Assembly: GCA_025454405.1 (NCBI GenBank)
Contig: JALOON010000045.1
Span: 124,001 to 188,000, forward strand
Source: Oscillatoriaceae cyanobacterium Prado104
GTDB taxonomy: Bacteria > Cyanobacteriota > Cyanobacteriia > Cyanobacteriales > Microcoleaceae
DNA length: 64,000 nt
Direction: 5' to 3'
Shown: positions 1 to 64,000 of the stretch, piece by piece
Position numbering within the stretch: position 1 is the first letter of the stretch
Layout of the letters: each line of letters begins with the position of its first letter
Notes under the pieces: generated by a model
What the model was told of the DNA's origin: nothing
The model's database searches: none
Seen by the model: the letters and a program-made list of their open reading frames with translations, nothing else
Program-made: the position numbers and the translations under genes

Positions 1-375
1 ATTTCTTCTCAATTGCAATTTTTGAATGGAACTTGGGAAGGTACATACGTATGCGGCCAAGGTTTAACACGATTTAAACTAGCGATCGCAGCAAATAGTA
101 CAGCAGAAATAGATGCAGTTTTTACTTTCTTTGCACATCCCCGCAATCCTTCCGTTCCTTCCGGTTCTTTTAGAATGGTAGGTACATATACAAGTTTTAA
201 CTCTCCTGAAATACCAGGACTACTAGAATTAAAAGCAACAACTTGGATTAATAGACCTTCTGGTTACTTGACTGTCAATTTACAAGGTAATGTCTTTACT
301 TCAGAGAAGAGAATTATTGGTGAGGTAACGAGCAGCGGTTGTTCTAAGTTCGATCTAATTAAGACGGGTATTTAA
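1..375 (+). CDS. 3' part of a hypothetical protein (cut by window edge)
   Basis: The reading frame is open from the first base, so the visible 124 codons are the C-terminal part of a longer gene; an internal TTG at 13 is not a convincing start. The piece reads like an all-beta domain: it opens with a NGTWEGTYVCGQG stretch, has alternating hydrophobic strands, and a late Cys (SSGCSKF) could pair with the early Cys (YVCGQ). I do not recognise a family. The Thr/Ser/Gly-rich composition and two cysteines would suit an exported or periplasmic protein, but the N-terminus that could show a signal peptide is outside the window. Confidence 0.6.
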   Translation: MSSQLQFLNGTWEGTYVCGQGLTRFKLAIAANSTAEIDAVFTFFAHPRNPSVPSGSFRMVGTYTSFNSPEIPGLLELKATTWINRPSGYLTVNLQGNVFTSEKRIIGEVTSSGCSKFDLIKTGI

Positions 376-483
376 CTGTAGTATAATTTTCCATATCTTA
401 TCACTACTGTCAAAGTGCGAGCGCCTTTTTTTTCCCAAGTGCGCTCGCCCTTTTTTTCCGAAAGCGCGATCGACCCTCTCTTA

Positions 484-525
484 AGTGAGGAGCATTATCG
501 AGGTAAATTACTACTGTTTGTTTAA
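484..525 (+). pseudogene. Remnant of the 3' end of a DUF5615 PIN-like toxin gene
   Basis: Bases 484-516 are identical to 1028-1060, inside the toxin gene downstream. Read in the same frame they give SEEHYRGKLLL, then FV and a stop, which is a plausible toxin C-terminus. No antitoxin or toxin body precedes it. This is best explained as the scar of an earlier tandem copy of the module, most of which was deleted. Confidence 0.6.
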
Positions 526-539
526 CCACAAATCTAAAC

Positions 540-725
540 ATGATAAGCAGTAATAGCAACGGTTCCAAAGGAACTAGAATTCCCGTTAGTCTCATTTTAG
601 GTTATTTAGCATCAAATAACACTGTCGAACAAATCATGGAAGAGTTTCCAGATCTCGTCAAAGAACAGATAGCTGCTTGTCTGGATTATGCTCGCGATTT
701 GTCAGATTTTGAAACAGTTGCCTAA
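540..725 (+). CDS. DUF433-family antitoxin
   Basis: A 61-residue protein with the DUF433 pattern: a short basic N-terminus, RIPVSLILGYLASNNTVEQIMEEFPDL (helix-turn-helix-like), then a helix ending in a typical C-terminus (AACLDYARDL). DUF433 proteins are DNA-binding antitoxins usually paired with PIN-like toxins. The gene overlaps the downstream DUF5615 gene by one base (TAATG), so translation is probably coupled. No clear Shine-Dalgarno precedes the ATG. Known for the family: the antitoxin represses its own operon and neutralises the toxin; the specific activity here is inferred. Confidence 0.85.
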   Translation: MISSNSNGSKGTRIPVSLILGYLASNNTVEQIMEEFPDLVKEQIAACLDYARDLSDFETVA

Positions 726-1093
726 TGAGTTTAAAATTGTTCATCGATCGATGCGTTCCTAAATCTATTATTCAAATCCTTCGCGATACCGAACATGAAG
801 TTTTTGTATTGGGAGATTACATCCCAATTGAATCTCCAGATACTATTGTCATTGCCAAAGATCGGGAATTAAATGCAATACTTATTTCTTTGAATGGAGA
901 TTTCGCTGATATTGTGACTGAGCCACCAAGCGCATATCGGGGAATCATTTCTATTCAACTGAGAAATCACCCGGAAATTATTCCTCAGTTGATGGCAAGG
1001 CTAACAGAATACTTATCATTGCACGATAGTGAGGAGCATTATCGAGGTAAATTACTACTGGTAGAAGTTTACAGAATTCGCATTCGAGAGTAA
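725..1093 (+). CDS. DUF5615 PIN-like toxin
   Basis: A 122-residue PIN-like (Mut7-C type) protein. It opens with KLFIDRCVPKSI, where the first acidic residue (D8) is the usual metal ligand. ESPDTIVIAKDRELNAILISLNGDFADI carries the later acidic positions, with the N-G-D-F motif in place of the common T-x-D-x-D. The family is predicted to be Mg-dependent RNases paired with DUF433 antitoxins, as here. Its 3' end (1028-1060) is duplicated upstream at 484-516. Toxicity cannot be judged from sequence. Confidence 0.85.
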   Translation: MSLKLFIDRCVPKSIIQILRDTEHEVFVLGDYIPIESPDTIVIAKDRELNAILISLNGDFADIVTEPPSAYRGIISIQLRNHPEIIPQLMARLTEYLSLHDSEEHYRGKLLLVEVYRIRIRE

Positions 1094-1281
1094 AAATTGA
1101 CGATGAAACTAATAACTCTCGCCGCCGACGCAAACTAAATTCAGTACGTGCGGAATCGCGAAGAGTCGAGGAGTATAAAATATCAGTTGCCGAACCGGCA
1201 CGCCGATCGCCCGATCGACCGCCAGCAATTTGTTAACCTAAAAGTAGAACCATCCCCCAACACCCTCGCACTCTCACTCCC

Positions 1282-2406
1282 ATGAACAACGCTTCTCCCC
1301 TCATTCAAACAGTGACTCCAGAACGCTGGGCCGGGTTTAGCATGGACTTTATCGGGGCCGGTTACACGGGGCTGTTGGTCAAAAACGGCCGCGCCGTGCG
1401 TACCCTGAAATCCGGTCGGCATTTCAGTTTTGCCCTTCCCCTGCTGGAACAGTGTCAAATAGTTATTGTAGACACCAAACTCCGCAACTTAGAAGTACAG
1501 TCCCACGGGGATTTTCTGTCTAAGGATCGGTTTTTAATTGATGCTAGTTTGACTGTTATTTATCAAGTTATAGATCCGAAACGAGTAGCTTTGGAATTGT
1601 CCGATCCGGTTGCTTCTCTAGCAAGTGCAGTAAAAGATTGCTTGGGAGTAGCGATCGGGCAATTTCCCCTCCACCAACTGATAAGTCAAGGCAGAATTTT
1701 GCTGCGCCAAAATTTGCTCGATCGAGTGCAGGATTTCTATACATTAGGATTTGCTTTAGAAGACGTGCGAATCGGCGATGTCAGCTTTCCCGAAACTAAC
1801 GGAGTCATCCGCCAAGTTGAGGGAATGAGCGCCAGACAAGAAGCAGAAAACTCTGCAGCTTTGCAAATGAGAATTGCTGAAGCCGGCCGCCCGATTATTG
1901 CGCCGATCGTCCCCCCGGCTCCCGTACAGCAGTTAAACTTAATATCGGGTCAATCTCCTGCCAACCTGTCAGTTACCGATGCTGCGGGAGTCGATCGAGA
2001 TTTAAAAGAACTGTCAGAACAACTAGAACGAAATAGTTTGCCAACTGCCCAGCCCCGGCAGCAACTCGCGCCAACCGTACTCGCCAGCGACGATCGCAAA
2101 AATACAGCATTTTTAGTTTACAAACTGTCTGGAGAAGCGATTCCGCTGACAGCAAATCCGTTTACGATCGGGCGCGAATTGAGCAATACTTTAGTATTGC
2201 AAGATCCGCAAAGTTCCCGCTATCACGCTCAAATCCGTCGCGCTGAAGATGTTGGAGGAAAACAGCGGTATCAACTGATCGATAAAGGCAGTTCTAACGG
2301 CACTTTTGTCAGCGGACAGAGGCTGCCCGCTAACGAACCTTTCTGGCTGACTTCCGGTTGCGAAATTGCGATCGGCGACCAAAGATGGGTGTTTCAAGGC
2401 GGGTAA
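1282..2406 (+). CDS. Band 7/SPFH domain fused to an FHA domain
   Basis: A 374-residue protein in two parts. Residues about 15-200 form a Band 7 (SPFH/prohibitin-like) domain: GAGYTGLLVKNGRAVRTLKSGRHF, then DTKLRNLEVQSHGDFLSKD and SLTVIYQVIDP, followed by a helical stretch. A Pro/Gln-rich linker (about 205-280) leads to a C-terminal FHA domain with its key residues visible: IGRELSN (Gly-Arg), SSRYHAQI (Ser...His) and the NGTF turn. FHA domains bind phosphothreonine. There is no obvious N-terminal membrane anchor, unlike many SPFH proteins. The fusion suggests an SPFH assembly recruited by, or recruiting, a Ser/Thr-phosphorylated partner; no kinase gene is adjacent. Confidence 0.8.
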   Translation: MNNASPLIQTVTPERWAGFSMDFIGAGYTGLLVKNGRAVRTLKSGRHFSFALPLLEQCQIVIVDTKLRNLEVQSHGDFLSKDRFLIDASLTVIYQVIDPKRVALELSDPVASLASAVKDCLGVAIGQFPLHQLISQGRILLRQNLLDRVQDFYTLGFALEDVRIGDVSFPETNGVIRQVEGMSARQEAENSAALQMRIAEAGRPIIAPIVPPAPVQQLNLISGQSPANLSVTDAAGVDRDLKELSEQLERNSLPTAQPRQQLAPTVLASDDRKNTAFLVYKLSGEAIPLTANPFTIGRELSNTLVLQDPQSSRYHAQIRRAEDVGGKQRYQLIDKGSSNGTFVSGQRLPANEPFWLTSGCEIAIGDQRWVFQGG

Positions 2407-2419
2407 TAGTTGATAGTTG

Positions 2420-2572
2420 GTAAGGAGTTTTGAGTTTCTCGGGAGTTTTGAGTTTTGAGTTTTGAGTTTTGAGTTAAAGACAGTTCTCGGGAGTTTTGAG
2501 TTTTGAATTTTGAGTTAAAGACAGTTATTAATTCAAAACTTTAAACTTAAAACTCAAAACTTAAAACATAGA
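2420..2572. repeat. Heptamer repeat block (GTTTTGA/TCAAAAC)
   Basis: Tandem, partly degenerate copies of the heptamer GTTTTGA on one side and its complement TCAAAAC/TTAAAAC on the other, separated by a TTAAAGACAG motif. The block can fold into a long imperfect hairpin. The same family occurs at 3840-4095, 6729-6840, 42541-42768 and 43676-43790. Confidence 0.85.
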
Positions 2573-2680
2573 TCCGCCATGATATCATTTGTGTGAGAGG
2601 ATTAAAAAAAGTTGAATAATATTAGAGAGATGCGCGAGATGAATAAATTTTGACAATATATAGGAAGCGATAATTGACAG

Positions 2681-3799
2681 ATGATGGAAGAAATTAAGTC
2701 ACTATTCGATCGAGGAGTAAAGCGACTGCACGCTCGGGATTTTGAGGGGTCGATCGTCCTGTTCGATCGAGTGCTGGAAATCGATAAAGATTATACAGAC
2801 GCTTGGGTGTGCCGCGCCCTAGCCTTGGGATACCTCAAACAATACGCAGAGTGCATTGCCAGCTTCGATCGCGCCCTCGCCCTGGAACCTTCAAACCACC
2901 AGGCTTTGCTCAACCGAGGCATCGCCTTGGCAGAATGGGAAAAGCACCAAGAAGCCTCGGACAATTTCGATCGAGCCTTGGGCTACTACCCTTACGACTA
3001 CGAAGCTTGGGGGAATAAAGCCAATGCCCTGGTTTCCTTAAAAAAATTTACAGAAGCCCTCAACTGTTACGATCGCGCCTTGGAATTCAACCCGGATTAC
3101 TACAAAGCTTGGGTGAATCGAGGCAATGCTTTGGTCGAACTCGGTCGTTTTAAAGCAGCAATTCGCAGCTACGATCGGGCCGTCAGCCTCAACCCAGACG
3201 ATCCGGATGTGTGGTTCAACCGCGGCTGTGGGTTCCTGACTTGGGAAAAATTTGAAGAAGCATTAGAAAGTTTCGATCGGGGGATTTCTGTCAATTCCAA
3301 TCACGCTCCATGCTGGGTAAATAAAGGACATATACTATCTAAATTAGGCAGGAATACAGAGTGTTTGGCCGCCTGCGAAAAAGCCGTAGAAATCACTCCC
3401 GACTGCACTCACGCTTGGAACAATCGTGCCCTAGCGCTGCGGCGTTGCGGGCGAGTAAAAGAGGCGATCGCTTCTTACGATAAATCCTTACTTTGCAACC
3501 CCGAAAACTACGAAGCTTGGGACAATCGGGGCTACGCTTTTGCCAAAATTGGCAAGTACAAAGAAGCTCACAAAAGTATCGATAAGTCTTTGGAAATCAA
3601 GCCAGATCACGCTAATGGCATCTACAATAAAGGCTATTGTTATGCTTGGGAAGGCAAAACAACTTTAGCAGTAGATTGCATTGCCAAGGCGATCGAACTC
3701 AACCGAGCTAAATACTTGAAAGAAGCTCAAACAGATCCCGATCTAAAACCTTTGCACAAAAACAAGCGCTTTCAAAAACTCGTAGGAAAAACATTTTAA
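2681..3799 (+). CDS. TPR repeat protein
   Basis: A 372-residue protein made almost entirely of about ten 34-residue tetratricopeptide repeats. The recurring register is WxNRGxAL...AxxxYDRALxxxPdxxxAW, easily seen in EAWGNKANALVSLKKFTEAL and AWVNRGNALVELGRFKAAI. It is a soluble helical scaffold with no signal peptide or enzymatic domain. Two ATG codons lie back to back at the start; either is possible. Cyanobacteria carry many such proteins; the partner cannot be named. Confidence 0.85.
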   Translation: MMEEIKSLFDRGVKRLHARDFEGSIVLFDRVLEIDKDYTDAWVCRALALGYLKQYAECIASFDRALALEPSNHQALLNRGIALAEWEKHQEASDNFDRALGYYPYDYEAWGNKANALVSLKKFTEALNCYDRALEFNPDYYKAWVNRGNALVELGRFKAAIRSYDRAVSLNPDDPDVWFNRGCGFLTWEKFEEALESFDRGISVNSNHAPCWVNKGHILSKLGRNTECLAACEKAVEITPDCTHAWNNRALALRRCGRVKEAIASYDKSLLCNPENYEAWDNRGYAFAKIGKYKEAHKSIDKSLEIKPDHANGIYNKGYCYAWEGKTTLAVDCIAKAIELNRAKYLKEAQTDPDLKPLHKNKRFQKLVGKTF

Positions 3800-3839
3800 A
3801 TTTTAACACTAATAAGTAACGAGGAAAGTTCGCGCACTC

Positions 3840-4095
3840 ACAAATTAAAAAGTTTTGAATGTTGAGTAGTGAGTTGTGAGTTAAACTCCGATCGATTCAC
3901 AACTCAAAACTTCAAACTCTCTTTCAACTCAAAAACTCTCTTTCAACTCAAAACTCAAAACTCAAAACTCCCGAACAACTCAAAACTCAAAACTCCCGAG
4001 AAACTCAAAACTCTCTTTCAACTCAAAACTCCCGAGAACTGTCTTTAACTCAAAACTCAAAACTCAAAACTCAAAACTCCCGAACAACTGTCAAC
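3840..4095. repeat. Large heptamer repeat block (AACTCAAAACTC)
   Basis: About 250 bases of mostly AACTCAAAACTC and CTCTTTCAACTC units with interspersed CCCGA(G/A)AA spacers, preceded by GAGTTGTGAGTT in the opposite sense. It fills most of the gap between the TPR and DUF1232 genes. It holds no coding sequence. Confidence 0.85.
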
Positions 4096-4207
4096 TATTC
4101 CGCATCTACCCGAGTCGAATTTCCTTCCCAACCCTAGGGGGGATATCTCCACAAGCATTTTGAGCGACAATTTGGCAAGATTGAAAATATAAGTAGAGGA
4201 AACCCCC

Positions 4208-4522
4208 ATGAGCTTTTCTATTCAATCTCTTTACAACTGGTATCGCGAAACCCTGCGCAACCCGAAATACCGCTGGTGGGTGATTTTGGGAACGCTGGCA
4301 TATTTGGCAAGCCCGATCGACATTGCGCCGGATTTTCTGCCTGTTGTCGGACAAATTGACGATGTGGCGATCGCGGTATTGTTGATTTCCGAAGTATCCC
4401 AAATGGCGATCGACTATTTTAAGTCCAGCCAGACGCCAACAGCCTCAACTTCTGAAGCCGCTAGCAACGCCTCCGACAGTGCGCCAAAAACTGTTGATGT
4501 AGACGCGGTTTCCATGCCGTAA
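4208..4522 (+). CDS. DUF1232 (YkvA-type) small protein
   Basis: A 104-residue protein. Residues about 8-70 match DUF1232: WYRETLRNPKYRWWVILGTLAYLASPIDIAPDFLPVVG..DDVAI, with the hallmark Y-x-x-S-P-x-D-x-x-P-D-x-x-P. The domain is hydrophobic and probably membrane-associated. The tail is Ser/Thr/Ala-rich and low complexity. An AGGAA element precedes the ATG. The family has no settled function. A hairpin followed by a T-run (4577-4618) ends the transcript. Confidence 0.85.
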   Translation: MSFSIQSLYNWYRETLRNPKYRWWVILGTLAYLASPIDIAPDFLPVVGQIDDVAIAVLLISEVSQMAIDYFKSSQTPTASTSEAASNASDSAPKTVDVDAVSMP

Positions 4523-4574
4523 TTCCCCAAGACGGAAACTTTGTCTCCTTCATTTTTATAAAAATAATTGAGAC

Positions 4575-4618
4575 GCGCAGCAGCTTATCTAGCCGGATAG
4601 TTGCTGCGGTATTTTTTA
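4575..4618 (+). terminator. Intrinsic terminator after the DUF1232 gene
   Basis: Arms GCAGCAGCTTATC and GGATAGTTGCTGC pair with a few mismatches around a short loop and are followed by GGTATTTTTTAT. The position, about 50 bases after the stop codon, suits a rho-independent terminator. Confidence 0.6.
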
Positions 4619-4682
4619 TACATGGGTTGCGATCGTGTTAAAGTTAAAATAAAATATCGTATCAGCATAGGAGAAAATTTTT

Positions 4683-5258
4683 ATGTCACTCATGACAATC
4701 AAAGATTTAGAGCAAGTTCAAACGCTTTTTTCAGAAGCCGGTTTAGATTATCAAATTGAACTAGAAGACGGGAGACTTTCAATTGTGGGGCCATCAGACA
4801 TTGTATCCAGTGAAATCACCAGTATTTTAATTCGACTGCTGGGTAACTGGGTTTATCCCCGCCGCTTGGGAAGAGTCTTTGACTCCGCAGGCGGTTTCAT
4901 TATGCCAGATACCAACGTCAAAGCACCGGATGTTTCTTTTGTGCGCGCCGCCCGCTTGCGCCAAAGCCCGCGTTATTTTGCAGAACTTGTGCCGGATTTG
5001 GTGGTAGAAATTAAATCTCAGAGCGATCGCATTAAACCTCTAGAAACTAAAGTTTTGAAGTTTATAGAACTCGGGGCGATCGTCGGAATTCTCATCGACC
5101 CAGACGAAGAAACAGTAACAATTTATCGCTCGACAGGCGAACCGACAGTTTTAGGAAATGGCGATATTTTAACATTACCAGAACTTTTTCCCGGCTGGGA
5201 ATTGCCCATTGCTGAAGTGTGGCCTCCTATCTATACAGAGGAAGAAACACAAGGTTAA
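4683..5258 (+). CDS. Uma2 (DUF820) family nuclease-like protein
   Basis: A 191-residue Uma2 protein with a PD-(D/E)XK-like fold. The core is visible: an N-terminal ELEDGRLSIVGPSDIVSSEI segment, KAPDVSFV (the Pro-Asp), and PDLVVEIKSQSD (the Glu-x-Lys). Family members are very common in cyanobacteria and are usually annotated as putative restriction endonucleases, but their role is unproven. AGGAG lies about 8 bases before the ATG, supporting this start. No methylase or specificity subunit is adjacent. Confidence 0.85.
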   Translation: MSLMTIKDLEQVQTLFSEAGLDYQIELEDGRLSIVGPSDIVSSEITSILIRLLGNWVYPRRLGRVFDSAGGFIMPDTNVKAPDVSFVRAARLRQSPRYFAELVPDLVVEIKSQSDRIKPLETKVLKFIELGAIVGILIDPDEETVTIYRSTGEPTVLGNGDILTLPELFPGWELPIAEVWPPIYTEEETQG

Positions 5259-5268
5259 AGGAAAAAAA

Positions 5269-5366
5269 CGCGAAGCCTTAGCTACCTCCCGGTAGGGTTT
5301 GTATTGAATGAACCGCGAAGACTCAGTAGGCGAAGCCTTCCCGAAGGGTAGGACGCGAAGGAAGAG
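5269..5366. repeat. Degenerate GCGAAGCC/GGTAGGG repeat
   Basis: Contains GCGAAGCCTT, TACCTCCCGGTAGGG and GGCGAAGCCTTCCCGAAGGGTA-like units, with a local hairpin CTTCCCGAAGGG. This is a common cyanobacterial dispersed repeat style. Apart from this the gap between the Uma2 gene and folC holds no gene. Confidence 0.6.
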
Positions 5367-5447
5367 AAAAGAATAAGTATATCATCTTCGCTTCGGGATG
5401 GGAGTAAATCTCGATCGTGTTAAGTGTGAAAAATGCTTGGGTTCTGC

Positions 5448-6728
5448 TTAAGATAGTTGTTTTTGCAGAAAATAGCCGATTAGATAAAGCGAACCGCAAA
5501 TAACTATTAAATTTTTATCTCCAACCGCAACATCTAAAGCTGTTGTTAATTCAGAAAAAGTTTGACACAGGGCTAATTCCGGGCAAACTTCTTTAGCAAT
5601 AATAGCTAATTCTTCCGGGGATTTTGAATTAGGTTCCGGCACGGGTACGAGATAAAGCAGATCGCCCTTTTTTAGCAACGCTTTTAAAATATCATCGCAA
5701 TCTTTTGTTGCCAGAATACCGATTACCCAATTAATTGGTGACGGTGGGTTGTGAAGGCGATCTACATATTCGCGCAAAGCAATAGCCGCCTCGGGATTGT
5801 GCGCGCCGTCAATTAAAATTTTGCGGTTTTTCCAAGTAGTTTTCTGGAGTCTTCCGGGCCATTTAGTTTTAGCAATGCCGTTTTGAATTGCCGTTTCGGA
5901 AATTTGCCAGCCTCGGTTTTGGAGGGTTTGCAGAATTGCGATCGCGATCGCTGAATTCATTAGTTGAAACTTTCCCAGCAAAGGCAGTTGATATTTTATT
6001 TCAGCCGCTGATGCGTGTTGATTAACACTGATATTTTGAGTTCGATCGTATTGGGCCCATCCTTGTCCTAAATCTTTTGCTGGCTTTACCCAAGTTGCCG
6101 GACAATCCAATTCTTGAATGCGTTTTTCAATTACTATCTTGGCAGATTCTGGCAATTCTCCGATAATTGCCGGACATTTTGCTTTGAGAATTCCGGCTTT
6201 TTCTCCAGCAATATCAGCAACGCTGGGACCGAGGATTTGCCAGTGTTCGAGACTAATAGAAGTGATGGCGCACGCGAGAGGTATTTCGCAAACATTAGTC
6301 GCGTCCAACCTGCCGCCCAATCCGGTTTCGATGATTGCAATATCTGCTTTTTGTTCGGCAAAATACAGCCAAGCTGCGGCGGTGATAATTTCAAATTGAG
6401 TGGGAGTTTCCATATCCTGGTGGGCTGCAACAATTCTTTCTAAATATTGCTGCAATTCTGTTGCAGAAATTGGCTGTTGGTTGATGCAAATTCTTTCCGT
6501 CCAATCGATTAAGTGCGGGGATGTGTAGCGCCCGACTCGATAGCCGGCTGCTGCGAGTACGGAAGAAAGGTAAGCGCAAACCGAACCTTTGCCGTTGGTT
6601 CCTGCAATGTGGATAATTGGTACTTGTTGGTGGGGGTTGTTGAGTTTTTTGAGGAGTTGTTTGATTCTATCTAATCCGAGGTGGATGCCGAAATGTTGGT
6701 AGGATTTGAGAATGGATTCTGCATTCAT
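5448..6728 (-). CDS. folC: Bifunctional folylpolyglutamate synthase/dihydrofolate synthase
   Basis: A 426-residue Mur-ligase-type enzyme that adds glutamate to dihydropteroate and to tetrahydrofolates with ATP. Visible motifs are the P-loop IHIAGTNGKGSVCAYL near residue 40-55, TSPHLIDWTERICIN, the FEIITAAAWLYFAEQ helix, ETGLGGRLDATNV, and the C-terminal ligase motif ILIDGAHNPEA. The length fits the family. The gene stands alone on the minus strand. Its upstream region is filled by heptamer repeats starting right at the start codon, so the promoter must lie within or beyond them. Confidence 0.95.
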   Translation of the reverse strand: MNAESILKSYQHFGIHLGLDRIKQLLKKLNNPHQQVPIIHIAGTNGKGSVCAYLSSVLAAAGYRVGRYTSPHLIDWTERICINQQPISATELQQYLERIVAAHQDMETPTQFEIITAAAWLYFAEQKADIAIIETGLGGRLDATNVCEIPLACAITSISLEHWQILGPSVADIAGEKAGILKAKCPAIIGELPESAKIVIEKRIQELDCPATWVKPAKDLGQGWAQYDRTQNISVNQHASAAEIKYQLPLLGKFQLMNSAIAIAILQTLQNRGWQISETAIQNGIAKTKWPGRLQKTTWKNRKILIDGAHNPEAAIALREYVDRLHNPPSPINWVIGILATKDCDDILKALLKKGDLLYLVPVPEPNSKSPEELAIIAKEVCPELALCQTFSELTTALDVAVGDKNLIVICGSLYLIGYFLQKQLS

Positions 6729-7020
6729 TGATAGTTGACAGTTGGTAAGGAGTTTTGAGTTTTGAATTTTGAGTTTTGAGTTAAAGACAGTTTTTTATTC
6801 AAAACTCAAAACTCCCGATAGTTGACAGTTGACAGTTGTTGTAGGGTGCATCGCTACCCACAATCCCAAAAAAAAGCGACAATTTAATAGCGACGCACCT
6901 TACATTTGATAGTTTAGAGTGCGATCGTCACCAGATCGCGAGCGTTGACAGTTGACAGTCGATGGTTGATAGTACGATCGTCCCCGATCGCGAACCTTTG
7001 ATAGTGGGCGGTCTGGCGTC
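6729..7020. repeat. Repeat-rich intergenic region
   Basis: Three repeat types follow one another. First a GTTTTGA/TCAAAAC heptamer hairpin (6745-6815), then GTTGACA/GTTGATA heptamers, then an inverted repeat GGTGCATCGCTA...TAGCGACGCACC (about 6846-6900), then two CGATCG-containing blocks with GATCGCGA. No gene is visible between folC and the methylase leader. Confidence 0.7.
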
Positions 7021-7112
7021 GATCGATCAAAAAGTTGTTCTATAAGCTGGCGATGCAATACTCTATTTTTTGGGAAGGTTTGTTGGTTGGTTAATGGGAT
7101 TTTTTTATTTAC

Positions 7113-7152
7113 CGCAGAGGGCGCAGAGGGCGCAGAGGGCGCAGAGGGAGAG
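7113..7152. repeat. GCGCAGAGG tandem repeat upstream of the methylase
   Basis: Four near-perfect 9-base units (GCAGAGGGC) followed by a GGGAGAGAAGGGAGGGG tract. The tract ends just before the methylase start and supplies its purine-rich ribosome binding site. If translated in frame it would add a repetitive Arg/Gln tail to the protein, which argues against an upstream start. Confidence 0.75.
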
Positions 7153-7168
7153 AAGGGAGGGGAAAAAG

Positions 7169-8155
7169 ATGGAGAGAAATATTATTTCTTTGTTTTCGGG
7201 TTGTGGCGGGTTGGATTTGGGTTTTCGTCTGGCTGGGTTTAATCTGGTGTGGGCGAATGAGTGCGATCGAACTATTTGGGATACCTATAATTTTAACCAT
7301 CCTGAAACTGTTTTAGATCGCAGGGATCTCAGAAAGATCGCTGCTGCTGAAATTCCAAATTGCATGGGAATTATTGGCGGACCTCCCTGTCAAAGTTGGA
7401 GCGAAGCGGGTGCGAAACGGGGGATTGCGGACGATCGCGGTCAGCTTTTTTGGGAGTATATCAGAATTGTTCGGGACAAGCAACCTTTGTTTTTTTTGGC
7501 TGAGAATGTGAGCGGGATTTTGGCTCCCAGAAATCGACAAGCTTTTACTTATATTGTATCGCAGTTTGAGGAAATTGGCTATCAGGTTTCATGCAAGTTG
7601 CTGAATGCTAAAAATTTTGATGTTCCTCAAGATAGGCAAAGGGTAATTGTTGTCGGTTATCGGGAAAATTTGGGTTTTGGTTTTGAGTTTCCTGCACCGG
7701 AAAATGAAGTTTTAACGCTGCGAGATGCGATTTTTAATTTGGAGTCGATCGCTCCTATTTTTGTGAAATCTAAATTAGATAATTATCACCTGCAAATTGC
7801 CAATCACGAATGCGCCGATTTGGGATTTTCGAGCATTTATATGTCGCGAAATCGCGTCAGAAGTTGGTCGGAACCTTCTTTTACAATCCAGGCTAGCGCC
7901 CGACACGCACCGCTGCACCCTCAAGCTAGTAAAATGATTTTGGTGGGCAAGGACAAGCGCATTTTTGACCCAAATTCACCCGGACTTTACCGCCGCCTTT
8001 CCGTGCGGGAGTGCGCCAGAATTCAGACTTTCCCGGATGATTTTATTTTTAAATACCAGTACATTGCTGACGGCTACAAAATGGTCGGCAATGCAGTACC
8101 TGTGAATTTAGCGAAGGTGCTAGCCAGTAAAATTTTTGCAGATCTCAAATGCTAG
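7169..8155 (+). CDS. C5 cytosine DNA methyltransferase, M.HaeIII-like (GGCC type)
   Basis: A 328-residue 5-methylcytosine methyltransferase. Motifs in order: ISLFSGCGGLDLGF (SAM binding), GGPPCQSWSEAG with the catalytic Cys, FFLAENVSGI, QDRQRVIVVGYR, the variable target-recognition region ending in MSRNRVRSWSEPSFTIQASARH.PLHPQ, and the C-terminal GYKMVGNAVPVNLA. The target-recognition segment and overall layout closely resemble M.HaeIII, so GGCC specificity is likely (inference from remembered family sequences). The ATG at 7169 follows a GGGAGGGG tract; an upstream in-frame start would run through a 9-base tandem repeat. No restriction enzyme gene is adjacent, so it looks like a solitary methylase of the kind many cyanobacteria keep. 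Confidence 0.93.
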   Translation: MERNIISLFSGCGGLDLGFRLAGFNLVWANECDRTIWDTYNFNHPETVLDRRDLRKIAAAEIPNCMGIIGGPPCQSWSEAGAKRGIADDRGQLFWEYIRIVRDKQPLFFLAENVSGILAPRNRQAFTYIVSQFEEIGYQVSCKLLNAKNFDVPQDRQRVIVVGYRENLGFGFEFPAPENEVLTLRDAIFNLESIAPIFVKSKLDNYHLQIANHECADLGFSSIYMSRNRVRSWSEPSFTIQASARHAPLHPQASKMILVGKDKRIFDPNSPGLYRRLSVRECARIQTFPDDFIFKYQYIADGYKMVGNAVPVNLAKVLASKIFADLKC

Positions 8156-8235
8156 CCATCTGGGGTGCGCAGCGCGCATCTTAGCAGCATTGACATGATA
8201 TTATCAGGTAAATATTGCTGACCTCATCTGTCCAT

Positions 8236-8258
8236 TTTACCATATAGCTTATGGTAAA
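8236..8258. promoter_or_regulatory. Palindrome upstream of the 109-residue gene (site 1)
   Basis: Perfect inverted repeat with arms TTTACCATA and TATGGTAAA around the spacer TAGCT. The core TACCATA-N5-TATGGTA recurs just after the gene (8618-8636). It lies 11 bases before the ATG, a place where a bound repressor would block transcription or translation. Confidence 0.6.
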
Positions 8259-8269
8259 TCAGGCAAATT

Positions 8270-8599
8270 ATGTTGGTACTAAAAAGACGTTCTATCGATA
8301 AATTTATAAGATTTGTGAAAGCGCGTGAGTTTTGTAGGCTTTGGTTTGGTGCGGACGATCGAATGGAATCTGCCAGGGGCTATCGAGCGGAATGCGTTCG
8401 CTTGTTGAGCCGTATCCTGGCGGTGCAAACAGAGACTATTTCGAGTAAATGGGGAAGTGGCATTGATTTCGACAAAATGCCCGAACAGTACGAACGAACG
8501 CTAGCTTACGCTAATTCTCTGCGCTCCATTCTTGACGCAGCAGGCAACAATCCCGAACTCTGGGACATTATTGCTGAACGCCTCAAACAATCTCGCTAG
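8270..8599 (+). CDS. Hypothetical protein between matched palindromes
   Basis: A 109-residue, mostly helical, charged protein with no signal peptide or membrane segment. It contains AREFCRLWFGADDRMESARGYRAECVRLLSRI and a C-terminal helix (DIIAERLKQSR). I do not recognise the family. It sits between two copies of the 19-base palindrome TACCATA-N5-TATGGTA, and a ribbon-helix-helix gene lies convergent 200 bases downstream, so it may be part of a small regulated module. Base composition matches the surroundings. Confidence 0.55.
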   Translation: MLVLKRRSIDKFIRFVKAREFCRLWFGADDRMESARGYRAECVRLLSRILAVQTETISSKWGSGIDFDKMPEQYERTLAYANSLRSILDAAGNNPELWDIIAERLKQSR

Positions 8600-8617
8600 C
8601 AAATCACCTGATAGCAA

Positions 8618-8636
8618 TACCATATAATATATGGTA
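8618..8636. promoter_or_regulatory. Palindrome downstream of the 109-residue gene (site 2)
   Basis: Core TACCATA-TAATA-TATGGTA, identical in arms and spacing to site 1 at 8238-8256. It is followed by TTGACA (8643-8648), which could be a -35 box with TAAGGT about 17 bases on; whether that promoter is real is unknown. Confidence 0.55.
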
Positions 8637-8794
8637 AAATACTTGACAAACCCGATCGCAGGTTTTAAGGTGAGAATGACGCATTGCGCAGCGCAGAGGA
8701 TCTGACACATCCCCAGCGCGACTAATCACCTAATACAAGTAGGAGGGTCGAACGATCGTGACAAATTTTGGTATTGGTAACGAGTAGGAGGTTG

Positions 8795-8952
8795 CTAGCC
8801 ACTTGCGTCGCTTTCATTTTCCGGGCGATCGTTACGCTGATTTTCTTCTATGTACTGTTTGACCAAATCGATCAGCACTTCATTCATATTTTTTCCGTTC
8901 AACGCACAAATAGCTTTAAATCGCTCTCGAAGCGTTCTTGAAGGAAATTTGA
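8795..8952 (-). pseudogene. Ribbon-helix-helix (Arc/ParG-like) protein, 5' end lost to an IS
   Basis: On the minus strand an open frame enters from the IS end and reads VKFPSRTLRERFKAIC, then ALNGKNMNEVLIDLVKQYIEEN, then a charged tail and a TAG stop. This is the classic ribbon-helix-helix layout: a beta strand (VKFPS), helix A, the G-K/N-M turn, and helix B. No start codon is present on this side of the IS, and the sequence beyond the far IS end does not give a convincing N-terminus. The gene is probably disrupted; before that it was a small DNA-binding regulator or antitoxin. Confidence 0.65.
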
Positions 8953-10224
8953 CACTCCCCGTCCTATAAGGACGGGGATTCTTTCGTCATGGGGAGCGCA
9001 ACCGCTTTACCCTCGGAAAGCATCTTGACCGTATGCCCTACGGCTGCAAGTCCTCTAACTAAGACTACTTGTGCTGCTGCGACATCTCTATCTGTTTGAT
9101 AGCCGCAATGTCCGCAGCAATGAACTCGCTCGGGCAAATCTGACTGGTTTTTCTGGCATCTACTTTAAGGAAAAATACTCCACGCTTCCAGCAGCATTGT
9201 TTGAGGATTTGAAAGAATTGACCCCATCCGGCGTCTAAGCAATGCTTGCCAAGAATTCCGCGAGCCAATCCTACTAAGTTTAAATTCTCAACAAATATTG
9301 AAGCTGCACTGTCGCACAACTCATGAGCTAACTTCCAATAATAATCCTTGCGGATACTAGCAATCTTTTCCTGCAGCTTACCCACTTTTACTTGCGCTTT
9401 TTTGCGGTTGTTTGACCTTGTTACCTTTCTCGATACTCGTTTTTGCAGCAATCTCAGCTTGCGTTGGAGCGTCTTAAAAGGTCGTGGATTTGGGTAGGTT
9501 TTGCCATTGGAAGTTGCTAAAAAGTGAATAATTCCGACATCAATTCCCAGAAATGAACCGCGAGGTATTGTCTGCGGTACGTTAACATCCCATTGCAAGG
9601 TTAGCATGACAAACCAACCATTCGATCGCCTGACGATTCTAGCTTGCTTGAGAGTCGCACCGTCTGGAATCTGGCGAGATTGGCGAAATTTAACACTGCC
9701 GATAACAGGCAGTTTTATTGCTGAATTTTCGAGTGCTCTAGCACTCATCTGCGGGAACAGAAAGGAACGCATGCTCCCAACTTTTTTATAGCGGGGAAAA
9801 CCGTGTCCTTGTTCCCACATACTGACAAATGCTTTTTCTAAGCGACGCAAAGTTTGTTGCAGTACCTGCGATTGAACTTGCGCCAGTTGGGGGCTGTTTT
9901 TTCGATACGCAGTTAGCGCCTTACATTGACTTGAATATGTCGGTCTGGGTGTATCTACTGGGATAATATATTCTGAGTGAAGCGAGCAAGCGTCAATCCT
10001 GCAACTGCGAGATTTGTACCAATCTTTACGCTCTCTGAGGGCATAATTGTAGACACGGCGACATTGCTCCAACCAATTTTCAAAAATGGCAACTTGTGCC
10101 GTTGTTGGTTTGAGCTTAAACTCATAGGTTAGATTAAACACTTGCATCACCTCCTCAATCTATTATACTTTTTTACGCTCCCTTAAGGCATTTTGTAAAG
10201 CCGTCCTATAAGGACGGGGCTTTG
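8951..10224 (-). mobile_element. IS605-type element carrying only tnpB
   Basis: Both ends carry the same hairpin, CCCGTCCTATAAGGACGGG: 8957-8977 at the 3' (right) end and 10200-10220 at the 5' (left) end, relative to tnpB on the minus strand. No tnpA is present, so it would need a transposase in trans. The right end abuts a truncated ribbon-helix-helix gene. A related left-end hairpin with a TnpB scrap lies at 58062-58310. The exact boundary bases are inferred. Confidence 0.75.
8964..10150 (-). pseudogene. tnpB: tnpB with a broken zinc-ribbon region
   Basis: A TnpB RNA-guided nuclease gene of the IS605/IS1341 group. The first two RuvC acidic residues are in frame (FLGIDVGI and IFVENLNLVGLARGIL). 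The frame then leaves the family at VDARKTSQICPS and stops at 9065. The expected continuation, ERVHCCGHCGYQTDRDVAAAQ with half of the zinc ribbon and the third RuvC Asp, is present in another frame and runs to a stop at 8964-8966. Compared with typical TnpBs, the stretch between the two CxxC knuckles is also short, so a small out-of-frame deletion near 9131 is likely. GAGGAGGT lies just before the start; GTG at 10141 has the best spacing. The protein should be inactive as encoded. Confidence 0.8.
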
Positions 10225-10276
10225 AACCCATTTTTCCGGTAAAAAATACAGCAGTTTTTGGGTATTTGAGATACAG

Positions 10277-10309
10277 AGAAACCCGGTTTCTTAAAGAAAC
10301 CGGGTTTCT
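10277..10309. repeat. AGAAACCCGGTTTCT inverted repeat
   Basis: Perfect inverted repeat of AGAAACCCGGTTTCTT and its complement with almost no loop. An almost identical copy is at 52463-52495; looser versions with longer loops are at 20721-20779 and 32003-32066. The surrounding gap (10225-10644) holds no other recognisable feature. Confidence 0.8.
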
Positions 10310-10644
10310 GGGGAGCACCTCATCTATCTGAGAAAAGCTATATGTGTTGCTAAATTATTCTTTTTGTTGGTTAATATACACAATTTCCTGTATTTGTTAC
10401 GATTTTAATTTGATTGCAGTTGCAGTAGTTACAGTTATTACTACACAATTATTTCTAGATCTCGTGCTGGTTTAATTTTGGACTCGCCAGCCACAACATC
10501 GCCCGATAAATATGCTAAGCTTATTATACTTGAAAATCAGGATTCGCTGTCTTTAAATTTATTAGTTGGCGGCAATTCCTCTCTCATTAAACCTAACGGC
10601 TGTAACGAGAGTCTCATTACCGCATTTTCTGATGACTAATCAAA

Positions 10645-12921
10645 ATGGCTAATCAAACGGTTGACTTGACCAATTGCGATCGCGAACCCATCCACATTCC
10701 GGGTTCGATCCAGCCGCACGGCGTGTTGCTGGCGATCGAACCCGCTACTTTCAAAATTCTTCAGGTCAGCAACAATAGCAGGGACTGGCTCGATCGCGCG
10801 CCGCAAGAGTTGTTGGGAAAATCGCTATCTCAACTGCTGGACTCGCAGCAAATAACCGCGATCGAAGAGTGTTTGGCTGGCAATTTTGAAAGCATGAATC
10901 CGGTGGAAATTTACATCCAGCGAGGCAGCAAATTATTCTGGTTCGATAGCATCGCCCACCAATCCGACGGTTTAGTGTTGCTAGAATTAGAGCCAAAAAC
11001 CGCAGCGCAAAAGCACAGTTTTTTTGATTTTTACCATCAAGTACGGGGAACGATCGCCAAAATTCAAAAAGCACCGACGCTGCGAGAAATGAGCCAGGTT
11101 GCAGTCAGCGAAGTGCGCAAAATTACCGGGTTCGATCGCGTCATGGTATACCAATTCGATCCAGATGGAGCCGGCAGCGTCATTGCCGAAGATACAGACA
11201 GCGAAACCCCCTATCTCGATTTGCGCTACCCGGCCAGCGACATTCCCCAACAGGTGCGACAACTCTACACCCGCAACTGGCTGCGCCTGATTCCCGATGC
11301 CAGCTACCAGCCTGCGGCGCTGACGCCCGCCACCAATCCCCTAACGGGGCAACCCCTCGATCTGAGCAGCGCCGTGCTGCGCAGCGTTTCTCCCCTGCAC
11401 CTGGAATACCTGCAAAACATGGGCGTGACCGCTTCCATGTCGGTATCTTTGATTCAGGATGGGAAACTTTGGGGATTGATTGCCTGCCACCACTCCTCGC
11501 CCCGCTACGTCCCCTACAGCGTCCGCACCCTCTGCGAGTTCGTCGGACAAGTGATGTCGCTGGAGTTGGCAAACAAAACAGCCAATGAAGACCTCGACTA
11601 CAAAATAGCGCTGAAGTCGCTGCAAACCAAATTTGTAGAAGCGCTGTCCCAGTCCGAGAATCTGGTGGACGGACTGGTGCAACTCGAATCGCAACTGCTG
11701 GATCTGGTGGGCGCGACGGGTGCGGTGGTTTGCATCGGCGATTCCCTGCGAGATGGTACGCCAGAACGCTGTGTCTGCATCGGCAATACGCCCCCCACAA
11801 CAGCGCTGCCCGGCCTGCTGCGCTGGCTCAAACCGCACTTGCAACACAATTTATTTCACACTCAGTCGCTGTCTGTCCTTTATCCCGAAGCAGAGGCTTA
11901 CCAGGCGCAAGCTAGCGGTTTGCTGGCGCTAGAAATTTCCAAAGTCCATCACAACTACATTCTCTGGTTCCGTCCCGAGGTGCTGCAAACAGTCAAATGG
12001 GGTGGCAATCCCAACAAACCCGTTGAAGTGCTTGCCGGCGGCACCTTGCGGCTTTCGCCCCGCAAGTCGTTTGCACTCTGGCAGGAAACCGTCAGCGGGT
12101 GTTCGTTGCCCTGGAAACCCTGCGAACTGGAAATTGCAGCCGAACTGCGGAGTTCGATCGTCGGCATCGTACTCCGGCAAGCAGACGAACTGGCATCGAT
12201 GAACGTCGAACTGCAGCGCAGCAATGAAGAACTTGATTCCTTTGCCTACATCGCCTCTCACGACTTGAAGGAACCATTGCGGGGAATTCACAATTACGCT
12301 AATTTTTTGATGGAGGATTACGGCGAAATTCTCAACGAAGACGGCGTGGCGAAGCTGCAAACCCTGGTGCGCCTCACCCAGCGCATGGAAGATTTGATTA
12401 ACTCGCTGCTGCACTTCTCCCGATTGGGACGGGCCGAACTGCTGCGACAGCCCGTGAATTTAGACGATTTAATCCATCAAGTCATCGCTACTTTAAATAT
12501 GGCGCGACCGCAAAATGCGATCGAGTTCCGCATTCCCCGCCCCTTGCCCGCGATCGAATGCGATCTGGCTCAGGTAAGCGAACTCTTTACCAATTTGATC
12601 GGTAACGCTATCAAGTACAACGACAAACCAGAGAAGTGGGTAGAGGTTGGGTTCATCGAACCTGATGGGGAGAACGACCCTCACCCCCTTACCTTCTACG
12701 TCCGCGATAACGGTATCGGCATTTCCCAAGACTATCTCGACCAAATTTTCCAAATCTTCCGCAGGCTGCACGGACGCGACGAGTTTGGCGGTGGCACCGG
12801 TGCCGGATTAACTATTGCCCGAAAAATTGCGGAACGGCACGGCGGCCGGATCTGGGTAAAATCAATTCCTGAGGAGGGCAGCACCTTTTACTTTACGCTG
12901 ACACCGGAGCCCCTTGCATGA
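10645..12921 (+). CDS. Biliverdin-type bacteriophytochrome histidine kinase (CphB/BphP-like)
   Basis: A 758-residue red/far-red photoreceptor kinase. Order: PAS-like domain (about 15-115), GAF (about 145-310), PHY (about 325-510), HisKA with phospho-acceptor H539 (ASHDLKEPL), and an HATPase with NAIKYN, DNGIGI and GTGAGLTIA motifs. Chromophore type can be read directly: Cys11 sits in CDREPIHIPGSIQPHG, the biliverdin attachment position of bacteriophytochromes, while the GAF site used by Cph1-type phytochromes reads SPLHLEY with no Cys. PASDIP (196-201) and the PHY tongue motif PRKSF are present. It overlaps the next gene, a response regulator, by four bases, the standard phytochrome kinase-Rcp arrangement. 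The cytosolic dimeric kinase would signal red/far-red light to that regulator. Confidence 0.93.
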   Translation: MANQTVDLTNCDREPIHIPGSIQPHGVLLAIEPATFKILQVSNNSRDWLDRAPQELLGKSLSQLLDSQQITAIEECLAGNFESMNPVEIYIQRGSKLFWFDSIAHQSDGLVLLELEPKTAAQKHSFFDFYHQVRGTIAKIQKAPTLREMSQVAVSEVRKITGFDRVMVYQFDPDGAGSVIAEDTDSETPYLDLRYPASDIPQQVRQLYTRNWLRLIPDASYQPAALTPATNPLTGQPLDLSSAVLRSVSPLHLEYLQNMGVTASMSVSLIQDGKLWGLIACHHSSPRYVPYSVRTLCEFVGQVMSLELANKTANEDLDYKIALKSLQTKFVEALSQSENLVDGLVQLESQLLDLVGATGAVVCIGDSLRDGTPERCVCIGNTPPTTALPGLLRWLKPHLQHNLFHTQSLSVLYPEAEAYQAQASGLLALEISKVHHNYILWFRPEVLQTVKWGGNPNKPVEVLAGGTLRLSPRKSFALWQETVSGCSLPWKPCELEIAAELRSSIVGIVLRQADELASMNVELQRSNEELDSFAYIASHDLKEPLRGIHNYANFLMEDYGEILNEDGVAKLQTLVRLTQRMEDLINSLLHFSRLGRAELLRQPVNLDDLIHQVIATLNMARPQNAIEFRIPRPLPAIECDLAQVSELFTNLIGNAIKYNDKPEKWVEVGFIEPDGENDPHPLTFYVRDNGIGISQDYLDQIFQIFRRLHGRDEFGGGTGAGLTIARKIAERHGGRIWVKSIPEEGSTFYFTLTPEPLA

Positions 12922-13388
12922 CCAGTACGCCCAATTTCTCGATCGCCCGAAGACCTGCCCTGCTGGTAGTTGAAGACAGCAACGAAGACTTTGAGGCGCT
13001 GCAACGCTTGCTGCGGCGTTCTGGACTCGCCAGTCCGATCCTGCGCTGCGTCAATGGCGAACAGGCGCTGTCGTTTCTGTATCGCAGCGGCAGCTACGCC
13101 GCACCCAATGACGCTCCGCGTCCCGGTTTAATCGTGCTAGACTTGAACCTGCCTAAAACCGACGGTCGAGAAGTGCTCCGGCGCGTGAAGCAAGATGATA
13201 ACCTAAAAAAAATTCCGATTGTGGTGTTTACTACCTCCAACAATCCCAGAGATATTGAAATTTGCTATGAGTACGGTGTAAATAGCTACATCGTCAAACC
13301 GATCGATTTTGCTCAACTCAAACGAGATATTCAGGCGATCGTAGATTACTGGTTTGAAGTAACAACGCTGCCCGATTGCCGGGATTGA
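12918..13388 (+). CDS. Rcp-type response regulator (CheY-like)
   Basis: A 156-residue single receiver domain with no output domain. Residues include the acidic pair in VVEDSNEDFEAL, the phospho-acceptor Asp in LIVLDLNLPKTDGREVL, Thr in VVFTTSNNPRDI, and Lys in YIVKPIDF. The long, N-P-R-D-I-containing alpha4 region matches phytochrome response regulators (Rcp1/RcpB type). The start overlaps the phytochrome stop (ATGA), so the two are translationally coupled and almost certainly partners. Confidence 0.92.
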   Translation: MTSTPNFSIARRPALLVVEDSNEDFEALQRLLRRSGLASPILRCVNGEQALSFLYRSGSYAAPNDAPRPGLIVLDLNLPKTDGREVLRRVKQDDNLKKIPIVVFTTSNNPRDIEICYEYGVNSYIVKPIDFAQLKRDIQAIVDYWFEVTTLPDCRD

Positions 13389-13399
13389 TAAGGATTAAC

Positions 13400-16300
13400 A
13401 TGAGCCAGCAACAGCGCACGATTCTGATTGTTGATGATTCTGCTGAAGACCGGGAACTCTACCGGCGTTACCTGCTGCGCGATCGAGAGCATTCCTACAC
13501 GATCCTGGAAGCGGAGTTGGGGCGCGTCGGACTCCAAATGTGGCAGCAGCACCAACCCGATGCGGTGTTGCTGGACTACCGCCTGCCCGACTTGGACGGA
13601 CTGGCATTTCTTGCCAAATTACCGTCCTCCACGCCGCAGCCTTGCTGGCCGATCGTCGTAGTGACGGGGCAGGGCAACGAAGCGGTAGCTGCGGCTGCGA
13701 TCAAAGCGGGCGCGCAGGACTATTTAGTCAAAGAACAAATTACCCCTGAAGGACTGCACCTGGCGGTAAATGGGGCGATCGAAACCGCACGCCTTCACGC
13801 CCAACTGCAACAGCGGATCGAACGGGAACGGGTGTTATCGCAAATCGCCCGACAGATTCACCGCTCCCTCGATCTGAATGAAATTTTGCAGACTACTGTA
13901 GATGAAGTGCGGCGTTTTCTGCAGACCGATCGCGTTTTGATTTTTCGCTTGCAATCCAACGGGGGCGGCACCGTCGTGACAGAATCCGTCGCCCCAGAAT
14001 GCATTCCCCTGCTGTCTACTTCACTCTACGACCCTTGTTTTAACGAAAAATACGCCGAACCCTTCCGTCGGGGGCTCGTCACCGTCAAGCCGGATATTCA
14101 CGATGGCAGTATCGATCCCTGCCACGTTGAATTGCTGGCAAGCTTGCAGGTGCGGGCGAATCTGGTAGTGCCGATCGTCCAAGACAGCCATTTGTGGGGA
14201 ATGTTGATTGCCCATCACTGTGCTGCGCCCCGCCAGTGGGAAGCTTTAGAAATCGATTTGCTTCAAGAATTAGCAACTAGCGCGGGCATTGCCCTGCAGC
14301 AGGCAGAGCTTTACCAACAGGCGCGCAACGAGCTGGCCGAGCGGCAGCGGGCTCAAGAGGCGCTGCTGCAGCAAACCGAACGAGAACGCCTAGTGGCTCA
14401 AATTTCTCAAAGGGTGCTGCAGACGCTCGATCTGCAGGAAATCCTCCAAACAACGGTAACGGAAGTGCGGCAGTTCCTCAAGACCGATCGCGCGTTTATG
14501 TATCGCTTCAACCCGGATTTTACAGGCGTTGTGGTGGTGGAATCTGTCGGCGAGGACTGGCTGCCGATTCTGGATGCCCAGGTGGCAGATTTTTATTTCA
14601 TGGAAACGCGGGGCGAAGATTACCGGCAGGGGCGGATTCAGGCTGTTGCCGACATTTACAGTGCGGGTTTAACCGATTGTCACGTCGAACTGCTGGCTCG
14701 ATTTCAAGTGCGCGCAAATCTGGCTGTTCCGATCCTGCATGGCGACGCATTATGGGGCTTATTAGTCGCCAACCACTGCGCTGCCCCCCGCCTCTGGCAA
14801 CAGTTGGAAATCGATCTGCTGCAACAACTGGCTACTCAGGTGGGGATTGCCATCCAGCAGGCGGAACTCTACAAACAGGCAACATCCGAACTGGCCGATC
14901 GCCAGCAAGCTGAAGCAGATCTGCAGCAGGCTCAATCGAAGCTCGAAGCATTGATTGGCAACATATCGGGGATGATTTACAGCTATTTGCCTGCCGGTGC
15001 GGGCAGTCCCCATCGCTTTCTCTTTGCCAGTTCCGGCTGCTGCGAACTGTGTGAATTGGAGGCAGAAGCGATCGTTGAGAACGCCGATGCTTTTGTAAAC
15101 TTGGTTCATCCCGATGACTTGCCCGCGTTTCAAGCAACGGTGGCGCGTGCTGTAGCAGACTTTGCGCCCTGGCACTGGGAAGGACGCATCGTTACACCGT
15201 CTGGCAAACTGAAGTGGATTCAGGGCAGTTCCTGTCCGGTGCGAGTCCTGGAGGGAGATGTGTGGCACGGCTTGATCGTCGATATTACCGATCGCAAGCA
15301 GGCGGAGCAAGCGCTCCAAGAAAGTGAAACTCGCTTTCGGCAAATGGCAGAAACCATTGAGGATGTATTTTGGATTTCTAAGTTGTCAGATTATCGAGTT
15401 CTCTACGTTAACCCTGCCTTCGAGCAACTCTGGCAGCGCGAGCCAGCAGAAGTGTACGCCAATCCGATGGTTTGGGTTGAGGCAGTGCATCCAGAGGATC
15501 GGGAACGAGTGAGAATGGTTCTCGAAAATTTCCTGCTGACTGGAACGTTTGAGGCAGAATACCGCGTGGTACGTCCGGATGGTTCGGTGCGTTGGGTGCG
15601 CGATCGCGGATTTCCGATTCTAGAGGGAACGGGGCGGCCCCGGCGCGCTGCTGGCATCGTGGAGGATATTACCGATCGCAAACAGGCAGAAGCAGACCTC
15701 GCAGCCAACGAGGCGCGATTGCGAGGCTTTGTCGAGGCGAATGTGGTGGGCATTCTCTACGGTGACATCTACGGTGGCATCCATCAAGCCAATGACGAGC
15801 TGTTGAGGATAGTAGGCTACACGCGGGAAGATTTGCAGGCTGGCAGGCTGGGCTGGCTAGACATCACGCCGCCGGAATACCTGCCGCTGGACGAACGGGC
15901 GATCGCCCAGGCGCGGGCCTGCGGTGCTTGTACGCCTTACGAGAAGGAATACATTCGCAAAGATGGCAGCCGAGTTCCGGTGCTGATCGGCTATTCCCTG
16001 GTGGGAGAGGCGCGGGAAGAGTCGGTGGCCTTTATTCTGGATTTGAGCGATCGCAAAGCAGCGGAAGCGGAACGCGCCAACCGGATCAAAGATGAGTTTT
16101 TGGCGATTCTTTCCCACGAGTTGCGATCGCCCCTCAACCCGATTTTGGGCTGGACGAAGCTGATGCAAAGCCCTAACTTTAACCCCGCTAAAGTCCCTGA
16201 AGCTCTCGGGACGATCGAACGCAATGTCAAACTGCAAACTCAATTGATTGACGATCTGCTGGATGTGGCGAAAATCCTGCGGGGCAAGCTGAGCATGAAT

Positions 16301-17191
16301 GCGGCTCCTTTCAGTCTGGTGTTTGCGATCGAATCGGCGATCGAAACGGTGAGAACTGCAGCCTTTGCTAAGTCGATCGAGCTGCATCCGGTGCTTTCGG
16401 AAGTCGGGCTGGTGACGGGCGATGCGGCGCGACTGCAGCAAATTGTGTGGAACTTGCTGTCTAACGCTATCAAATTTACTCCCAAAAACGGACGGGTGGA
16501 CATTCGACTGGAGCGCGTTGGCGATCGGGCCCAAATCTCGATCGCCGATACGGGTAAGGGTATCAACCCCGATTTTATCCCGCACATTTTTGAGTCATTC
16601 CGCCAGGAAGATGCTTCTACGACTCGCAAGTACGGCGGGCTGGGGTTGGGGCTGGCGATCGTCCGTTCTTTGGTGGAGGCGCACGGCGGCACCATCTGGG
16701 CCGATAGTCCGGGGGAAGGGCTGGGAGCAACGTTTACCGTGCAATTGCCCTTGTTGGATGCGGAATCGGAACCGAGTCAAACTGAGGAACTACCGGAGGT
16801 AGAACTGGATTTGACGGGAATTCGAGTGTTGTCGGTGGATGACGAGCCCGATGTGCGGGAATTGCTGGCGGTAATGCTGGAGCAATACGGCGCGGAAGTT
16901 TTGACGGTGGCGTCTGCTGCTGAGGTGTTGGCCTGTTTGGAGTCGTTTCAACCTGATGTATTGGTCAGCGATATTGGCATGCCTGATGTGGACGGTTATG
17001 CTTTGATCCAACAAATTCGCTCGCTACCTTCGGGCAGCAGCAGCCAACTGCCCGCGATCGCGCTGACTGCCTATGCCAGGGACGAAGACGGGCAGAAAGC
17101 TTTAGCTAAGGGATTCCAGCAGCATATCTCCAAGCCGATCGATCCGATCGGATTGATTCAAGCCGTCTTAACTCTGGTGCGACGAACTTAG
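13400..17191 (+). CDS. Hybrid histidine kinase with two cyanobacteriochrome-like GAF domains
   Basis: A 1263-residue cytosolic kinase. Order: receiver (1-125, Asp59), GAF1 (about 145-305), GAF2 (about 335-490), three PAS/PAC domains (about 510-885), HisKA (FLAILSHELRSPLNPILGW), HATPase (NAIKFT, DTGKGI, GGLGLGLAI) and a C-terminal receiver (VSDIGMPDVDGY). Both GAF domains carry the bilin-binding Cys-His dyad, C241-H242 and C427-H428, in the (D/P)CHVELLA context followed by Q-V-R-A-N-L. GAF1 also has D-P-C-F at 211-214, the second-Cys motif of DXCF cyanobacteriochromes. ATG at 13400 is preferred to an upstream TTG because an AAGGA element precedes it. It follows the response regulator by 11 bases, so all three genes are likely one light-sensing operon. 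Bilin binding is inferred from the motifs. Confidence 0.88.
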   Translation: MSQQQRTILIVDDSAEDRELYRRYLLRDREHSYTILEAELGRVGLQMWQQHQPDAVLLDYRLPDLDGLAFLAKLPSSTPQPCWPIVVVTGQGNEAVAAAAIKAGAQDYLVKEQITPEGLHLAVNGAIETARLHAQLQQRIERERVLSQIARQIHRSLDLNEILQTTVDEVRRFLQTDRVLIFRLQSNGGGTVVTESVAPECIPLLSTSLYDPCFNEKYAEPFRRGLVTVKPDIHDGSIDPCHVELLASLQVRANLVVPIVQDSHLWGMLIAHHCAAPRQWEALEIDLLQELATSAGIALQQAELYQQARNELAERQRAQEALLQQTERERLVAQISQRVLQTLDLQEILQTTVTEVRQFLKTDRAFMYRFNPDFTGVVVVESVGEDWLPILDAQVADFYFMETRGEDYRQGRIQAVADIYSAGLTDCHVELLARFQVRANLAVPILHGDALWGLLVANHCAAPRLWQQLEIDLLQQLATQVGIAIQQAELYKQATSELADRQQAEADLQQAQSKLEALIGNISGMIYSYLPAGAGSPHRFLFASSGCCELCELEAEAIVENADAFVNLVHPDDLPAFQATVARAVADFAPWHWEGRIVTPSGKLKWIQGSSCPVRVLEGDVWHGLIVDITDRKQAEQALQESETRFRQMAETIEDVFWISKLSDYRVLYVNPAFEQLWQREPAEVYANPMVWVEAVHPEDRERVRMVLENFLLTGTFEAEYRVVRPDGSVRWVRDRGFPILEGTGRPRRAAGIVEDITDRKQAEADLAANEARLRGFVEANVVGILYGDIYGGIHQANDELLRIVGYTREDLQAGRLGWLDITPPEYLPLDERAIAQARACGACTPYEKEYIRKDGSRVPVLIGYSLVGEAREESVAFILDLSDRKAAEAERANRIKDEFLAILSHELRSPLNPILGWTKLMQSPNFNPAKVPEALGTIERNVKLQTQLIDDLLDVAKILRGKLSMNAAPFSLVFAIESAIETVRTAAFAKSIELHPVLSEVGLVTGDAARLQQIVWNLLSNAIKFTPKNGRVDIRLERVGDRAQISIADTGKGINPDFIPHIFESFRQEDASTTRKYGGLGLGLAIVRSLVEAHGGTIWADSPGEGLGATFTVQLPLLDAESEPSQTEELPEVELDLTGIRVLSVDDEPDVRELLAVMLEQYGAEVLTVASAAEVLACLESFQPDVLVSDIGMPDVDGYALIQQIRSLPSGSSSQLPAIALTAYARDEDGQKALAKGFQQHISKPIDPIGLIQAVLTLVRRT

Positions 17192-17194
17192 GGG

Positions 17195-17345
17195 GTGCTG
17201 AAAACTTACGAACGATTGCCTCAAGTTAAGCCTAAATCTGCCACAATTAGCCGTCAGGCAGATCGGTGGTTTATCAGTTTCCGCTTTGAGGTAGAAGAAA
17301 AAACTACAGCGAATGCCAGCGTCGTCAGCGTCGATAAGGGGATTA
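17195..17345 (+). pseudogene. Fragment of a tnpB gene
   Basis: About 50 codons reading KTYERLPQVKPKSATISR, then QADRWFISFRFEVE and VVSVDKGIS, the segment of TnpB just before and including the first RuvC motif (normally VDLGI; here the second position is K). Nothing before or after belongs to TnpB. The fragment ends at GTAACCCGGATTTAGTAT, a short sequence that recurs nearly unchanged at 34832-34849. Confidence 0.7.
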
Positions 17346-17376
17346 GTAACCCGGATTTAGTATTAAAAGTCTACAA

Positions 17377-18690
17377 ATGAATTTTTACTTAGGCATAGAT
17401 TTCGGCACGACAGGGGCTCGATCGACCGCGATCGACTCTGAGGGTAAGATACATAGTGAGATAGAATGTACTTACGAGAGTGGCGATCTCGCGCCTGCAT
17501 GGCAAAACGCGCTGTGGGCGGTAATCGATCGAATCCCCGCAGCAATCCGCCGTCAGGTAAGGGCGATCGCCCTTGACGGCACATCGTCCACCGTCATGCT
17601 GTGCGATAGCGATGGCATACCGATGTGCGAACCTATTTTATACAACGACGCGCGCGCTGCGGCGGTAATGGAGAAGTTGCGGGCGATCGCGCCTGCCAAC
17701 CATACAGTATTGAGCGCCACATCCAGTCTGGCAAAACTCCTGTGGTGGTTGGATGGCGGGCAGGGGGGGGCATTTTTCCTGCATCAGGCGGACTGGCTGG
17801 GGTTTTTGCTGCACGGAAAATTGGGGATTAGCGACTATCACAATGCTTTGAAATTGGGTTTTGAGGTTGATACTTTGTGCTATCCGCCTTGGCTGCTCGA
17901 AGGAATTGCGGGCGCTGCAACGCCTCGGTTGCCTGAAGTTGTCGCACCGGGAACGCCGGTAGGTAAAGTGAGAGAGGTAGTGGGCGATCGCTTCGGTTTT
18001 CCCCCTGATTGTATGGTTTGTGCTGGCACAACAGATAGCATTGCAGCATTTTTAGCAAGTGGCGTGAATTCTCCGGGGGAAGCAGTAACTTCTCTCGGTT
18101 CTACTTTAGCAGTCAAACTGTTAAGTCATACGCGCGTAGATGATGCTAGATACGGAATTTACAGCCATCGTTTTCCTGCCCTTTTTGAAGGCGCAGCCCC
18201 TCAATTCTCCCCCCTTATAAAAGGGGGGGCTGGGGGGTGTCTCTGGTTAGTTGGAGGTGCTTCTAATGCGGGAGGTGCGGTGCTGCGGCATTTTTTCACC
18301 GATCGGGAATTGGAGGATTTGAGCCAACAAATCGATCCGAATCGAGAGAGTTTGTTGGATTATTATCCGCTGTTAAACAAGGGCGATCGATTTCCGATTA
18401 ACGATCCGAATTTGCAACCAAAACTCGAACCGCGTCCCGCTGATTCAGTGGAATTTTTGCACGGTTTGTTGGAAAGTATCGCGCGGATTGAAGCGCGGGG
18501 ATATCAATTATTGCAGGAGTTGGGTGCAACTGGTTTGACAAAGGTTTATACTGCTGGCGGCGGGGCAAAAAATCAGGTTTGGAGTGCGATGAGAAAGCGT
18601 TATTTAAAAGTGCCTGTGGAGACGCCAATTCATACGGCTGCTGCTTGTGGGGCGGCGCTGTTAGCAATGCGAGGAGTGCGGGGGGGTTAA
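17377..18690 (+). CDS. FGGY carbohydrate kinase, probable D-ribulose kinase
   Basis: A 437-residue FGGY-family sugar kinase. N-terminal phosphate motif YLGIDFGTTGARSTAID, substrate region ALDGTSSTVMLCD and LYNDARAA, C-terminal ATP motifs TSLGSTLAVKLL and YTAGGGAKNQVWSAMR. The sequence resembles the cyanobacterial xylulokinase-like proteins shown in one Synechococcus to phosphorylate D-ribulose; that assignment is from family knowledge. Around codons 276-288 it contains SPLIKGGAGG, encoded by an intergenic-type repeat (18201-18239) that has entered the coding frame without breaking it. It lies 32 bases after a TnpB fragment and has no operon partner. Confidence 0.85.
   Translation: MNFYLGIDFGTTGARSTAIDSEGKIHSEIECTYESGDLAPAWQNALWAVIDRIPAAIRRQVRAIALDGTSSTVMLCDSDGIPMCEPILYNDARAAAVMEKLRAIAPANHTVLSATSSLAKLLWWLDGGQGGAFFLHQADWLGFLLHGKLGISDYHNALKLGFEVDTLCYPPWLLEGIAGAATPRLPEVVAPGTPVGKVREVVGDRFGFPPDCMVCAGTTDSIAAFLASGVNSPGEAVTSLGSTLAVKLLSHTRVDDARYGIYSHRFPALFEGAAPQFSPLIKGGAGGCLWLVGGASNAGGAVLRHFFTDRELEDLSQQIDPNRESLLDYYPLLNKGDRFPINDPNLQPKLEPRPADSVEFLHGLLESIARIEARGYQLLQELGATGLTKVYTAGGGAKNQVWSAMRKRYLKVPVETPIHTAAACGAALLAMRGVRGG
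18201..18239. repeat. CCCCCTT-AAGGGGG repeat inside a coding sequence
   Basis: CTCCCCCCTTATAAAAGGGG followed by GGGCTGGGGGGT. It is the same family as the block at 50787-50868. Here it lies inside the kinase gene, is translated as a Pro/Gly/Lys-rich loop, and keeps the frame open. Confidence 0.8.
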
Positions 18691-18885
18691 ACTCACAATC
18701 CCAATCCGGATCTTAATTAATTCCCTGCTTCACAGCGGAATTTTTCATGTTTGTGTGTACTATAGAATGCCACAAATTGGGAGACGGGTGGTGGCTGTGG
18801 AGGTGCGATCGCCCTTGACGGAATGTCGGATGGGAAGGGCGATCGGGCGTTTTAAAAACTGTGGGAAGTAATGAGGTCGATCGAT

Positions 18886-18998
18886 TAAAGTCCCCTTGCG
18901 GGGAAGGCTGAGTAACAGTCAAAAATAATCTGACTATTACGCAGCATTGTTACGGAAGCTAGTTTCCGTCCCCGTGAGGGGAAGTTGGCAATCTATTA
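18886..18998 (-). CRISPR. Degenerate two-repeat CRISPR remnant
   Basis: On the minus strand the sequence at 18962-18998 ends in CTTCCCCTCACGGGGACGGAAAC, with the stem CCCC-tcac-GGGG and the GGAAAC 3' end common in cyanobacterial repeats. A weaker copy (18886-18918) has CTTCCCCGCAAGGGGAC. The two stems are 78 bases apart, matching one repeat plus one spacer of about 40. The repeats diverge outside the stem, so this is a relic or the last units of a decayed array. It lies about 0.1 kb beyond the 3' end of the HEPN module and in the same orientation as the type III genes. Confidence 0.45.
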
Positions 18999-19104
18999 AA
19001 TATTGCACTTAAAAAATTGTTAGTCCCATAGAATACTAAAATATCACAATTTTTTTCAAAAGTCAAGACTTTGAAAGTTTAAAGCTTAATTTTTAATCGT
19101 TTAA

Positions 19105-19509
19105 TTAAGGGTTTAGTAGTTGTTTGACTATTTGCAGGTTGTCAAAAGATTTATCAACATCTGTTTTTTTATGTCGGCGATAATAATCTCTAGCATTAGT
19201 TTTTATATTTGTTAAATATCGCGCTATTTGACTTTCATTTTTCAGATTCTTGTAAGCTTTCTCCAAATTTCGATCTTTCCGAGCGACAGCAATATCACGA
19301 ACGTAATCAAACAGGCGATCGTGTGGCGATGAGGAGCCTTGATATTTTTGTTCTAGATCGTCTCCCTGAACCTTGGCATAAGCTGCTACGCAGTGCAAAG
19401 CTGAATAGAAACACATTGTGACTGCCCAATCAGGAGAATCATCTCTGATATTAAGGGCGGCCTTTTCGTTATACTTAGCTTGTTCGCGATGGGACTGTTC
19501 GCTCGGCAT
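19105..19509 (-). CDS. HEPN-like helical protein
   Basis: A 134-residue all-helical protein. It has the layout of small HEPN proteins: DWAVTMCFYSALHCVAAYAK, a SSPHDRLFDYVRDIA loop-helix, LKNESQIARYL, and a C-terminal RDYYRRH that fits R-x5-H. HEPN proteins are often RNases in toxin-antitoxin and CRISPR-linked systems. The ATG at 19509 is preferred to an upstream TTG. It is the last gene of a tight three-gene minus-strand group. Whether RDYYRRH is the catalytic HEPN motif is uncertain, because it lies in a basic helix. Confidence 0.6.
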   Translation of the reverse strand: MPSEQSHREQAKYNEKAALNIRDDSPDWAVTMCFYSALHCVAAYAKVQGDDLEQKYQGSSSPHDRLFDYVRDIAVARKDRNLEKAYKNLKNESQIARYLTNIKTNARDYYRRHKKTDVDKSFDNLQIVKQLLNP

Positions 19510-19555
19510 AAAAATCAACAGCTACTTTCTGGTTTGTTCAGTAATTTCATTTAAT

Positions 19556-20038
19556 TCAGACCACCACAAATAAATTACGACTCGATTTCACTTGATTGTA
19601 GTAGCTTGTAGAGCGTGACAAACTTATTCCTGAAAGGGCAACTACTTTAGCTCCGTTTTGGATTCTGAAAAACTTCTCCACGATTTTTTCGTCAAAGTAC
19701 CATTTTTCATTGGTTTTATCCCGCAAATCCCATTCACAATCAATTACTAAATCTTGGATTTTTTCCCAAATTTCATCATCTAACTCTGTGTCAGAGTGCA
19801 GTTCTAATTCAAACTCAATCCAGTGAATGTCTTCAGGTCTAGAAGCTATAGCTCTAACTTTTGCTACACCGTCCACCTTCGCTAATTCCTGCACTAATTT
19901 GTGTACTTCAACAGGAGCGGAAAGAGACTTAAATGACTGACTTCGTGCCAGAGTAGAAGGGGAGTATTGATATACTTTCCAACTTTCTGGATTCGATATT
20001 GAATTGGGAAATTCTTTTAAGCTTCTGGTTGCTGTCAT
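19556..20038 (-). CDS. Unknown protein, middle gene of the HEPN module, possible C-terminal frameshift
   Basis: 160 residues, starting 3 bases after the stop of the preceding small gene. The central region is rich in acidic residues (HWIEFELELHSDTELDDEIWEK) and reads as alternating strands and helices. I do not recognise the family. The encoded end (KSSRNLFVVV) looks abnormal. In another frame the sequence continues NRVVIYLWWSELNEITEQTR to a stop at 19522, 13 bases before the HEPN start. One extra A, or two missing, in the A-run at 19586-19588 would explain this. Confidence 0.5.
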   Translation of the reverse strand: MTATRSLKEFPNSISNPESWKVYQYSPSTLARSQSFKSLSAPVEVHKLVQELAKVDGVAKVRAIASRPEDIHWIEFELELHSDTELDDEIWEKIQDLVIDCEWDLRDKTNEKWYFDEKIVEKFFRIQNGAKVVALSGISLSRSTSYYNQVKSSRNLFVVV

Positions 20039-20041
20039 TGT

Positions 20042-20263
20042 CTATTCCTGCAAAAATTCATTGAGACGGTCTCTTAAAAATTCAGCTTTTTGTCTGGTGA
20101 ATGCAAAACTGCCTACCAAATTTTTTGTCTGTGTTGACTCCGGCTCTTCAGCAGTAAAAGGACTATCTGATAGCATTCCTGCTATTAATATCCCATCGCT
20201 ATCGTCAATAGCTATTACTACACCAGTTACCAGATAAACTTTATTTTTTTCGGCATCATTCAT
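20042..20263 (-). CDS. Small unknown protein, first gene of the HEPN module
   Basis: A 73-residue protein: NKVYLVTGVVIAIDDSDGI followed by a Phe-x-Ala/Thr-rich strand and a C-terminal helix (AEFLRDRLNEFLQE). The ATG at 20263 has AAGGA at good spacing. It ends 3 bases before the next gene. No family recognised. Size and position would suit an antitoxin, but this is only a positional guess. Confidence 0.5.
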   Translation of the reverse strand: MNDAEKNKVYLVTGVVIAIDDSDGILIAGMLSDSPFTAEEPESTQTKNLVGSFAFTRQKAEFLRDRLNEFLQE

Positions 20264-20433
20264 TTGTGTCATCCTTAGGTATGGTTTTAGAAAGACTATC
20301 ACAAATTCTTGGGTTTTCTTTAAAACTAGGAACTAGATGTATTGATATGGGGAGTTCCTAGTTTCTAGGCAAACGCTAGCTTACATAATGGACTGCTTTT
20401 AGCAGCTAATTATTTAAGCTACGCCGTTTTCTA

Positions 20434-20619
20434 TTAGGCTACAAGTCGGTATTCGGACATCTGTGACGAAACAGAGTAGCCTGGAACAGCCTTTACCCAG
20501 AAAACTGTATAGTAAGCTACACAATACCCCTGTTTGACTTTGTTTTGAGCGGACGCGGAACGGTTCAATGCTGAGTAATAGTCAGATTTGTTAGAGTTTG
20601 ATTTTTCTTTGGGAAGCAT
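20434..20619 (-). CDS. Small unknown protein
   Basis: A 61-residue protein supported mainly by a strong AAGGAG 7 bases before the ATG. Lys/Ser/Asn-rich N-terminus, then YCVAYYTVFWVKAVPGYSV, an aromatic strand-like segment. No family recognised. It lies between the type III operon and the HEPN module, on the same strand, separated from the former by an inverted repeat that may act as a terminator. Confidence 0.45.
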   Translation of the reverse strand: MLPKEKSNSNKSDYYSALNRSASAQNKVKQGYCVAYYTVFWVKAVPGYSVSSQMSEYRLVA

Positions 20620-20720
20620 ATAGTTGCTCCTTTGTATATTTACAATCAATATTATAGCAATAGAGCATAGTTAATACAAGGAGGTTTTGTAGTAGAAGAA
20701 TTACGCATTCCTACCAAAGC

Positions 20721-20779
20721 AACCGGGTTTTTTACAGGATTTAAGGCTGAAGTACAGGATTTGAGTAAAAAACCCGGTT
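20721..20779. repeat. AACCGGG inverted repeat, possible terminator of the type III operon
   Basis: Perfect 15-base arms AACCGGGTTTTTTAC and GTAAAAAACCCGGTT around a 29-base loop, starting 35 bases after the last type III gene. The T-run within one arm would place a U-tract at the stem base on either strand. Confidence 0.6.
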
Positions 20780-20813
20780 TCAAGTGAGCCCAGTAGTATC
20801 AACTGTCTGGTTT

Positions 20814-21488
20814 CTAGCCCGCACACTTGACCTTCTTGGGACTCCCATCTTCCTTAAGATCTAAAACCTCAACTTTCACCACTTGTTGTTCAGAGAGGGA
20901 TTGTGCTTTTTTCGGTTCTTTTTCAGTCAGCCTGATACTTCCCAGAATTTCATAAGTTACTTTGTTGCCTTTGACAGCAGTAACTTTGGCTTCGATAATT
21001 TGACCGATCGCAAAACTATAACTGCTAATTGCCTTAGCAATTTCAACTTGCCTCGCTGACTCTACAACTGGAGCTGCAATTTCTCCGATCGGCCCTGCTT
21101 CTTTGTAATAACGCATCAAGCGGGATGCCCAACCTAAAATTTGCAGCAAAGTGCTAGCATCTCCTTGAAATCCTTTGAGATATTCGCTACAAGCTCGATC
21201 GATGCTGCGGTAATAATCTGTTGTTTTGCCGCTGTGTCCGATTTGTCTGCCATTACCGACAAGGGTTTTTAGGTACTTGAAAAAACGCGAAATTGCATCA
21301 GTTCGCTCTTGATTAACTGCACTGCGGAGATAGGCGATCGCCTTTCCAAACTCATTGAGATCTGCCTCTTCTTTGACAAGAAATTGCGCGATATTGTGAG
21401 CAATTTTCCATTGTTCTTCGGTTAAAGATGCTACAAAAAGTTCAGTATCGATTGTCTGGCATTTGATTTCCTCAACTACTTCTGTCAT
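20814..21488 (-). CDS. Cas11-like helical protein with a C-terminal beta domain
   Basis: 224 residues, last gene of the type III operon. Residues about 45-130 are helical with AIAYLRSAVNQERTDAISRF, GKTTDYYRSI and ILGWASRLMRYYKEAG. The last motif parallels YLGYGSRYLKYLRDG of the clearer small-subunit gene at 26788, which suggests a second Cas11-like subunit. Residues about 150-224 are beta-rich (AIGQIIEAKVTAV, VTYEILGSIRL, VVKVEVLDLKEDG) and could be an OB/S1-like barrel. The combination is unusual; the Cas11 relation is an inference from pattern, not a search. Confidence 0.5.
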   Translation of the reverse strand: MTEVVEEIKCQTIDTELFVASLTEEQWKIAHNIAQFLVKEEADLNEFGKAIAYLRSAVNQERTDAISRFFKYLKTLVGNGRQIGHSGKTTDYYRSIDRACSEYLKGFQGDASTLLQILGWASRLMRYYKEAGPIGEIAAPVVESARQVEIAKAISSYSFAIGQIIEAKVTAVKGNKVTYEILGSIRLTEKEPKKAQSLSEQQVVKVEVLDLKEDGSPKKVKCAG

Positions 21489-21543
21489 TTTACTACTCCT
21501 AGTTTAATATACCTGTTACCTTTTAATCCTAAAACTCAAATAT

Positions 21544-22608
21544 TCAATACATTCCCGAAGGAGGTTCGCGATCGCTCGGATATTTCAACACGGCGGCTAA
21601 TTCTTCTAGTTGCGGTTTTTGAATTAAACTAGAATGGGCAGCTTTCATCATTTTCTGCATGAATTGTTGCAGTTCGTTTCCTGAAATGCGATCGCCCTCT
21701 GAAGTATAATAAGAAGCATAGCGATCGCGCAATTTTTCCCTGCTTTCAACTCGCTCGATTTCTGTCACAGTTACCGTCATCGTTCCCATACCGATTGGTT
21801 TGCCGCCGCCCACTTTAAGGGCGATCGGATATTGAGTATCTTGCCCTAAAACAACCAGCAAAGTTCCCAATTCTGCGGCTGTCAAATTCTTAAATGCAAT
21901 CTGAGTTTTAAAAGTATATTCTTTAGCTGCCTGCTGCACAGTAATCCCTCGATCTTGACCTTTATCGATCGCCCGAATTGCGTGGTAATAAAATTTGCGT
22001 CCCGCTACTTTCCCGCGCCCGTCAAAATATGCCGCTCTTTGGTCTGGCCTGGGACGGTATAAAGATGGCATAAATCCTGTGGCAAAACCAGTTGTTTCGC
22101 ACTTGGCATCGCTAAATTCAATTAATCCTTGCCAGTCCAATGCACCAAATACTTGACTTGCCGGACAAAGTTCGTCTTTCTTTTTGCACGGCAAGCGATC
22201 GGGCGGTATTTTGTCTCTATATCTTGGGGTAATTACCGCCAAAGTGCTGTTAGTAATTGCTTCGTAAACCGACCTAATACAGCCTTTTAAAGAACTTCCT
22301 TGAATCGATAGTTTTTGGTCGGTTGCTTGCACCATTGTTTTAATCAAAGGAACGCGACTGCCGATATCGCTGCCCATGACCACTACGCCTGTAGAAACGT
22401 GCAAAGAAGTTTGAACTTTTAGGGTGAGAAAAAGAGTTCCGTGGATGCGATCGCTCTTATATTTGTCATGTCCGATCGGGCGCTGCAATTTGGGTCTTTC
22501 TTTAGGAAAGGAGACAAAAGCATAAGGTTTCGGTGCAAGTTCGGATGACGCTGAACTCGAACTCGGACGGTTAGGTGGTTGAGGTCTTTGGGGGCGATTT
22601 CCAGTCAT
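21544..22608 (-). CDS. Type III RAMP (Cas7-like) without the catalytic Asp
   Basis: A 354-residue RAMP protein with a disordered Pro/Ser-rich N-terminus of about 45 residues. The ferredoxin-like core shows KVQTSLHVSTG, LSIQGSSLKGCIRSVYEAI (the conserved thumb/helix) and the glycine-rich loop VGGGKPIGMGTM. Where sister proteins have Asp-x-Pro (S-D-L-P-V-I-K), this one has S-R85-V-P-L-I-K, so it should bind but not cleave target RNA. Its ATG overlaps the Csx19 stop (ATGA). Confidence 0.8.
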   Translation of the reverse strand: MTGNRPQRPQPPNRPSSSSASSELAPKPYAFVSFPKERPKLQRPIGHDKYKSDRIHGTLFLTLKVQTSLHVSTGVVVMGSDIGSRVPLIKTMVQATDQKLSIQGSSLKGCIRSVYEAITNSTLAVITPRYRDKIPPDRLPCKKKDELCPASQVFGALDWQGLIEFSDAKCETTGFATGFMPSLYRPRPDQRAAYFDGRGKVAGRKFYYHAIRAIDKGQDRGITVQQAAKEYTFKTQIAFKNLTAAELGTLLVVLGQDTQYPIALKVGGGKPIGMGTMTVTVTEIERVESREKLRDRYASYYTSEGDRISGNELQQFMQKMMKAAHSSLIQKPQLEELAAVLKYPSDREPPSGMY

Positions 22609-23099
22609 TTTTCCGTTCCAACTGTGAGGGCAATAAAGTGTACGGTTGCAGTTTTTGCATCTTGAAAATATCGCTGACCAACAGCAATATTTTTAGGGTC
22701 GATCTTTTCGTCACTCTCATCTTTAAAAATGAAACCTTTGGGAAATCTGGTTTCGCCTGTATTGTAGAAATAGGCAGGGCGATCGATCGCCTCCCACTTT
22801 ATCGCTTCCTTATTTCCCGAAATTTCTTCAAATCCTAACTCATTTTTAGGTTCTATACTCAGCAGCAAAACTTCGTAACCCGTTCCCTTTTTTTTCCAGC
22901 GCAGATCAAATTGAGAGTTAAACATTTGCCCTTCATAACCTGGAAAATCATCGGGCAGCTTCTGAATAATACCGCTGACTTTGTGAGGCCAGCAAAGAAA
23001 GTAATAGCTGGGAGAAATTTTTAACTCTGCGCGATCGAGCAATTCTTGCAAATCTTCTTTAGATTCAACCAGTTTGTAACCTACAAACCCATCTTTCAT
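22605..23099 (-). CDS. csx19: Csx19-like type III-D protein
   Basis: A 164-residue protein matching what I remember of Csx19/TIGR03984: a Tyr-rich N-terminus, YYFLCWPHKVSG, then MFNSQFDLRWKKKGTGYEVLLLS and a late FPKGFIFKDE segment. It lies between two Cas7-like genes and overlaps both by four bases (ATGA). Csx19 is a type III-D marker. Its molecular role is not well established; presumably it is part of the effector complex. Confidence 0.65.
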   Translation of the reverse strand: MKDGFVGYKLVESKEDLQELLDRAELKISPSYYFLCWPHKVSGIIQKLPDDFPGYEGQMFNSQFDLRWKKKGTGYEVLLLSIEPKNELGFEEISGNKEAIKWEAIDRPAYFYNTGETRFPKGFIFKDESDEKIDPKNIAVGQRYFQDAKTATVHFIALTVGTEK

Positions 23100-24097
23100 G
23101 CTGCCGTTCCTCGCTGCAATAACTGACTCCAAGAAGTTACTGCTTTAGCAAACAAATCTTTTACCTGTACCTCTCCCGACCAAGTTAGCTGCACTCCAAA
23201 ACCTAGATCCATTTTTTGAGCGCCAACAGGAGTTTCTTCTCTATCTTCTGAAGGAAAACCGTAAGCTTGTGCTTCTGTTGTTTCGAGAAATTCTCCCGCA
23301 CCTAACAATGAGGTATAATTCCATTGTTTTTGACTGCCAATAGCGCGAATTTGGTTATCTTTTAATTCGCAACCCGGATACTGCACGATGGCTGAATTCA
23401 ATTTAACTTGCACCGTTCCCAAACCGCGAGATTTCGCAAAACCCAAGCCAAACCAACCATCATTTAAATCGCGCAATACTAAACCAATTAAACCTAATTG
23501 TGCGAGGGTAAAATTCTTGAGATGAATCTTGGTACGAAATTCACCAGCGGTGCAAACTTGATAGTTGAATAATGCTCCGGGTACAGTTGAGCCGAAGACG
23601 CGATCGATCGCAACTCCATTTCGTTCTTCTACCTTGGGTTTGGGTTTATCTTTGTCAGGATAAGCATCTTCTATTCTAACGCGACTGGCGATCGATGTGT
23701 TACCGAACATTTGAGACACAAAGCAGGATTGTTTGTATATTTCTCGCCCCGGATTGTGATGGTTTTTGTTAGCCTTTTTCCAATCTTCTAAATAATGGTT
23801 CGGATTATTGCGTTTGTCTTCGCTGAGAGGGTCACTTGCCCAAAGTTCAAATCCATCACCATTAGGGCGTTTATCTTTACCCATTGTACGGACAATTCGT
23901 TCTGCATGAGCGCGAATAGCACCTTTTAAACTGCTTCCGGGAAGGTAGATAGAACGTCCTCCTGCGTGGTAAGTCTCGACAAATTCCATATCCGGTTTAG
24001 TCGGATCGGCTCCTTCTTTGCCAGATTTAATTAGTATTGGGCCGTCGGGAATTATGGTGAGGTCGATCGAGCAATGATTGACAAATCGTTTGTGCAT
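23096..24097 (-). CDS. Csm3-like Cas7 RAMP
   Basis: A 333-residue RAMP. Core motifs: IDLTIIPDGPILIKSG, K-P-D36-M-E-F-V at the catalytic loop, SIYLPGSSLKGAIRAHAERI, SQMFGNTSIASRVRIEDAY, NGVAIDRVFGSTVPGALFNYQV and the glycine-rich loop GFAKSRGLGTV. D36 occupies the position of the RNA-cleaving Asp of Csm3, so it is probably an active backbone subunit. The start is about 30 bases after the PD-(D/E)XK-like gene. Confidence 0.85.
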   Translation of the reverse strand: MHKRFVNHCSIDLTIIPDGPILIKSGKEGADPTKPDMEFVETYHAGGRSIYLPGSSLKGAIRAHAERIVRTMGKDKRPNGDGFELWASDPLSEDKRNNPNHYLEDWKKANKNHHNPGREIYKQSCFVSQMFGNTSIASRVRIEDAYPDKDKPKPKVEERNGVAIDRVFGSTVPGALFNYQVCTAGEFRTKIHLKNFTLAQLGLIGLVLRDLNDGWFGLGFAKSRGLGTVQVKLNSAIVQYPGCELKDNQIRAIGSQKQWNYTSLLGAGEFLETTEAQAYGFPSEDREETPVGAQKMDLGFGVQLTWSGEVQVKDLFAKAVTSWSQLLQRGTAA

Positions 24098-24126
24098 GGT
24101 TGAGTAAGTCGATAGAGAGTTGAAAA

Positions 24127-24747
24127 TTAGGCAGCTACTAATTCATCAAGTTGAATTTCGCATTGTTGAAACACATAGTTAACAGCAGCAAACAGTCGAT
24201 CGATTTCTTGTAGAAAATAGCGGTCAATACTCCTGGTAAAAACCAGTCCTTCTAATTTACCAAATTCCCAATCTTTGCCGTTGGAAACAATCCCAAATAT
24301 TGTTACCTGCAATTCGTCATTCAATCGCTGTGCTGCCACCATCTCAGCTAAACATTGCGCCCAACCTTCTTCAAATTTATCTTGTTTCGCTTCTACTAAA
24401 AGCAAATACGGTTTGTCAAAAACAACTTTTCCCTGAGGAGAACGTTTGGCCAAAATATACTCAGGAAAACCTGACAATTTAGTATCGCAGTTAAGAGCTT
24501 CGTGACTCCACAAAAGCAATTTACTGCGATAGGTTTTCCAAATTTCTTTCAGCACTGGATAAATCAAATTTTCGCAAACAGCAAATTCTGAGTTATCAAC
24601 CACTCCTTCCCGCATCATTATTTGCAAGTCTTCGAGGAAGTAATCGGAGATTCTGAAAGCTGTTTCAATAACAAAATTAGCTTCAGTATATGTCAAATGA
24701 AATTCTTTGATAACTGCACCGATCGTCCTGTAATTGCTAAAAGCCAT
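24127..24747 (-). CDS. PD-(D/E)XK nuclease-like protein embedded in the type III operon
   Basis: 206 residues. The helical N-terminal half is followed by a nuclease-like core: LSGFPEYILAKRS, then KPYLLLVEAKQDKFEEGWAQCLAEM, which gives P-E...E-x-K in the right order, then a strand VTIFGIVSNGKDWEFGKL. Similar stand-alone proteins are common hypothetical proteins in cyanobacteria. Here it is only 7 bases from the preceding Csm3-like gene and 30 from the next, so it is co-transcribed. It could be an accessory DNase or RNase of the system or a passenger. Confidence 0.6.
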   Translation of the reverse strand: MAFSNYRTIGAVIKEFHLTYTEANFVIETAFRISDYFLEDLQIMMREGVVDNSEFAVCENLIYPVLKEIWKTYRSKLLLWSHEALNCDTKLSGFPEYILAKRSPQGKVVFDKPYLLLVEAKQDKFEEGWAQCLAEMVAAQRLNDELQVTIFGIVSNGKDWEFGKLEGLVFTRSIDRYFLQEIDRLFAAVNYVFQQCEIQLDELVAA

Positions 24748-24754
24748 ATTTGCC

Positions 24755-25615
24755 TCACTGTGTCTGAGTTAAAGTTTCAGATGATTGGGTTTCTTTCGGA
24801 GTCAGTCGATCGATCAGCTTTTGAACCCACTCATCTTTATAATCGGCTGCATCTTCATAAGCCGATTCATCTCCCATGACTAATTTTTTTAAGTATTCTA
24901 ACAAAAATTCGGGATGGTTTTCGACATCAACCCAGCGCATCTTATCAATTTCTAGTTTAACAACTCCCAAGCCGCGCGATCGCCCGCCACCCAGCGGAAT
25001 TTGTTCTGTTTCAAACTGGTGCAATCCTATTGTTAATAAACCCAATTCCCAAGGTTCTGCATTTTCGACAATCGCTTTAAATTCAAAAGGCGTTCCTGCT
25101 GGAACTACTTGAAAATCGTAGAGTTTTCCATCTGCTGCGGTTTCGGTGTCTCGATCGATCGCCACACCATCTCTTTCTTGATATTGTCCGAACCAAGCAT
25201 CAGGAATTACTGTTAAATCTCGCACTTGAAATTTGCTGGCTATCCAGGGAGAACCAAAGAGATGAGAAACTAAATCTGTATGCTTGAGAATTTCAGCAGT
25301 TAAAGCTCGATCGTCCTGAAAATTTTCTTTAATTTTCTTCATTTCTTGAGATGTAATCGACCATTCATCTTCTATGGCTGGATTGGCTACTAATTTGCGA
25401 TCGCTTCCCACAATTCCTCGGAGAAAGCTTTCTAAGCGCGATCGTAAAGCCCCTTTAAAACTAGAACCGGGAATCAACGGTCTGCCCAAAGCATCTTTAA
25501 TTACGGGTAAATCGGAGCCAATTGGTTCGGTCGATCGACCTTTACTAATGCGAAGTGCAGTTACAGTTGTCAGCGTTCCCGTAATTTCTAGTCGATTTTT
25601 GAATGTATCAAACAT
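24755..25615 (-). CDS. Csm3-like Cas7 RAMP
   Basis: A 286-residue protein, the closest of the set to canonical Csm3: LEITGTLTTVTALRIS, I-G-S-D35-L-P-V-I-K-D with the catalytic Asp, LIPGSSFKGALRSRLESFL, LFGSPWIASKFQVRDL, DGVAIDRDTETAADG, and LGGGRSRGLGVV. It should form part of the backbone and cut target RNA. A strong AGGAGGTGA directly follows the CARF gene stop and precedes the ATG. Confidence 0.9.
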   Translation of the reverse strand: MFDTFKNRLEITGTLTTVTALRISKGRSTEPIGSDLPVIKDALGRPLIPGSSFKGALRSRLESFLRGIVGSDRKLVANPAIEDEWSITSQEMKKIKENFQDDRALTAEILKHTDLVSHLFGSPWIASKFQVRDLTVIPDAWFGQYQERDGVAIDRDTETAADGKLYDFQVVPAGTPFEFKAIVENAEPWELGLLTIGLHQFETEQIPLGGGRSRGLGVVKLEIDKMRWVDVENHPEFLLEYLKKLVMGDESAYEDAADYKDEWVQKLIDRLTPKETQSSETLTQTQ

Positions 25616-25625
25616 AACTCACCTC

Positions 25626-26741
25626 CTAGTTTTTGTATTTTTTAGCTAAATGCAAAGCAATAGTATTGGTTTCAGCAAGATTCCTTCCTGTTGTTTGAAT
25701 GCACAATCCCAATCCTCGATCTGTCCAAGTTAGAACAAACTCAATAGTTCCATCGTGTTTAGTTCGGCGAATAGGATCGATCTGTTTTGAATTGAACGGT
25801 AAAGAATTGATAATTTCTTTTACATAATTCGAGCGACGGATTTTCTCAGCAAATGCTTGCAATACATCTTTACCATGATCGTCTCTCAGCCTAATTGGTT
25901 TGTTGTCAGGGGCGGTATCATCTTGAGGGATTAAGGAGAGAATAGTAGTTTCTTGCTTGGCAAATTGTAATCGGCAACGTTCGTTAAATAGGACTCCCAT
26001 TGCCGAAAGACTGACGGCAGTTTCATTGCCAATAGGTTCCTCGTCAATAAGTGACTCCATATACTTACTTTCCAGGCTTGCTTCAACTCTTGATTTTTCA
26101 ATGGTTTGTGCAGATTCCAGCTCGGAAAATAATTGATAATTATTGAGCCAAAAAGCAAGGTCAAGAGCAACTGGTTGTGGAGGTAGATCAATTACTTCTG
26201 AAAACTTCTCAAATAAGTAATAAACGGGAATTTCCAACGCTTGTCCGATCATGCCTGCAAACGAAATCTGTGCTTTATATCCGCCAGTAGCATTGATCGC
26301 AATTGCTTCCGGAGAAAAGTTTCTTACTTCTGTGCTAATCTCGCGGACAAGATTTTTAAGTCCTTGTTGCTTAAATTTCTTAACGTCGTCATCGCGCAAT
26401 CCTTGAAGCACTCGAACTTCAACAGGTCGATCGACTTTCAGAGAATTACCTGAATTTTCATAATACAACTTAAGAATATCGCCAGTTGTTCTACCATCTG
26501 CTGTATCGGAAACTAGAAAAATTAATTTTGGCTCTCGATCTTTAAACTCTTTTTGACAGATACTTGTAATTGAATTTATTTCTGCTCCGCACAACCGATG
26601 GGAGTTGGCTCTCTGGACTAATAGAAGTGCTATTTGATGCCAATTTTTGGCTTCAAAAGCTTGTTGGATATCTTCTTCTTTAGAAAATTTTAGGTTATTG
26701 AGAAGGCTCGTACCAACAGTAGAAATTAATCTCGTTCTCAT
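25626..26741 (-). CDS. CARF-domain effector with a small C-terminal domain (possibly RelE-like)
   Basis: A 371-residue protein. The N-terminal CARF (Rossmann) domain shows RLISTVGTSLLNNL, KLIFLVSDTADGRTTG, and INATGGYKAQISFAGMIGQAL followed by PVYYLFEKFSEVIDLPPQPV, as in the APE2256/Csm6-type group. CARF domains bind the cyclic oligoadenylates made by Cas10. The last about 75 residues (helix IRRSNYVKEIINSL, then TIEFVLTWTDRGLGLCIQTTG, then a helix) could be a RelE-fold RNase as in CARF-RelE (Cami1) proteins; this is tentative. No HEPN R-x4-6-H is seen at the C-terminus. The ATG at 26741 has TTTGGAG upstream and beats the upstream TTG. Confidence 0.75.
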   Translation of the reverse strand: MRTRLISTVGTSLLNNLKFSKEEDIQQAFEAKNWHQIALLLVQRANSHRLCGAEINSITSICQKEFKDREPKLIFLVSDTADGRTTGDILKLYYENSGNSLKVDRPVEVRVLQGLRDDDVKKFKQQGLKNLVREISTEVRNFSPEAIAINATGGYKAQISFAGMIGQALEIPVYYLFEKFSEVIDLPPQPVALDLAFWLNNYQLFSELESAQTIEKSRVEASLESKYMESLIDEEPIGNETAVSLSAMGVLFNERCRLQFAKQETTILSLIPQDDTAPDNKPIRLRDDHGKDVLQAFAEKIRRSNYVKEIINSLPFNSKQIDPIRRTKHDGTIEFVLTWTDRGLGLCIQTTGRNLAETNTIALHLAKKYKN

Positions 26742-26787
26742 TTTTTTCTCCAAAATTTAAGATTTGTGTTTTTTAATTTATTCTCGA

Positions 26788-27213
26788 TTAGTTTTGACCA
26801 TCTCTCAAATACTTCAGGTAACGAGAGCCATAACCTAAATAGCGGCGAATCATTTCTAGCCAAATAGGTTTGAAATCTGTTTGGGAACATTCGGCAATTA
26901 TTCCCGCACTATTTTTAATGTTACCCTCAATATCTTGAATTATCCTTTCAGCTAAAGATTGTTCTCCCCTTCCCCATTTTGTGTCCCGACCTACTTGATA
27001 TCGAATAAAGTTCTTGATAACTTCCGCACTATCAGTTGTATCAGCAACGCGAACTAAGTTGCGGAATTGTGATTCCTCTAGTTTCTCCTTTCCTGACTGA
27101 CCATATTCACAAGTATTTAGAGCGTCCTGAATCCAAATTACTAGATCGTCTTCTACTTGGCGAATGGATCTTTGTACTTCTAACTGTACTTTTTGCTCTG
27201 TGCTGATACTCAT
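26788..27213 (-). CDS. Cas11-like small subunit
   Basis: A 141-residue all-helical protein. Helices VIKNFIRYQVGRDTKWGRGE, IIQDIEGNIKNSAGIIAE and WLEMIRRYLGYGSRYLKYLRDG. Size, charge and position between the Csx10-like and CARF genes fit the type III small subunit. The true start is the ATG overlapping the Csx10-like stop (ATGA); the longer frame upstream is inside that gene. Confidence 0.65.
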   Translation of the reverse strand: MSISTEQKVQLEVQRSIRQVEDDLVIWIQDALNTCEYGQSGKEKLEESQFRNLVRVADTTDSAEVIKNFIRYQVGRDTKWGRGEQSLAERIIQDIEGNIKNSAGIIAECSQTDFKPIWLEMIRRYLGYGSRYLKYLRDGQN

Positions 27214-28493
27214 ACTGCATTCTCCCGAAATATAGTGTGAAATTCGTTGCAAATTTGAATTTGTCCGAAGCCTTCGCAGGTTCGATCGCCCACTCCTTTT
27301 AATTCTAAATCCTTTAACTTTTTCAACCACACATCTTTTTGCTCTGTGCTGAACAAATATACACTCCCTCTATTAGTGATTAATTCCACATCCTTTAGCA
27401 ATCCCCAAGCAGAATTCCAGCCAGAGAGATACTCATAGCTGCTGTAGGTCACTTCTAGTTTGAGAAACTTGTCTTGCTCTTCTTGATTCATTTTACAGTA
27501 TTCATCCTCTAAATCGACAAATTGACACAACATTTTTGGTGAAATTACCGTAGTTCGCTGCCAATTTTCAGTCAGAATAGCGGGAGACTGCAAATCAAGC
27601 GTAAAATAAGTACGATCTATAGATATTTCTGGCTTAGGACTGCCAAAAATTTTCCCGAGCTTCCAACGCTCTTTGAGATGGTCGTTAAATGTATTAATCC
27701 TGGTTGCTACATCGGATGTAGCATCTTCAATATTAGCTGCGATCGCAACTTTCCCTAATCCCCGCGAAGTAGCACCACCCAGACGAAATACCTGACAATT
27801 GCGATTGATGTAATTTGTTATAGCTCCTGCTAATCCGTCATTTTCAACCATAATTGAACTGCGGTAAACAACAGGATTCCAATTTTTAACCTTTGCATCC
27901 GGGTCTTTGAGAAATGATTCGTTGAGAACTTCAATGCTATAAAGGATTTCCTCCTGAGAGGTAGCGCGACGGCGATTAATTCCCACTCGCGTCAGAAAAC
28001 GAGTGCTAACAGAATGGTTGCGATATTTTTTGTTTGCTTGACTGTAAAAACCGCTGTAGGGTTCAACTCTTCCCCGATCTTTCGGACAACTAGGGTCATA
28101 GGGAAAGTTATATAAGTCAGCACAATAACGGTCAATCAATGTATCAAATACTCCATTTCCATCTGATTTAAATCCAGGGCTATTTTTAGAACTAACGGCT
28201 GTAGCTGGCAGTACCATAATTTCCTCAGCCACAACTCCAGTCTTTTTAGCTACTGCTGGATAAGCATTCTGAAAAATCGCTGGGTTTTCTCCTAAAAATA
28301 ACTCTTTAAAGTCGCGACCATCTTCAGCTAAATTTTCGTTTAATTGACCGGATTGCTGTAAGATTTGAGCAGCGATCGTACCTCGAATGACAGAACCGGG
28401 AATGTGGTCTTTTGCTTCGCTTATAGAACCGGGTTTTTTATCTGCGATCGCTAACGGCGACAAAGCAGTAATTTCCAATTTAATCCGCTTCAT
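27210..28493 (-). CDS. csx10: Csx10-like RAMP (type III-D Cas5-like)
   Basis: 427 residues from the ATG that overlaps the preceding RAMP stop. N-terminal KRIKLEITALSPLAIADKKPG, HIPGSVIRGTIAAQIL (helix after the first strand), a long middle region, and the glycine-rich FRLGGATSRGLGKVAI. A second half (FTLDLQSPAILTENW) looks like another ferredoxin-like unit. Csx10 binds the crRNA 5' tag in type III-D complexes. The assignment rests on the N-terminal pattern, length and neighbours. Confidence 0.75.
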   Translation of the reverse strand: MKRIKLEITALSPLAIADKKPGSISEAKDHIPGSVIRGTIAAQILQQSGQLNENLAEDGRDFKELFLGENPAIFQNAYPAVAKKTGVVAEEIMVLPATAVSSKNSPGFKSDGNGVFDTLIDRYCADLYNFPYDPSCPKDRGRVEPYSGFYSQANKKYRNHSVSTRFLTRVGINRRRATSQEEILYSIEVLNESFLKDPDAKVKNWNPVVYRSSIMVENDGLAGAITNYINRNCQVFRLGGATSRGLGKVAIAANIEDATSDVATRINTFNDHLKERWKLGKIFGSPKPEISIDRTYFTLDLQSPAILTENWQRTTVISPKMLCQFVDLEDEYCKMNQEEQDKFLKLEVTYSSYEYLSGWNSAWGLLKDVELITNRGSVYLFSTEQKDVWLKKLKDLELKGVGDRTCEGFGQIQICNEFHTIFRENAV

Positions 28494-29203
28494 GACTTTG
28501 CCTCCGGTAGTAATTCTTGCCAAGCTGAATCTGCCTGCGACAGTTTTTCTAATTCCTTCCAAGTTAACCAACCCAACCCCGCAGATTTACTACCTCCTAG
28601 CGCGTGAATGTGACGCAATCCTGCTAAAATTATCGCTTTAGCATAGGTTGGACAACCTGGCAGTAAATGAATCTCTCCCTTAAATTCTAATTGAGCATTA
28701 GCTGGGGAAGTTTCTAGGAAGAAAAGTTTTTGGTCTTCTGCGGTGCGACGGCTGCGGTTAATAGTGACACCCGGACGCAATACTTCTGGTAAATCTTCTC
28801 GTTCTAAGTTGCATATTAAGTCATCAACAACAATTCTAGATGGCAATATAGGATTGCCAAAAATTTTAGAAACAAAGCAGTGATAGCCTCTGTAACCATC
28901 CACTTGATACAAAGAACGAAACTGTTCTAAAACTTGGTCTTCTCTAGGACAGAGTGCTTCAGCAGCAGGAGATTCAAAAATTTGCCATCCCAGTCCCCTC
29001 GCTAACTTTTCGCATTCGTGGCGCAATCTTCCTTTGAGTTGGGAAGCAGGAATCAGCAGTTGTCCTTTAGCATTGCGAACGATTGGTTTATCTGCAAGGG
29101 AACCGTCAGAACCACCCGCACCGACACATAAAGCAGTGTCAATTACTGCTGTTAGCTGAAGAGGTATTACCCGATTGTCAGTTAAGGTATTCAAGTCAAT
29201 CAT
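28490..29203 (-). CDS. Csm3-like Cas7 RAMP adjacent to cas10
   Basis: A 237-residue RAMP: LQLTAVIDTALCVGAGGSDG, L-A-D38-K-P-I-V with a candidate catalytic Asp, LLIPASQLKGRLRHECEKLAR, FVSKIFGNPILPSRIVVDDL, and ALGGSKSAGLGWL. The start chosen is the ATG that overlaps the cas10 stop (ATGATTGA); a longer version would run into cas10. It is probably a backbone subunit. Confidence 0.85.
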   Translation of the reverse strand: MIDLNTLTDNRVIPLQLTAVIDTALCVGAGGSDGSLADKPIVRNAKGQLLIPASQLKGRLRHECEKLARGLGWQIFESPAAEALCPREDQVLEQFRSLYQVDGYRGYHCFVSKIFGNPILPSRIVVDDLICNLEREDLPEVLRPGVTINRSRRTAEDQKLFFLETSPANAQLEFKGEIHLLPGCPTYAKAIILAGLRHIHALGGSKSAGLGWLTWKELEKLSQADSAWQELLPEAKS

Positions 29204-31679
29204 GGCTGTACTGTTGGTTGTTTGACATTGGGGTGTTTGATTGATTTTTTTGTTCAATAAATGGGTATAAATCCACTAACTCTCTCCAGATAGTTTCATA
29301 GTGGTTTGTTTGCAGTATCTTTAAAACTGCATATTGCAACTTAAATCTTTCTTGTGGGAATGTTTCAAAGAAGATTAGTAACTTCAAATTCCTGTAGAGA
29401 GCAATTTTGTTCGTCATCCAAGGTGCTAAGTTGCCATCATTAGTTAAAGGTTGACACCACGCATTCTCAAATTGGTTTCGCAGTTCATCTTGTCCTTGTT
29501 GCAGTCGCACTCGGAAATAACGGTAGTTGAGCATGACTGTATGTTTTCCCCTTTCTAGTAGACTGCGGATTTGATAGAGTTGCGATCGCGGAAAATCTGC
29601 TTTCTTCAAAACTTTAGCCGTTTCCAACAGTCCTCCTAGTTCGTACAAGGTATAAGGTGCAGCATAAAGCTTTAATTTTTGTTTGCCGGGTCCTGACTTG
29701 GTTAATCCCTGACTGCGAAACTCGCCAACATTGGATGAAATCATTGTTACAGATTTCATTACCAAAAAGTCTACCGTTCCGCCATAATAATTCTGTTGTT
29801 TCAGCTCTTTGGCTCGCTTTTTTGCTGACTTTAGTAACTGATTAGTTAACTTTTCCGCGTAATAGATAGGCGTGTCTTCAGCCGTAATTAGCACTCCGGC
29901 AGACATACTTAATTTACATTGTATGTCGCTTGTTGGCGGTTGTGTTTCCCGATACTCTCCCAAGTAGCGATGGATAATTTGAGGACAATATTTTTTGTTA
30001 TTTTCTTGATAGCGCTTGCCCCGCTCCACAAGAAGCCTTTCAAACTCTTCGCCAATTGTTTTGGCGATCGCCAATGCTCGATCTGCTGGCACAATCAACA
30101 TCACATCATCCCCACCAATAGTTAAAATTTCAAATGGATGAATCCAGACTTCTTCTTTGCTTTTTCTCCCCGAATCGGCATCGGGTTTATATTTATGAGG
30201 TTTGAGATGTTGAGCGAGAGCAACATATACGGACTTCTCAGTTGCTTCAAAAATATCGCGGCTGAAACGCTGGTAGGTTTCGGGATTTTTAATTTCTTTC
30301 TGAATGTAACCTCCCATGTTGTTACCGTCAGCGTAAATATAAGCTACAAAACCTTTTACCAAGCTAGCATTGGCAATTTCTCTTACCGATCGCGCTTCTT
30401 CAACATCTGATGAACGTATTTCACCGTAATATTCATTGTAGGTTTTATGAGTTGCGCGCAGCAAAAATCCCTCAAACTTATTAACCCAACTTTCAACTGC
30501 TCCCGGTTCCATGTTTTCGGGAGTTGCAAAGTCCCAATCTAGTTTAGAATCTTGCCACCAAACAGGCAATTGAGGAGGCGATCGTAATTCTTTTTTAGCA
30601 ATTTGTCCGATTAATCGCTTGCGAGCTAAAGCTTCAGAAAACCACGGATCGCCAGGAAGTCCTTTGTTTTGATTGTTAGGATTGCTTTTAGCTTGGAAAA
30701 CAGCAGATCTGCGATCGCTCTCATCTCTCCTCAAATAAGGATGCGTTTCAAACATCGGCGGGTAGCTGCGGCTGGGGCGATCGCACTCTGGCAAATTATT
30801 TCCATTACGCCGCTGATTGAATAGAGATGCTAGTTTTCCCGCCAATTCATTAAATGTTTTGCGCTCCTCAAAAGCTTCTTCTGGGGATGTCTCCAGTTGT
30901 TCAAAGTAAGCTTTGATTAAGGGATTTTCTAGATTTTCTCTATATTTTTCCATCCAAAATGTATTGTCATCTATTTCAGCAGGCAATAGTCCAAACTGAA
31001 TTTCTAGCGCTTTAAATTTAGCTCCAACTGCACAGGAATTAGCAGTTAATGTCTGGTGCGTGTAGCGTTTTTCAATAGCGTTAGCCAAATCGCCTGCAAA
31101 AGCTGCCGGACTAAATGCTAAAATATTACCGCCTGTCGAGTAGATAATTAGCTCGGGAATCAGCGCTTGTGAAAGTTCGGGAAAATTTTCAGGTAAATCC
31201 AACCATTGCGATCTAACTTGCTGACAGTAATCCTTTGCTTTCTGACACTGAGGAGAATTTTGGTCATTTTCACAGCTAAAGAAAGCAGGCAGATCGACTA
31301 AGTTAATTCGATCTAATAATGCTGATGCCCCTCGGATATCTGGGAGTTTTGCTGCTTCAAATACGTATTGCTTGATTTTGGTGGCACCGCCATAAACCAA
31401 GCCGATTTCGTATTGCATTAATTGAGAATTTTGTTTTGCTATTTCTTTGAGTTCCTCTAAACTATTTGGAAATGGCAACTTTTCTAATTCCCGAACACTA
31501 TCGACCATTTCCTTAACCTGTGGCGGCACTTCTTCCCCAACATTCAACGCCCGTCGCATTTCCTGCAATACGCCCAGATCGAATTGAGGTTCGCGTTTGT
31601 CGCCCCAAGCCAGACACCAAGCAATGCCTATATATATATCAGTCAATTTTATGTTACCCGAAACAGAGGTATTTGCCAT
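29196..31679 (-). CDS. cas10: Cas10 (type III large subunit), HD-less, GGDD intact
   Basis: 827 residues. The N-terminus (NIKLTDIYIGIAWCLAWGD) leads straight into the first palm-like domain (LVYGGATKIKQYVFEAAKLP.IRGASALLDRIN); no HD nuclease motif is visible. The second palm domain has IYADGNNMGGYI and the cyclase motif LTIGGDDVMLIVP (near 30100-30130), so cyclic oligoadenylate synthesis should be possible. The C-terminal helical D4-like part follows. The ATG at 31679 fits the family; the longer frame upstream is not protein-like. It is the first gene of an eleven-gene operon and its nearest partner overlaps it. Confidence 0.88.
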   Translation of the reverse strand: MANTSVSGNIKLTDIYIGIAWCLAWGDKREPQFDLGVLQEMRRALNVGEEVPPQVKEMVDSVRELEKLPFPNSLEELKEIAKQNSQLMQYEIGLVYGGATKIKQYVFEAAKLPDIRGASALLDRINLVDLPAFFSCENDQNSPQCQKAKDYCQQVRSQWLDLPENFPELSQALIPELIIYSTGGNILAFSPAAFAGDLANAIEKRYTHQTLTANSCAVGAKFKALEIQFGLLPAEIDDNTFWMEKYRENLENPLIKAYFEQLETSPEEAFEERKTFNELAGKLASLFNQRRNGNNLPECDRPSRSYPPMFETHPYLRRDESDRRSAVFQAKSNPNNQNKGLPGDPWFSEALARKRLIGQIAKKELRSPPQLPVWWQDSKLDWDFATPENMEPGAVESWVNKFEGFLLRATHKTYNEYYGEIRSSDVEEARSVREIANASLVKGFVAYIYADGNNMGGYIQKEIKNPETYQRFSRDIFEATEKSVYVALAQHLKPHKYKPDADSGRKSKEEVWIHPFEILTIGGDDVMLIVPADRALAIAKTIGEEFERLLVERGKRYQENNKKYCPQIIHRYLGEYRETQPPTSDIQCKLSMSAGVLITAEDTPIYYAEKLTNQLLKSAKKRAKELKQQNYYGGTVDFLVMKSVTMISSNVGEFRSQGLTKSGPGKQKLKLYAAPYTLYELGGLLETAKVLKKADFPRSQLYQIRSLLERGKHTVMLNYRYFRVRLQQGQDELRNQFENAWCQPLTNDGNLAPWMTNKIALYRNLKLLIFFETFPQERFKLQYAVLKILQTNHYETIWRELVDLYPFIEQKNQSNTPMSNNQQYSHD

Positions 31680-32002
31680 CACTGTATTGTGCTTCGATCG
31701 TGCTTTAGTAATTGTCGCACAGATACGGAAATAGGGTCTTCCGAAATCGCCCGACGCTTGCCACGCCTCAATTGTGCGATTTCGACGACTCAAATTTCAG
31801 CCATCTATTTATCTATCGGATGACGCCCTGCTTTTTATGCAAAATTATCGGTTATTGTAACAAATATTTATAAAACGCGGAATTTTGGGTTTTTTAGAAG
31901 CTTATTGAAGTACGATCGCGCGTCAAATTTATCGCTCGATCGCCATACAAATTAAACTAAAATACGCTATAATATTAAATCGCTCGATCGCGCAAAACAG
32001 TC

Positions 32003-32066
32003 AGAAACCGGGTTTTTGCAAACATCCTTCGTTGCAGTCTGCTGATAAGATAAAAACCCGGTTTCT
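32003..32066. repeat. AACCGGG inverted repeat upstream of the type III operon
   Basis: Perfect arms AGAAACCGGGTTTTT and AAAAACCCGGTTTCT around a 34-base loop. The type III operon thus lies between two members of this family (20721 and here). The rest of the gap 31680-32113 shows only A/T-rich sequence that should hold the cas10 promoter. Confidence 0.75.
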
Positions 32067-32113
32067 CGAACAAGCGCAAGTGTCGATCGCGCAATTACTC
32101 AAACTAAATCTGA

Positions 32114-32800
32114 TTAGCTTTCCCTGTGGAAACTTTGCCACAACTGCCGTTTTGACCTTGCCAACATACCCAAAACTACAAATACCAGCGATCCGAAAAT
32201 CGTACTAGGTTCCGGCACAGGTTCAGCATTCGCTACAAAAGATTCTGCTGTGAAATTATCCATCGCAAAATGCTGGTTGTCTGGATCGCGATATTCCAAT
32301 TGAAAATTTGGAGAAATCCCACCCGCAGCACTAAAATTCAATCGATCGACTCCAGTGTAATTGAAATTAAACCAAGTCGGATTCTGGTGGCCGACACTAA
32401 CTGTGGTGGCATACTTTTCTACCCCGCCCAACAAACCCACCACCGTAATTTTCAACTCATTTTTCCAGGCCGCTGTCAGATACGCACCAGTGAAATTAAA
32501 CGCACTGGTATTAGTTATTGATGCGGGCTGCGAATTGCGGTTGAATGCTAAATTTTGCCCCGAAACTCTTCCCTTATCGAAGCCAGAACCTGCTACTTGC
32601 GGGTTGTAACTGATGTAGTTAAAGTTGTCCCAATTAAAGCCGCCGTAGCCGTTAGCAATAGCAGACATCGTAACCCGTCTTTTGCTGAGATCTGGCAAAT
32701 CATCAAATGTCACGACAGCAGCCTGAGTTCGATTAGCTGTTCCCAAAAATAGTGCAGCAGCGACCCCAACAGCGATCGATAATCTTTTGATAGCAGACAT
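32114..32800 (-). CDS. PEP-CTERM exported protein
   Basis: A 228-residue secreted protein. Signal peptide KRLSIAVGVAAALFLGTANRTQAA, then a beta-rich body (TFDDLPDLSKRR..., many aromatic strands), and a C-terminal sorting tail: VPEPSTIFG, a hydrophobic helix SLVFVVLGMLA, then Arg/Lys (RSKRQ). PEP-CTERM proteins are cut and anchored by an exosortase and are often tied to exopolysaccharide. The ATG at 32800 gives the correct signal peptide start. No exosortase gene is in the window. Confidence 0.88.
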   Translation of the reverse strand: MSAIKRLSIAVGVAAALFLGTANRTQAAVVTFDDLPDLSKRRVTMSAIANGYGGFNWDNFNYISYNPQVAGSGFDKGRVSGQNLAFNRNSQPASITNTSAFNFTGAYLTAAWKNELKITVVGLLGGVEKYATTVSVGHQNPTWFNFNYTGVDRLNFSAAGGISPNFQLEYRDPDNQHFAMDNFTAESFVANAEPVPEPSTIFGSLVFVVLGMLARSKRQLWQSFHRES

Positions 32801-33459
32801 AAGGTCAACCTCTGAGTTTTCACTTACGCATAACAATCTGGCACATCCGCAAAATTACGATCCATACATAAAGCGATTCTTTACAGAAAAAATATACTTC
32901 ATGATATTTAACATTCTGATGCAAACAATGAACAATCCCGATCGCCAGCAACTTTTATTTACCCTCTCTCCCCGTAATTTTCCTGATGCTATGTAAAGTT
33001 TCGGTGAAGTAGAAATTAAAATTTTAATAAATTAAATCGATCGAGTAAAGATTAAGACTGACTTCGAGGCAGTCACAAACCGGATTTTTTCATTAAAATT
33101 CACCAGTTTTAGCGATGAGTTAGAGTAAAAAATCAGCTTTCTTTGGAAATAAAGCGTAAGTCCCGGTAAAGATGGAAAATCTCAAATCCAAAATCGCCTG
33201 CAAGCAAGCTTCAAAACCCGAGCTCATCAGTCATCCCCCGCAACGTCCCATCCCCAATCTCAAATCTCAAATCCCAAATTTAAAATCTAAAATCCCCTAC
33301 ACCTACCCAAAATGACAGCGATAAGGTAAAGTAAACGGCTGTAGCAGTCTGCAGCCCCCGAGAGCACGTGCAACTCGGCAAACCCGTCGCAGCCGCAGCA
33401 AAACCAGCCGGCACAGGCGACACCAACTGCTAACAGCTAACCTTTAACAACGGACAAAA

Positions 33460-33786
33460 ATGCAAACCTATTACTACGTTTTAGCCAGCCAGCGCTTTAT
33501 CATAGAAGAAGAAGGCATCGATGAAGTATTCAAAGAAAGAACTCGCAACTACCGAGAACAAGAAAAACAAATAGACTTTTGGTTGGTCAAACAGCCTGCA
33601 TTTCTCGAAGCACCGGCAATGGCCCAAATTAAAGCGAAATGCCCGCAGCCCGCAGTAGCAATTATTTCCACCGATCCTCAATTCATTACCTGGTTGAAAT
33701 TGCGATTGGAATACGTACTGACAGGCGAATTTCAAGCCCCCTCAGAAAGCATTCCCGATCCGATCGCATCCTTACAGCCAGCGTAA
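33460..33786 (+). CDS. ycf54: Ycf54, Mg-protoporphyrin IX monomethyl ester cyclase factor
   Basis: A 108-residue protein nearly matching cyanobacterial Ycf54: TYYYVLASQRFIIEEE, REQEKQIDFWLVKQPAFLEAP, IKAKCPQPAVAIISTD and LKLRLEYVLTGEFQAPSE. Ycf54 supports the aerobic cyclase step of chlorophyll synthesis by stabilising the AcsF/CycI enzyme. It is a good sign of a photosynthetic host. The gene appears monocistronic. The preceding gap 32801-33459 holds AAATCTC/AAAATCT heptamer-like repeats (about 33170-33300) and no gene. Confidence 0.93.
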   Translation: MQTYYYVLASQRFIIEEEGIDEVFKERTRNYREQEKQIDFWLVKQPAFLEAPAMAQIKAKCPQPAVAIISTDPQFITWLKLRLEYVLTGEFQAPSESIPDPIASLQPA

Positions 33787-33875
33787 AAATCTATTACTGT
33801 CGCACAGCATAAAATGGGGGCTGTAAAAGCCTAGTTTACCCGACGCCCTTTTAGGGGATACGTTACGGTGGAAGC

Positions 33876-34646
33876 ATGAACGCACTAGCACAAAATCAGA
33901 TAAAACAACTCGCAGAATTTAGGAAGAAATTGTACAAACATATTGTTTCTTTACCTGTATTTTCTGCGAGTTCCATCGCTCTTTTCGCCTTGACAATTTT
34001 ACCGAGTTCGGTTCAAGCTCAACCAAGCTGCCAACCGCCCCAGCCGGACGAATATTTGTTGTTAATTGTCACCCAAAACGCCGAAGAGCAAGAAAGAGCA
34101 AAACGCTCTTTTCCCGAAAATACCGACAACACAGTTTGCCGTTACATCAACGATACGGTAACTAGAATTGGCGGCTTCCGCAGCTCGCAAATCGCTGGCG
34201 ATTGGGTAAAATACATCCAAGATGTTGTTGGATTGCAGGCTTATGTAGTGCGATCGCCCGCCGCGGCTATTCCCGAAAATTTGCCTGTTTACAATCCCGA
34301 ACCAGCCGCCGATTCCCAACCGATTCCCAACCCTGAAATCGAGAATTCTCAACCGATTCCCAACCCTCAAACTGGCAATCTGGCTTTCAATCCCCAACCC
34401 CTCGGACCCGGTTATGCAGTCTTAGTCGATTACTTCAACCAACCCGAATTAGCAGCGCAATTGCGGCAAACTTTAGGCGCGCAAATCGGCTTAGCTTCTT
34501 ACGGCCGCCGTCCCTTTTTATTTGTTACTTACACAACAGATCAAAATGCCGCTGCTGCTGCGGTAAAAACCTTAAGCGATCGGGGTTTTTGGCCGATGTT
34601 AGTAGACAGCCGTCGCGTCACTTTAATTACTCCTGCAGTACGGTGA
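33876..34646 (+). CDS. Exported protein of unknown function (SPOR-like ends)
   Basis: 256 residues. A signal peptide with a long N-region ends at VQAQPSC. Two related segments of about 80 residues follow: EYLLLIVTQNAEEQERAKRSF...AYVVRS and GYAVLVDYFNQPELAAQLRQTL...VTLI, separated by a Pro/Asn-rich linker with repeated SQPIPNP. The strand-helix-strand pattern resembles SPOR-type domains, but I could not confirm this. It is probably periplasmic. Confidence 0.6.
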   Translation: MNALAQNQIKQLAEFRKKLYKHIVSLPVFSASSIALFALTILPSSVQAQPSCQPPQPDEYLLLIVTQNAEEQERAKRSFPENTDNTVCRYINDTVTRIGGFRSSQIAGDWVKYIQDVVGLQAYVVRSPAAAIPENLPVYNPEPAADSQPIPNPEIENSQPIPNPQTGNLAFNPQPLGPGYAVLVDYFNQPELAAQLRQTLGAQIGLASYGRRPFLFVTYTTDQNAAAAAVKTLSDRGFWPMLVDSRRVTLITPAVR

Positions 34647-34650
34647 AACA

Positions 34651-34694
34651 GTTGACAATTGACAGTTGACAGTTGACAGTTGACAGTTGACATA
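34651..34694. repeat. TGACAGT heptamer repeat
   Basis: Five tandem copies of GTTGACA, the first with one mismatch, directly after the exported-protein gene. The same heptamer occurs at 6820-6965, 37838-37866, 43750-43780 and 45560-45592. Confidence 0.8.
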
Positions 34695-34717
34695 ATAACT
34701 AGATATCGGTGGTGTAG

Positions 34718-34782
34718 GGGTGAAGCATTCGGGCGACTATTTATGGGGAATTTCGACTATTTTGCTGCCGAATGCTTCACCC
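34718..34782. repeat. Inverted repeat GGGTGAAGCATTCGG
   Basis: Arms GGGTGAAGCATTCGG and CCGAATGCTTCACCC are perfectly complementary around a 35-base loop. This is a common dispersed inverted repeat style in cyanobacteria and could be a small non-autonomous element. Confidence 0.7.
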
Positions 34783-34857
34783 AGGCGGGCTTATAATACC
34801 AATCTGGGTTAGATATACTTTTTATATAAGTAACCCGGACTTAGTATCAGTCGTCAA

Positions 34858-35130
34858 CTACTCGATCGATTCTGGCTTTTTAGCTTGTTGTTTCGAGTGT
34901 TTCTGCTGTTTTTCTTCAACGTCACGCTGGCGGCGAATCAGCACGCTAATCATTTGCTTGGGATCGGCAGTGCGTTGTAGGGGACTCCAATCACCAACCT
35001 CGGCAAATCCCAGTTGGTACAAGGTGAATATGGTCTTTTTCACAGCCTTTACCGGACCTGTTACTGTGATGCAAACTATATCTTGCTTTTTTTTGCCCGA
35101 AGCGCGATCGTGTTTGGGAATAACGCCCAT
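34858..35130 (-). CDS. Conserved cyanobacterial hypothetical protein
   Basis: 90 residues. The middle, DIVCITVTGPVKAVKKTIFTLYQLGFAEVGDWSPLQ, looks like a ferredoxin-like strand-helix-strand, and the C-terminus (DPKQMISVLIRRQRDVEEKQQKHSKQQ) is a charged helix. I recall similar small proteins in other filamentous cyanobacteria but no known function. The N-terminus is weak: the frame begins in sequence that another frame reads as a Cys-rich segment, so the start may be degraded. Confidence 0.5.
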   Translation of the reverse strand: MGVIPKHDRASGKKKQDIVCITVTGPVKAVKKTIFTLYQLGFAEVGDWSPLQRTADPKQMISVLIRRQRDVEEKQQKHSKQQAKKPESIE

Positions 35131-35287
35131 AGTGATAGCTGTTGGCGCAGCAACGGGCAGTGACTAGATTTTTGGGCGAAACCGGGTTGCTTCCACAACA
35201 AGCAGAGCAAGTATCTAGCCAACGAATAAATAGACAAAACGGTACACTTGCAGACAAATCTACGATGTACTATTTTGTTTAAACTCG

Positions 35288-35335
35288 CGCGCAATTCGCA
35301 AAAAACTTGGATTATCAGTAAAGACGCTTCAGCGC
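35288..35335 (+). pseudogene. HTH fragment resembling an IS607-type tnpA
   Basis: One frame reads IRKKLGLSVKTLQR, the MerR-like helix-turn-helix that opens IS607-type serine transposases. It is followed at once by a stop, and no resolvase domain is found before the tnpB gene 115 bases downstream. It is probably the relic of the transposase that once accompanied that tnpB. Confidence 0.45.
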
Positions 35336-35449
35336 CCTTGATGTCTCAAGAAAAAGAAAATCAAGGAAAACCTCAATCATGCTATTGACAGACCCGTACA
35401 AGACCTGTCAGAATTGAGCGATCGAGAAATACAGTGTTGAAGTCGAACA

Positions 35450-36526
35450 ATGCTTCTGTCCATCAAAACAAAGCTGAAGCTAAGCAAAAGTCAATCAACA
35501 ATTATGAGCAAACACGCTGGAATAGCGAGGTTTACTTATAATTGGGGATTGGCCACTTGGGGCGACATGAGCAAAGATGGATTGAAACCCAATAAATACC
35601 TACTCAAGAAGTTCTTCAATAACCATGTCAAATCTGAGTTTACATGGATTAAAGAATCGGGAATCTGCCAAAAAATAACTCAATATGCTTTTGACAATTT
35701 GGGAGATGCTTTTTCTAAGTTTTTCTCAAAAAAAGGTGGGTATCCCAAATTCAAAAAGAAAGGACATCATGATTCCTTTACGATTGATGCGGGTGGCAAG
35801 CCAATCCCGGTAGGTGGTACATCAATAAAGCTACCGACTATTGGATGGTTAAAAACCTACGAAGGATTGCCTCACACCACCTGCAAGTCAATTACTATAT
35901 CTCGTACTGCCGATAGTTGGTTTATTGCTTTTGCCTACGAGCAGGAATACGAGCCAACTGTAAAACAGCACGATGTTGTGGGCGTTGACCTAGGAGTCAA
36001 AGAGTTGGCAACGCTTTCGACTGGAGTCATTTTCCCTAATCCAAGGCATTACAAAACGCATCTGAGCAAGTTGCGTAGGTTGTCAAAGGATTTGTCCAGA
36101 AAGCTCAAAGGTTCCAACAATAGATTTAAAGCAAGGCAAAAGCTAGCAAGACATCACGAAGCGGTAGCTAATCTCAGAAAGGACACTCTGCATCAAATCA
36201 CTACTTACTTATGCAAAAACCACGCAACGATAGTAGTAGAAGATTTGAAGGTTTCGGGGATGCTAGCCAATCGCAAACTAGCTCAAGTCATAGCTGATTG
36301 TGGATTCTATGAATTCAAGCGTCAGTTAGAGTACAAGGCTAAAAAGTTTGGCTGTGAAGTAATCATTGCTGACCGCTGGTTTCCTTCAAGCAAGACTTGT
36401 TCAAATTGCGGACATATTCAAGATATGCCGCTCAAAGAAAGAATTTACAACTGTGGAAGTTGCGGTCTTTCGATCGACAGGGATTTGAATGCCGCAATTA
36501 ATTTATCGCGTTTGGCTACAGCGTGA
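35450..36526 (+). CDS. tnpB: TnpB, RNA-guided nuclease (complete)
   Basis: 358 residues. N-terminal HTH-like region (SKHAGIARFTYNWGL), then the RuvC core with all three acidic residues: VVGVDLGVKELATLS (D), TIVVEDLKVSGM (E) and LSIDRDLNAAINL (D). The zinc ribbon is complete: CSNCG...CGSCG. It should be a functional omega-RNA-guided DNA nuclease. No intact tnpA is adjacent, only an HTH scrap. The guide RNA would come from the 3' end of the gene and the sequence just beyond. Confidence 0.9.
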   Translation: MLLSIKTKLKLSKSQSTIMSKHAGIARFTYNWGLATWGDMSKDGLKPNKYLLKKFFNNHVKSEFTWIKESGICQKITQYAFDNLGDAFSKFFSKKGGYPKFKKKGHHDSFTIDAGGKPIPVGGTSIKLPTIGWLKTYEGLPHTTCKSITISRTADSWFIAFAYEQEYEPTVKQHDVVGVDLGVKELATLSTGVIFPNPRHYKTHLSKLRRLSKDLSRKLKGSNNRFKARQKLARHHEAVANLRKDTLHQITTYLCKNHATIVVEDLKVSGMLANRKLAQVIADCGFYEFKRQLEYKAKKFGCEVIIADRWFPSSKTCSNCGHIQDMPLKERIYNCGSCGLSIDRDLNAAINLSRLATA

Positions 36527-36625
36527 AAGCTTACCGAGGGATAACCGCTCCCATGCTCCCAACGAAGTAAGAAGCAAATGTCTGGACTTGTCTAGTATTT
36601 GTATAGCAGCAACCTCTAACATCAC
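36527..36625 (+). ncRNA. Probable omega-RNA 3' end / right end of the tnpB element
   Basis: The stretch after the stop contains ACCGAGGGATAACCGCTCCC, GAAGTAAGAAGC and GGACTTGTCTAGTATTTGTA, the kind of conserved sequence that follows cyanobacterial tnpB genes and ends the element. The element's right boundary is probably close to the last motif. Inferred by position and remembered pattern. Confidence 0.35.
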
Positions 36626-36673
36626 AGCGTAGCGGCTTTTAGGGGCTCCGTCAATCTTTTTAACAAAAAAAGG

Positions 36674-36757
36674 TTCGTAGTGCGGATTAAAGTCCGCAAC
36701 AAGAACGGACTAAAGTCCGCATTACAAACGACGGACTAAAGTCCGCACTACAAACGA
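36674..36757. repeat. CGGACTAAAGTCCGCA repeats
   Basis: Three copies of the self-complementary unit GGACTAAAGTCC (the first with GGATTAAAGTCC), spaced by CATTACAAACGA-like sequence. Related single units lie at 45065-45100 and 58042-58056. Each unit can form a hairpin. Confidence 0.8.
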
Positions 36758-36789
36758 ATCTTATTGCGATCGATCTACCGGACGCGATA

Positions 36790-37737
36790 TTAATCAAATA
36801 CGCTCAATTTCAAAGTTTTAGCTATTTGTTCCAAAAGCAACAAACCGCCTGCTGAATTTCCTTGTTTGTCGAGGGGTGGACTGTAACAAGCGATCGCGCC
36901 TTCCCCCGGAATTACTGCTAGGATTGCGCCGCTAACTCCCGATTTTGCAGGCAATCCCACTCGCAGGGCAAAACTTGCCGATGCTTCGTACAAACCGCAA
37001 GTTGCCATCAATGCTTTGACTGTGCGGCTGCATTCGGAAATTGCAGGTTGGGGACTGTTTGCTAGCAGAATTCCCAGTTTAGTTAAATCGCCGATATTGC
37101 CCGCCAAACAGCAAACGCGATTGTAGGTTGCTAAGGCAATTTCTGGGTTTTTAATGCAGCCCGATCGCGCCATTTCCCAGGCGAGATTTCGATTGTTTTG
37201 ATTGGGAACTGAATTCACAGAATCTAGCATTAACTTATCTAAAAATAGCTGCGAATTAGCTTGTTTGTTCAGCCAAGCGAGCAAGTTTTGACAGCGCGAC
37301 TCTGCATCTTGTCCGGGGATGAGAGAACACAGGGCGATCGCGCCGCTATTAATCATCGGATTGCGCGGCTTTCCGCCATCTTTTTGCAGTTGTATTAGGG
37401 AATTAAAAGGCAATTCGGAAGGTTCGCAGCCGACGCATTCAAATACTGTTTGTTCTCCCAATTCGCACAGCAAAAACAGCAGCACAAATGGCTTGACAAC
37501 ACTCATTAACGGAAAGGTTTGCGCCTCGCTGCCCCAGGTATAAATTTGACCGCCAATTGCCCTTATTTGCACTGCAAAAGCCGCGCGATCGACCTTGGCG
37601 AGCAGGGGTACGTAGCTGGCAACTTCGCCCTCATTGCTGCGAACAATCGCCTCTTTTATCCAAACTTCCAGTTGTGCCGGTTGCAGGTAAGAAAGTTTGC
37701 TATGACGATCGAATAAATTAGCTTGTTGCTGTTCCAT
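36790..37737 (-). CDS. glsA: Glutaminase
   Basis: A 315-residue glutaminase of the serine-dependent beta-lactamase-like fold, converting glutamine to glutamate and ammonia. Catalytic FPLMSVVKPF (S-x-x-K), PRNPMINSGAIA, the VNSVPNQNNRNLAWEM segment with Asn and Tyr positions, and the late PAKSGVSGAILAVIPG. Length is normal for the family. The start is the ATG at 37737; the longer frame is not conserved-looking. The gene is monocistronic, with a repeat block upstream. Confidence 0.92.
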   Translation of the reverse strand: MEQQQANLFDRHSKLSYLQPAQLEVWIKEAIVRSNEGEVASYVPLLAKVDRAAFAVQIRAIGGQIYTWGSEAQTFPLMSVVKPFVLLFLLCELGEQTVFECVGCEPSELPFNSLIQLQKDGGKPRNPMINSGAIALCSLIPGQDAESRCQNLLAWLNKQANSQLFLDKLMLDSVNSVPNQNNRNLAWEMARSGCIKNPEIALATYNRVCCLAGNIGDLTKLGILLANSPQPAISECSRTVKALMATCGLYEASASFALRVGLPAKSGVSGAILAVIPGEGAIACYSPPLDKQGNSAGGLLLLEQIAKTLKLSVFD

Positions 37738-37775
37738 GAATAGTCTTAACTTTAAAAATCTCGCCCTCAACTATC

Positions 37776-37866
37776 GGACGATCGCGAGCGGGGACGCTCG
37801 CACTGACACCGCGATCGCGAGCGGGGACGCTCGCACTGTCAACTGTCAACTGTCAACTGTCAACTA
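37776..37866. repeat. GATCGCGAGCGGGGACGCTCG repeats and GTCAACT heptamers
   Basis: Two identical 26-base copies of a hairpin-forming unit, arms GCGAGCG and CGCTCGC (37780-37805 and 37813-37838), followed by four GTCAACT heptamers that run up to the stop codon of the hybrid kinase. Confidence 0.85.
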
Positions 37867-40800
37867 TTAGCAAGTTGGGCCACAAGCGCAACTAATTCGC
37901 TCGGATCGAAGGGCTTAGATAAGTGCATTTGAAAACCGGCCGATCGAGATTGCTTTCTGTCAAATTCCCCCGCATAAGCTGTCAGCGCGATCGCCGGAAT
38001 TTTACCCCCGGATGCTGCCGGCCAGTTTCTAATTTCCCGCAGCAACATGTAGCCGTCCATCTGAGGCATTCCTATATCGCTTACCAGCACGTCAGGCGGC
38101 GATTCTGCTGCGATTTGCAGGGCTTCAATACCCGATCGCGCCCACTTTACCCGAGCTCGATGCTGTTCGAGGACAAACACTGCAAAATCTAGCGAATCCG
38201 GTTCGTCATCTACAACTAAAACCTCAATGCCGCTGAGATCCAAAACTCGATCGCCCGCGTCCTTTTCCGGCACAGTTTTCAATTCTACAGGAGTCAGCGG
38301 CAGCCTCACAATAAAAGTCGATCCCAGCCCTTCCCCCAGACTTTCTACCTCAATTGTACCCCCGTGAAGTTCCACCAACTGACGCGCGATCGCCAGTCCC
38401 AAACCCAGCCCGCCAAACTTCCGAGTAGTAGTGCTGTCGGCTTGGCGGAAATACTCAAATACGTAGGGCAAAAAATCAGATTTAATGCCCTTCCCCGTAT
38501 CGCTGACAGCAATTTGCACCCAAGGCGATTTTGTATTAGTAAAGTTTGGGTTGGCAGCAACAGTTTCTAATTGTCTTTCCCGATTTTCCAACTCACAACC
38601 GCTGCTGAGGATAACTTCGACTCGACCTCCGGGATTTGTAAACTTCACAGCATTAGAAAGTAAATTCCAAATTACCTGCTGCAAGCGGTTCGGATCTCCC
38701 AAAACTTGTCCCGGAATAGGCGCGATCGCGCTGTCAATTTGAATTCCCTTAGATTCAGCCGCCAAACGCACCGTGTCCAAAGCTGCCTCCACTGTAGCAG
38801 CAAGATTTACCGGGGCAACATTCAGCGTCAATTTGCCCTGCATCACCTTAGAAATATCGAGCAAATCGTCAATTAAATCGACTTGCAACTTAGCATTGCG
38901 CTCGATCGTTGCTAAAGCTTCCGCTATTTTTGCTTCGCTAAACTTGCGAGTTTGCAGCAGTCTCGACCAGCCTAAAATCGGATTCAGCGGCGTTCGCAAT
39001 TCGTGAGACAGCACTGCTAAAAATTGATCTTTGAGTCGGTTCGCAGCTTCGGCTCGATCTCTTGCGCCTTGTTCCAATTTGAGGATGCGATCGCGTTCTT
39101 CTAGCAGCCGCACTCGATCGCTTTCATCCAAAACCAGCGACAGTATCGAAACCAATTTTCCCTCCCCGTCAAACAAGGTCGAGTTATACCACTGGCAGTG
39201 AATTACGCGACCATCTTTCGTGCAGTTGCGGTTAGCAGAAGTCTGGCGGCGTTCGCTACCCTCAACCAAACGAGATGCGTTTTCAGCAACCCGCGCAGCA
39301 TCTTCTGGGAATACAAACTGCCAGTCGCTGAACTTTTTGCCAACCACTTCTCGGGCCTCCCAACCAAAAATTCGCTCTGCTTCAGAAGACCAGCGAGATA
39401 CTCGAAATTCGGCATCCCATTCGATGACTCCCAAGGGCGAATTTTCCACGTGAAAACTCAACCTTTGCAAGGCATTTTGCAGATTTTCCCGATCGACTTT
39501 GCTCTCGGTAATATCTTCTGCAATTCCCACCACTCGATCGATACTGCCGGATGCGTCTCTAATCGGAAAACCCCGATCGCGAATCCACCGCACCTCGCCG
39601 TCGGGACGCAAGATTCGATACTCAGCTTCATAATTATTTCCCCCTGCTACCTGCTCGAAAAAAGCAGTTTTCAATCGTTCTCGATCGTCGGGATGGACGG
39701 TTTCGATCCATTGAGTTGGATCGGCACGCAAGCTTTCGCACGATCGACCCCAAATTTGTTCGTAACCGGGACTCACGTAAGTCATTTTGCCTTGCCAGGG
39801 ATTAGAAATCCAAAACACAGTTTTCAGATTTTCTACCAGCAAGCGAAACTTTTGTTCGCTTTCGAGCAAAGCTGCTTCCGCTTGTTTTCTTGCTGTAATA
39901 TCGGTAGAACTGCCGACTACTCTCACCGGTCGCCCCGCAGCATTTCGCACCACAAAACCCCGATCTTCCACCCACAAATACCGCCCGTCTTTGTGTCGCA
40001 CTCGGTACTCGTATTTGTAGCGTTCCGCATCGCCGATTAACTCGACAAAATCTTGGCAAACTCCCTCCTGCTTGTAATCGGGATGAATTCGATCGTGCCA
40101 CCATTCTCGCGTGGGTGCGGCTTCTTCTGGCCTGTAGCCTACCACCTCGAAAATGCCGCGAGTTCTTTCCACCGTATCGAGTTCCAAGTCCCAGTCGTAA
40201 ATCAAGGAATTAACGGCAGCCGCAGCCAGTTCAAACCGTTGGTAACTTTCCCTCAGAGCAACTTCAGCGCGGTTGCGTCGGGATTCGACTCGGTTGAGGG
40301 AAGCAGCGCTGTGCCAGATTGCTGCAGCAAAAATCATCACGATCGCGACTACAAGCAAGGATATTGCAAAGGCCGGATCGTACAATCCCAGCCGCCACCC
40401 CCAGACGATCGACCATCCCAACACTAAGGGCAAAGCCACTGCTACCGGCAGCAGGCGGCGGGCGGCAGCACCGCCGGCCAAGTCAGCAGTCATGGTGCGC
40501 ATCAACCCGCGATCGGGCGCAGCGCACAGCAAGCCAGCACTCAAGCCAGCCAGTGCCAGCGCGGTATGCAGGCTCATGGAAGAGGTGTAGGCGCTGATTT
40601 GGTAAAACACTCTGACGCCGTAGCCGTAGCCGACGAGCGCTTGCAGGGCGATTAAACTGACAAATACCGCCAAGATTTGCCCGAACCACAGGCTGCGACT
40701 TGACCCGGACAGCAGCACCAGGGAAACGCCTACCAGCAAAAAGCTGATGGCTGTATTTGCCCCCATGCGTCCGGGATTGGAAGTTGTACCGACTGCATTC

Positions 40801-41234
40801 CCGTCACCGAACAGCAGTCGATCGATGCCTAAATCCCAATTGAAGGCATATTGGCTCAGGGTCAGGAGGGTAATTAGGGCTGTTGCACTAGCTGCGATCG
40901 CGCTTGCAAGGTGAAGTCGGCGTTTGAGTTTTTTTTTGCCCCCAGCGGCCGACCTCGCGTGCAGCAGCCACAGAGACGCGCCTGAAAGCATAAAACAGAG
41001 GGCGGTATTTGCTTTCATCGTGGCGGTGCCGGTCAAACCTGTTTTGAGCATAGCGATGTCGAACAGCCAGCCGACAAGTACCAGAAAGCCTGCCGCGATC
41101 GCGCCTGCTGCTGCCAGTTGCGAAATCAATTTGAGAGTTGGCAGAAGATGGGACTGTGAGGGCTGCGATCGCGCACAATTTTCTTGGTTTTGCTCTCCGT
41201 TGGTCAAACTCACCGATTTAATCCTTTCTGGCAC
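37860..41234 (-). CDS. Membrane hybrid histidine kinase, PAS-rich
   Basis: 1124 residues, GTG start. The N-terminal about 300 residues hold seven or more hydrophobic helices (AAGAIAAGFLVLVGWLFDIA, LALAGLSAGLLCA, LVVAIVMIFAAAIW), a membrane sensor of unknown signal. Three PAS/PAC domains follow (about 330-710), each ending in a V.(G/S).(S/A/L).(D/L).T(E/A).K/R-like PAC motif. Then HisKA (FLAVLSHELRTPLNPILGW), HATPase (NAVKFTN, DTGKGI, GGLGLGLAI) and a C-terminal receiver (VSDIGMPQMDGYML). The kinase-receiver half closely resembles that of the 13400-17191 kinase, suggesting a family expansion. The upstream gap (41235-41545) is A/T-rich with no gene. Confidence 0.88.
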   Translation of the reverse strand: MPERIKSVSLTNGEQNQENCARSQPSQSHLLPTLKLISQLAAAGAIAAGFLVLVGWLFDIAMLKTGLTGTATMKANTALCFMLSGASLWLLHARSAAGGKKKLKRRLHLASAIAASATALITLLTLSQYAFNWDLGIDRLLFGDGNAVGTTSNPGRMGANTAISFLLVGVSLVLLSGSSRSLWFGQILAVFVSLIALQALVGYGYGVRVFYQISAYTSSMSLHTALALAGLSAGLLCAAPDRGLMRTMTADLAGGAAARRLLPVAVALPLVLGWSIVWGWRLGLYDPAFAISLLVVAIVMIFAAAIWHSAASLNRVESRRNRAEVALRESYQRFELAAAAVNSLIYDWDLELDTVERTRGIFEVVGYRPEEAAPTREWWHDRIHPDYKQEGVCQDFVELIGDAERYKYEYRVRHKDGRYLWVEDRGFVVRNAAGRPVRVVGSSTDITARKQAEAALLESEQKFRLLVENLKTVFWISNPWQGKMTYVSPGYEQIWGRSCESLRADPTQWIETVHPDDRERLKTAFFEQVAGGNNYEAEYRILRPDGEVRWIRDRGFPIRDASGSIDRVVGIAEDITESKVDRENLQNALQRLSFHVENSPLGVIEWDAEFRVSRWSSEAERIFGWEAREVVGKKFSDWQFVFPEDAARVAENASRLVEGSERRQTSANRNCTKDGRVIHCQWYNSTLFDGEGKLVSILSLVLDESDRVRLLEERDRILKLEQGARDRAEAANRLKDQFLAVLSHELRTPLNPILGWSRLLQTRKFSEAKIAEALATIERNAKLQVDLIDDLLDISKVMQGKLTLNVAPVNLAATVEAALDTVRLAAESKGIQIDSAIAPIPGQVLGDPNRLQQVIWNLLSNAVKFTNPGGRVEVILSSGCELENRERQLETVAANPNFTNTKSPWVQIAVSDTGKGIKSDFLPYVFEYFRQADSTTTRKFGGLGLGLAIARQLVELHGGTIEVESLGEGLGSTFIVRLPLTPVELKTVPEKDAGDRVLDLSGIEVLVVDDEPDSLDFAVFVLEQHRARVKWARSGIEALQIAAESPPDVLVSDIGMPQMDGYMLLREIRNWPAASGGKIPAIALTAYAGEFDRKQSRSAGFQMHLSKPFDPSELVALVAQLANS

Positions 41235-41546
41235 TTGAAATGAACTTTGGCGTCGGCGATGGCTCGCGTTCGCTCGAATTTCGATCGTGAAGGTTGTGGC
41301 GAATTTTCAAGTTCGATCGGGTAATTCCGCTTTATAAAATATATTTATCTTTAATGTTAAATCAATCTAATTATTCAACCTTTATCTATCTATTAGCAGA
41401 CCGTTCTCACTAAAAACATCTATCTCAGGATAGATGCGCTATTAATATTTTAGGTAAAAAGCTGGGATTTTAAATGTATCATTGCAAGCGGAACAAAAAG
41501 CAGGCTAGCAATTTCAGTGGTTGGGGCTCTAACTGAAAAAATCAGG

Positions 41547-41597
41547 TGCGTCGCTGCGACAATTTTCGCCCTTCGGTGTTATTCGATCGCGACGCAC
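41547..41597. repeat. GTGCGTCGC inverted repeat
   Basis: Arms GTGCGTCGC and GCGACGCAC around a loop that contains CGCCCTTCGGTG. A degenerate relative is at 6846-6900. Confidence 0.65.
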
Positions 41598-41602
41598 TTT
41601 AC

Positions 41603-41686
41603 TGATGACTGATGACTGATGACTGATGACTGATGACTGATGACTAATGAGTCATGACTCATGACTCATGACTCATGACTCATGAC
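41603..41686. repeat. TGATGAC/TCATGAC heptamer array
   Basis: Six exact TGATGAC units, one TAATGAG, then five exact TCATGAC units. The array ends on the first base of the potC stop codon. The two halves are largely complementary, so it can fold back and may act as the operon terminator. Confidence 0.9.
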
Positions 41687-42534
41687 TAATTCTCCCGTTT
41701 TTGTTCGCTGCGACCGCGCAAATACTCCGCTACAAACGCCAATCCTCCAGAACCCACCATCAGCAACACGCTCAAAGCATTAATATCAGGTTTGACACCC
41801 GTTCTAATCCGGCTAAAAATCTCCATCGGCAGAGTCGTCGTACCGCTACCTGCAGTAAAACTCGCAATCAAAAAATCGTCCATGCTGAGTACAAAAGACA
41901 GCAAACAGCCCGAAACAATTCCCGGAATTAATTGAGGCAGCAAAACTTTCACAAAAGCTTCCACAGGCGTCGCCCCCAAATCCAAAGCCGCCTCTTCTAA
42001 ATACGGGTTTAAATCTGCCAATCTCGTAGAAACAGCTAGGGCAATATAAGCCAGACAGAAAACAATGTGAGCGGCAACGATCGTCCACAAACTCAAAGGA
42101 ATCGCCAATGCCGCTAAAAATACCAGAGTAGCAACCGCGCTAGCAATATCTGGAATAATAATCGGCAAATAAGAAACTCCCTGATACAAACCCTTACCCG
42201 GAAAGCGGTAGCGTGCCAAACCAACAGCCATCAAAGTACCGAGGACAGCCGAAATTACCACAGCACAAACAGCGACTGTCAAACTATTTCGCAGCGCCAC
42301 TAAAATGCGGGTATCGCTAAATAATTGGCCGTACCACTTCAGAGTAAATCCTTCCCAGCCCGCGCTGAATTTAGAATTATTAAAGCTGTAAAACGTCAGT
42401 ACCAGAATGGGCAGGTACATATAAAAAAACATCAAAACGGCAAATACAACCTGCCACGAAACCTTAAATTTCGGTTTTAAGTACACCATATCGGCGGGTA
42501 TTTCCTCCTGTGGATTTTCAACGGTATTTTCCAT
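41686..42534 (-). CDS. potC: Spermidine/putrescine-type ABC permease, PotC-like
   Basis: 282 residues with six membrane helices (VFAVLMFFYMYLPILVLTFYSF, LTVAVCAVVISAVLGTLMAVGLARY and others). The permease EAA loop is LEEAALDLGATPVEAFVKVLLPQLIPGI. The N-terminal cytosolic stretch is short. The ATG at 42534 is preferred; upstream is heptamer repeat. It is the last gene of the pot operon and pairs with PotB to form the channel. Confidence 0.9.
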   Translation of the reverse strand: MENTVENPQEEIPADMVYLKPKFKVSWQVVFAVLMFFYMYLPILVLTFYSFNNSKFSAGWEGFTLKWYGQLFSDTRILVALRNSLTVAVCAVVISAVLGTLMAVGLARYRFPGKGLYQGVSYLPIIIPDIASAVATLVFLAALAIPLSLWTIVAAHIVFCLAYIALAVSTRLADLNPYLEEAALDLGATPVEAFVKVLLPQLIPGIVSGCLLSFVLSMDDFLIASFTAGSGTTTLPMEIFSRIRTGVKPDINALSVLLMVGSGGLAFVAEYLRGRSEQKREN

Positions 42535-42540
42535 GTTTCG

Positions 42541-42768
42541 GGAATTAATAGTTGGTAAGGAGTTTTGAGTTTTGAATTTTGAGTTTTGAGTTATAGACAG
42601 TTCAAAATTCACGCACTTAAAACTTAAAACTCAGAACTAATGACTAATAACTAAGGAGTTTTGAGTTTTCAACTTTGAGTTTTGAGTTAAAGACAGTTCT
42701 GAAGTTCAAAACTCAAAACGTAAAACTCAGAACTAATGACTAATGACTAATGACTAATGACTTCTTTA
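42541..42768. repeat. Heptamer repeats between potB and potC
   Basis: Two GTTTTGA...TTCAAAACTC hairpin blocks, each with TTAAAGACAG-like motifs in the middle, joined by TGACTAATAAC and TGACTAATGAC heptamers. They fill the entire potB-potC gap. Confidence 0.85.
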
Positions 42769-43659
42769 CTAAATTGCATTGCGATCGCCATATTTAAGCA
42801 ACAGTGCAATTCCGACACTCACTGCAAAAATTAATACCATACTCAAAGCCGAACCCAACCCCCAATTTTGAGTTGCTCCCAAAAACTGATTGTAAATCAA
42901 ACGCGCCGCCGTCATGCTCGAAGCCCCGCCCAGCAATTCCGGATCGACGAAATCGCCCAAACAGCTAATAAATACTAGCAAAGAACCTGCCGCAATTCCC
43001 GGCATTGTTTGCGGTACGGTTACTTTCCAAAAAGTCTCTACCGGATTCGCCCCCAAATCTTGAGAAGCTTCTAAAAGCCGGCGATCCAACTTTTCCAAAG
43101 AAGCGTAGAGAATTGTCACGATATAAGGCAAATAACTGTAAGCCATCCCGATCAAAACAGCCGAACTTTGGTTGAGCAATTCCAATGGAGGGATGCCTAC
43201 AATTGCCAGCAGCGAGTTAAGAACTCCTGTAGGGCGCAGAATGGTAATCCAAGCATACGATCGCAGCAGCGAAGAAGTCCACAGCGGCAACACAAAACCC
43301 AACAAAGTTAAATTTCGCCACTTTTTTGAGACATTGAGCGCGATCCAATATGCTACGGGAAATCCTAACAGCAAACACAAGATTGTAGTGCCGATCGCAA
43401 AAAAGAGCGATCGACCGATTACTTGCAAATTTAGCGGCTCAAATACGCGGAGGTAGTTGATAAGCGGCCAAGCAGGATTTACCAAATCTCCGGGTTTGAT
43501 GTTCGGCACCAAACTCAGTTGAAAAATCACCAGAGTTGGCATTACCAATAATAAAGCCAGCCACAAACCGGAAGGGCCGAGAAGTGCCAGCGGGCCGAGC
43601 CATTTTGCTAAAGGAGAAACCGTTTCACTTTTTGAGTTGGAATTGGTGGAGACAGCCAT
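42769..43659 (-). CDS. potB: Spermidine/putrescine-type ABC permease, PotB-like
   Basis: 296 residues with six membrane helices (LALLGPSGLWLALLLVMPTLVIFQLSL, SLFFAIGTTILCLLLGFPVAYWIAL and others). EAA loop: LLEASQDLGANPVETFWKVTVPQTMPGI. The ATG at 43659 removes a repeat-encoded leader. It is preceded and followed by heptamer repeats, an unusual insertion within an operon whose genes are normally nearly contiguous. Confidence 0.9.
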   Translation of the reverse strand: MAVSTNSNSKSETVSPLAKWLGPLALLGPSGLWLALLLVMPTLVIFQLSLVPNIKPGDLVNPAWPLINYLRVFEPLNLQVIGRSLFFAIGTTILCLLLGFPVAYWIALNVSKKWRNLTLLGFVLPLWTSSLLRSYAWITILRPTGVLNSLLAIVGIPPLELLNQSSAVLIGMAYSYLPYIVTILYASLEKLDRRLLEASQDLGANPVETFWKVTVPQTMPGIAAGSLLVFISCLGDFVDPELLGGASSMTAARLIYNQFLGATQNWGLGSALSMVLIFAVSVGIALLLKYGDRNAI

Positions 43660-43675
43660 ATAGTAGTTGACAGTT

Positions 43676-43790
43676 AAGAAAAGTTTTGAGTTTTGAATTT
43701 TGAGTTTTGAGTTAAAGACATTTCTGAATTCAAAACTCAAAACTCCCGATAGTTGACAGTTGAGAGTTGGCAGTTGACAGTTATGGTGCT
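43676..43790. repeat. Heptamer repeats between potD and potB
   Basis: GTTTTGA/TCAAAAC hairpin with the TTAAAGACA motif in the loop, then GTTGACA/GTTGAGA heptamers. The following bases up to the potD stop include two GATTAACGCTGAT-type units (about 43829-43860). Confidence 0.85.
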
Positions 43791-43883
43791 TTTCGTGGTT
43801 GCAATAGTTTGTATTTTGCAACCGCAGATTAGTGCGGATTAACGCTGATTAACGCTGATGGAATGCGGGGTTTGTTGGTGAAA

Positions 43884-45014
43884 TTAGGCGCTGGTGAGTT
43901 TGGTCCAGTAGCGATCGTACACGTCTGCAAATTTGCCTACAGGTGCGATTCCTTCGCAGTTTTTCAAAATTGATTCTGGAGGAAACAGAATTTCGTTTTC
44001 GCGCGTTTCCGGCGTTAGTAAACTAAAAGCATCTTCTGAAGGAGTTGCAAAACTGAGTCGTTCGACTAAGGAAGCTGCAACGTCTGCTTGCAGCATAAAG
44101 TTAATCCATTTGTAAGCAGCCTCGGGATTGGGTGCACCTTTGGGAATTACTAAAGTATCAGTCCACAAAGAAGAACCGCTTTTTGGCACGACATACCGCA
44201 ATTTATCGTTATCTGCTATTACTTCGTTAGCATCCGAAGAATAACACATTGCTACTTTCAAATCTCCTGTCAGCATTTGCGGCCGCCAAGCATCGGTTGT
44301 AAAAGATGCGATCGCGGGTTTTAATTCCACTAACTTTTCATAGGCTTTTTTCACTTGGTCGGCGTTGGTAGAATTGAGAGAATAGCCCAGCATCCGCAGC
44401 GCCGCGCCCATGACTTCTCGAACGTCGTTTGCCAGCGTCATGCGCCTGCTCAACTCTTGTTTGTGCTCCCACAAATAACCCCAATCTTCAGGAGATTCTT
44501 TGAGTTGTTCGCTGTTGTAAATTAACCCGGTTGTTCCCCAACTTAAAGGCACGCTGTAGCGGTTTCCGGGGTCGTAAACGGGGTTTTGAAACTGTTTTTT
44601 GAGTCGATCGAGTCCGCCGATAATTGAGTGGTCTAGTTCGCTCAACAGCCCCAATTCTGTCATCTGCACCACCATGTAATCTGATGGATAAATGATGCTG
44701 TAGGCGCGGCCGCCCCCTGCTTGAACTCTTGCCAGCATTGCTTCGTTGGAGTCAAACACGTCGGCAATTACGCGAATGCCTGTTTTTTCGGCAAATCGAT
44801 CGAGCAAGGCTTTATCGGTATATCCTGCCCAAGTGTAGATGAAAAGTTGGTCGCTAGCACCTTGGACTTGGGGGGCAGATTGTACGTCTGCAAGCCGCCA
44901 GCCGCAGCTTGAAAGGGCTAAGCCTGACGCCGCGGCTGCTACATTTTTAATGAACTGGCGGCGTGTAGAATTGACCCTAAGAATTCTGGAATTTGGTAAG
45001 TTTGTCGGAGGCAC
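43884..45014 (-). CDS. potD: Polyamine-type ABC substrate-binding lipoprotein, PotD-like
   Basis: 376 residues, GTG start. The N-terminus has a Tat-like twin Arg (STRRQFIKN) followed by a hydrophobic stretch and a lipobox (LALSSC), so it is probably an exported, lipid-anchored protein. The mature part opens LFIYTWAGYTDKALLDRFAEKTGI and shows IYPSDYMVVQM, YSVPLSWGTTGLIYN and a late PNPEAAYKWINFMLQ, typical of the PotD/PotF family. The ligand may be a polyamine, but related cyanobacterial systems vary. A truncated copy lies just upstream. Confidence 0.9.
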   Translation of the reverse strand: MPPTNLPNSRILRVNSTRRQFIKNVAAAASGLALSSCGWRLADVQSAPQVQGASDQLFIYTWAGYTDKALLDRFAEKTGIRVIADVFDSNEAMLARVQAGGGRAYSIIYPSDYMVVQMTELGLLSELDHSIIGGLDRLKKQFQNPVYDPGNRYSVPLSWGTTGLIYNSEQLKESPEDWGYLWEHKQELSRRMTLANDVREVMGAALRMLGYSLNSTNADQVKKAYEKLVELKPAIASFTTDAWRPQMLTGDLKVAMCYSSDANEVIADNDKLRYVVPKSGSSLWTDTLVIPKGAPNPEAAYKWINFMLQADVAASLVERLSFATPSEDAFSLLTPETRENEILFPPESILKNCEGIAPVGKFADVYDRYWTKLTSA

Positions 45015-45113
45015 AGTTCGATTTTAGATTTTAGATTTTGGATTTTGGATTAAGGTTTGTAGTGAGGACTTTAGTCCGCTGCGAGGGACTTTAGTTCTTA
45101 CTAAAAACTGTTT

Positions 45114-45437
45114 TTACTGAATGATGCTGTAATGTCGCCTGCTTCGTTCTTTAAGGACTGTCAGCATCGATTCGCTAGAGTCATATACATCTGCGATCGC
45201 GCGGATACCTGTTTTTTTGGCAAAGCGATCGAGCAAAATTCGATCCGTATAGCCGGCCCAAGTATACATGAAAAATCGATCGCTAGCACCTAGAAAGTGG
45301 GTAGGAAGATCTGTCTGCCGCCAGTCACAGCTTGAAACAGCCAAACCAGATGCAAACGCTGCCGAATTTTTAAGGAACTGGCGGCGCGTAGAATTAACCC
45401 TGGAAATTCTGGAATTTGGCAACTTTCTCGGAAACAC
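45114..45437 (-). pseudogene. Truncated potD copy
   Basis: 107 residues that match the first about 105 residues of the adjacent PotD: same leader (NSTRRQF, lipobox AVSSC), then YTWAGYTDRILLDRFAKKTGIRAIADVYDS. It stops right where PotD has YSIIYPSDY (here HYSIIQ, then a stop). The rest of the gene is missing. It is a tandem duplicate that lost its 3' two-thirds. It could still make a short lipoprotein. Confidence 0.8.
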
Positions 45438-45477
45438 AGCTCAATTTTTGATTGGCAATTTGAGATTGTGGATTGGG

Positions 45478-45592
45478 TAAATTGGTAATTGGTAATTGGT
45501 AATTGGTAATTGGTAATCGGAAATTGGTAATTAACTAATGACTAATGACTAATGACTGATGACAACTGTCAACTGTCAACTGTCAACTATTC
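45478..45592. repeat. Heptamer repeats between potA and the potD copy
   Basis: Tandem GGTAATT units (about five), then TGACTAA units, then three AACTGTC units that run up to the potA stop codon. Confidence 0.85.
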
Positions 45593-45593
45593 A

Positions 45594-46730
45594 CTAATCA
45601 TGTCCCGAATCGGCCAAAGCGAGACAGTCAGTAGTTCCCCAATAAGCGTAAATCGGCGTGTGCGGATCGGGGAAAGAACCGCCGGTATTTGGCTGGCGCA
45701 CAGTCATCTTATCGCCAGAGTTCAACTCCACCACGTAATGAACGTGCGTGCCCATATACATGATATTTTTCAGCCGCCCTTCAAAACAGTTGACCGAAAC
45801 TTCCGGCTGGTAGAGATTCAAATATACTTTCTCCGGGCGCACGCTCACCTTAACCGAGTCGCCAGTGACTCCGTTCCACATATCCGACTGCTGGATGGTG
45901 ATTTTCAAACCGGCTGGAGTGCGAACCGTCAGAGTCGAACGGTCGATCGACTCTACTGTACCCGCAAATAAATTCGTATCCCCAATAAAATCGGCAACAA
46001 ATGGCGTCTGCGGGCACTCGTAAATTTCCTCAGGAGAACCGATTTGCTCGATCCTGCCATTGCGCATCACCGCAATCCGGTTGGAAAGACTCATCGCCTC
46101 TTCCTGATCGTGAGTTACCATCACAAAAGTCAAGCCCAATTCTTGATGCAAGTTAGACAGTTCCAACTGCATCTGCTTGCGCAACTTCAAATCCAAAGCC
46201 CCCAGGGGTTCATCTAACAGCAAAACCGCCGGTCGATTTACCAAAGCCCTCGCCAGTGCAACCCGCTGCTGCTGGCCTCCCGACATTTGGCCCGGAAATC
46301 TGTTGGCAAAAGATTCCATTTTCACCAATTGCAAAGCTTCCCGCACCCGTTCGTCAATTTCTGCTTTCCCCAACTTTTTAATCCGCAGTCCAAAAGCGAT
46401 GTTGTCCCAAACATTCAAGTGTCCGAACAAAGCATAGCTTTGAAACACCGTATTTACCGGGCGGCGGTAAGCTGGAGTGTTGGTCATCGACTGGCCGCGA
46501 ATCATCAATTCGCCCGCCGAGGGAGTCTCGAAACCGGCGATTAACCGCAGCGTGGTCGTTTTGCCGCAGCCGCTGGGACCGAGAATGCTAAAAAATTCTC
46601 CTTGGCGAATGCTGAGGTCAACTCCGCGAACTGCGGTTTCGCCGTTAAATACCTTAAAGACCTTGCGGAGTTCAACGTCAAGCGCTGTATCCGCTGCTGT
46701 CGTACCTTGGTTGAGTGCTGTTTGAAACAT
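45594..46730 (-). CDS. potA: Spermidine/putrescine-type ABC transporter ATPase, PotA-like
   Basis: 378 residues. Walker A GPSGCGKTTTL, signature MSGGQQQRVALARAL, Walker B AVLLLDEPLGALD, and the H-loop MVTHDQEEA. The C-terminal TOBE-type domain (about 270-378) is normal for PotA/CysA/MalK-like ATPases. The ATG at 46730 is preferred. It is the first gene of the operon, which continues with the potD copy, potD, potB and potC on the same strand. Confidence 0.92.
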   Translation of the reverse strand: MFQTALNQGTTAADTALDVELRKVFKVFNGETAVRGVDLSIRQGEFFSILGPSGCGKTTTLRLIAGFETPSAGELMIRGQSMTNTPAYRRPVNTVFQSYALFGHLNVWDNIAFGLRIKKLGKAEIDERVREALQLVKMESFANRFPGQMSGGQQQRVALARALVNRPAVLLLDEPLGALDLKLRKQMQLELSNLHQELGLTFVMVTHDQEEAMSLSNRIAVMRNGRIEQIGSPEEIYECPQTPFVADFIGDTNLFAGTVESIDRSTLTVRTPAGLKITIQQSDMWNGVTGDSVKVSVRPEKVYLNLYQPEVSVNCFEGRLKNIMYMGTHVHYVVELNSGDKMTVRQPNTGGSFPDPHTPIYAYWGTTDCLALADSGHD

Positions 46731-46925
46731 ATTCGCCCTTTTTTGGGAGTAATGCACGCCAGTTGAATACAGTTTTTAGTGTAAGCTTTCTGTATTTTAG
46801 GCGAGGGATGCTGGAACTAACCGGTTTTGGGATTGGTTCTTCAGATTCGAGCTCCTCGCTAGTCTCCTCCGTTCCGCACCCCATAACTTGCATTCAATTT
46901 TATCCGTATTTTATTGTCGGGTCAC

Positions 46926-47549
46926 TTATTGGCGATCGGGACTTGGCGCGGGAGAGGGTTTTTGCTTGTCTGTTTTGGGTTCTTCGGCTTTTTTCCACTC
47001 TGATAGGGGTCGCTGGGTGGCATTTTTGAAGTCGAAGGGTACTAGCAGTACGGAGAAATTTTGACCTAGCGGTTCTGAGGGGTTAGCTAGGGCGTACAAG
47101 AAGCGACCGCTAAAGTCTGTTTTGCCTAAAACTAATCTGTGAGTTTCTTGGTTGTCCAGTTTGACTGTTACTGTTGCTTGGGGTTTGTCGAGACCGAATT
47201 CTGAGATTCGATCGCTGGTAGCATTAATCGTGCGATCGCTCTTACCTGTTGCCAATCGATCCAACAAAAAATCTACTGATGCTTGACTTGCTGGAGATGT
47301 TGTCGGTACTTTCATTTCCCAGCTCGACTTGCCTCCTTTTGTATCATAAACACGTTCAAATGTCAAGATATTTTCGGGAGTTTTGATAGTAAAATATTGA
47401 ATGCGATCGGCCTTAAAAGTAAAAATTTTCTGTTGTGCTTCTTTCGCAGCTTCTTGTTTGGGAGCTACTTGAAATTCTATTATAGAAACTGCACCTGCCA
47501 AACTCAGTGCGAATGCTATCAATACTAATGTATTTTTCTGCAATTTCAT
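46926..47549 (-). CDS. DUF4340 membrane-anchored protein
   Basis: 207 residues. One N-terminal membrane helix (TLVLIAFALSLAGAVSII), then a DUF4340-type beta-rich domain: FKADRIQYFTIKTPE, ILTFERV, WEMKVPTTSPASQASVDFLLDRLA, SEFGLDKPQATVTV and LVLGKTDFSGRFLYAL. The tail is Lys/Pro-rich and low complexity. The domain is often found next to ABC-type gliding/export genes (Gld-like) in other bacteria. Here it follows the NACHT-like gene by 12 bases. Confidence 0.8.
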   Translation of the reverse strand: MKLQKNTLVLIAFALSLAGAVSIIEFQVAPKQEAAKEAQQKIFTFKADRIQYFTIKTPENILTFERVYDTKGGKSSWEMKVPTTSPASQASVDFLLDRLATGKSDRTINATSDRISEFGLDKPQATVTVKLDNQETHRLVLGKTDFSGRFLYALANPSEPLGQNFSVLLVPFDFKNATQRPLSEWKKAEEPKTDKQKPSPAPSPDRQ

Positions 47550-47560
47550 AGGAATTCTGT

Positions 47561-50500
47561 TTAACCTCCTCGTTCCCGAATAATTCTACTCTTGACTTCT
47601 TCAGGAATTTCCGATCGCTCTAAAATTTCATCTAATAGTACAGCATTTCTACCTCGATCGCGCGCGATCGCCATTGCCACCGCTATTTGATTGTCTGCCG
47701 GCATTTCCCAATCTCGACTCACGATATCCTCTCTAACTATTTTACCCAAAATTTCCGCATCCAATCTCGCTAATTTGCTCAACAATCCCGTGACGATCGA
47801 CTTGTCTATTTTGCCGCTAGTATCTACTGCTAACAAGAGCGATCGCGCGCATTCTCCGATCCGATCGCTGAATCTTTTATCTTCCCGCAACGCCATTCTA
47901 TCTAAGGTGAGAAATGCCGATTTTGCCGTCATGTTCAGCGTTTTTCGATCGTTTAATTTGACAACTCTCTGAATTAAATTAAAAGTCGCTTCTGCTATGT
48001 CAAGATTGAGTGTGCGATCGCCCGTTTTGTGATTTCCGATCGCGCTGTCGATTAATTTATACATCAACACAATCACTTCCGGTGCTGTTTCTTTCCCCAA
48101 AGCTGCCAAAATATCTGTGATTTCCTTTGGGGATGGGCGAATTGAGTCCTCGATCGTTTCTAAATACGCTTTCAAACAATTTTGCCGCACTCCCACAAAG
48201 GGAGATTTCGCAAAAATTGGCAGCAACTTTTGACAGTCGATCGACTGGTTTTGTGGCGTTGATTCGGGAATTTGCGATTGCTGCGCTTCTGTTGCAATGA
48301 CAGGAATATCGATCGACTTTTTCCCCGATCGGATTTCTGTCATTAAGTTGAGTACAGTCCAAGAAGCATCAAGCGCTACATCGCGGGATAAATCTAAACA
48401 TAATTCGAGAATTTTGTCAAGGGCTGGCTGCCAATTATTTTGTAAATTATTTTCTGCTTGTTTGCGGTAAACTTTTAACAAAGCTATTCTTGATTCTTTT
48501 GAAGTTGCTGTTTGTTCCAGGTAAGTTTCTATTTGAGGCGGAACCTGCTTTAATTTTTTCACGATCGCATCTATTTGAGTTGGTTGCAATTCGCAAATTA
48601 ACTGTTTTAATATTTCCCCCAATAAATGCTGCACTTCTGGAGAATTCACCGCTAGCGCGTCGATCGCCCGCACGACTTCTGCCGGATGCTGGCTGCTTTT
48701 TGGCGCGATCCACTCCGCTAAAGCTAACTGTAACTTGGCGCTAATTTTAAGATTGTTTTTGCCGGATTCTGCCAATTCTGCCGCTAGTTTAGATATCGAG
48801 TGTATTTTATTTGCTGGCACAGTTTCTATAGGAATTTTTAGCAAAACCGAGGCTACTAAATCGCCAGAACCTCGTTTAATAGCATGATTAACTGCTACCT
48901 GATTGCAGCGGTTAAAATCTGCCGTTTCTCCCGGCAAATTATCTTGCAGCATCGCCGCTAAAACTGTTTCGATAAAGTTGCGATCGCCCTTAGCTATCTC
49001 GCTGACTGCTGACGCGCTAACTCCCATCCAATCTCGGTGAATCGGCGCGTGCAAGGCGACAAACAAACTATTGCCAAATACCGAATTTCCCGATCGCACT
49101 AACTCGGGCAATAACTGCTGCAAAAGTTTGGTTGAATTTTCCCCTTCAAAAAATGAAGGCGAAGGAGGTTGAAAAATTATCGCTGTAAAAAACTCTTGCT
49201 TGATTGTTGCGGGAATGCCAGGGGCGAGATACAGTCCCACCACCTGCGATCGCGCTTTGCTTCCCAAGGTAAAATAGATATCCTTCAAACAGTTTAAAAT
49301 TTCCAAATCGATAGTTTTTTCAGGATTTTTTCCAGCCCGATCGCAGTACACTGCCAAAAACTTACCCCAAACATAGTGAATGTTGTTAGCGCTAGCATTC
49401 TCTCTGACATAACCGCAATTCTTAATAGTATTTACAGCTTCTTCAAATCGCTGGCTGGGTTTTTCATTTAAACGAAACAGCAATTCTGCAACAGTTTCCG
49501 CTGCCTTATTAATCAACTCTTGGCTGACAGTAGCCAAAAGTTTGACTGCTACTTGCCAAACAGTTGCGCCGTGGCATTTCGGTGCGGAATTAGCAGCAAC
49601 CAGCAAAGTTTCTTGAAAAGAATAGCCGCTGCCGATCGCAATTTCTACCATCGGCAGCAACACCGCAGCAGATTCCGGTTCCTTGCGGGAAATCGACGCA
49701 AAAGCCAGCGCCCGAAACGGCATGATTTTATGTTTGTTTAAAGCTCGATCGAATTGATAAAATTCAGCTAAATCCATCAAAGTTAGCAGTTGCCGGAAAA
49801 TCGGCCAAATGTAGTAGCGTGCAAACTCCGCTTCTCCAAAAATTATCTCGTTTTTCAACCGATTTTTCGCAGCTTCCCCCGACTGAGTGGAATTCATCCA
49901 GCGGGCGACAGTATATTCTAAAAAAGTTTGGTGAAAAAAACCGATCCGCTTGCCGCCGAAATCTTTAAAAACTCCCTCGCTTTTCAAATCAGCATAGGCT
50001 GCAAATTCAATTTCGCTCAACTCTAAATCGCTTTCATAAATAAAATCTCGCAGCCTTTCCCCAGAATTATTGCAGGCAATTTCCGCAACTTTCAAACAAA
50101 GTCTTTCCTTCGCCATGCTGGAGTGCGGCGATTGCAAGTTGCGCCGAATTGCCGAAACTTTCCACTTCCAGTATTCCCCGTACAGTTGGCTGACTGTTAA
50201 ATCTTCCGGCACGTTTTCCAAGTCAGTAAATAAGTCGCACAGTAAAGCCAGCAATAGCGGATTGCGAACGATTTCTTGCAGGGAAACGCTGTCTGCTGAC
50301 AGGGCAATAATTTTCTCGGCAAAAGCTGCGGCATCCACCAATAAATTTTCCCCTTTCCGCCTCGCAAACTCTGCCGCCGCTTCCCTGACTTCTCCATCGT
50401 TGAAAGCCCCAATCTTGCAGCCGTCTTGCACGCATTCTCGGAAGCCGGCAAAACTTTCGTGGTAAGGTTCAAAGAAATTGCTGTAGTCGGTATCGCGACA

Positions 50501-50728
50501 GGTAAAAATTACGGTAGTGCCAGTTTCTAAAAGCTGCATGAAGGTATTGCGCAATACGGGAACGAGGGTTTTTGTTAATACTATATCTAGAGTATCGATC
50601 GCGACGATTCCCCGCCCTCTTTCTGCCGCCAACTGTCGCGCTACTTCCACCTGCGACAAGCGCCTTCTTTCCAACTTCTGGTTGGCGAGTTTGATACCGT
50701 TAATGGATGCGACGAGCGATCGAGACAT
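47561..50728 (-). pseudogene. NACHT/STAND-like NTPase lacking its P-loop N-terminus
   Basis: 1055 residues. It begins just before the Walker B-like strand (GIVAIDTLDIVLTK) and continues with VIFTCRDTDY (sensor 1-like), SLQEIVRNPLLLALLCDLFTD and GFFHQTFLEYTVARW (NACHT helical part), then about 650 residues of helical HEAT-like repeats. No Walker A motif or N-terminal effector domain is encoded, and upstream there is only a repeat block. The gene probably lost its 5' part. STAND NTPases include phage sensors of the Avs type and other signalling proteins. The remaining frame has no internal stop, so loss is recent or the fragment is kept. Confidence 0.7.
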
Positions 50729-50786
50729 AAAATTAATAGTAAATAAGTATATAAGTGGAAAAATACATCACACTAAATTTGGTTTC

Positions 50787-50868
50787 GATCCCCCCTAGCC
50801 CCCCTTAAGAAGGGGGGAACAAGAAACCTCTTGAAGTCCCCCTTTTTAAGGGGGATTTAGGGGGATCT
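50787..50868. repeat. CCCCCTT/AAGGGGG repeat block at a gene breakpoint
   Basis: Two hairpin units, CCCCCCTTAAGAAGGGGGG and CCCCCTTTTTAAGGGGG, flanked by GATCCCCCCTAG and ATTTAGGGGGATC, which are complementary to each other. The element is therefore a long inverted-repeat structure of about 80 bases. It separates the truncated NACHT-like gene from a truncated Uma2 gene. A shorter member lies inside the kinase gene at 18201-18239. Confidence 0.8.
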
Positions 50869-50872
50869 AAAT

Positions 50873-50959
50873 TCATGTACTCTTTCGGCGAACAGAGCTC
50901 TCTGGATACCAGGCAACGAACTCATCAAACGTGACTGTTTTCGGTATGGTTTGTATCAT
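50873..50959 (-). pseudogene. N-terminal remnant of a Uma2 gene
   Basis: 28 codons from an ATG: MIQTIPKTVTFDEFVAWYPE, then SSVRRKST and stop. The segment TFDEFVAWYPE is a typical Uma2/DUF820 N-terminus. The rest is absent: the frame stops at the border of the repeat block. Not the same subfamily as the complete Uma2 gene next door. Confidence 0.65.
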
Positions 50960-51003
50960 AATGCGTGTCGATCGACTTACAGTTTCTCAATAATCAGAAC
51001 TAA

Positions 51004-51588
51004 CTAAATAGCAATTCCCCGCCTGAATTCCCGCGTTGCTTCCAAACTAGAAGCCATCAGCAAACAGCGAGATAGCAATTTGATATCCAAATCCGGCAAC
51101 ACAACGCTGGAGGAAATTTTTTGATATCCCCCAGCGCCCAAACGGTACATGGCAAACAAACCATCTTCCCAAAACCACACCTCCGGAACTTCCAAGGCTA
51201 GGTAGCGTTTTAATTTGCTTTCATTGCCACTGCTAAACACTACTTCGACCGACAAATCTGGAGGAGAATTTGCTTTTCTTCCCCGACCGATATAATAGGA
51301 CTCGTCAGCTTGTGCCGATGCAATTCCTGTTTTCTCTTGAGTAAAGCTACCTGTAGGTGCGAATTCAATCTCTTTTTCCGAGCAGTAGAGGAATAAAAGT
51401 CCAGAAATTGTCCTGCTAAAAAATTCGCGGTCTTGCGAAACTGCCAAGATTTCTACCTCTCCCCGGTAATAAAATAACCGAATGCCCGGAGCGTTGGCAA
51501 ATCCGGTTTCGATCGACTTGAATTCTTCCCAGCTAATCCCGGTATAAACTAGCCGTTGGTCTTTTGGTTTTAAGGGCGTCTGTGTCAT
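51004..51588 (-). CDS. Uma2 (DUF820) family nuclease-like protein
   Basis: 194 residues. Core: ISWEEFKSIETGF, RLFYYRGEVEIL, FFSRTISGLLFLYC, then PDLSVEVVFSSGNESKLKRYLALEVPEVWFWED and a C-terminal strand-helix pair. The Pro-Asp and Glu are in the usual places, though the E-x-K is replaced by E-V-V. Function unproven. ATG at 51588 chosen as the first one with family-like sequence. Confidence 0.8.
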   Translation of the reverse strand: MTQTPLKPKDQRLVYTGISWEEFKSIETGFANAPGIRLFYYRGEVEILAVSQDREFFSRTISGLLFLYCSEKEIEFAPTGSFTQEKTGIASAQADESYYIGRGRKANSPPDLSVEVVFSSGNESKLKRYLALEVPEVWFWEDGLFAMYRLGAGGYQKISSSVVLPDLDIKLLSRCLLMASSLEATREFRRGIAI

Positions 51589-51746
51589 GGCCGATCGCTC
51601 TTTTCTTTTCCCAATTATACGATCTGAACCTTCTTTTTTCACGCACGGGCGATCGACACCCTTTTCCTTGCTTGTTCGTTATATGTATTTATAACTATTC
51701 AGTTATAAAGATTCTATCCTGAATAATTTCTTTAGTCGATCGATGG

Positions 51747-51782
51747 GTTTCAATCCCCGTGAGGGGAAGTGGTAAGTGAAAT
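51747..51782 (-). CRISPR. Orphan CRISPR-like repeat
   Basis: On the minus strand the unit ends in CCACTTCCCCTCACGGGGATTGAAAC. Seventeen consecutive bases match the repeat at 18962 (tccccgtgaggggaagt in plus orientation), and the GAAAC end is shared. No second unit is visible at the expected 70-80 base distance. The rest of the gap (51643-51987) holds an A/T-rich segment and a GACCCGCTAGGGTC palindrome near 51920. Confidence 0.4.
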
Positions 51783-51987
51783 AGTCTCACTTTCAAACCC
51801 TTGTCAGATCGAAGATACAAGTAGCTAAATTTTCTACCCCCCTCTTAGATCGCCAACAAGGTGAGAATTATTGAAAATAACTCAACGTTCGATCGACCTC
51901 AAACCCTTACATAGCAAGCGACCCGCTAGGGTCAACCAAACAATCGAGGTTTGAGCAATTCGGCGACCCTAGCGAATCAGATCAAAT

Positions 51988-52427
51988 GATATCGAACTTG
52001 AGAATTTCTTCGCCGGAGTCAGCGGCAATCTTCCCGGCAGCGGCTTTATCGAAAACGTTGCTAATTTGTCGGGCAATGCGATTCTCGCCCAGTTTGCCAC
52101 GACACCAACTCCCGCCCCAACTCCGACTCCCACACCTCGCGGCTCGAGGATTTTAACGCCTGCAATTCCGATTCCCAATCCAAATACCACCGTTGATTCT
52201 ATTGTCAATGGCGGCCCCTTGAACGATTTGTTAATCGGCAGCAATTCCCAAGCAGATGCCCTCAACGGTTTCGCTGGCAGCGATACGATTTACGGCTTGG
52301 ATGGTCGGTTTCGGGGAATGCGACGAGCATTTTCTTGAAGCGAACCGGTCAAGCTGACAATTTGATTGCGACGGTACAAGGAGTGACGGATTTGAATCTC
52401 GATCGACCTTATTTCACTTTCATTTAG
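51988..52427 (+). pseudogene. Decayed partial copy of the RTX protein gene
   Basis: The sequence matches 57032-57350 ([20 protein letters not shown], then a TPTPTPRG linker and [20 protein letters not shown]) and then jumps to the last about 120 bases of the same gene (57850-57971), ending at the same stop. The Ca-binding repeats between are missing. The join falls at GGCTTGGATG-GTCGGTTTCG and shifts the frame. Confidence 0.85.
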
Positions 52428-52462
52428 CAGTTACAGCATTTTTCAGGTATGTGAGGGACTCC

Positions 52463-52495
52463 AGAAACCCGGTTTCTTAAAGAAACCGGGTTTCT
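52463..52495. repeat. AGAAACCCGGTTTCT inverted repeat
   Basis: Same 33-base inverted repeat as 10277-10309, about 36 bases after the decayed RTX copy. Confidence 0.8.
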
Positions 52496-52543
52496 GAGGT
52501 GTACTTCATAAACTTGCAATCTGCTGTAATTGTTAACCGCTGA

Positions 52544-52596
52544 TTCAGGCAAACGCAGATGTATTTACAACAGATCTGTGTTTGCCTGAATTTTTC
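52544..52596. terminator. Strong hairpin with T-run
   Basis: Arms TTCAGGCAAACGCAGAT and ATCTGTGTTTGCCTGAA pair with one G-T, followed by TTTTTC. It lies after the decayed RTX copy and before a long non-coding gap. The remainder of 52597-53365 holds AAGTTAAGCAAGTTAAG heptamers and A/T-rich sequence, which presumably includes the promoter of the RTX gene. Confidence 0.55.
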
Positions 52597-53365
52597 ATTT
52601 ATAGTCGTTGGTTGCGTCAGCTTGTACGTTCGATCGTCACTCGGTAAATCTTCTGGTTGGTGAGCCGAGCGATCGCCTATTTCCCCACTTAACGCTTTAA
52701 CACATTTTTTAGGACGATCGAACCGCAAGATAGCAAAAAGTTAAGGAAGTTAAGCAAGTTAAGCAATATATCATGTACGAGGGATTGTTCCAGCATATCA
52801 TAGAATATGTATATGTTTTGTTACAGTTTGTAATGCGACGACCAAACAAGGCAGACGATAAAATTCCTAATTTTATAATTTCTTAATAAAAACCTACTAG
52901 ACATTGAAAAACAAAACAACTATATCTAGTAAAACGCATAAAATATACCGCGTATTCATCAAGGCAGGGCAGTAATGGATAAACTCTCAGACCGCAATGT
53001 TACAAATATTGCAAGCCAAACATCTTGAAACAAGAGCATTAACTCAAAAATATTTTTCTAGATAAAACTTTCCAACTAACCCCCTATATCTGCTTGTAGG
53101 GGCAAGAATCGCGCAATTTAGTCTGCGGTAGCGACTGCGATTAAAAACTCGATCGAACCCAAAAGATCGATAGTTTTTGCTTGCGGAAAACTGCTGCTGC
53201 AAAGGCGCGATCGAAAGTTCCAGAATCGCAGGCAAACTTGGCGGTGCGAAACAGTTTCGTTTGCTCAAAATCCCGCACGAATCGCGACTGCTGCAGCTAG
53301 CCGCCTCAATGACTTTTCGAGACATTAACCAACTTTCAACACGCAATCAAACAGGAGAACTCAAC

Positions 53366-56300
53366 ATGGTAGCATCGTGGCAAGAACAAGGTCCCCGTCC
53401 CATCAATACTGACACCGTCAAACAACAAGTCGGAGCAATTCGCGCCGTAGTAGCCCACCCTACAAATCCAGATATTATCTGGGTGGGTGGCGTCAATGGC
53501 GGGATCTGGAAAATGGAAAACGCCACTAAAGAGAATCCTACCTGGACAACATCCACAGATGCGCTAGATTCCTTGTCCGTCACGGCCCTCGACCTCGACC
53601 TAGCCGATACTAATTACAATACCCTGGTAGCAGGAATAGGTAGATTCAGTTCTTTTGCCGGAGTCGGCGGTAAATTGATTGGCTTGGCCAAGACTACCAA
53701 TGGGGGGACTAGCTGGACGCCGATCGGCGGTACAACTTTGAGCAATACCAGCATTGCTAGCGTTGCCGTTCGAGGCAACATCATCATGGCAGCTTCGGCA
53801 GGCAGTACCACAGGACTGTTCCGCAGTACAGACGGCGGCAATACTTTTACCAATATCGCAGGCGATCCAGATTCCGGACTGCCAGAAGGTGCATTTAAAG
53901 AATTGGCGAAAGATCCGAGCAATCCCGCCATCTTTTATGTAACTGTACTCGGTCAGGGCATCTTCCGCAGCACCGACAGTGGGGCTAGTTGGCAAAACAT
54001 CACCAATAACATTACAGGAATAGGAAATACAACTAACAATTTCAGGGTAGCAGTTCACTCAAAAAACGGCATCACAGCAATCTATGTTGGTGTCGTCAAT
54101 AACTCGGCACTTGATAGCATCTGGCGATCGCAAGATAACGGTGTTAACTGGGTAAAAATGGGTCCTCTCATTACTCAAGAACAATTAGGCAGCGATCCAT
54201 CCAAGTTAACCCCCGTTGGTCTGCATCCGGGAAAACAGGGTAACACGCACTTTTCCTTAATCGCCGATCCGAACGACCCCAATATTGTCTATGTGGGCGG
54301 GGATTCGCAGACATTACCAAAGCCACAATCCAAGCTAGTAGATAATAAATGGGTAAGAATTCCTAACTCAGTTGGCGGAACCTTCTTTACTGGCAGGCTG
54401 TTTCGGGGAGACTTTTCTCAAGCAAGCAGCACACAATGGACGCCAATTACCGATAAGTTTGCTAACGGTACAGCACCTCACGCTGACTCTCGCAATATGA
54501 CATTGGATGCTGCGGGAAACTTGCTCGAAGTAGATGATGGCGGTATTTACAAGCGCACCAACCCAAAAAACGATACCGGTCGTTGGACATCTCTCAACAA
54601 CAATTTGGGAATCACCGAAATGCACTCGGTTGATTACGACGCCAATACCGGAACCATTATGGGTGGAGCCCAAGATAATGGCAGTTCTGAAGGACAGGCT
54701 TTCGGCGATCGCAAGTGGCAAGAAAGAGCGGGGGGAGATGGCGGTAGAGTCAGAATTGACGATAGCAACCCGGAATTCTCGATTCGCTATGCTAGCGCTC
54801 AAAACCTTAGCAATTTTCACTACCGGCAAATCGATACAAAGTCGAAAGTTGCTGTGGACAAGGTTTACCCTGAACTGACAGTAGGAAATACCAAGCAAAA
54901 TCTCCGACAGTACGAAGGCGTTGAATTGCCTTTCATCACTCCTGTGGAGTTGAACAAGGTTAAATCAGATTGGTTGGTCATCGGCACTGAACAAAGTGTC
55001 TACGAATCGAAAGACCAAGGTGAAACCCTAACTGATCTGAGCAACAAAAGCTTGCCCGCAGAAGTGGGAGCGATCGCCTACGGTGGCAAATCAGGCGGAG
55101 TTGACAATCCTGATGTTCTTTATATCGGTGCGGGGCAGGAACTTTTCCTCAGAACTGTCGCTGGCAATCAACCAATCAAAGTAGCAAATTATCCCCCCGA
55201 TAACAATTCTGATTCAATTATCGATATTGTTCTCGACCCAAATGATTGGAAAAAAGCCTACGTACTTACTGGAAAAGCTATTTACCGCACTATCAACGAA
55301 GGGGCAAGCTGGACTAATATTACAGGTGATTTAACAGGTAATGCCAAACTCGGTAATACTCTCAAAACGATCGAGTATGTCTCGGGTACTACAGATGGTC
55401 TTCTGGTAGGTGGTTTGGGAGGTGTTTATGCGATTCAGTCTCCTGCTACTACTGCGACATTTCAATGGACAAAGTTTGGGACGGATTTGCCCAATATCAT
55501 TGCTTACGAGTTAAATTACGATGCCAAAGCCGATCTGCTAGTGGTAGCTACTTTGGGACGGGGTGCGTGGACGCTATCAAATGTTAAACAAGAAATAGCA
55601 ACACCAACACCAACGCCAACCCCAACGCCAACCCCAACGCCAACCCCAACCCCAACACCAACACCAACGCCAACCCCAACGCCAACCCCAACGCCAACCC
55701 CAACCCCAACGCCAACGCCAACGCCAACCCCAACACCAACGCCAACACCAACGCCAACCCCAACACCAACGCCAACACCAACGCCAACACCAACGCCAAC
55801 CCCAACACCAACGCCAACACCAACACCAACGCCAACCCCAACCCCAACGCCAACACCAACATCGGGGCCTCCAAAGTTATACGTCAGTAATACCGAAATC
55901 CCCCAAAGCATTCTGGATTACGGAAATCCGGAGGATGACGATGACGATCCAGGCGATCCCTTGGGAGAAAATGAATTTCCGCCCTCACTTTGGATAGAAG
56001 TCAGCCTTGATGCCCCCAGCACAGTACCTGTAACTGTAACTGTTTCCACTCAAGACGGGACAGCACAAGCTGGTATCGATTACATTCCGATCGAAGAAAC
56101 CATCACTTTTGACCCAGGTGTAACTTTCCAGGAAGTGCGGATTGAAATTCCACTAGATACTGCGATCGAACCCGATCAGTTTTTCTTAGTAAATTTGAGC
56201 AATCCTGTCGGTGCCACGATCGCGAAAAGTCAAGGCAGAGTCATTCTCAAAGCTGACGCAGGCTCACCTTTGAGCGATAACGAGATCGATGATGGCACTC

Positions 56301-57971
56301 CTTACGAAGACTTCCTAATCGGAGGAGAGGGCGACGACACCATGAACGGGTACGAATCTGACGACACCCTGGATGGTGATGCTGGTAACGATTTGCTCGA
56401 CGGCGGTACGGAGAATGACAGTCTGGTTGGCGATCTCGGCGATGACACTCTCTGTGGCGATGACGGTAACGATACCCTCAATGGCGGTGACGGCAACGAC
56501 TCTCTCTGTGGCGAAGCCGGCGACGATTCCTTGGTTGGCGGTAGTGGCAACGACACCCTCGATGGCGGTCCCGGCAACGACACCGTTGACGGCGGCGACG
56601 GCAACGATAGCGTTGTCGGCGGCCCCGGCAATGACAGCATCGACGGCGGTGCAGGAATAGATACCCTTTCCTACAGCACTTCGACATCACCAGTCAATAT
56701 CAACCTCGCCACCGGCAACATCAAAAACATCGAAGTAGTCACCGGCACAACTTTAGCCGATACCATAGTTGGCAGCACCAACAGCGAAAACTTAATCGGC
56801 AACGGCGGCAAAGACAGCCTCACTGGTGGCGGTGGCAACGACACCTTAACCCTAGATCCCGCAACAGCCGCAGGCAGCAAAGCACAAGGCGGTGCAGGTA
56901 TCGACAGCCTGAATCTGGGCGCTACTTCCTTAGTTTTGCCCTTAACTCCCGGTCAAATCGGCATCGGCCGCAGCGGCAGCAGCGCGATTATCGACTTAAA
57001 TAAAGACGGTGCGATCGATGTCGGACAAGATATCGAACTGCTCAACTTCTTTGCAGGAGTCAGCGGCAATCTTCCTGGCAGCGGCTTTATCGAAAACGTT
57101 GCTAATTTGTCGGGCAATGCGATTCTGGCGCAATTTGCAACAACGCCAACTCCCGCGCCAACTCCAACTCCGACTCCCACACCTCGCGGCCCGAGGATTT
57201 TAACGCCTGCAATTCCGATTCCCGTGCCAAATACCACCGTTGATTCTATTTTCAATGGCGGCCCCTTGAACGATTTGTTAATCGGCAGCAATTCCCAAGC
57301 AGATGCCCTCAACGGTTTCGCTGGCAGCGATACGATTTACGGCTTGGATGCTATTTGGCAATGCTGGCAATGACTTTGTTGATGCCGGAAATGGTAGCGA
57401 TATCGTTTATGCCGGTAAAGGAAACGACGGCATTTTAGGAGGCAGCGGCAATGATTCGCTGTACGGACATAAAGGATTTGATGTAGTTTTGGGAGGCGAC
57501 GGCAACGATGAAATTTTTGGAGGGAAGGGCGATGATTCTCTCGGTGGCGACGGGGGGGATGACAGCATTTTCGGTCAGTTAGGCAGCGATTACTTGCTGG
57601 GCGGCAGCGGCAATGATGCCGTCATCGGTGGCGACGGCGATGATACTTTAGGGGGTATCGATCCGGTGGCTGATACTTCGGCAACACCAGAATTCGATAC
57701 TTTAACAGGGGGTGCAGGTAACGATCGCTTCCTGTTAGGAGATAGCGATAAAATCTACTATTCCGGTGATGGCAATGCGGTAATTACTGACTTTAATTCG
57801 GCGGAAGATGTCTTAGTTCTTTCGGGAGTCAAGGCGGATTATTCGCTGTCGGTTTCGGGGAATGTAACGAGCATTTTTCTGAAGCGGACAGGTCAAGCTG
57901 ACAATCTGATTGCGACGGTGGAAGGGGTGACAGATTTGAATCTCGATCGACCTTATTTCACTTTCCTTTAG
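53366..57971 (+). pseudogene. Secreted beta-propeller/Calx-beta/RTX protein, frameshifted near the C-terminus
   Basis: Large modular protein. Residues about 1-745 are BNR/sortilin-like beta-propeller repeats (e.g. [31 protein letters not shown]). Next is an about 90-residue Thr-Pro tract coded by a hexamer array, a Calx-beta domain ([20 protein letters not shown]...[11 protein letters not shown]), then many GGxGxDxL RTX Ca-binding nonapeptides. The frame leaves the family at 57350 ([10 protein letters not shown], stop 57373), but the next frame continues without a break: [17 protein letters not shown], more RTX repeats, and the final domain ending VTDLNLDRPYFTFL at 57971. So one small indel near 57350 splits the gene. 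There is no N-terminal signal peptide, consistent with type I secretion by the lost C-terminus. GGAG before ATG 53366 sets the start. Confidence 0.85.
55600..55860. repeat. CCAACN hexamer array coding a Thr-Pro linker
   Basis: About 43 tandem hexamers of the form CCAACG/CCAACA/CCAACC, all read as Thr-Pro. Third bases vary but the amino acids do not, so the linker is under selection for composition or is kept by hexamer slippage. A shorter Thr-Pro linker occurs again at about 57140-57185. Confidence 0.95.
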
Positions 57972-58061
57972 CAGCGAGTTCATGTCCGATAGAGCTAACA
58001 AAAATGGTTTGCAGTAATAAGGATTTTAGTTAGGAGTTTCAGAGGACTAAAGTCCTTACTG

Positions 58062-58317
58062 CGAACCTTTCCGCTCTCGGTCGATCGGGCATCTGAACGA
58101 ATTGCTGGTTCGCTCTATGCCCCATGTCTCGCATTTGATGATTTCGTTTGCGAGTTAGTTTGGACAAAAAACTATCCCAATAAGCTTGCGGTTTACCTAC
58201 TTTACGCTTGGCAACTCGTTTGTTGTAAAGTTGATTCATGATTGAGTTACGCGCCTTCCTGCAAAAAACTGATGCTATACTTGGAAATTCAAGCCGTCCT
58301 GTAAGGACGGGGTTTTC
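58062..58317 (-). mobile_element. IS605-type relic with tnpB fragment and left-end hairpin
   Basis: On the minus strand, after the left-end hairpin CCGTCCTGTAAGGACGG (58294-58310), only a middle piece of tnpB remains: YNKRVAKRKVGKPQAYWDSF, then LSKLTRKRNHQMRD, then RANQQFVQMPDR. Family members have a longer region between the last two, so there is an internal deletion; the N- and C-terminal parts are gone. The hairpin matches those of the element at 8951-10224, though the TnpB type differs. Confidence 0.7.
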
Positions 58318-58383
58318 AACCCAGTTCTCTGATAATGTTCTACTGGGAAGGGAGTAAAATCTAAAATCTAAAATTGGGAAATT

Positions 58384-60030
58384 ATGGCTTTAGTAATTGC
58401 GGGCGATCGCAGCGGCTCGGGAAAGACTACTGTAACGCTCGCTCTGTTAGCTTTTTTGATGCGCGATCGCAGAACTCGCAACTTGAATGTTCAATCTTTT
58501 AAGGTCGGTCCGGATTACATCGATCCTATGTTTCATGCTTTCGTTACCGGCCGCCCCTGCCGCAATTTAGATCCTTTATTAACTTCTGAATCTTACGTGC
58601 AACAGTGTTTTTGCCGTCATATTCGAGATGTTAATTATGCCTTGGTTGAAGGGGTGATGGGTTTATTTGATGGGGTTTCTTGGAAGAAGGAAGAAGGAAG
58701 AAGGAAGAAGGAAGAAGGAAGAAGGAAGAGGGAAGAGGGAAGAGGGAAGAGGGAAGAGGAAAGTTTAGCAACTGATTTTGAAACTTATGTAAGGAATGGA
58801 GGGAATTTAAAAGGAACAGAATTTGATTATCCTATTGCTTTTGCTTCTACGGCTCATGTTGCTGCTTTGCTGAATTTGCCTGTATTGTTAGTAATTGATT
58901 GCAGCAGGCTTTCGGGTTCTGTGGCTGCGATCGCCCACGGTTTTCGCTCTTTTAATAGCCGTCTTAATTTTGCTGGTTTGGTGTTAAATCGGGTGGCTAG
59001 CGATCGGCATTTGGAGTTGCTTCAAGCTGCTTTGGAACCGCTGAATTTGCCAATTTTAGGGGTGTTGCGCCGGGATGATGCTGTTAGTATTCCTGACCGA
59101 CATTTGGGTTTGATTCCTGCTGGAGAGTTGCCGGATCTTGAGGTTGCGATCGATAAGTTGGCGGATCTGGCCGCTGTTTCTTTTGACTGGGACCGACTTT
59201 TGCCTTTGTTGACCTCATCTGCAAATGAGCCGGCAATGGGGGGAGCTGAGGGGTGCGAGCAACCTGGGGGGGGTGAGGGGTCAGAGCAACTTTCGGGTAG
59301 GCACAGTCTCCCTAACAAAATGATAACTCAAAAAACTCAAGTTGTCAACTGTTTGGGGAAAAAAATTGCGGTGCGAATTGCGGTGGCGCGCGATCGAGCT
59401 TTTAATTTTTACTATCAGGACAATCTAGATTTATTGTCAGATTTAGGTGCCGAGTTGGTATTTTGGAGTCCGCTGGATGATGCGGTTTTTCCTGACAGCG
59501 TGCAAGGGTTGTATTTTGGCGGCGGTTTTCCCGAAGTGTTTGCGAAGGAATTGAGCGGTAATGTGGTAATTCGGGATGCGGTAAGAAGTGTTATTTTTGC
59601 GGGAATGCCGGTGTATGCGGAGTGCGGCGGTTTGATGTATTTGTGCGATTCTATTGTAGACTTCGAGGGCAATTCTTGGCAAGGGATTGGTGTGTTGCCG
59701 GCGGCGGCGGTGATGGGAAAAAGTTTGACTTTGGGATACCGAGAAGCTGTGGTGGCGAGAGATAGTTGCTTGTTAGCTGCGGGGGATGAAGTTTGGGGGC
59801 ATGAATTTCATCGATCGCACTTAAGTGTAGAGCCGATTAATCCAGTTTATCGCAGTTGGAGGTACGGGAAACGGGGAGAAGTTGAGGCGGTTGGTGAAGG
59901 TTGGGGAATTCATCGAGTTCATGCTGCTTATTTGCACTTGCACTGGGGTGTTCGGCCGGATATTCCGATGCGGTTTTTGCAGGAGTGTGCTGATTTCGAT
60001 TTTAGGGGTTGCAAGAGCGATCGGGCGTAA
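58384..60030 (+). CDS. cobB: Cobyrinate a,c-diamide synthase
   Basis: 548 residues; CobB/CbiA amidates the a and c side chains of cobyrinate with glutamine and ATP, in B12 synthesis. N-terminal P-loop ALVIAGDRSGSGKTTVTLAL, VQSFKVGPDYIDPMFH, VEGVMGLFDGV. C-terminal glutamine amidotransferase with GMPVYAECGGLMYL (catalytic Cys) and WGIHRVHAAYLHLHWG. It is about 80 residues longer than usual. The excess is a Lys/Glu/Arg-only stretch (about residues 100-125) made by a GGAAGAA heptamer array, and a second low-complexity Gly/Glu stretch near residue 280-300. Neither falls in a core motif, so the enzyme may still work. No other cobalamin gene or riboswitch is in the window. Confidence 0.9.
   Translation: MALVIAGDRSGSGKTTVTLALLAFLMRDRRTRNLNVQSFKVGPDYIDPMFHAFVTGRPCRNLDPLLTSESYVQQCFCRHIRDVNYALVEGVMGLFDGVSWKKEEGRRKKEEGRRKREEGRGKREEESLATDFETYVRNGGNLKGTEFDYPIAFASTAHVAALLNLPVLLVIDCSRLSGSVAAIAHGFRSFNSRLNFAGLVLNRVASDRHLELLQAALEPLNLPILGVLRRDDAVSIPDRHLGLIPAGELPDLEVAIDKLADLAAVSFDWDRLLPLLTSSANEPAMGGAEGCEQPGGGEGSEQLSGRHSLPNKMITQKTQVVNCLGKKIAVRIAVARDRAFNFYYQDNLDLLSDLGAELVFWSPLDDAVFPDSVQGLYFGGGFPEVFAKELSGNVVIRDAVRSVIFAGMPVYAECGGLMYLCDSIVDFEGNSWQGIGVLPAAAVMGKSLTLGYREAVVARDSCLLAAGDEVWGHEFHRSHLSVEPINPVYRSWRYGKRGEVEAVGEGWGIHRVHAAYLHLHWGVRPDIPMRFLQECADFDFRGCKSDRA
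58682..58760. repeat. GGAAGAA heptamer array inside cobB
   Basis: About eleven tandem heptamers, first GGAAGAA then GGAAGAG. Because 7 is not a multiple of 3, the frame stays open only for particular copy numbers; here it encodes a K/E/R/G-rich insert. Similar short units lie at 60593-60612. Confidence 0.9.
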
Positions 60031-60359
60031 AGTTTGTTTGCTGCGATGATGTGTCAATCTGACTGGTACGGCAATTAATGGTGAAAGCTGTTGTTTTTAT
60101 ATTTCCGTAAAGTAGGGGACAGATTATTGCTGTGTCCCCTGGGTAGAGGTGCCACTAGCGCAACAGTCTGCGAGCTCTACCTTTGTCGCGCCGCCCGGAC
60201 AAACGCCGAAATCTTACGGAAACAAGGCTTAGAGGCGCACCCGCTGCCCGAAACATTGATACCCGGAAGGCGTGCGGATCGAAATAGTGACATTGTACTG
60301 AAAGGTCGATCGCTCTACCGTCTATACATTAAGTACATCTAGTAAAGAAGAATCTCGCT

Positions 60360-60485
60360 ATGGAAATCGTCACTTACTTGCCTCAAACCCAATCTCCCTT
60401 AAGCTGCATTCGTCCGACAAAAAAAACCAACCGCCCCGAAACACCCGCCAGCAACATCTTAGAGTTCTTAATGAGAATCGCTTAA
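60360..60485 (+). CDS. Possible 41-residue peptide
   Basis: ATG preceded by AAAGAAGAA, reading MEIVTYLPQTQSPLSCIRPT, a Lys/Asn/Pro-rich middle, and NILEFLMRIA. No family recognised. The gap 60031-60733 otherwise holds TTAGGTG heptamers (60519-60558) and no clear gene. Confidence 0.25.
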   Translation: MEIVTYLPQTQSPLSCIRPTKKTNRPETPASNILEFLMRIA

Positions 60486-60518
60486 ATAGTGGAGAGTTGT
60501 CACGCAGGCAGAAGAAAA

Positions 60519-60558
60519 AAGGTGTTAGGTGTTAGGTGTTAGGTGGTAGGCGTGAGAT
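60519..60558. repeat. TTAGGTG heptamer repeats
   Basis: Three exact and one near-exact GTTAGGT units followed by AGGCGTGAG. Another member of the heptamer style seen throughout the window, with a different unit sequence. Confidence 0.8.
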
Positions 60559-60733
60559 ACTCACACCTCAAACATCTCTCCCCGAATCAGGAAGAAAGAA
60601 GAAGGAAGTGTTGAGGCAATGACAGCAACCGACAATCCAACAATCCAACAATCTAAAATCTAAAATCACCTTGACAGTTGGCACGGGGTTTCACTCCAGC
60701 TTTCCGATCGAAAACAGGGAGCAAGAAGTAAAA

Positions 60734-63523
60734 ATGTTAGAAGTTTTATCTCGATCGCACCAACTTCCTCAAGTTCAAGCTGAGTTAGGCAGCAACCAAG
60801 GTAAAATAGAAGTATTTCCTTCTGCTTCTCCTTTATTGCCCGTGTCCGATTTGCCAGTAACAAAATTTGAATATCAAGTTGGTGGGAGTTTGCCAGCAAA
60901 TGCTCCCACTTACGTTACTAGAGCGGCAGATCGCGAACTTTACGATGCCTTGAAAGCGGGTGAATTTTGTTACGTGCTCACCTCCCGGCAAATGGGCAAA
61001 TCGAGTTTGCGAGTGCAAGCAGCGCGCCGCTTGCAAGCAGAAGGTACTGTCTGCGGCACCGTGGATATTACAGGAATTGGCACTGCCCAAATGACTGCGA
61101 TGCAGTGGTATGCGGGTTTGACAGCTACTCTTGCTAATAGCTTTAAAATTAAAATAAATGTGCGGAATTGGTGGCGCGATCGAGATCATTTGCCGCCTGT
61201 TTTGAGATTGCATGAATTTATCGAACAGGTATTGCTGCCTGCGACCGATCGCAACTTAGTTGTATTTATCGATGAAATTGATAGCGTTCTCTCACTCAAT
61301 TTTGACGCCGATGATTTTTTTGCCATGTTGCGGAGCTGCTACAACAAGCGCGCTGAAGATCCGGAATACCGCCGCCTGACTTTTGCTTTGTTCGGCGTAA
61401 CTACTCCCTCCGATTTAATCGGCGACACAAGCAAAACTCCGTTTAATATCGGTCGGGCGATCGAACTTAAAGGCTTCGAGTTAGCAGAAGCAAAACCTTT
61501 AGCTCGCGGCTTGTCAGAACAAGTGGAAAATTCTTTAGAGATGCTGGAGGAAATACTGTATTGGACGGGGGGACAGCCATTTCTCACGCAAAAGATTTGT
61601 CAGTTAGCAATCGAGCAATTACCAGCACAAAATAACAGCTATCGGGTCAAATGCCAGGAATTTATTGCCGAATTAGTCCGGTCGCGGGCGATCGAAAATT
61701 GGGAGTTTCAAGACGAACCGGAACATTTAAAAACCATCAGCGATCGATTGTTAGTAAATACCCAACACACCGGCCGATTGCTGGGAATTTACCAACAAAT
61801 TTTGCTGGAAATTCAAGATTCTCCCACCGAGAATCAGTCAATCTTTTTAGCTGAGAACAGTTCCGAAATCAGGGAACTGCTGCTGTCTGGTTTAATAGTA
61901 AAAGACCGAGGCAAAGTGAGAGTTTACAATCCCATTTATGCCTCGGTTTTTAACTGCGATTGGATACAGAAAAAATTAGCAAAACTCAGACCTTACTCGG
62001 AGTCGATCGCGGCTTGGGAAGCATCTAACAATACCGACAATTCCCGCTTGCTGCAAGGTCAAGCACTAGCAGAAGCGCTAACCTGGGCAGCGGATAAAAG
62101 TTTGGGCGATCGAGACTATCAATTTCTGTCGGCCAGCCAAGAATTAGAGAACCTGCAAATTCAAAAAGCTTTAGAATTAGAAAAAGCCGCCTCAAAAATT
62201 TTAGCAGAAGCCAACTCAGTATTGACAAAAGCACAGCAAAAAGCTAAGCGGACGGTGCAACTGAGTTTGTGTGCGCTCGCAGCAATTGCCACGATTGCAG
62301 CAGGCGTTATAGCGCATACCAGTCGAATTGTCCTGCAAATTGAAAATCAAAAAGAACAAGCAATAATTTCTCAAATCGAAGCCCTTAACTCCACAGCCGA
62401 ACTATCCCTCAGCTACGACCAATTAGGAGCTTTAATCGCAGCAGTCGGCGCTGGTAAAAAATTGCAAGAAATAGAAGTTTCCCCAGCACTCAAAGAGCAA
62501 ACTATCAACAGATTGCGCAGGACTCTCAATGCAGTGCGAGAACGCAATCGTTTTCCCAAAGGACATACGGCTAGCTTCAGCCCAGACGGCAAGTTAATTG
62601 CTAGCGCAGGCGACAGTCATGCTGTAAAAATTTTTCAGCCAAACGGCAAATTAATTTTAACTTTGCCGGGACACAGCGACTCAATAACGGAGGTAAGATT
62701 TAGCTCGGACAGCCAGTTAATTGCCTCCGCAAGTTTCGATCGCACTGTCAGGATTTGGAGGCGCGACGGCACTTTGCAAAAAATTCTCAAAGGACACCAA
62801 GATTTAGTTTGGAGTGTGAGTTTTAGCCCGAATTCCCAACTAATTGCTACAGGAAGTTCCGATCGCACTATTAAACTTTGGAGCGCTGCAGGAGTTGTGC
62901 TGCAAACTTTAAAAGGGCATACCAAACCCGTTACGTCTGTCAGGTTCAGTCCCGACGGCAAGATGTTAGTTTCTGGAAGTCAAGATAGCACTCTCAAACT
63001 GTGGAAACGCCAAGGAGAAACACAATTTCAATTTTACAAAACTCTTTCAGGCCACCGAGATGAAGTGTGGGGCTGCAACTTTTCACCAAACGGCAAATTT
63101 ATCGCTTCAGCAAGCCACGATTGGAAGGTGAAACTTTGGACCCCTGACGGTAAATTGTTGCGGACTCTCACAGATTCTACAGCAGGTGTGGGGAGCGTCA
63201 GTTGGAGCAGCGACAGCAGCAAGGTGGCAGGGGGGAGTACGGACGGCAAGGTGAGGCTGTGGCGCGCTGACGGCACTTTGCTGCAAACTTTTAAGGGACA
63301 TCAGGCGGATGTGTGGAGTTTGAGTTTTAGTCCCGATCGCACTACTTTAGCATCTGCCGGGAAAGATGCCTCGGTAAAACTTTGGAGTCTCGATGCTGCG
63401 GAAGTGAAAGCGCCCGAGCTCCCTGAATTGCTCGCCCTCGGCTGTCGCTGGCTGGGCGACTACCTGCAAAACAATCCCGACGCACGGAGTTCGCGACATC
63501 TGTGCGATAAGACAAGCAATTAA
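60734..63523 (+). CDS. AAA-like ATPase with C-terminal WD40 propeller
   Basis: 929 residues. An AAA-like (AAA_35 type) domain at about 45-400 has [20 protein letters not shown] (P-loop), [13 protein letters not shown] (Walker B) and [18 protein letters not shown] coiled-coil-like region (about 490-525, [21 protein letters not shown]) precedes one membrane helix ([16 protein letters not shown]). Seven WD40 repeats close the protein (e.g. [30 protein letters not shown]). The ATG at 60734 follows GGGAGCAAGAAG and is preferred to an upstream TTG. Such proteins are common in filamentous cyanobacteria and are thought to be signalling or sensing ATPases; the partner is unknown. Confidence 0.85.
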
Positions 63524-63739
63524 CTTTTGTTTGCCATGCCTTTGTGGCAGCTTATGGCTTAATTATCCGAGCGCTTGCGCGCAAAAATAGTAGCTAATTC
63601 AGTCCGATCGTTATATAATTTTAATTCAGGGTAAAAGTATATTGCAAGGGTACAACTCGCAATTGTTTGAGGCAATTGTCTGAAAAATTCAAATTAAATT
63701 AATGCGATCGAAGACTGAAGGTTGTGATTGCTACCAGCA

Positions 63740-63757
63740 CAGGCTCGATCGAGCCTG
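63740..63757. promoter_or_regulatory. 18-base perfect palindrome
   Basis: CAGGCTCGATCGAGCCTG, perfectly self-complementary, about 150 bases before the last gene start. It could be an operator or simply a hairpin built on a CGATCG core, which is frequent here. The rest of 63524-63906 is A/T-rich with no gene. Confidence 0.35.
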
Positions 63758-63906
63758 GATCGATTAAATTAAGATAATGAGGTTAATTGCCATCCCATAA
63801 AACTATCGATCGCGCAATGCAAGTAGCACGAAAAATCTCTTAATCCAGTTGCCAATGTCCATTACCAAAGGAAGCAGCAGTGTATGAAAATGATTGGTCT
63901 GGTTGC

Positions 63907-64000
63907 ATGAAACCGCCGCTCGGTTTGCGATCGACTTTACAAGAATTAACCCTGTATGACTTGCTCCTAGAATCCGAATGTCCCGGAAGCGAAGTTGCCA
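63907..64000 (+). CDS. 5' end of a gene cut by the window edge
   Basis: An ATG opens a frame that is still open at the end of the window: MKPPLGLRSTLQELTLYDLL, then LESECPGSEVA. A short upstream frame (ATGAAAATGATTGGT...) ends in ATGA overlapping this start. The N-terminal phrase recalls cyanobacterial multi-domain signalling proteins, but the piece is too short to assign. Confidence 0.45.
   Translation, partial: MKPPLGLRSTLQELTLYDLLLESECPGSEVA

Follow-up and report, generated by a model that had tools for sequence, protein, structure and literature searches.

Among the described relatives of the cyanobacterial type III-D effectors, the III-Dv complex of Synechocystis is encoded in a fused form, in the order Cas10, Cas7-Cas5-Cas11, Cas7-Cas7, Csx19 and Cas7-insertion (PMC11026444). 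As described there, this operon is without Csx21 and has one Cas11 domain, and the Cas7-insertion subunit holds the exposed 3ʹ end of the crRNA, where target pairing starts. In the III-D complex of Saccharolobus solfataricus, chains A to E of structure 8bmw are five copies of the Cas11 subunit SSO1424 (PMC9945777). For Csx10 systems, Makarova et al. noted in 2011 an S1 (OB) domain that has "two distinct fusions", in a text that names neither the fusion partners nor a small-subunit fold nor swapping (PMC3150331). The rebuilt profiles of the 2025 classification include Csx19, Csx22 and Csx24-26, not Csx21, and its discussion of Cas11 stand-ins such as Csx26 makes no mention of a pair of small subunits (PMC12669027). 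Csx21 is a label of the PADLOC database, where the family is remarked on only as "associated" or of "unknown function" and is linked to III-D and III-A; the label comes without a fold, a role or a barrel. The name was absent from the literature searched, and a relative on an Allocoleopsis plasmid is a "hypothetical protein" in RefSeq.

The Csx21 gene considered here closes a type III-D effector operon of Oscillatoriaceae cyanobacterium Prado104, within a 64,000-nucleotide stretch of contig JALOON010000045.1 (the window; Table 1). Read from the minus strand, the operon runs Cas10, Cas7a, Csx10, Csm2, CARF, Cas7b, PD-(D/E)xK, Cas7c, Csx19, Cas7d and Csx21, the letters of the Cas7 proteins being our own labels by operon order; the gene order is that of the Synechocystis III-Dv effector, there in fused form. 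Assignment to type III-D follows from a Csx10 above its curated cut-off (TIGR02674) together with Cas10 and Csx19. Cas7d matches by sequence the III-Dv Cas7 chain 8s9t_E (E 4.8e-8), which makes Cas7-insertion its solved III-D relative, and it also matches III-E effectors. Csx21 itself is an intact, conserved and real open reading frame of 224 codons, from an ATG start to a TAG stop. By profile it belongs to the same family as the PADLOC entries PDLC01516, PDLC01485 and PDLC01042 and the 100-position entries PDLC01083 and PDLC01524, and the family profile is matched by 35 of 35 relatives.

Table 1. Positions of the operon's genes and of the parts of Csx21 in the window.
Feature	Position	Strand	Evidence
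Cas10, GGDD palm motif in translation	29196..31793	-	PDLC00919 E 9e-57; sequence
Cas7a, RAMP	28490..29257	-	kept in 35/35 full loci
Csx10 (Cas5 of III-D)	27210..28571	-	TIGR02674, 430 bits against a cut-off of 177.3
Csm2, canonical Cas11 small subunit	26788..27330	-	PDLC01011 E 1.8e-59; 8bmw_B Z 10.2
CARF protein, variable	25626..26753	-	PDLC01930 E 1.4e-135; in 22/35 loci
Cas7b, RAMP	24755..25615	-	kept in 35/35 full loci
PD-(D/E)xK protein, variable cargo	24127..24747	-	PDLC01472 E 7.8e-47; in 24/35 loci
Cas7c, RAMP	23096..24097	-	kept in 35/35 full loci
Csx19	22605..23132	-	PDLC01391 E 6.2e-48
Cas7d, TIGR03986-like RAMP, adjoins Csx21; barrel carrier in other systems	21544..22608	-	TIGR03986 E 3.6e-41, below its cut-off
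AGGAG, ribosome-binding-site-like box	21496..21500	-	read from sequence; 7 bases ahead of Csx21 ATG
Csx21, 224 aa: predicted Cas11-like helical domain, linker helix and S1/OB barrel	20814..21488	-	PADLOC PDLC01516 E 4.6e-92; AF2 mean pLDDT 86
Cas11-like five-helix domain (predicted), residues 22-131	21096..21425	-	AF2 helices; 8bmw_E Z 10.3
ILGWASRLMRYY motif, residues 117-128, last helix of Csx21 bundle	21105..21140	-	W120, R123, L124, Y127 and Y128 invariant in 35 sequences
Linker helix (predicted), residues 145-155	21024..21056	-	AF2; same sequence type precedes barrel in Cas7 of L019 and L022
S1/OB barrel (predicted), residues 157-224	20817..21020	-	five strands (AF2); hhalign P 2.9e-5; PDB profile matches mostly S1 proteins

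Other features stand out in the window and in related loci. A gene for a PD-(D/E)xK protein, single or duplicated, also adjoins III-Dv-like operons (L096-L099). At positions 19105-20302 of the window, three small open reading frames (86, 160 and 137 aa) form a cassette, the 137-aa member being HEPN-like by eye and giving no Pfam match. The three occur together in 5 of 35 III-D loci, either downstream of Csx21 or inserted between Cas7b and Cas7c, and are possibly a mobile effector or toxin-antitoxin module. At 55540-55908 of the window, densely packed direct repeats of 12 and 18 bases probably mark a repetitive coding stretch.

The AlphaFold2 (AF2) model of Csx21, built on 35 relatives, has a mean pLDDT of 86.1 and a pTM of 0.53. 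The helical part and the barrel reach a pLDDT of about 89-97, and the low pTM fits two domains joined by a loose linker (residues 131-155). The five helices (residues 24-39, 44-59, 65-79, 87-103 and 111-130) are all confident. A sequence-only reading of this DNA had proposed a second Cas11-like protein beside Csm2, and this is borne out by folding and comparing both proteins: in VIA-align the top row of the helical part is 8bmw_E (rmsd 3.8 over 102 residues) at Z 10.3, a value of about 10 being within the range that the tool flags as possibly a common arrangement of helical bundles. The other rows for this part, among the 50 listed, are 6ifk_C (8.2), 6iqw_B (7.7), 9l7d_G (7.0) and 9x25_G (6.9), which come from Csm or Cmr complexes and, judged by chain length and by identical or similar entries among the matches of the control, would be Csm2 or Cmr5. 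All five rows are thus chains of type III complexes; the remaining ones of the 50 listed fall on the barrel side, the candidates having come from a Foldseek pre-ranking dominated by S1 proteins. The operon's own Csm2, folded as a positive control (pLDDT 92.4), gave 8bmw_B at Z 10.2 (rmsd 2.4, 95 residues), then 6ifk_C at Z 8.2 and more Cmr5 and Csm2 entries, so that, in comparison with Cas11, an accepted Cas11 scores no better than the helical half of Csx21. Foldseek returned no match with E <= 0.001 for either Csx21 or the Csm2 control. Its E-values are not decisive for small helical domains, since the list for the control is led by unrelated helical proteins. On these models we hold with high confidence that the helical domain has a Cas11 fold, like that of the Saccharolobus solfataricus III-D Cas11; unlike that protein, Csx21 carries a barrel.

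The same earlier reading had set ILGWASRLMRYY of Csx21 beside YLGYGSRYLKYL, which belongs to Csm2. Each motif sits in the final helix of its predicted bundle (residues 111-130 in Csx21 and 113-136 in Csm2), and in each family the L-G-[W/Y]-x-x-R spacing is either invariant or conserved to at least 90% (35 Csx21 and 28 Csm2 sequences). The parallel stands, as a weak resemblance where sequence is taken by itself. In hhalign, the best match between the two families is exactly these 16 motif columns, at a probability of 1.3%, and a score as high as this arises in 6 of 200 shuffles of the columns; this profile-profile comparison, not being significant, was set aside as proof of homology. A PADLOC Csm2 profile is matched by 3 of 35 Csx21 members (best E 0.0022), and the match of one of the relatives (L054) is collinear, residues 50-118 aligning to positions 37-113 of 116. 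A whole-protein Csx21 profile searched against solved structures found no Cas11, its top rows being designed TIM barrels and ribosomal eL6. Sequence kinship between Csx21 and Csm2 is accordingly rated marginal, and the invariant R123 may conceivably stand in for the arginines reported in the III-Dv Cas11 domain. A second, diverged type of Csm2, about 28-33% identical to that of the window, occupies the same operon position in four loci (L043, L049, L058 and L063).

Csx21 is obligatorily linked with the Csx10, Csm2, Csx19 and Cas7 genes. Csx10 scores above its curated cut-off in 29 of 386 cyanobacterial genomes, and in every one of these 29 the Csx21 helical domain is encoded on the same contig, at a distance of 1.4-6.7 kb. 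Five more genomes (G066, G186, G230, G368 and G399) have the domain without an above-cut-off Csx10, and in the stretches fetched from G066, G230, G368 and G399 the operon is decayed or incomplete. The 34 genomes counted with the helical domain come from 37, leaving out G071, where the barrel is on Cas7 only, and G182 and G403. Gene content was compared in 44 loci, namely nine of a set of 20 (six III-Dv-like and five decayed, partial or empty loci were dropped) together with L030-L064; 35 of them span Cas10 to Csx21 and are termed full loci, and the other 9 were dropped. Because the full loci were found through Csx21 or its barrel, their 35/35 for Csx21 holds by construction, and 29/29 is the unbiased count. 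In these loci Csm2, Csx19 and the four Cas7 proteins are present in 35 of 35, while CARF is missing from 13 and PD-(D/E)xK from 11. The Saccharolobus solfataricus III-D operon has one cas11 gene, whereas Csm2 and Csx21 coexist in every one of the 35 full cyanobacterial loci, so neither replaces the other. Immediately downstream of Cas7d comes Csx21; the two genes are separated by -4 to +3 nt in 26 of 35 loci, and by 55 nt in the window.

No relatives of Csx21 were detected in the phages or viral contigs searched. The 100-position III-A profile gave cross-matches to long Csx21 only, in 5 of 386 cyanobacterial genomes. Five apparent matches (L024, L025, L029, G182 and G403), being either unrelated proteins or loci that lack cas genes, were excluded from the counts.

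These counts bear on whether Csx21, instead of being a subunit, might act alongside the complex as an accessory RNA-binding protein, say in crRNA processing or signalling, its Cas11-like fold being a chance match of helical bundles. The "associated" label in PADLOC, the Z of about 10 and the weak sequence kinship to Csm2 would all suit such a protein. Its co-occurrence with Csx10 in 29 of 29 genomes is unlike that of true accessories, however, and it adjoins and is coupled to Cas7d, the same barrel is found fused to Cas7 (see below), and all helical-part rows among the 50 listed are chains of type III complexes. We regard the accessory role as highly improbable, and Csx21 as very likely a core subunit of the complex.

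The C-terminal part had been described from sequence as strand-rich with an OB/S1-like look, and the model agrees: rather than being disordered, it is a confident OB barrel of five strands (residues 164-173, 176-181, 185-190, 203-211 and 217-222; pLDDT about 92-97). Among the matches listed by Foldseek and VIA-align, its nearest folds are the S1 domains of ribosomal S1, PNPase, RNase R, Tex and NusA; examples from VIA-align are the KH-S1 construct 6qh2 (Z 8.5) and bS1 D3-D4 (7a05, Z 8.1). A profile of ten barrels matches S1 domains of the same genome in hhalign (probability 73.8, P 2.9e-5), and most of the 8 matches of the barrel profile in the PDB are S1-domain proteins (best E 0.024). The Pfam S1 model is matched by 5 of 35 members, below its cut-off (best E 0.11). 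The barrel is alike in fold, and weakly in profile, to the S1 domains of ribosomal S1, RNase R and PNPase; unlike them, it stays below the Pfam S1 cut-off and is fused to a Cas11-like or Cas7 protein. Its net charge is mildly positive (mean +2.7, range 0 to +7), and its most conserved residues are GNKVTYE, LTxKEPKK and DGS.

The same barrel forms the C-terminus of a TIGR03986-type Cas7 in seven other systems (L019, L022, L023, L026, L027, L100 and L124), the last of which is a protein of an Anabaena cylindrica plasmid where RefSeq annotates Csx19. The operons of these barrel-bearing Cas7 proteins, where they could be read, are partly fused and III-Dv-like, with a Cas10 of about 560 aa, a long Csx10, a double Cas7 and a TIGR03986 Cas7. 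The helical domain of Csx21 was not found in L095-L100, of which L100 starts near a contig end and shows only its Cas7. In the fusions of L019 and L022 the linker sequence travelled with the barrel. A tree of 52 barrels has two clades (support 100/100), each with both carriers: one joins four Cas7-borne barrels to the Csx21 barrel of G114 (L110), a protein whose helical half is that of an ordinary Csx21, and the other has three Cas7-borne barrels among Csx21 barrels. A single clade for the seven Cas7-borne barrels is rejected (p-AU 6e-8, on an alignment of only 79 columns), which indicates that the barrel was exchanged between Csx21 and Cas7 more than once. Very likely this is the S1 domain of Makarova et al., with the same two types of fusion, insofar as their brief mention allows comparison (PMC3150331). 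The sequence-only reading had remarked that a small subunit with an RNA-binding barrel would be new to it. The family was already in PADLOC, as Csx21, and the S1 domain and its two fusions had been mentioned in 2011; the Cas11 identity of Csx21 was not found in print, nor were its core status and the swapping of the barrel, in the literature searched.

The two halves of Csx21 also come apart. They are separate genes in L102 and in the decayed L101, and the barrel is missing in 3 of 29 genomes, namely G007 and G133, with K/P-rich tails, and G450, with an early stop; it is thus not indispensable. Where the tails occur (L111 of G007 and L127 of G133), a basic lysine/proline-rich stretch takes the place of the barrel. 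An apparent loss in L064 was rejected, as a remnant of the barrel sits in a separate open reading frame. On the Cas7 side, 12 of the 386 genomes have a III-Dv-like Csx10 match (open frame of 524-582 aa); in 9 of these 12 the search detected no barrel on a Cas7, so the barrel is not universal there either. It also ends an 858-aa CHAT-DUF1257 protein of a filamentous cyanobacterium (L062:7661-10237). In another locus (L038:9977-13374), a Csx21 gene that has no cas gene beside it is some 1 kb away from an open reading frame whose N-terminus resembles that CHAT protein, and a link between CHAT proteases and the barrel is possible.

OB folds often bind proteins, and Csx21 could be a core Cas11-type subunit whose barrel is a protein-protein module locking Csx21 or Cas7d onto the complex. 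The mild charge, the K/P-rich tails that replace the barrel in G007 and G133, and conserved residues that show no recognisable aromatic RNA-binding face would all agree with such a module. Its fold and profile are closest to RNA-binding S1 domains, however, and movement between carriers is compatible with a general RNA-binding module as much as with an adaptor. We consider the adaptor unlikely, and lean slightly towards a barrel that binds RNA.

Prediction and comparison give the Cas11 fold, the S1/OB fold, the linkage and the exchange of the barrel with TIGR03986-type Cas7; physical membership of the complex, a position at the Cas7d end, RNA binding and target capture are what we infer. The reading we favour is that the cyanobacterial III-D effector probably has a second, dedicated small subunit of Cas11 type, Csx21, with an S1-type barrel that would grip target RNA near the Cas7d end. 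A place next to Cas7d is itself reasonably likely. The helical domain would probably lie in the row of small subunits along the Cas7 backbone, beside Cas7d, extending or capping the row, and the barrel would hang off the side of the crRNA 3ʹ end on a short helix. Because the barrel is able to hang either on Cas7d or on its Cas11-like neighbour, it is best placed at that 3ʹ end. There it would most likely grip arriving single-stranded target RNA, and this grip would help to capture or hold the target during seed pairing. A more specific version is tentative, and we think it somewhat doubtful: two small subunits would divide the complex, Csm2 lining the body and Csx21 serving as a specialised cap at the crRNA 3ʹ end, and the S1 barrel would be a movable RNA-capture arm, passed several times between Csx21 and the terminal Cas7 and so held at the same site, that tunes the capture of transcripts before seed pairing.

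If the favoured reading is true, a common cyanobacterial immune complex would gain as a core subunit a protein labelled only "associated" or "hypothetical", and one complex would contain a second, non-redundant Cas11. That the barrel has moved between Csx21 and Cas7 would turn into a direct prediction of the barrel's site and job. Finally, the linked genes would name the partners needed to rebuild the whole cyanobacterial III-D effector, which is related to the III-Dv and III-E effectors but unfused.

Follow-up and report, generated by a model that had tools for sequence, protein, structure and literature searches.

Type III-D CRISPR-Cas systems mostly have a Cas10 protein lacking the HD domain, this domain being found in only 3% of the systems, and they are thought to work mainly via cyclic nucleotides (PMC11229360). 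Nucleases of the PD-(D/E)XK fold are met in type III loci in several forms. Can1 and Can2/Card1 join such a nuclease to a CARF domain, and NucC, which serves some type III systems, is known from one of type III-D as a fusion with Cas10 (PMC11229360). The fold recurs in restriction enzymes, namely in the nuclease domains of BpuSI and DrdV (both type IIG) and of the type I protein HsdR, as well as in the Uma2 (DUF820) proteins. In addition, the PADLOC profile PDLC01472 "PD_DExK" is labelled as "associated" with all CRISPR types, with no function given.

The protein described here, called PDX, is a predicted PD-(D/E)XK nuclease encoded in a stretch of 64,000 nucleotides (the window) of Oscillatoriaceae cyanobacterium Prado104 (GenBank assembly GCA_025454405.1, contig JALOON010000045.1, positions 124,001 to 188,000). 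Like Can1 and Can2/Card1 it belongs to a type III locus, but it is without a CARF domain, and unlike BpuSI, DrdV and HsdR it stands alone, without methyltransferase, helicase or target-recognition part. PDLC01472 matches PDX (7.8e-47, residues 53-197) and also a distant member in the neighbouring slot, so the family is already listed as CRISPR-associated by PADLOC, without a function; whereas that label covers all CRISPR types, PDX has a fixed slot in type III-D1 operons. In the literature searched, no description of this slot between cas7 genes was found for cyanobacterial III-D1, and an earlier mention is possible. With a conserved sensor-less nuclease encoded amid the subunit genes, type III-D would have a second means of attacking nucleic acid, and the mosaic of the operon shows where and how such accessory cargo is exchanged.

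The operon of the window

The host operon of PDX is a complete type III-D1 operon (Table 1), transcribed in the order cas10, cas7 (c7A), csx10, a Cas11-like gene, a CARF effector gene, cas7 (c7B), the PDX gene, cas7 (c7C), csx19, cas7 (c7D) and csx21. Its membership in type III-D is indicated by the matches of Csx10 (TIGR02674, 1e-128), Csx19 (6e-48) and Cas10 (2.8e-42) and by the presence of the Cas7 genes. The initial annotation, made from the letters and open reading frames, had placed a nuclease gene between two Cas7-like genes with gaps of 7 and 30 bases. Both neighbours match the Pfam RAMP family (8e-27 and 9e-31) and the 7 bases from the preceding cas7 are correct, but the gap to the following cas7 measures 29 bases.

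Table 1. Genes of the type III-D1 operon and their positions in the window
Feature	Position	Strand	Evidence or remark
Csx21, type III-D associated	20814..21488	-	PADLOC 4.6e-92
Cas7 (c7D, TIGR03986-like)	21544..22608	-	profile matches
Csx19	22605..23132	-	PADLOC 6.2e-48
Cas7 (c7C, Csx7-like RAMP), gene following PDX; slot-occupancy bait	23096..24097	-	Pfam RAMPs 8.6e-31
PDX, CARF-less PD-(D/E)XK nuclease (predicted), 206 aa	24127..24747	-	catalytic set E54, E96, E119, K121, Q131
Cas7 (c7B, Csx7-like RAMP), gene preceding PDX	24755..25615	-	TIGR02581 1.6e-77
CARF effector (CARF7, CARF_DUF2103 type)	25626..26753	-	PADLOC 1.4e-135
Small subunit, probably Cas11-like, start MSISTEQ	26788..27213	-	position and conservation in related operons; family match absent
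Csx10 (Cas5 of type III-D)	27210..28571	-	TIGR02674 1e-128
Cas7 (c7A)	28490..29257	-	profile matches
Cas10, 827 aa from ATG at 31679 (ORF reaches 31793)	29196..31679	-	GGDD cyclase motif at residue 522; without HD domain

Neither a CRISPR array nor relatives of two Cas6 queries were found in the window. A type III-like CRISPR repeat is present as two isolated copies (window 18962-18984 and 51747-51769) lying 33 kb apart, which are its sole exact matches in the assembly. A cluster cas6-csx1-PDX-PDX lies elsewhere in the same genome (L114, 9060-12562 on contig C70) and may supply Cas6 in trans to the window operon.

Fold and active site of PDX

The AlphaFold2 model of PDX, for which 74 relatives served as input, has a pLDDT of 95 and a pTM of 0.91. 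Among solved structures, the nucleases that it matches best are BpuSI (N-terminal nuclease, Z 13.3), DrdV (12.1), a fragment of HsdR (10.3) and TT1808 (8.6), the last of which we take to be a Uma2-type protein. The alignments to BpuSI, DrdV and HsdR (Z 10-13) begin at about residue 31-47 and extend to the C-terminus, and NucC gives a weak match (Z 6.2-6.3). The closest whole-length fold is that of mitoribosomal chains (Z 14-16), presumably mL37 and mL65 to judge from the chain names, but these are eukaryotic structural proteins and the resemblance is one of fold only. A review describes the two proteins as former endonucleases, now repurposed, that form a pseudo-dimer (PMC8998825), an arrangement that the tandem PDX pairs of some operons recall.

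The PD-(D/E)XK core had been proposed from the motif FPEYILAK followed by LLLVEAK. These are present at residues 94-101 and 115-121, and the model, the fold search and the conserved acidic and lysine residues bear the proposal out: among 69 slot copies, E54, K121 and Q131 are kept in 69/69, E119 in 68/69 (one D) and E96 in 67/69. The slot copies carry PE, not the PD of the restriction nucleases and of most distant family members. Furthermore, 67 of the 69 slot copies are full length and stop-free, and dN is well below dS in the nine pairs compared (dN/dS about 0.05-0.3). An intact, conserved active site, purifying selection and full-length copies make PDX look like a catalytically active enzyme.

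The absence of a CARF domain, also claimed before, holds, because no CARF profile matched and the model is a compact nuclease fold with no further domain. Moreover, no Pfam or NCBIfam family was found for PDX. The Uma2 profile (PF05685) matched none of the 74 members, and the Cas4 profile was absent from their Pfam matches and from the PADLOC matches of the window PDX. A sequence search of the PDB gave only chance matches to thioredoxin.

The PDX slot in cyanobacterial type III-D operons

The conservation of the slot was surveyed in 386 cyanobacterial genomes, searched separately with the csx10 profile and the PDX protein, after which the regions were fetched. In the first sample of 26 operons (L074-L099), a full PDX gene lies between c7B and c7C in 11 and a broken copy in one (L099). 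Only the 3' end of PDX is left in the otherwise empty slots of L086 (residues 170-204) and L082 (residues 192-206), so PDX was lost there. A sample without bias towards PDX was obtained by fetching 80 named other loci with c7C as bait. PDX directly precedes c7C in 56 of the 80 (53 full and 3 partial copies) and is missing from 24, and the copies end mostly 26-42 bases before the next cas7. Wherever an organism is named for a locus, it is a cyanobacterium. The two samples overlap, since seven PDX proteins of the bait sample are identical to those of the first. Chance co-location would be expected, by estimate, in well under one case. In addition, close PDX and III-D1 co-occur (15/30 versus 14/356 genomes; Fisher p = 2e-11, uncorrected for kinship). 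Homologs of PDX are thus not confined to random locations, and the slot is conserved across cyanobacterial III-D loci.

Presence of PDX changes at least 10 times on the Cas7 tree. PDX is therefore an accessory gene, lost and regained, and plain vertical descent with the operon is ruled out by these changes together with an only moderate co-variation. PDX is very probably a real, conserved but optional accessory nuclease (predicted) of cyanobacterial type III-D CRISPR.

Extra genes in the operons of the first sample are placed almost exclusively in two gaps, one before c7B, which holds CARF effectors, Uma2-type proteins and distant PDX, and the other before c7C, which holds PDX or, in L096 and L097, a Uma2-type gene (5945-6580 and 11307-11927, respectively; PADLOC PDC-S03 in L097; both from one genus). 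A CARF-PDDEXK protein adjoins in a related operon (L093). The distant PDX group likewise occupies the gap between the small subunit and c7B (L074, L087, L213, L231). Two PDX copies are found in three operons (L162, L165 and L197). Among the bait loci, three (L176, L195 and L198) have a HEPN-like pair ahead of PDX, and other slot cargo is a gene resembling nucleotidyltransferases in L201 and remnants of toxin-antitoxin type in L220. These three kinds of cargo rule out a slot that holds nucleases exclusively, and since other cargo is accepted there, the use of this slot may reflect tolerance of insertions and not function. PDX also seemed to be linked to the presence of a CARF-type insert in the adjacent gap (Fisher p 3.6e-5), but this was unsupported after kinship was taken into account, as the Cas7 tree offered only 3 independent pairs on branches with support, and these showed no trend. 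A gene pair of the PD-Lambda-2 A/B defence type was seen between c7D and csx21 in one operon (L083, 11587-12286).

Co-variation, taken as the correlation of protein distances over 40 operons, divides the operon into two co-inherited blocks, cas10-c7A-csx10 (r 0.85-0.88) and c7C-csx19-c7D-csx21 (r 0.56-0.76), with r 0.19-0.35 between them. From this low correlation, the accessory-cargo region would be the seam of a mosaic (window operon 20814-31793). PDX itself co-varies at r 0.20-0.29 with the first block (0.29 with Cas10) and at 0.39-0.51 with the second.

The family also extends beyond the slot. This genome has 14 members. A tree built from 126 members of the family shows one clade of 70 rows (SH-aLRT 92), 61 of them slot copies, and a separate clade of 25 rows that consists of copies outside the slot only. 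Some out-of-slot copies have CRISPR surroundings: csx1 and cas6 beside PDX (L126), cas6 (L122), cas6 near a second copy (L083), and, on an Allocoleopsis plasmid, crn3, cas3' and cas6 within a few kilobases. In one locus (L130) a c7B remnant directly precedes PDX, so this copy probably left a III-D slot. Near most remaining out-of-slot copies, none of the CRISPR proteins searched for turned up in the stretches examined, and these many close paralogs show that the family has a life outside CRISPR. PDX is intact in two decayed operons (L101 and L105). What looked like a natural Cas7-PDX fusion in L105 is a joined frame due to a deletion. A phage origin of PDX was rejected, as neither the protein nor the alignment matched anything in IMG/VR or among 50,697 phage records.

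Possible roles beside a Cas10 without HD domain

The reading we prefer, with a probability of roughly 0.55, is that PDX is an ancillary effector of cyanobacterial type III-D1 CRISPR-Cas, most likely acting on DNA. PDX would be made together with the Cas10 complex, whose Cas10 lacks the HD domain and bears the cyclase motif, and would take part in the immune response by cutting nucleic acid, DNA being the likeliest substrate, in addition to the nuclease activities of the Cas7 subunits and of the CARF effector. The slot would be the junction of the blocks cas10-cas7-csx10 and cas7-csx19-cas7-csx21, where accessory cargo may be gained, lost and exchanged. PDX is thus most likely a sensor-less ancillary nuclease and swappable cargo between two core operon blocks; it might dock to the complex, although the data do not require it.

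The initial annotation went further and proposed that the embedded nuclease, recruited by the complex, replaces the DNase activity of a Cas10 without HD domain. That Cas10 lacks this domain proved right: an N-terminal HD motif is absent, and in the model the palm starts at about residue 90, aligned with the starts of a solved III-D Cas10 (8s9t, Z 24) and of Pyrococcus Cmr2 lacking HD; the GGDD cyclase motif of the window Cas10 is intact. However, an HD motif that lies before the palm and is conserved or placed as in an HD domain was absent from 27 of 27 Cas10 proteins, with or without PDX, and the III-D survey quoted at the outset finds the same rule (PMC11229360). The missing HD is therefore unusable as evidence of replacement by PDX, and with 24 of the 80 bait loci also lacking PDX the replacement claim is not supported.

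A broader form of this idea, which we regard as unlikely, is that PDX docks on the III-D1 complex as a detachable DNase subunit whose DNA cleavage, activated by target RNA, would be a cyclic-nucleotide-free arm in place of the missing HD of Cas10, the Uma2 and distant PDX proteins being recruited likewise. The HD-less Cas10, the fixed slot with short gaps between two subunit genes, the lack of an own sensor domain in PDX and the precedent of NucC fused to Cas10 in type III-D (PMC11229360) speak for such docking, but HD-less Cas10 is the III-D rule in any case and PDX also occurs beside cas6/csx1 where III-D complex genes were not found in the fetched stretch. Moreover, the weak co-variation with Cas10 and the survival of PDX in some decayed operons do not indicate obligatory recruitment to Cas10.

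It is also doubtful, at slightly lower odds, that PDX is a mere passenger, that is, a mobile member of a nuclease family expanded in cyanobacteria which landed in an insertion-tolerant gap and has no CRISPR role. The 14 family members of this genome, the large clade of out-of-operon copies, the repeated changes of slot occupancy and the other cargo in the slot are what such a passenger would leave, yet a single nuclease family dominates the slot, its slot copies fall mostly in one clade, their active sites are intact and under purifying selection, and insertions are nearly absent from the other gaps between the operon genes.

Cas4 is an example of a PD-(D/E)XK enzyme that serves in adaptation, and several PDX copies adjoin cas6, but a nucleic-acid processing role in CRISPR biogenesis (on crRNA 3' ends or on spacer precursors) in place of an effector role is quite improbable for PDX, which is placed among interference subunits and not adaptation genes, is recognised neither as Cas4 nor as another Pfam family, and is missing from about 30% of the operons.

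Lastly, a pair of small genes lies 3' of csx21 in the window (19105-19518 and 19556-20038, minus strand), coding for a protein of 137 aa that is HEPN-like by eye and a partner of 160 aa. No PADLOC match was found for this pair, which recurs in about 15 related III-D loci and stands within the PDX slot in L176, L195 and L198. It could represent a toxin-antitoxin system, so far undescribed, with a tie to type III-D.
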